Below are positions 1 to 9,114 of a DNA stretch of 9,114 nucleotides, piece by piece; positions within the stretch are counted from its first letter, which is position 1, and each line of letters starts with the position of its first letter. Source of the stretch: a bacterium (lineage in GTDB: Bacteria; Bacillota; Bacilli; Lactobacillales; Streptococcaceae). A program made the translations under genes and the position numbers. The notes under the pieces are model-generated. The model did not search any database, was not told the DNA's origin, and worked only from the letters and a program-made list of their open reading frames with translations. The stretch is from positions 1 to 9,114 of the forward strand of contig CAJNDD010000039.1 in NCBI GenBank assembly GCA_905221435.1, in the 5' to 3' direction.

Positions 1-59
1 AATTATTATTTAGATCAATTCTTAAGAAGAGACTAAACAAGACTATCTACCTCACTATG

Positions 60-95
60 AGAAAATGCTTCCTTAGCAATAAGGAGGCATTTTCT
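60..95. terminator. Long hairpin, possible bidirectional terminator
   Basis: Positions 60-75 and 80-95 form a 16-bp stem with one G-U wobble around a GCAA loop. The left arm begins AGAAAATGC and the right arm ends GCATTTTCT, so transcripts from either side would read a GC-containing stem followed by a short U-rich stretch (TTTTCT). This suits a terminator between converging or consecutive transcription units. It lies about 125 bases beyond the ftsX stop. No gene is recognisable in 1-218, so which unit it serves is unknown. Confidence 0.5.
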
Positions 96-172
96 GTGTT
101 GGTACGGGATAGAGGACTACTGCTTTTCTCAGTTGATGTCAATCAAATACAAGATCAGTAGCTTTGCAAACT

Positions 173-202
173 AAAAAGAGAAGCTCCTAAAACTTCCCTT
201 TT
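173..202 (-). terminator. Likely intrinsic terminator of prfB-ftsE-ftsX
   Basis: On the minus strand, AAAAGGGAAG (202-193) pairs with CTTCTCTTTT (183-174), a 10-bp stem with one G-U wobble and a 9-base loop, running into a T-run at 177-173. It starts 17 bases after the ftsX stop, where a terminator is expected. The stem is fairly AT-rich, so termination may be incomplete; the stronger hairpin at 60-95 could act as a backup. Confidence 0.55.
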
Positions 203-218
203 ATAAACTCCTATTTTC

Positions 219-1145
219 TTAAATCTTTAAGAATCGACGCATCGAAATTCCTGAACCGATTGAACCAATGAAAATTCCGATTACAAATAATAGAACTGTC
301 ATCAATGGGATAAACACATCTGGTGTAATCATTGACAAGTTTTGACCCACCAAGGATTTATTGACCGATTGATAAACCATATTGTAGATAAAGAATACAA
401 GGACTGAAGGAATCGCTGCACCTAGTAAGCCGATAAAAGCACCTTCCAGTAAGAATGGGCCACGAATATAGCCATTTCTAGCTCCTACAAGCCGCATGAT
501 CTGAATCTCACGACTACGTGAAATAATGGTGATACGGATGGTATTGGAAATGAGGAAGACTGCAATAAAAATCAAGAGCCCTGCAATAACCAATCCCCAA
601 ACACGAATAAAGGAAGCCAGTTCAAAAAGTCGTTGAGTATTGGCTCCACCGTCTTGAACTTCTGACACTCCTTCGATCTTCTTAGCTTCTTCCGCTACTG
701 TTTTAACATCACTCGGAGAATTGGTATCAACGATATAGGCATCATAGAGAGGGTTGGCATCCCCTTCAAAGACTTTCCAATCATCACCCATCGTTTCTGT
801 CAGTTTTTCGTACTGTTCTTCTTTACTTGAGAAGGTAACACTCTTAACAGCAGGCATCGACTTCAAAGCATCATATACCTTGTGGTAGTCATTATTAGTA
901 ACTGTCTGACCATCTTTTACAATCGTCTCACTGTTATCCGCTACATCCTTACGAATGTAAACCATGACTCGAACGTTGTTCTCGATATCGGTAGCCAGCT
1001 TCGCTGTATTAAAAATTACGGATGCAAACAGGGCAACCAGAGTCAAGGTAATCATAACCGAGCTCACTGCTGCTACTGTCATCCAGCCATTTCGTTTTAA
1101 ACTTTTTAATGATTCAAATAAATGGCGAAAAAATCTACTAATCAT
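219..1145 (-). CDS. ftsX: Cell division protein FtsX, permease-like subunit of FtsEX
   Basis: Integral membrane partner of the ATPase FtsE. In streptococci FtsEX recruits and activates the peptidoglycan hydrolase PcsB at the septum through the extracellular loops of FtsX (known of the family). The 308-aa product shows the expected topology: cytoplasmic N terminus, TM1 about residues 21-46, a large extracellular domain about 47-175, TM2 about 182-203, TM3 about 233-258, a short second loop, TM4 about 276-298, and a basic C-terminal tail. The loop after TM2 carries the family-typical SREIQIMRLVGA (residues 211-222). The frame is open to 1208, but I start at the ATG at 1145, giving MISRFFRHLF and the 308-aa length I recall for pneumococcal FtsX. 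An in-frame ATG at 1154 lies only three bases from AAGGAG (1158-1163) and would add three residues. The gene overlaps the end of ftsE by 8 bp, which suggests translational coupling. Confidence 0.95.
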   Translation of the reverse strand: MISRFFRHLFESLKSLKRNGWMTVAAVSSVMITLTLVALFASVIFNTAKLATDIENNVRVMVYIRKDVADNSETIVKDGQTVTNNDYHKVYDALKSMPAVKSVTFSSKEEQYEKLTETMGDDWKVFEGDANPLYDAYIVDTNSPSDVKTVAEEAKKIEGVSEVQDGGANTQRLFELASFIRVWGLVIAGLLIFIAVFLISNTIRITIISRSREIQIMRLVGARNGYIRGPFLLEGAFIGLLGAAIPSVLVFFIYNMVYQSVNKSLVGQNLSMITPDVFIPLMTVLLFVIGIFIGSIGSGISMRRFLKI

Positions 1146-1830
1146 CGTATCCATATTCTCCTTTAGCTTCGTCACGAACGACACGGCCATTTTCAATGGC
1201 AATGACACGGTGGCGCAAGGTATTTACAATCTGGCTATTGTGGGTCGCCATCAAGACAGTAGTACCTTGGAGATTGATGCGTTCCAACAGATTCATAATT
1301 TCCCATGAATTATCTGGGTCCAAGTTTCCTGTTGGCTCATCGGCAATCAAGACTTTGGGATTGTTCACAATCGCACGAGCAATCGCAATCCGTTGCTGCT
1401 CTCCACCTGAGAGTTCATTAGGGAAAGAGCGAACCTTGTGTTTCAAACCGACCAAGTCCAAGACTTCCATAACCCGTTTCTTAATATTGCGGCGGTTCTC
1501 TCCGATAACTTCCATTGCGTAAGCAATATTTTCATAAACAGTTTTCTTTGGCAAGAGTTTATAATCTTGGAAGACTACCCCAACACTGCGACGGAGTAGA
1601 GGGATATCTTTCTTCTTGATTTTAACCAGATTAAAGCCTGCCACTTTTAAACTACCTTTTTCGACTTTTACTTCACGATATAAAGCTCGAATAAAGGTTG
1701 ACTTCCCTGCCCCAGAAGGACCTACGATGTAGGTAAATTCTCCTGGTTCAATACTAAGAGAGACCCCACGGAGGGCAGTCGTTCCGTTATCGTATTTTTT
1801 GACAACATCTCGCATTTCAATGATTGACAT
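1138..1830 (-). CDS. ftsE: Cell division ATP-binding protein FtsE
   Basis: Cytoplasmic ABC-type ATPase of the FtsEX complex; ATP binding and hydrolysis drive conformational change in FtsX and so control the septal wall hydrolase PcsB in streptococci. The 230-aa product has all ABC motifs in order: Walker A GPSGAGKST (37-45), Q-loop Gln88, signature LSGGEQQR (140-147), Walker B VLIADE (160-165), D-loop GNLD (168-171) and switch His197. The start at 1830 gives MSIIEMRDVVKKY, the usual FtsE N terminus. It is preceded by an AAAGGA site at seven to eight bases in the 18-bp gap after prfB. The gene ends inside the first codons of ftsX. Nothing in it is unusual. Confidence 0.97.
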   Translation of the reverse strand: MSIIEMRDVVKKYDNGTTALRGVSLSIEPGEFTYIVGPSGAGKSTFIRALYREVKVEKGSLKVAGFNLVKIKKKDIPLLRRSVGVVFQDYKLLPKKTVYENIAYAMEVIGENRRNIKKRVMEVLDLVGLKHKVRSFPNELSGGEQQRIAIARAIVNNPKVLIADEPTGNLDPDNSWEIMNLLERINLQGTTVLMATHNSQIVNTLRHRVIAIENGRVVRDEAKGEYGYDD

Positions 1831-1848
1831 GTGAGTTCCTTTCTATTC

Positions 1849-2944
1849 TTAGCTGATTCGCCACTTGAGATAGGCGTCGATGAAACCATCAAGATCTCCA
1901 TCCATGACCTTATCTACCTGAGCGACTTCAAAGCTCGTACGGTGATCTTTTACCATGGTATAAGGTGTGAAGACATAAGAACGAATCTGACTTCCCCAAG
2001 TGATTTCTTTTTTCTCACCTTTGAGGGAATCGACTTCCGCAGCTTTCTTTTCTTGCTCCATTTGATAGAGCTTGGCCTGCAACATCTTCATGGCACGATC
2101 TCTATTTCCATACTGGGTACGATCGACCGTTGATTGGACGACAGTTCCCGTAGGAATGTGTGTCAAACGCACACCTGTTGAAACCTTATTGACGTTTTGT
2201 CCACCAGCACCACCTGAACGGAAGGTATCCATCTTAATATCATCCTCACGGATTTCCACTTCAATGGTATCATCCAACTCGGGCATAACTTCCACGGAGG
2301 TAAATGAGGTATGGCGGCGTTTGGCAGAGTCAAATGGAGAAATACGTACCAGACGGTGAACACCCATTTCTGACTTGAGAAGACCATAAGCATTTGGACC
2401 TTCAAAAGACAAGGTCACAGACTTGATGCCCGCTTCATCACCAGCTTGATAATCCAAGACTTCAACTTTAAAGCCTTTTGCATTTCCATAACGAGTATAC
2501 ATACGGAGCAACATATCACCCCAGTCCTGAGCCTCTGTACCTCCAGAACCTGGATGGATTTCCAAAATAGCATTATTGTGGTCATAAGGTTCTGACAAGA
2601 GAAGCGTCATCTCGTAGCTGGTCATCATCTTATCGAGTTCTGATAACTGTTCAACCAGTTCATCATGGACTGACTCGTCTTCTGCTAAAAAGTCCAATAA
2701 AATTTCAACTTCATCCTGCAACTCCTCCATCTTGCGGAAGGTGTTGTAGGTATTTTTTAATTCATTTAATTCTTGCGACGTTTTTTGGGCCGCAATATTA
2801 TCGTTCCAAAAATCAGGTTCTGTCATCTTGTTTTCCAAGATGGCAATCTCTTCCTCTAGTCCTTCGAGGTCAAAGAGACCCCCTGAAAGAAGCTAATTTT
2901 TCACGATTTGCGTCAATTTTTTGACGAATTTCTGAAATGTCCAT
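1849..2944 (-). CDS. prfB: Peptide chain release factor 2 (RF2), made by programmed +1 frameshift
   Basis: RF2 recognises UGA and UAA in the ribosomal A site and triggers release of the finished peptide. The gene is in two frames. Frame one runs from ATG 2944 (AGGAG at 2950-2954) for 24 codons, [16 protein letters not shown] through ...RGSL, to an in-frame TGA at 2872-2870. One base (2872) is skipped and reading continues from GAC at 2871 to the TAA at 1851-1849. The joined product is 364 aa, matching the usual RF2 length. Visible motifs in joined numbering are the SPF tripeptide (202-204), which selects the second and third stop-codon bases, and GGQ (247-249), which triggers hydrolysis. The N-terminal coiled-coil domain is also present. 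An annotation starting at 2838 would be a truncated artefact using an internal TTG. ftsE follows after 18 bp. Confidence 0.96.
2869..2884 (-). promoter_or_regulatory. prfB programmed +1 frameshift site
   Basis: The minus strand reads AGGGGGTCTCTTTGAC. This contains the classic elements: an internal Shine-Dalgarno-like AGGGGG three bases before the slip codon, the slippery CTT, and the UGA stop followed by C, a weak termination context. When RF2 is scarce the ribosome slips forward one base, reads GAC and makes full-length RF2, giving autoregulation as described in Escherichia coli prfB. The second base after the SD-like element differs from the commonest version (TCT instead of TAT), but spacing and slip site are intact. 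Confidence 0.95.
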
Positions 2945-2970
2945 AAATACTCCTTTATTCACATCGTTTC

Positions 2971-2999
2971 ATTATATCACATTCTCTCATTTCTTTCCA
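2971..2999 (-). promoter_or_regulatory. Extended -10 promoter for prfB-ftsE-ftsX
   Basis: The minus strand has TGATATAAT at 2979-2971, a perfect TATAAT with the upstream TG of an extended -10. A weak -35, TGGAAA (2999-2994), lies 17 bases further upstream. Transcription would start near 2963, leaving a leader of about 20 bases that contains the AGGAG of prfB. The promoter lies between the acuB terminator and prfB. No convincing promoter was seen before ftsE or ftsX. Confidence 0.75.
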
Positions 3000-3028
3000 T
3001 ATTTTGCTTGTTATTTCAAATTGTATAC

Positions 3029-3050
3029 AAAAAAGAGGGCTTTCACCCTC
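3029..3050 (-). terminator. Intrinsic terminator of acuB
   Basis: On the minus strand GAGGGT pairs with GCCCTC (last pair a T-G wobble) around a GAAA tetraloop, followed by six T's (3034-3029). It begins six bases after the acuB stop codon and separates acuB from the prfB promoter. Confidence 0.9.
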
Positions 3051-3055
3051 CATAT

Positions 3056-3712
3056 TTATAACTTTTTAGCAGAGGTTCGAGCAATTTCCTCTACTTGGAT
3101 ACCTTGCGCTTCAAATTTCTCCTTCAGAGAAGTTAAATCACTTGTCCCATCAATTTGAACCTCAATCACGACCTTGCCGTCCTTGCGTGGAATATTAACT
3201 GTGTGAGAAATATTTAGATTTTCCTCAACGATTAAGGTTACAATCTTGCCTAAAACACCAACTTCATTTTCCGTAATAAACCGAACACGAATTCCTTCCT
3301 CGCCGTAGCCAGCAATTTCTAGAAAAGCCTGGAAAACATCACGATCTGTAATCACACCATAAACCTGTTGGTTATCCACAACTGGAAGAATACCGATCTT
3401 ATTCTTCAACATGAGATAGGTCGCATCTTCTAGACTAGCATAACCTGACACTGTGATGACATCCCGAATCATGACGTCTTTGACTTTGGTCTTATTGAGA
3501 AGATAATTCATCTCATAGATAGAGAGGCTGGTTGCTTTAGATGGGCTAGCTTCCGCAATGGTTCCTTCTGTTACCAGACCAACTAATTGGTCATTTTCGA
3601 TAACAGGTAAACGGTGCAAGCCTTGTTCGCGCATCAAATCTGCTGCATGTGCTACAGTCGTATCTGGACTGATATAAACTACCTTGCGGGTCATAAAATC
3701 TTTAACTGCCAT
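3056..3712 (-). CDS. acuB: AcuB-type CBS-CBS-ACT domain protein
   Basis: Cytoplasmic 218-aa protein with two CBS domains (about residues 1-55 and 78-130) and a C-terminal ACT domain (about 140-212). CBS pairs usually bind adenine nucleotides and ACT domains usually bind amino acids, so this is a likely ligand sensor. The family is named after Bacillus subtilis AcuB, linked to acetoin use; the streptococcal role is not established, and no acetoin-catabolism gene is seen here. CBS signatures visible are DFMTRKVVYISPDTTV at the N terminus, HRLPVIENDQLVGLVT (33-48) and ILPVVDNQQVYGVITDRD (108-125). The start at 3712 has AAGGAG seven bases upstream. It has its own promoter and terminator, so it is a single-gene unit. 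A cre-like site over its -35 suggests control by CcpA. Confidence 0.85.
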   Translation of the reverse strand: MAVKDFMTRKVVYISPDTTVAHAADLMREQGLHRLPVIENDQLVGLVTEGTIAEASPSKATSLSIYEMNYLLNKTKVKDVMIRDVITVSGYASLEDATYLMLKNKIGILPVVDNQQVYGVITDRDVFQAFLEIAGYGEEGIRVRFITENEVGVLGKIVTLIVEENLNISHTVNIPRKDGKVVIEVQIDGTSDLTSLKEKFEAQGIQVEEIARTSAKKL

Positions 3713-3741
3713 GAGACTTCTCCTTCTTTATTGCTACTATA

Positions 3742-3770
3742 ATTATACACTTTCTTACAAAAACTATCAA
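3742..3770 (-). promoter_or_regulatory. Promoter of acuB
   Basis: The minus strand has TTGATA (3770-3765), a 17-base spacer and a perfect TATAAT (3747-3742). Transcription would start near 3735, about 22 bases before the acuB ATG. Confidence 0.85.
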
Positions 3771-3780
3771 ACGCTTTCAT
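3766..3780 (-). promoter_or_regulatory. Candidate cre (CcpA) site over the acuB -35 box
   Basis: The minus strand reads ATGAAAGCGTTTGAT, which fits the Gram-positive cre consensus WTGNAANCGNWWNCA at all fixed positions except the last two (AT instead of CA). It overlaps the -35 box of acuB, where a bound repressor would block RNA polymerase. Carbon catabolite control of acu genes is known in Bacillus, which adds plausibility. This is a visual match only. Confidence 0.45.
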
Positions 3781-3812
3781 CTCTTTTTCAAGATTTTGTA
3801 ACATTCAATCAC

Positions 3813-3840
3813 AAAAAAAGAGAGAAACAACCTTCTCTCT
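3813..3840 (-). terminator. Intrinsic terminator of the lic/NCS1 operon
   Basis: On the minus strand AGAGAGAA (3840-3833) pairs perfectly with TTCTCTCT (3826-3819) around a 6-base loop and runs into a T-stretch down to 3813. It begins six bases after the stop codon of the last permease gene and ends the accessory operon before the acuB promoter. Confidence 0.88.
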
Positions 3841-3845
3841 TAAAC

Positions 3846-5273
3846 TTAAATCGTGACGGAATCTCTATCCTTAATCATATAGCGTTTTAAAGAAGTTAAG
3901 CTAGCTAGCCAGTACAATAGACCACCAAAGATTGCAGTAAAACCACTACCAGTTGTGAGCAGGAACATAGGACTCTGGATATGCTTTGTTATAGGATTGT
4001 AAACAAATAGTACTGCAACTAACAAGGAAATGATTACACAAGATAATCCTACCAGATTAAAGCCATTTGTAAACTCATAGGCGTCATGTCCTTCAAGGAA
4101 ATAGGCTGAATGCAAATCAAGTTTTCGTTTTCTTAAGATAAAATAGTCAACAACGATCATTCCGATAATGGGGCCTTGAATATAGGCAGCCAGCGAGATA
4201 AAGGAACCGAAGTATTCATCCACTCCTCCCCAGATGGTAAGTAGGCTCACATAAATCATAGCAATCCAAACCATTAGTTTATAGCTTACTTTAGGCATCC
4301 CGCTTTTTACAATCATACAGTTCACGTACGATCCTGTACCCTGGGTTCCAATATTAGCAAAGGCTACTAATAGTAAACTTAAAAGAGCAAAGGCTGGTGT
4401 GCTTAGAGTTGAAAGCATGGTTGTTGGGTCACTTTCATAGACACCTGTTTTGACAAACATAGCCAAAGCCATCACCCCACCTGTCGCAGCAAAGAATGGC
4501 GCAACAACCCCATATGACAAGGCTGTAGCCCAATAGCCACTACGTTCTGATTTTGCCAAACGTGGTAAGACAAATGCTTGTGTAGACCAAGAAAAGGCTA
4601 CGGCCACATTTCCTTCCCCTGACATCATAAAACGTTCAATCGGTGTCAAATTTTCTTGGATGGCAGGTTGGACATTCATAATATCCCTAATCGGAACCGC
4701 AACAAAACAGATCCCAACGATGATTAGCCCGACAAATAACAAGGCTACCACTAGAAAGCGATTAGTGCCTTTAATCACCTCTGGGCCCCCAAGTGCAATC
4801 AGCGTTCCAAGAAGAACACAGAGTGTACCAAGAATCGGTGCCCATACTCCCTTGTCCAAACCAAGTCCAAAATTATTTGCCAAATGAATCATGGAGCTGG
4901 CAAAAAGATTGGCGGTAACAGCATACCAACCAAAATTTGCCAGACTAATCACGGTTGATAGAACGGCCACCCCTTTTCTACCTAGAACAGCTCTCAACCA
5001 GATCCACAAATCAATTCCATATTTAACAGCAAACAAAATAGGGAGACATTCAATAAAGACCCAGATAATGTTAAAGCTAAAAATATTTATCAACATTTGA
5101 TTAAAAGTCAAATACTGAGCCACATAGGCTCCTTGGGTATAACACCAAGTTGCGATGGCAAAACCACTTGTTGATAGGAAGAGGTCCCAGAAAGAATACT
5201 GACGATCCTTGTTGGTCATAGGAACGATTCCCGTTATCGTCTCCTGTTGAATAAAGTCATTCATCTTGGACAT
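3846..5273 (-). CDS. NCS1-family permease, copy 1 (operon-distal)
   Basis: A 475-aa polytopic membrane protein with about 12 hydrophobic segments, typical of the NCS1 nucleobase:cation symporter family (CodB, PucI, Mhp1, CytX). Family marks are the N-terminal VP...R.YSFWDLF (17-32) leading into TM1, the TM6 segment with Trp229 followed by PRLAKSE (237-243), and the GPIIGMIVVDYFILRKRKL stretch (367-385), the classic NCS1 GP..G...DY...R loop. Members take up cytosine, allantoin, hydantoins or thiamine precursors with Na+ or H+; the substrate here is unknown. By hand alignment it differs from copy 2 at 28 of 475 positions, including G169W, R196T, V225F and F234L (copy 1 residue first). AGGAG sits 12 bases before the ATG, inside the remnant of the small gene. 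It has no promoter of its own that I can see and ends at the operon terminator. The lic-type neighbour suggests choline or a related amino alcohol, but this is inference. Confidence 0.9.
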   Translation of the reverse strand: MSKMNDFIQQETITGIVPMTNKDRQYSFWDLFLSTSGFAIATWCYTQGAYVAQYLTFNQMLINIFSFNIIWVFIECLPILFAVKYGIDLWIWLRAVLGRKGVAVLSTVISLANFGWYAVTANLFASSMIHLANNFGLGLDKGVWAPILGTLCVLLGTLIALGGPEVIKGTNRFLVVALLFVGLIIVGICFVAVPIRDIMNVQPAIQENLTPIERFMMSGEGNVAVAFSWSTQAFVLPRLAKSERSGYWATALSYGVVAPFFAATGGVMALAMFVKTGVYESDPTTMLSTLSTPAFALLSLLLVAFANIGTQGTGSYVNCMIVKSGMPKVSYKLMVWIAMIYVSLLTIWGGVDEYFGSFISLAAYIQGPIIGMIVVDYFILRKRKLDLHSAYFLEGHDAYEFTNGFNLVGLSCVIISLLVAVLFVYNPITKHIQSPMFLLTTGSGFTAIFGGLLYWLASLTSLKRYMIKDRDSVTI

Positions 5274-5274
5274 T

Positions 5275-5399
5275 TTATCAAATATCTCCTGTCATGGCTA
5301 AAATAATCAGAACATGATTGACTAGAATCATATCAATTACTAGTGTAAAATTAACTTTCAAAAAAGAGGAAGCAAATAGATATAGATGAAGGTTTTCAT
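5275..5399 (-). pseudogene. Remnant of the 61-aa small membrane protein gene
   Basis: Reading the minus strand in frame from about 5400 to the TGA at 5280-5278 gives ...FASSFLKVNFTLVIDM... and ends ...VLIILAMTGDI. This matches the C-terminal 37 or so residues of the intact 61-aa protein at 6835-7020. The N-terminal charged half is missing. The ATG matching Met22 of the intact gene (5399-5397) is out of frame because of two extra bases near 5381. The only in-frame ATG (5331) lies inside the membrane helix. The stop has moved one codon earlier (TGA just before the ancestral TAA). It still carries the AGGAG used by permease copy 1, which may be why it persists. Confidence 0.8.
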
Positions 5400-5404
5400 T
5401 TATC

Positions 5405-6957
5405 CTTAAATCGTAACAGAGTCCCGATCCTTGATCATATAGCGTTTTAACGGAGTTAAGCTAGCTAACCAGTACAATAAACCACCAAAAATTGCAGTAA
5501 AGCCACTACCAGTTGTGATTAAAAAGACTGGACTTTGAATCTGTGCTGTTACAGGATTATAAACAAATAGTACTGCAACCAACAAGGAGATAAATACGCA
5601 AGACAAGCCAACCAAGTTAAATCCTTTGGTAAACTCGTAAGCATCGTGTCCTTCAAGGAAATAAGCTGAACGCAAATCAAGTTTTCGTTTTCTTAAGATA
5701 AAGTAGTCAACAACGATCATACCAATAATTGGTCCCTGAATATAAGCGGCTAGTGAGATGAAGGAACCGAAGTACTCTTCTACCCCTCCCCATATAGTGA
5801 GTAGACTCACGTAAACCATAGCAATCCAAACCATTAGTTTATAGCTTACTTTGGGCATCCCGCTTTTGACAATCATACAGTTCACGTACGATCCTGTACC
5901 CTGAGTTCCAATATTGGCAAAGGCTACTAATAGTAAACTTAAAAGCGCAAAGGCTGGAGTGCTTAGAGTTGATAGCATGGTTGTTGGATCACTTTCATAA
6001 ACACCTGTTTTGACAAACATGGCTAGAGCCATGACTCCACCTGTCGCAACGAAGAATGGAGCCACAACTCCGTATGATAAGGCTGTAGCCCAATAACCAC
6101 TGCGTTCTGATTTTGCCAAACGCGGTAAAACCAATGCCTGTGTAGACCAAGAGAAGGCAAAGGCTACATTTCCTTCTCCAGAAAGCATGAAGCGTTCTAA
6201 TGGCGTCAAATCTCCTTGGGTAGCCGGTTGAATGTTCATAATGTCAGTGATAGGCACGGCTACAAAGCAGATTCCAACGATAATGAGACCGACAATCAAC
6301 AAGGCGATTACCAAGAATCGATTGGTCCATTTAATCACTTCTGGACCTCCAAGTGCAATAAGCGTTCCAAGAAGAACACAGAGTGTACCAAGAATAGGCG
6401 CCCATACTCCCTTGTCTAAACCAAGACCAAAATTATTTGCCAAGTGGATCATAGAACTAGCAAAAAGATTGGCCGCAACGGCATACCAGCCAAAGTTAGC
6501 TAAACTAATAATGGTTGATAGCAAGGCTACGCCTTTTTTTCCGAGGACAGCTCTCAACCAAATCCATAAATCAATTCCATACTTAACGGCAAACAAAATT
6601 GGGAGACATTCAATAAAGACCCAGATAATGTTAAAACTAAAAATATTAATCAACATTTGATTAAAGGTCAAATATTGAGCCACATAGGCTCCTTGGGTAT
6701 AACACCAAGTTGCGATGGCAAAACCACTTGTCGACAGAAAGAGATCCCAGAAAGAATACTGACGATCCTTGTTGGTCATGGGAACAATACCCGTTATCGT
6801 CTCCTGTTGAATAAAGTCATTCATCTTAGACATTTTATTGAATACCTCCTGTCATGGCTAGGATAATCAGAATAAGGTTAATTAGAACTAAGCCAATGAC
6901 TATAATAAAATCACTTTTTAGAAATGGCTGAGCAAACACATAGTTTGGAGATTCCAT
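5405..6957 (-). repeat. Direct repeat copy 2 (permease gene plus 3' part of small gene)
   Basis: Second member of the tandem repeat of about 1.56 kb paired with 3845-5399. It contains the whole of permease copy 2 and the last 40 or so codons of the intact small gene. Because the small gene is complete only here, this is probably the ancestral unit and copy 1 the derived one. Confidence 0.88.
5406..6833 (-). CDS. NCS1-family permease, copy 2 (promoter-proximal)
   Basis: A 475-aa NCS1-family permease with the same length and motifs as copy 1 and about 94% identity to it. It begins at ATG 6833, one base after the stop of the 61-aa gene (TAA A ATG). Its AGGAGG lies inside the last codons of that gene, 11 bases before the ATG, so translation of the two is probably coupled. 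Residues that differ from copy 1 are denser in the central part (about 169-234). They include Trp169, Thr196, Phe225 and Leu234, the last two flanking the conserved TM6 Trp229, which in Mhp1 (by my alignment its Trp220) contacts substrate. It is encoded two genes after the HTH-cytidylyltransferase-kinase gene and is likely its transport partner. Cytosine or another pyrimidine is the main alternative substrate to an amino alcohol. Confidence 0.9.
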   Translation of the reverse strand: MSKMNDFIQQETITGIVPMTNKDRQYSFWDLFLSTSGFAIATWCYTQGAYVAQYLTFNQMLINIFSFNIIWVFIECLPILFAVKYGIDLWIWLRAVLGKKGVALLSTIISLANFGWYAVAANLFASSMIHLANNFGLGLDKGVWAPILGTLCVLLGTLIALGGPEVIKWTNRFLVIALLIVGLIIVGICFVAVPITDIMNIQPATQGDLTPLERFMLSGEGNVAFAFSWSTQALVLPRLAKSERSGYWATALSYGVVAPFFVATGGVMALAMFVKTGVYESDPTTMLSTLSTPAFALLSLLLVAFANIGTQGTGSYVNCMIVKSGMPKVSYKLMVWIAMVYVSLLTIWGGVEEYFGSFISLAAYIQGPIIGMIVVDYFILRKRKLDLRSAYFLEGHDAYEFTKGFNLVGLSCVFISLLVAVLFVYNPVTAQIQSPVFLITTGSGFTAIFGGLLYWLASLTPLKRYMIKDRDSVTI

Positions 6958-7020
6958 TTCTTCTAACCTTCTTTTCGTTTCATTTGCTACTAATTCTTCA
7001 ATCTCAGATGTCGGTTTCAT
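6835..7020 (-). CDS. 61-aa single-helix membrane protein, possible permease subunit
   Basis: I do not recognise a named family. The 61 residues split into a charged N-terminal part (4-22, rich in E, K and R, likely helical and cytoplasmic) and one hydrophobic segment (about 37-58, FIIVIGLVLINLILIILAMT), ending GGIQ. There is no signal peptidase site. The start at 7020 has GGAGGAG seven bases upstream and lies one base after the TGA of the kinase gene; its stop is one base before the permease ATG. Such tight packing and strong ribosome binding sites support a real gene. Small one-helix partners encoded next to a permease are known for other transporters (for example MetS with MetP, YhdT next to PanF), so an accessory subunit is my inference. 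A simple role in translational coupling is the alternative. Confidence 0.8.
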   Translation of the reverse strand: MKPTSEIEELVANETKRRLEEMESPNYVFAQPFLKSDFIIVIGLVLINLILIILAMTGGIQ

Positions 7021-7021
7021 C

Positions 7022-8800
7022 TCAATTCTCCTCCAAATACAAATCTAGTGCAATTTGCCCATACTGCTTGGTATAACGATACCAGATATAAAGAAATTCA
7101 CCTACGGGTTTCCCAACGCTTTCTTGGAACAGGGCCCACAAAAACCAATAATATGAAGTCACTGATACATAGGCAAAATAGTGACGTTTGGTGTTCTTAT
7201 CTGGAACTTCTTGTAAATAGATTTCAAGTACCTTTTCGGCTTCTTCTACCGTATAATTTGAACACCCGATAAAGGTTCCTAAATCTCCTGCTGGATCTCC
7301 CATACCAGAATATTCCCAATCAATCAAGCTCATTTCGCCAGCTTCATTCAACAAGAAATTTGGACTATAAGAATCTCCATGGCAGAGAACCTTTTTCGCT
7401 TGGTCTTCTTGTAAAAGCTTCTCGAGAACTGAGACATTCTGATCCAACTCTTCAAGCCCATCAAATTCAAAACGATTGCTAGCCTTTAATTTTTGTCTAA
7501 AATCATCAATTCCCTCAAATTGGTCAAAGGAATGTCCCGTTTTTTCTCCAGATTGGTGCAAGCGTCTCAAGAGCTCCATTGCTTTTGCTACATCATCCCA
7601 ATTATCATAATCTAGTTGCTTAGCATTAGGGATAAATTCTGAAATTTTCCAGCCCTCATCCTTGTTCATGGCAACAAAGGTACGGTCAATCTTCAATTTT
7701 GCAGCAATTTCCATGGAAGCTGCCTCGCTAGCACGATCGATATAATTCTCCGTTCCTCTACCTGGATGACGGTAAACATATTTCTTCCCTAGGCAGTCAA
7801 ATGAAAACGAAGTGTTGGTTAAACCGTCTTTTAGGGGTTTAATATTGACAATATCTGAAGCTATACATCCTAATGTCTTACAGATGTTATCAATGATTTC
7901 CGAATTAGTATTCACCAAATAGTGTTCATCAAACTGACGCAACTCATCTAGTGAATCAAACTCCTTAACAATGTCTGCTGAATAATGCCGAGCTTCCAAA
8001 GGAAGTTCCTTGACGTGACGACTATAATAATCTTCCCAGAGCTGTTCGCGATATGGTTCGTGCTTAAATTCAGTTTCTAAAATATCTACGAACTTTTCAC
8101 TAAATGCACGATCAAAATAAACATGCCCCACCATAGCCCAAGTATTCGTCCCACCGATTTGAATATCGATAATCGTGTGATTGGAGTCTTCCTTAGAGCA
8201 GTATTCGTCTGTGTCCCCTTCTGCAAATATAGTCGAATAATAACCTCTGTAAATGTATCGCTCAAACGGATTTTCTACAAAATAATTATCCGAAGAGCAG
8301 ATATAAGTGTTAGAAAGTTGATCTCTGACTAGCATGAGAGAAGAACAGTTATTGTACTTGTAGTAATCATTATTCACAACGATTTTAACGCCAAACTTTT
8401 CTGCCAGATAAAACATTTTTTCTTGCAGATATCCTACAATAACTGTAATGTCCTCTATCCCAGCTTCTTGCAATTGCTTGATTTCTCTCTCAATCAAACG
8501 CTCACCTTTAACTTGAAGCAATCCTTTAGGTAGCTCATAAGACAAAGGAGCAAAGCGGCTACTCATACCTGCAGCCATGATAATGGCATTCTTCACCTGA
8601 TACGGAGCCAAAGCCTCCTCACCTAAGTCAGTTAAGTGATTTTCCTCACTGATCCACTTCTCTTCTTTACATTCCTTGAGAAGATTATTTACCGTCCCCA
8701 AAGCGATATCTAGCTGTTCAGCCAATTGTCTCTGCGTAAAGTTTTCGTCTTTGTGAGTCAACAAAAAACGTAAAAGTTTAAATTGTTTTTCTGATAGCAT
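7022..8800 (-). CDS. Fused winged-HTH / LicC-like cytidylyltransferase / LicA-like kinase
   Basis: A 592-aa cytoplasmic protein with three parts. Residues 1-67 form a winged helix-turn-helix (TQRQLAEQLDIALGTVNNLL about 22-41). Residues 70-295 form a LicC-like nucleotidyltransferase with AIIMAAGMSSRFAPLSY and ELPK (72-92; Arg82 and Lys92 are the expected nucleotide contacts) and DNYF (171-174; Asp171 likely metal ligand). Residues 300-592 form a LicA-type choline/ethanolamine kinase: GLTNTSFSF (326-334), HGDSYSPN (474-481, catalytic Asp476), IDWEY (493-497, metal Asp494) and GDPAGDL (501-507). Predicted reactions are ATP phosphorylation of choline or a similar amino alcohol, then transfer to CTP giving a CDP-alcohol, the donor for LicD-type decoration of teichoic acids in streptococci. 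I start at ATG 8800 because AAAGAGG lies eight bases upstream and the consensus promoter lies just beyond. The frame stays open to 8965 but would run through the promoter and a terminator. The 61-aa gene follows directly. Confidence 0.88.
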   Translation of the reverse strand: MLSEKQFKLLRFLLTHKDENFTQRQLAEQLDIALGTVNNLLKECKEEKWISEENHLTDLGEEALAPYQVKNAIIMAAGMSSRFAPLSYELPKGLLQVKGERLIEREIKQLQEAGIEDITVIVGYLQEKMFYLAEKFGVKIVVNNDYYKYNNCSSLMLVRDQLSNTYICSSDNYFVENPFERYIYRGYYSTIFAEGDTDEYCSKEDSNHTIIDIQIGGTNTWAMVGHVYFDRAFSEKFVDILETEFKHEPYREQLWEDYYSRHVKELPLEARHYSADIVKEFDSLDELRQFDEHYLVNTNSEIIDNICKTLGCIASDIVNIKPLKDGLTNTSFSFDCLGKKYVYRHPGRGTENYIDRASEAASMEIAAKLKIDRTFVAMNKDEGWKISEFIPNAKQLDYDNWDDVAKAMELLRRLHQSGEKTGHSFDQFEGIDDFRQKLKASNRFEFDGLEELDQNVSVLEKLLQEDQAKKVLCHGDSYSPNFLLNEAGEMSLIDWEYSGMGDPAGDLGTFIGCSNYTVEEAEKVLEIYLQEVPDKNTKRHYFAYVSVTSYYWFLWALFQESVGKPVGEFLYIWYRYTKQYGQIALDLYLEEN

Positions 8801-8837
8801 ATCCTCAGCCTCTTTGTTCAATATTTTTGTTGATTTA

Positions 8838-8866
8838 ATTATATGATGAACGCGTGCTTTTGTCAA
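8838..8866 (-). promoter_or_regulatory. Perfect consensus promoter of the lic/NCS1 operon
   Basis: The minus strand has TTGACA (8866-8861), a spacer of exactly 17 bases and TATAAT (8843-8838), matching the sigma-70/SigA consensus at all 12 positions. The start point would be near 8831, giving a leader of about 30 bases with AAAGAGG at 8815-8809. A promoter this strong usually needs a repressor, and the HTH domain of the first gene product is a candidate. Confidence 0.93.
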
Positions 8867-8928
8867 GTTAGATTCTATATCAAGAAAACGAGTGCTCAAA
8901 TCAGGTCCATCAAAATAGGAACCAAACG

Positions 8929-8956
8929 AAAAAAGAGCCCCAAATTTGGAGCTCTT
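8929..8956 (-). terminator. Orphan minus-strand terminator upstream of the operon
   Basis: On the minus strand AAGAGCTCC (8956-8948) pairs with GGGGCTCTT (8941-8933), with one T-G wobble, around AAATTT, and continues into six T's (8934-8929). It would stop transcripts entering from the right edge before the operon promoter. No gene belonging to it is visible; an IS-like end lies immediately to its right. Confidence 0.82.
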
Positions 8957-8984
8957 CAAATTCATCTACAAAATAATCCACTAA

Positions 8985-9114
8985 ATCATAACCACCCGTC
9001 TAACGGGTGGTTTGCACCAGGGCTATAAGCCCAAATCACCAGCCAGCGCCTAAAGACGCTGGCTTTCACTTTGTTCAAGCCTCATTGCTCTTGACTCGTC
9101 ACAAACCTCTCAAA
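8985..9114 (-). mobile_element. Right end of an IS200/IS605-family element (runs off window)
   Basis: Three hairpins lie in a row: AACCACCCGT/ACGGGTGGTT (8990-8999 with 9003-9012, 3-base loop), GGGCT/AGCCC (9020-9024 with 9028-9032) and AGCCAGCG/CGCTGGCT (9041-9048 with 9057-9064). Read on the minus strand, the order CGCTGGC, GGGCTTATAGCCC, GGTGCAAACCACCCG, then a terminal hairpin, is how I remember the right ends of IS200-like elements in Firmicutes, where subterminal hairpins are bound by the Y1 transposase. Such elements lack terminal inverted repeats, so the outer boundary cannot be fixed; it should lie within about 20 bases left of 8990. The identification rests on memory and structure, not on a search. 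Confidence 0.6.
9082..9114 (-). CDS. Possible C-terminal end of an IS200-type transposase (partial)
   Basis: On the minus strand one frame is open from the window edge and reads FERFVTSQEQ before a TGA at 9084-9082. The other two frames stop within the segment. The position, about 20 bases before the first IS hairpin, is where the tnpA stop would be in an IS200-like element. Ten residues are too few to recognise the family, so this call depends on the hairpin identification. A TnpB end is the alternative. Confidence 0.4.
   Translation of the reverse strand, partial: FERFVTSQEQ

Follow-up and report, generated by a model that had tools for sequence, protein, structure and literature searches.

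The pneumococcal lic1 pathway (LicA, LicB, LicC) takes up its substrate, phosphorylates it and then activates it as a CDP derivative. LicC-LicA fusions occur in treponemes, and a literature search on these treponeme fusions found nothing. The roles of the LicA catalytic residues Asp176, Asn181, Asp194 and Glu196 are described in the accessible part of PMC4364537. According to the available sections of two articles, Streptococcus mitis SK598 and SK601 carry ethanolamine in place of phosphocholine (PMC2444020; for SK598 also PMC5513899; citing a 2003 paper), and those sections contain no genetic explanation of ethanolamine walls. A further relevant protein is MetT, an NCS1 metformin importer that is separate from the nucleobase carriers and whose W43, W117 and W231 Ala mutants retain 2.2, 9.0 and 11.2% of uptake, respectively (accessible part of PMC13390362). 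MetT is the only tested member found in the NCS1 branch proposed below to carry cationic amines.

The locus described here lies in a window of 9,114 nucleotides (the whole stretch of DNA analysed) and, as judged from its sequence, is a further variant of the Lic pathway with a predicted substrate. We give roughly an even chance to the reading that its operon imports an amino alcohol, likely ethanolamine, and makes a CDP-alcohol for LicD-type transferases, forming a second pathway beside lic1 in some oral streptococci.

All genes of the operon lie on the minus strand (Table 1). Single bases separate the fusion gene from the small-protein gene and the latter from the NCS1-A gene, and 132 bases lie between the two NCS1 genes. 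The promoter is the sole site with full consensus among 28 promoter-like sites at positions 3000-9114, where shuffled sequence gave a mean of 14.6 sites of any score. Its -35 and -10 boxes are conserved across the 20 promoters compared, the -10 being TACAAT in three. The first-pass annotation had described one promoter, one terminator, one-base junctions among the first three genes and no LicB-type transporter in the operon; all of this holds, and the window contains no LicB-type gene. A search of the window against Rfam returned no RNA at gathering scores. A longer fusion ORF starting at 8965 was rejected because that start precedes the promoter. The start taken here, at 8800, is accompanied by a ribosome-binding-site-like GAGG and gives a product of the same length as most relatives among the matches listed.

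Table 1. Coordinates of the cassette features in the window.
Feature	Position	Strand	Basis
Fusion, 592 aa: wHTH (about 1-68), LicC-like cytidylyltransferase (69-292), LicA-like kinase (313-571 aligned)	7022..8800	-	ORF, Pfam, alignment
61-aa protein, hydrophobic C-terminal half	6835..7020	-	candidate homologues immediately precede related permease genes
NCS1-A permease, 475 aa	5406..6833	-	PF02133
Relic of second small-protein gene	5274..5405	-	sequence comparison of loci
NCS1-B permease, 475 aa, 94% identical to NCS1-A	3846..5273	-	PF02133
Sigma-70-type promoter, TTGACA-17-TATAAT	8838..8866	-	12/12 consensus bases
Upstream half of operator candidate, GTTCAT, promoter spacer	8846..8851	-	invariant in 20/20 distinct promoters
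Downstream half of operator candidate, TGAAC, leader	8816..8820	-	invariant in 20/20 distinct promoters
Intrinsic-terminator-like hairpin and T-run	3818..3841	-	sequence scan

Among 75 Streptococcus genomes, NCS1 is present in 30/31 with the fusion versus 0/44 without it. The order fusion, small protein, NCS1 is kept in all 16 mitis-group loci, and the trio also occurs in two distant genomes (L080, L108). Recurrence of the gene neighbourhood was the main check proposed in the first-pass annotation, and these counts, together with the two distant genomes, speak for the pairing. The same annotation had suggested a transport solution in the place of LicB; this is not supported, because every one of the 31 cassette genomes also has lic1 LicB, outside the cassette. 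A second pathway would therefore be more useful for a second headgroup. In a draw of 398 genomes from the phylum, the fusion was found in four at 1e-45 and NCS1 in six at 1e-30, both counts including G001 itself. The class of G590 (97 genomes) held one NCS1 relative (region L146) besides G590 itself, and the order of G622 (189 genomes) yielded the same 17 matches as the family search, of which 15 neighbourhoods were examined (G706 and G707 were left out). Three loci and L080 have licD genes in the vicinity of the cassette. The searched flanks of the liv-acuB loci contain none, which counts against the proposed pathway. No paper on the combination of the fusion with NCS1 was found in a literature search whose coverage was thin for subscription journals.

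In Pfam, the fusion matches MarR_2/HTH_24 at residues 3-53 (above cut-off), NTP_transf_3 at 72-162, and Choline_kinase and APH at 320-545, and the solved structures closest by sequence are LicC 1jyk (8e-39) and LicA 4r77 (7e-26), in agreement with the fused LicC-LicA enzyme with an HTH part claimed earlier. The four LicA catalytic residues are retained in the alignment as D476, N481, D494 and E496. The protein comprises a LicA-family kinase with its catalytic residues and a LicC-family cytidylyltransferase. Most of LicA's aromatic choline cage is retained (Tyr197, Trp251 and Trp254, with Tyr268 replaced by Phe). This cage and the closeness to LicC and LicA suit a second choline pathway that would back up lic1, either under regulation or with high affinity: NCS1 would import choline and the fusion would make CDP-choline. 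Two pocket positions differ from LicA, with Tyr at Val178 and Cys at Glu213. Among 27 kinases compared, this pair occurs in 6/6 that are NCS1-paired, 1/1 that is EutH-paired, 0/17 that are LicB- or BCCT-paired and 0/3 others. Because the EutH-paired relative is the only one outside the NCS1-paired kinases to share the pair, the kinase pocket and the sister loci favour ethanolamine over choline. The choline pathway can also call on the pairing of related fusions with LicB or BCCT, and on betA or MttB beside distant NCS1 relatives. However, with lic1 LicB already in all 31 genomes, the Tyr/Cys pair missing from every LicB- or BCCT-paired kinase, and EutH and EutQ associated with the closest outgroups, we regard it as rather unlikely. 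The other option of the first-pass annotation, a pathway for a different substrate, has gained weight from the pocket pair and the EutH-paired relative.

Residues of the LicC-like domain, chosen after the accessible part of PMC6697681, were discarded as discriminators between choline and primary amines: among the rows compared, only lic1 LicC lacks Glu at LicC position 192, and the LicB- and BCCT-paired rows have it as well. Several observations count against ethanolamine. The EutH pairing comes from one locus (L109) and EutQ from a fragment; the choline cage is mostly kept; some NCS1 relatives adjoin betA/MttB, fitting choline or betaines; the relationship to MetT relatives is remote, with 24% identity to the metformin-cluster permease of L177; and the LicC residues do not discriminate.

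Both permeases match PF02133 (68.8 and 69.4 bits versus a cut-off of 23.5) and have the NCS1 fold, and they do not reach the cut-off of NCBIfam TIGR00800 (ncs1; 63.2 and 59 bits versus 353.1) and score far below that of the NCBIfam CodB model. They retain Trp43, Trp116, Trp229 and the TM6 residue Glu220 in the alignment; the three Trp were equated with the MetT sites through alignment with the L177 permease rather than with MetT itself. Residues 43, 220 and 229 are unlike those in CodB and AllW. The NCS1 relatives group apart from CodB and AllW (88/94), partly by construction, because they were chosen by similarity to NCS1-A. They adjoin MttB, HODM, BetA or an EutQ fragment in varied amine and guanidine loci, and the nearest non-cassette NCS1 (L081) has the EutQ fragment upstream. 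By these features the permeases look like cation carriers. The first-pass annotation had held that permeases restricted to pyrimidines would tell against its proposal; the predicted cation-carrier signature is present here and absent from CodB and AllW. That the permeases are ordinary carriers of pyrimidines, bringing in cytosine for CTP and sitting in the operon only incidentally, is thus highly improbable, in view of the tight linkage of NCS1 to the fusion, the differing residues, the low model scores and the amine or guanidine loci of the relatives. The same varied loci, with HODM and MttB acting on methylated amines by their family names, would accommodate import and activation of another cationic amino alcohol or amine, such as mono- or dimethyl-ethanolamine; no such compound is suggested by any gene in the window, and we consider this improbable.

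The 61-aa membrane protein is likely an accessory subunit of the NCS1 permease, as its position in related loci suggests. It had no match up to E 10 in Pfam and NCBIfam, and none in phage records. The gap between the two permease genes carries a relic of the small gene, and NCS1-B is therefore, on comparison of loci, the remainder of a second, tandem cassette retained by selection. The idea that NCS1-B is a pseudogene was rejected by its mean dN/dS of 0.027 among five genomes; its gene is split in L005.

The fusion carries a wHTH domain, and its own promoter carries a conserved inverted repeat. In 20/20 distinct promoters the two halves, GTTCA and TGAAC, lie on either side of the -10 box, 30-31 bases apart from start to start; L108, a distant locus with a similar wHTH, has the same arrangement of halves around the -10 box. 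This shared conservation points to probable autorepression of the operon by the enzyme via the repeat. A scan of six genomes with TGTTCATN{21,26}TGAACA found six cassette sites and four further distinct sites, versus one site for the reversed control pattern. The cassette site of G003 ends in G and is missed by this pattern.

In the proposed mechanism, a cation would enter by way of an aromatic and acidic site in the NCS1 permease, of which the 61-aa protein is probably a subunit. The amino alcohol would then be phosphorylated by the kinase domain and coupled to CMP by the LicC-like domain, as the conserved catalytic residues suggest, and LicD proteins may transfer the phospho-alcohol to teichoic acid. 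The wHTH likely binds GTTCA/TGAAC around the -10 box and would repress until substrate or product is sensed, as co-conservation indicates. If true, two separate pathways can feed the headgroup of streptococcal teichoic acid. The cassette would also put forward specific candidate genes for walls in which ethanolamine replaces choline, and supply a short candidate operator for an enzyme with its own repressor domain. Cytosine permease is the routine annotation of NCS1 members; the family would here be widened to cationic amines, with a small protein as its conserved partner. We advance only tentatively, at clearly less than an even chance, the fuller proposal that mitis-group streptococci have a pathway dedicated to CDP-ethanolamine. 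In it, a two-part NCS1 importer (one-helix subunit and permease) from a broad cation-amine branch would feed a trigger enzyme, which would both activate the amino alcohol and act as repressor at its own promoter, and the pathway would be the source of the SK598 and SK601 ethanolamine teichoic acids.

The enzymes related to the fusion have LicB, BCCT, EutH or NCS1 as transporter neighbours. These labels come from Pfam for L103, L104, L105, L109, L110 and L117, from BLAST against references for L135-L145, and from reading for the rest. At least 14 other streptococcal fusions exist, and 13 neighbourhoods were examined (G062 was left out). Those of L104-L107, L135-L142 and L145 are likewise LicC-LicA fusions, some with an N-terminal wHTH-like part, but they are 25-36% identical to the cassette fusion among the matches listed, and their partner is LicB or BCCT rather than NCS1. 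L109 encodes a 592-aa enzyme with the same kinase pocket pair; unlike the cassette, it has a EutH neighbour, other recognition-helix residues and an upstream region lacking the GTTCA/TGAAC pair. This EutH pairing is a single locus, cut by a contig end. Among transporters, MetT has three essential Trp positions in common with the cassette permeases, whereas its identity is low (as gauged by the L177 permease) and its enzyme neighbours are different. CodB and Mhp1 have the same fold, yet lack Trp43, Glu220 and Trp229 where aligned (TM1 of Mhp1 lies outside the aligned fragment). Compared with lic1, the cassette shares the kinase and cytidylyltransferase families and the overall scheme of import, kinase step and CDP coupling, but it has fused enzymes with a wHTH, NCS1 and a small protein rather than LicB, and two kinase-pocket changes, and it occurs alongside lic1 and not instead of it.

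The pairing of a fused LicC-LicA enzyme with NCS1 carriers, which the first-pass annotation had proposed as a different transport solution for CDP-alcohol synthesis or a pathway for another substrate, is real and regular. A scan of genome contigs returned 17 loci, of which 16 belong to the mitis group, all with fusion, small protein and NCS1 permease in order (the NCS1 of L008 reads for only 34 residues before the contig ends), and the 17th is a weak Bifidobacterium match. Genus-wide, 31 of 284 genomes hold the fusion at an identity of at least 83%. When 75 of these 284 genomes (31 with the fusion, 44 without) were searched with NCS1-A, the permease next to the small gene, matches were found in 30 of the 31 fusion genomes and in none of the 44 fusion-less ones; the remaining genome, G111, has no NCS1 match, and its fusion lies 293 bases from a contig end. 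Outside the genus search, locus L080 (genome G622) combines a fusion (51-55% identity), the small protein and an NCS1 (70-71%) in a gene run that also includes LicD and a CTP_transf_like protein, and L108 (genome G854) has the same three genes. The mitis-group loci occupy three insertion sites: one adjoining livF (10 loci, nine also with acuB), one where a flippase gene and a pair of LicD genes are found (L006-L008; hom follows downstream in two of them, L006 and L007), and one near a ThrC-like gene (L012-L014). In L006-L008, of S. mitis lineage, 4-7 kb separate the flippase and LicD genes from the cassette downstream, and L006 and L007 have a second flippase gene or fragment, reversed, downstream.

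The window originally held two cassettes, one of which has eroded. A small-gene relic persists in the spacer separating its two NCS1 genes, L005 retains remnants of a second fusion gene preceding NCS1-B, and L012 and L013 each carry two fusion-small-NCS1 cassettes (the second small-protein match of L013 spans residues 5-61). NCS1-B is maintained by selection despite this erosion. Mean dN/dS in the five genomes with both copies is 0.027 for NCS1-B and 0.020 for NCS1-A, and the two permeases of the window are separated by a dS of 0.75 and a dN of 0.031.

Because LicB is present in 31 of 31 cassette genomes (in G111 as two pieces, each on its own contig, and in G003 as a match along 279 of 302 residues), the cassette is no replacement for lic1, the known LicA/LicB/LicC choline pathway. 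LicB lies between licA and licC in G001 (L103), and LicABC is also reported for S. oralis Uo5 (PMC4649388). We read the cassette as a predicted second operon for CDP-alcohol synthesis that adds to lic1 and would import through a cation-type NCS1 carrier.

Among the matches listed, the 13 neighbourhoods of other streptococcal LicC-LicA fusions contain LicB in 11, BCCT in two and NCS1 in none. LicB is adjacent in nine of the 11 and about 3 kb away in L141 and L142; a LicC gene lies between fusion and BCCT in L104 and L135. The 15 neighbourhoods of the G622 family have NCS1 in two (L080, L108), a LicB-like gene in six, EutH in one (L109) and BCCT in one (L117), with no transporter seen in five (L111, L113, L114, L119, L120). 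Six transporters among the neighbourhoods were confirmed by Pfam. An exchangeable transporter beside the enzyme is the pattern expected if its role is to bring in the substrate of the kinase. The gene set of L143, another fusion locus, is reminiscent of the choline demethylation cluster described for Eubacterium limosum (PMC12155760).

The choline pocket of LicA is described as Tyr197, Trp251, Trp254, Tyr268 and Val178, and Glu213 sits on its edge (PMC4364537); the corresponding residues of the window fusion are Tyr, Trp, Trp, Phe, Tyr and Cys. Most of the choline cage is retained, which fits choline as the substrate, the main rival to ethanolamine and a possible though less probable one. Across 27 kinases, the Tyr178/Cys213 pair is present in six of six NCS1-paired rows and in the single EutH-paired row, and is absent from all 17 LicB- or BCCT-paired rows and from the three others; since its four streptococcal rows are near-copies, it counts as four lineages. 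A branch (98/93) of the kinase tree has the NCS1-paired rows on one side. The EutH-paired row is their neighbour, and LicB/BCCT rows are set apart; two long rows, L144 and L120, fall beside the NCS1-paired kinases with unsure placement. Of the NCS1 genes not in cassettes, the nearest is that of L081 (48-49%), with a EutQ fragment (E 9e-9) upstream. Because the enzyme outgroup is EutH-paired and the permease outgroup lies beside this fragment, both would point, modestly and by one locus each, to ethanolamine. Pneumococcal LicC is reported to prefer phosphocholine about 2700-fold over phosphoethanolamine (PMC6697681), so an ethanolamine user would presumably need its own enzyme. S. mitis SK598 and SK601 are described with ethanolamine in place of phosphocholine (PMC2444020), SK598 even in choline medium (PMC5513899). 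Ethanolamine is our first-choice substrate, and the explanation as a whole is one to which we give about equal belief and doubt.

The candidate operator is a GTTCA/TGAAC inverted repeat around the -10 box of the cassette promoter. All 20 of the distinct promoters compared, which average 69% pairwise identity, keep an unchanged GTTCAT (spacer) and TGAAC (leader), with half-sites 31 bases apart, start to start, in 17 and 30 in three. L108, whose recognition-helix stretch (SLGKVNRVLK) is similar to that of the window (ALGTVNNLLK), carries such a pair flanking its -10 box with a spacing of 30 bases, an arrangement seen in 13 of 20000 shuffles. In L145, where the streptococcal fusion is LicB-paired and reads SLGKINNILK, TTGTTCA-N5-TGAACAA is found (14 of 20000). 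No GTTCA/TGAAC pair was found upstream of L109 (other recognition-helix residues) or L080 (truncated N-terminus). None was found for L104 (SLGLVNRTIR) or L135 (SLGVVNKCIK) either, though their wHTH stretches are not far from that of the window, which counts against a simple helix-operator rule. Judging from these sequence patterns, the wHTH of the fusion probably represses its own operon through the candidate operator.

Positions of individual features in the window and in compared loci
Feature	Position	Strand	Observation
prfB	window, ~2838-2943	-	Usual reading frame in two parts, joined at AGGGGGTCTCTTTGAC, which we take to be the motif expected for programmed frameshifting
DNA upstream of operon	window, 8990-9114		Shared liv-cassette spacer ends and hairpin-rich DNA begins (CCACCCG...CGGGTGG), resembling an insertion-sequence end; ~30 bases similar to a stretch upstream of the L013 second cassette
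Operator-like site	G001:C20:38784-38817		Self-palindromic, away from cassette; one of four such in six genomes
NCS1 genes of L005	L005:11876-13447		Split NCS1-B, intact NCS1-A
Fusion locus L143	L143:2370-9784		LicC-LicA fusion with corrinoid protein, separate LicC, MttB-like gene and BCCT
780-aa protein of L119	L119:6435-8777		N-terminal wHTH-like part, nucleotidyltransferase and SHMT/PLP-type domain; adjoins LicD-like gene (by reading)

Distant NCS1 relatives, picked by similarity to NCS1-A, stand beside MttB and corrinoid proteins (L082, L083), HODM N-demethylase (L084, L174), betA and agmatinase (L175, L176), or carbamoyltransferase, deiminase-like and nitrilase-like genes (L146); one lies in the metformin region of a Pseudomonas plasmid (L177), and one beside an LLM-type oxidoreductase and an amidohydrolase, where the amine link is not clear (L178). 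A candidate small ORF with a hydrophobic C-terminal half lies just upstream of 14 of 15 permeases examined besides the window's own, and NCS1-B is preceded by a small-gene relic only. In the fifteenth permease locus, L177 (metformin plasmid, Pseudomonas sp. KHPS1), an in-frame stop interrupts the small ORF just upstream of 5155 before its hydrophobic part is reached. The small protein of the cassette is probably a permease subunit.

The metformin region, including a cytosine permease, is described as common to the metformin degraders studied (PMC9800807), and the NCS1 protein MetT is reported to import metformin, with 2.2% of uptake left in W43A, 9.0% in W117A and 11.2% in W231A (PMC13390362). 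W43, W117 and W231 of MetT compare with W43, W116 and W229 of the window permeases. Glu220 and Trp229 are found in 15 of 15 NCS1 rows, and Trp43 and Trp116 in 13, the two HODM-linked rows having Ile and Tyr. In contrast, CodB and AllW have, among Trp43, Trp116, Glu220 and Trp229, Trp116 only.
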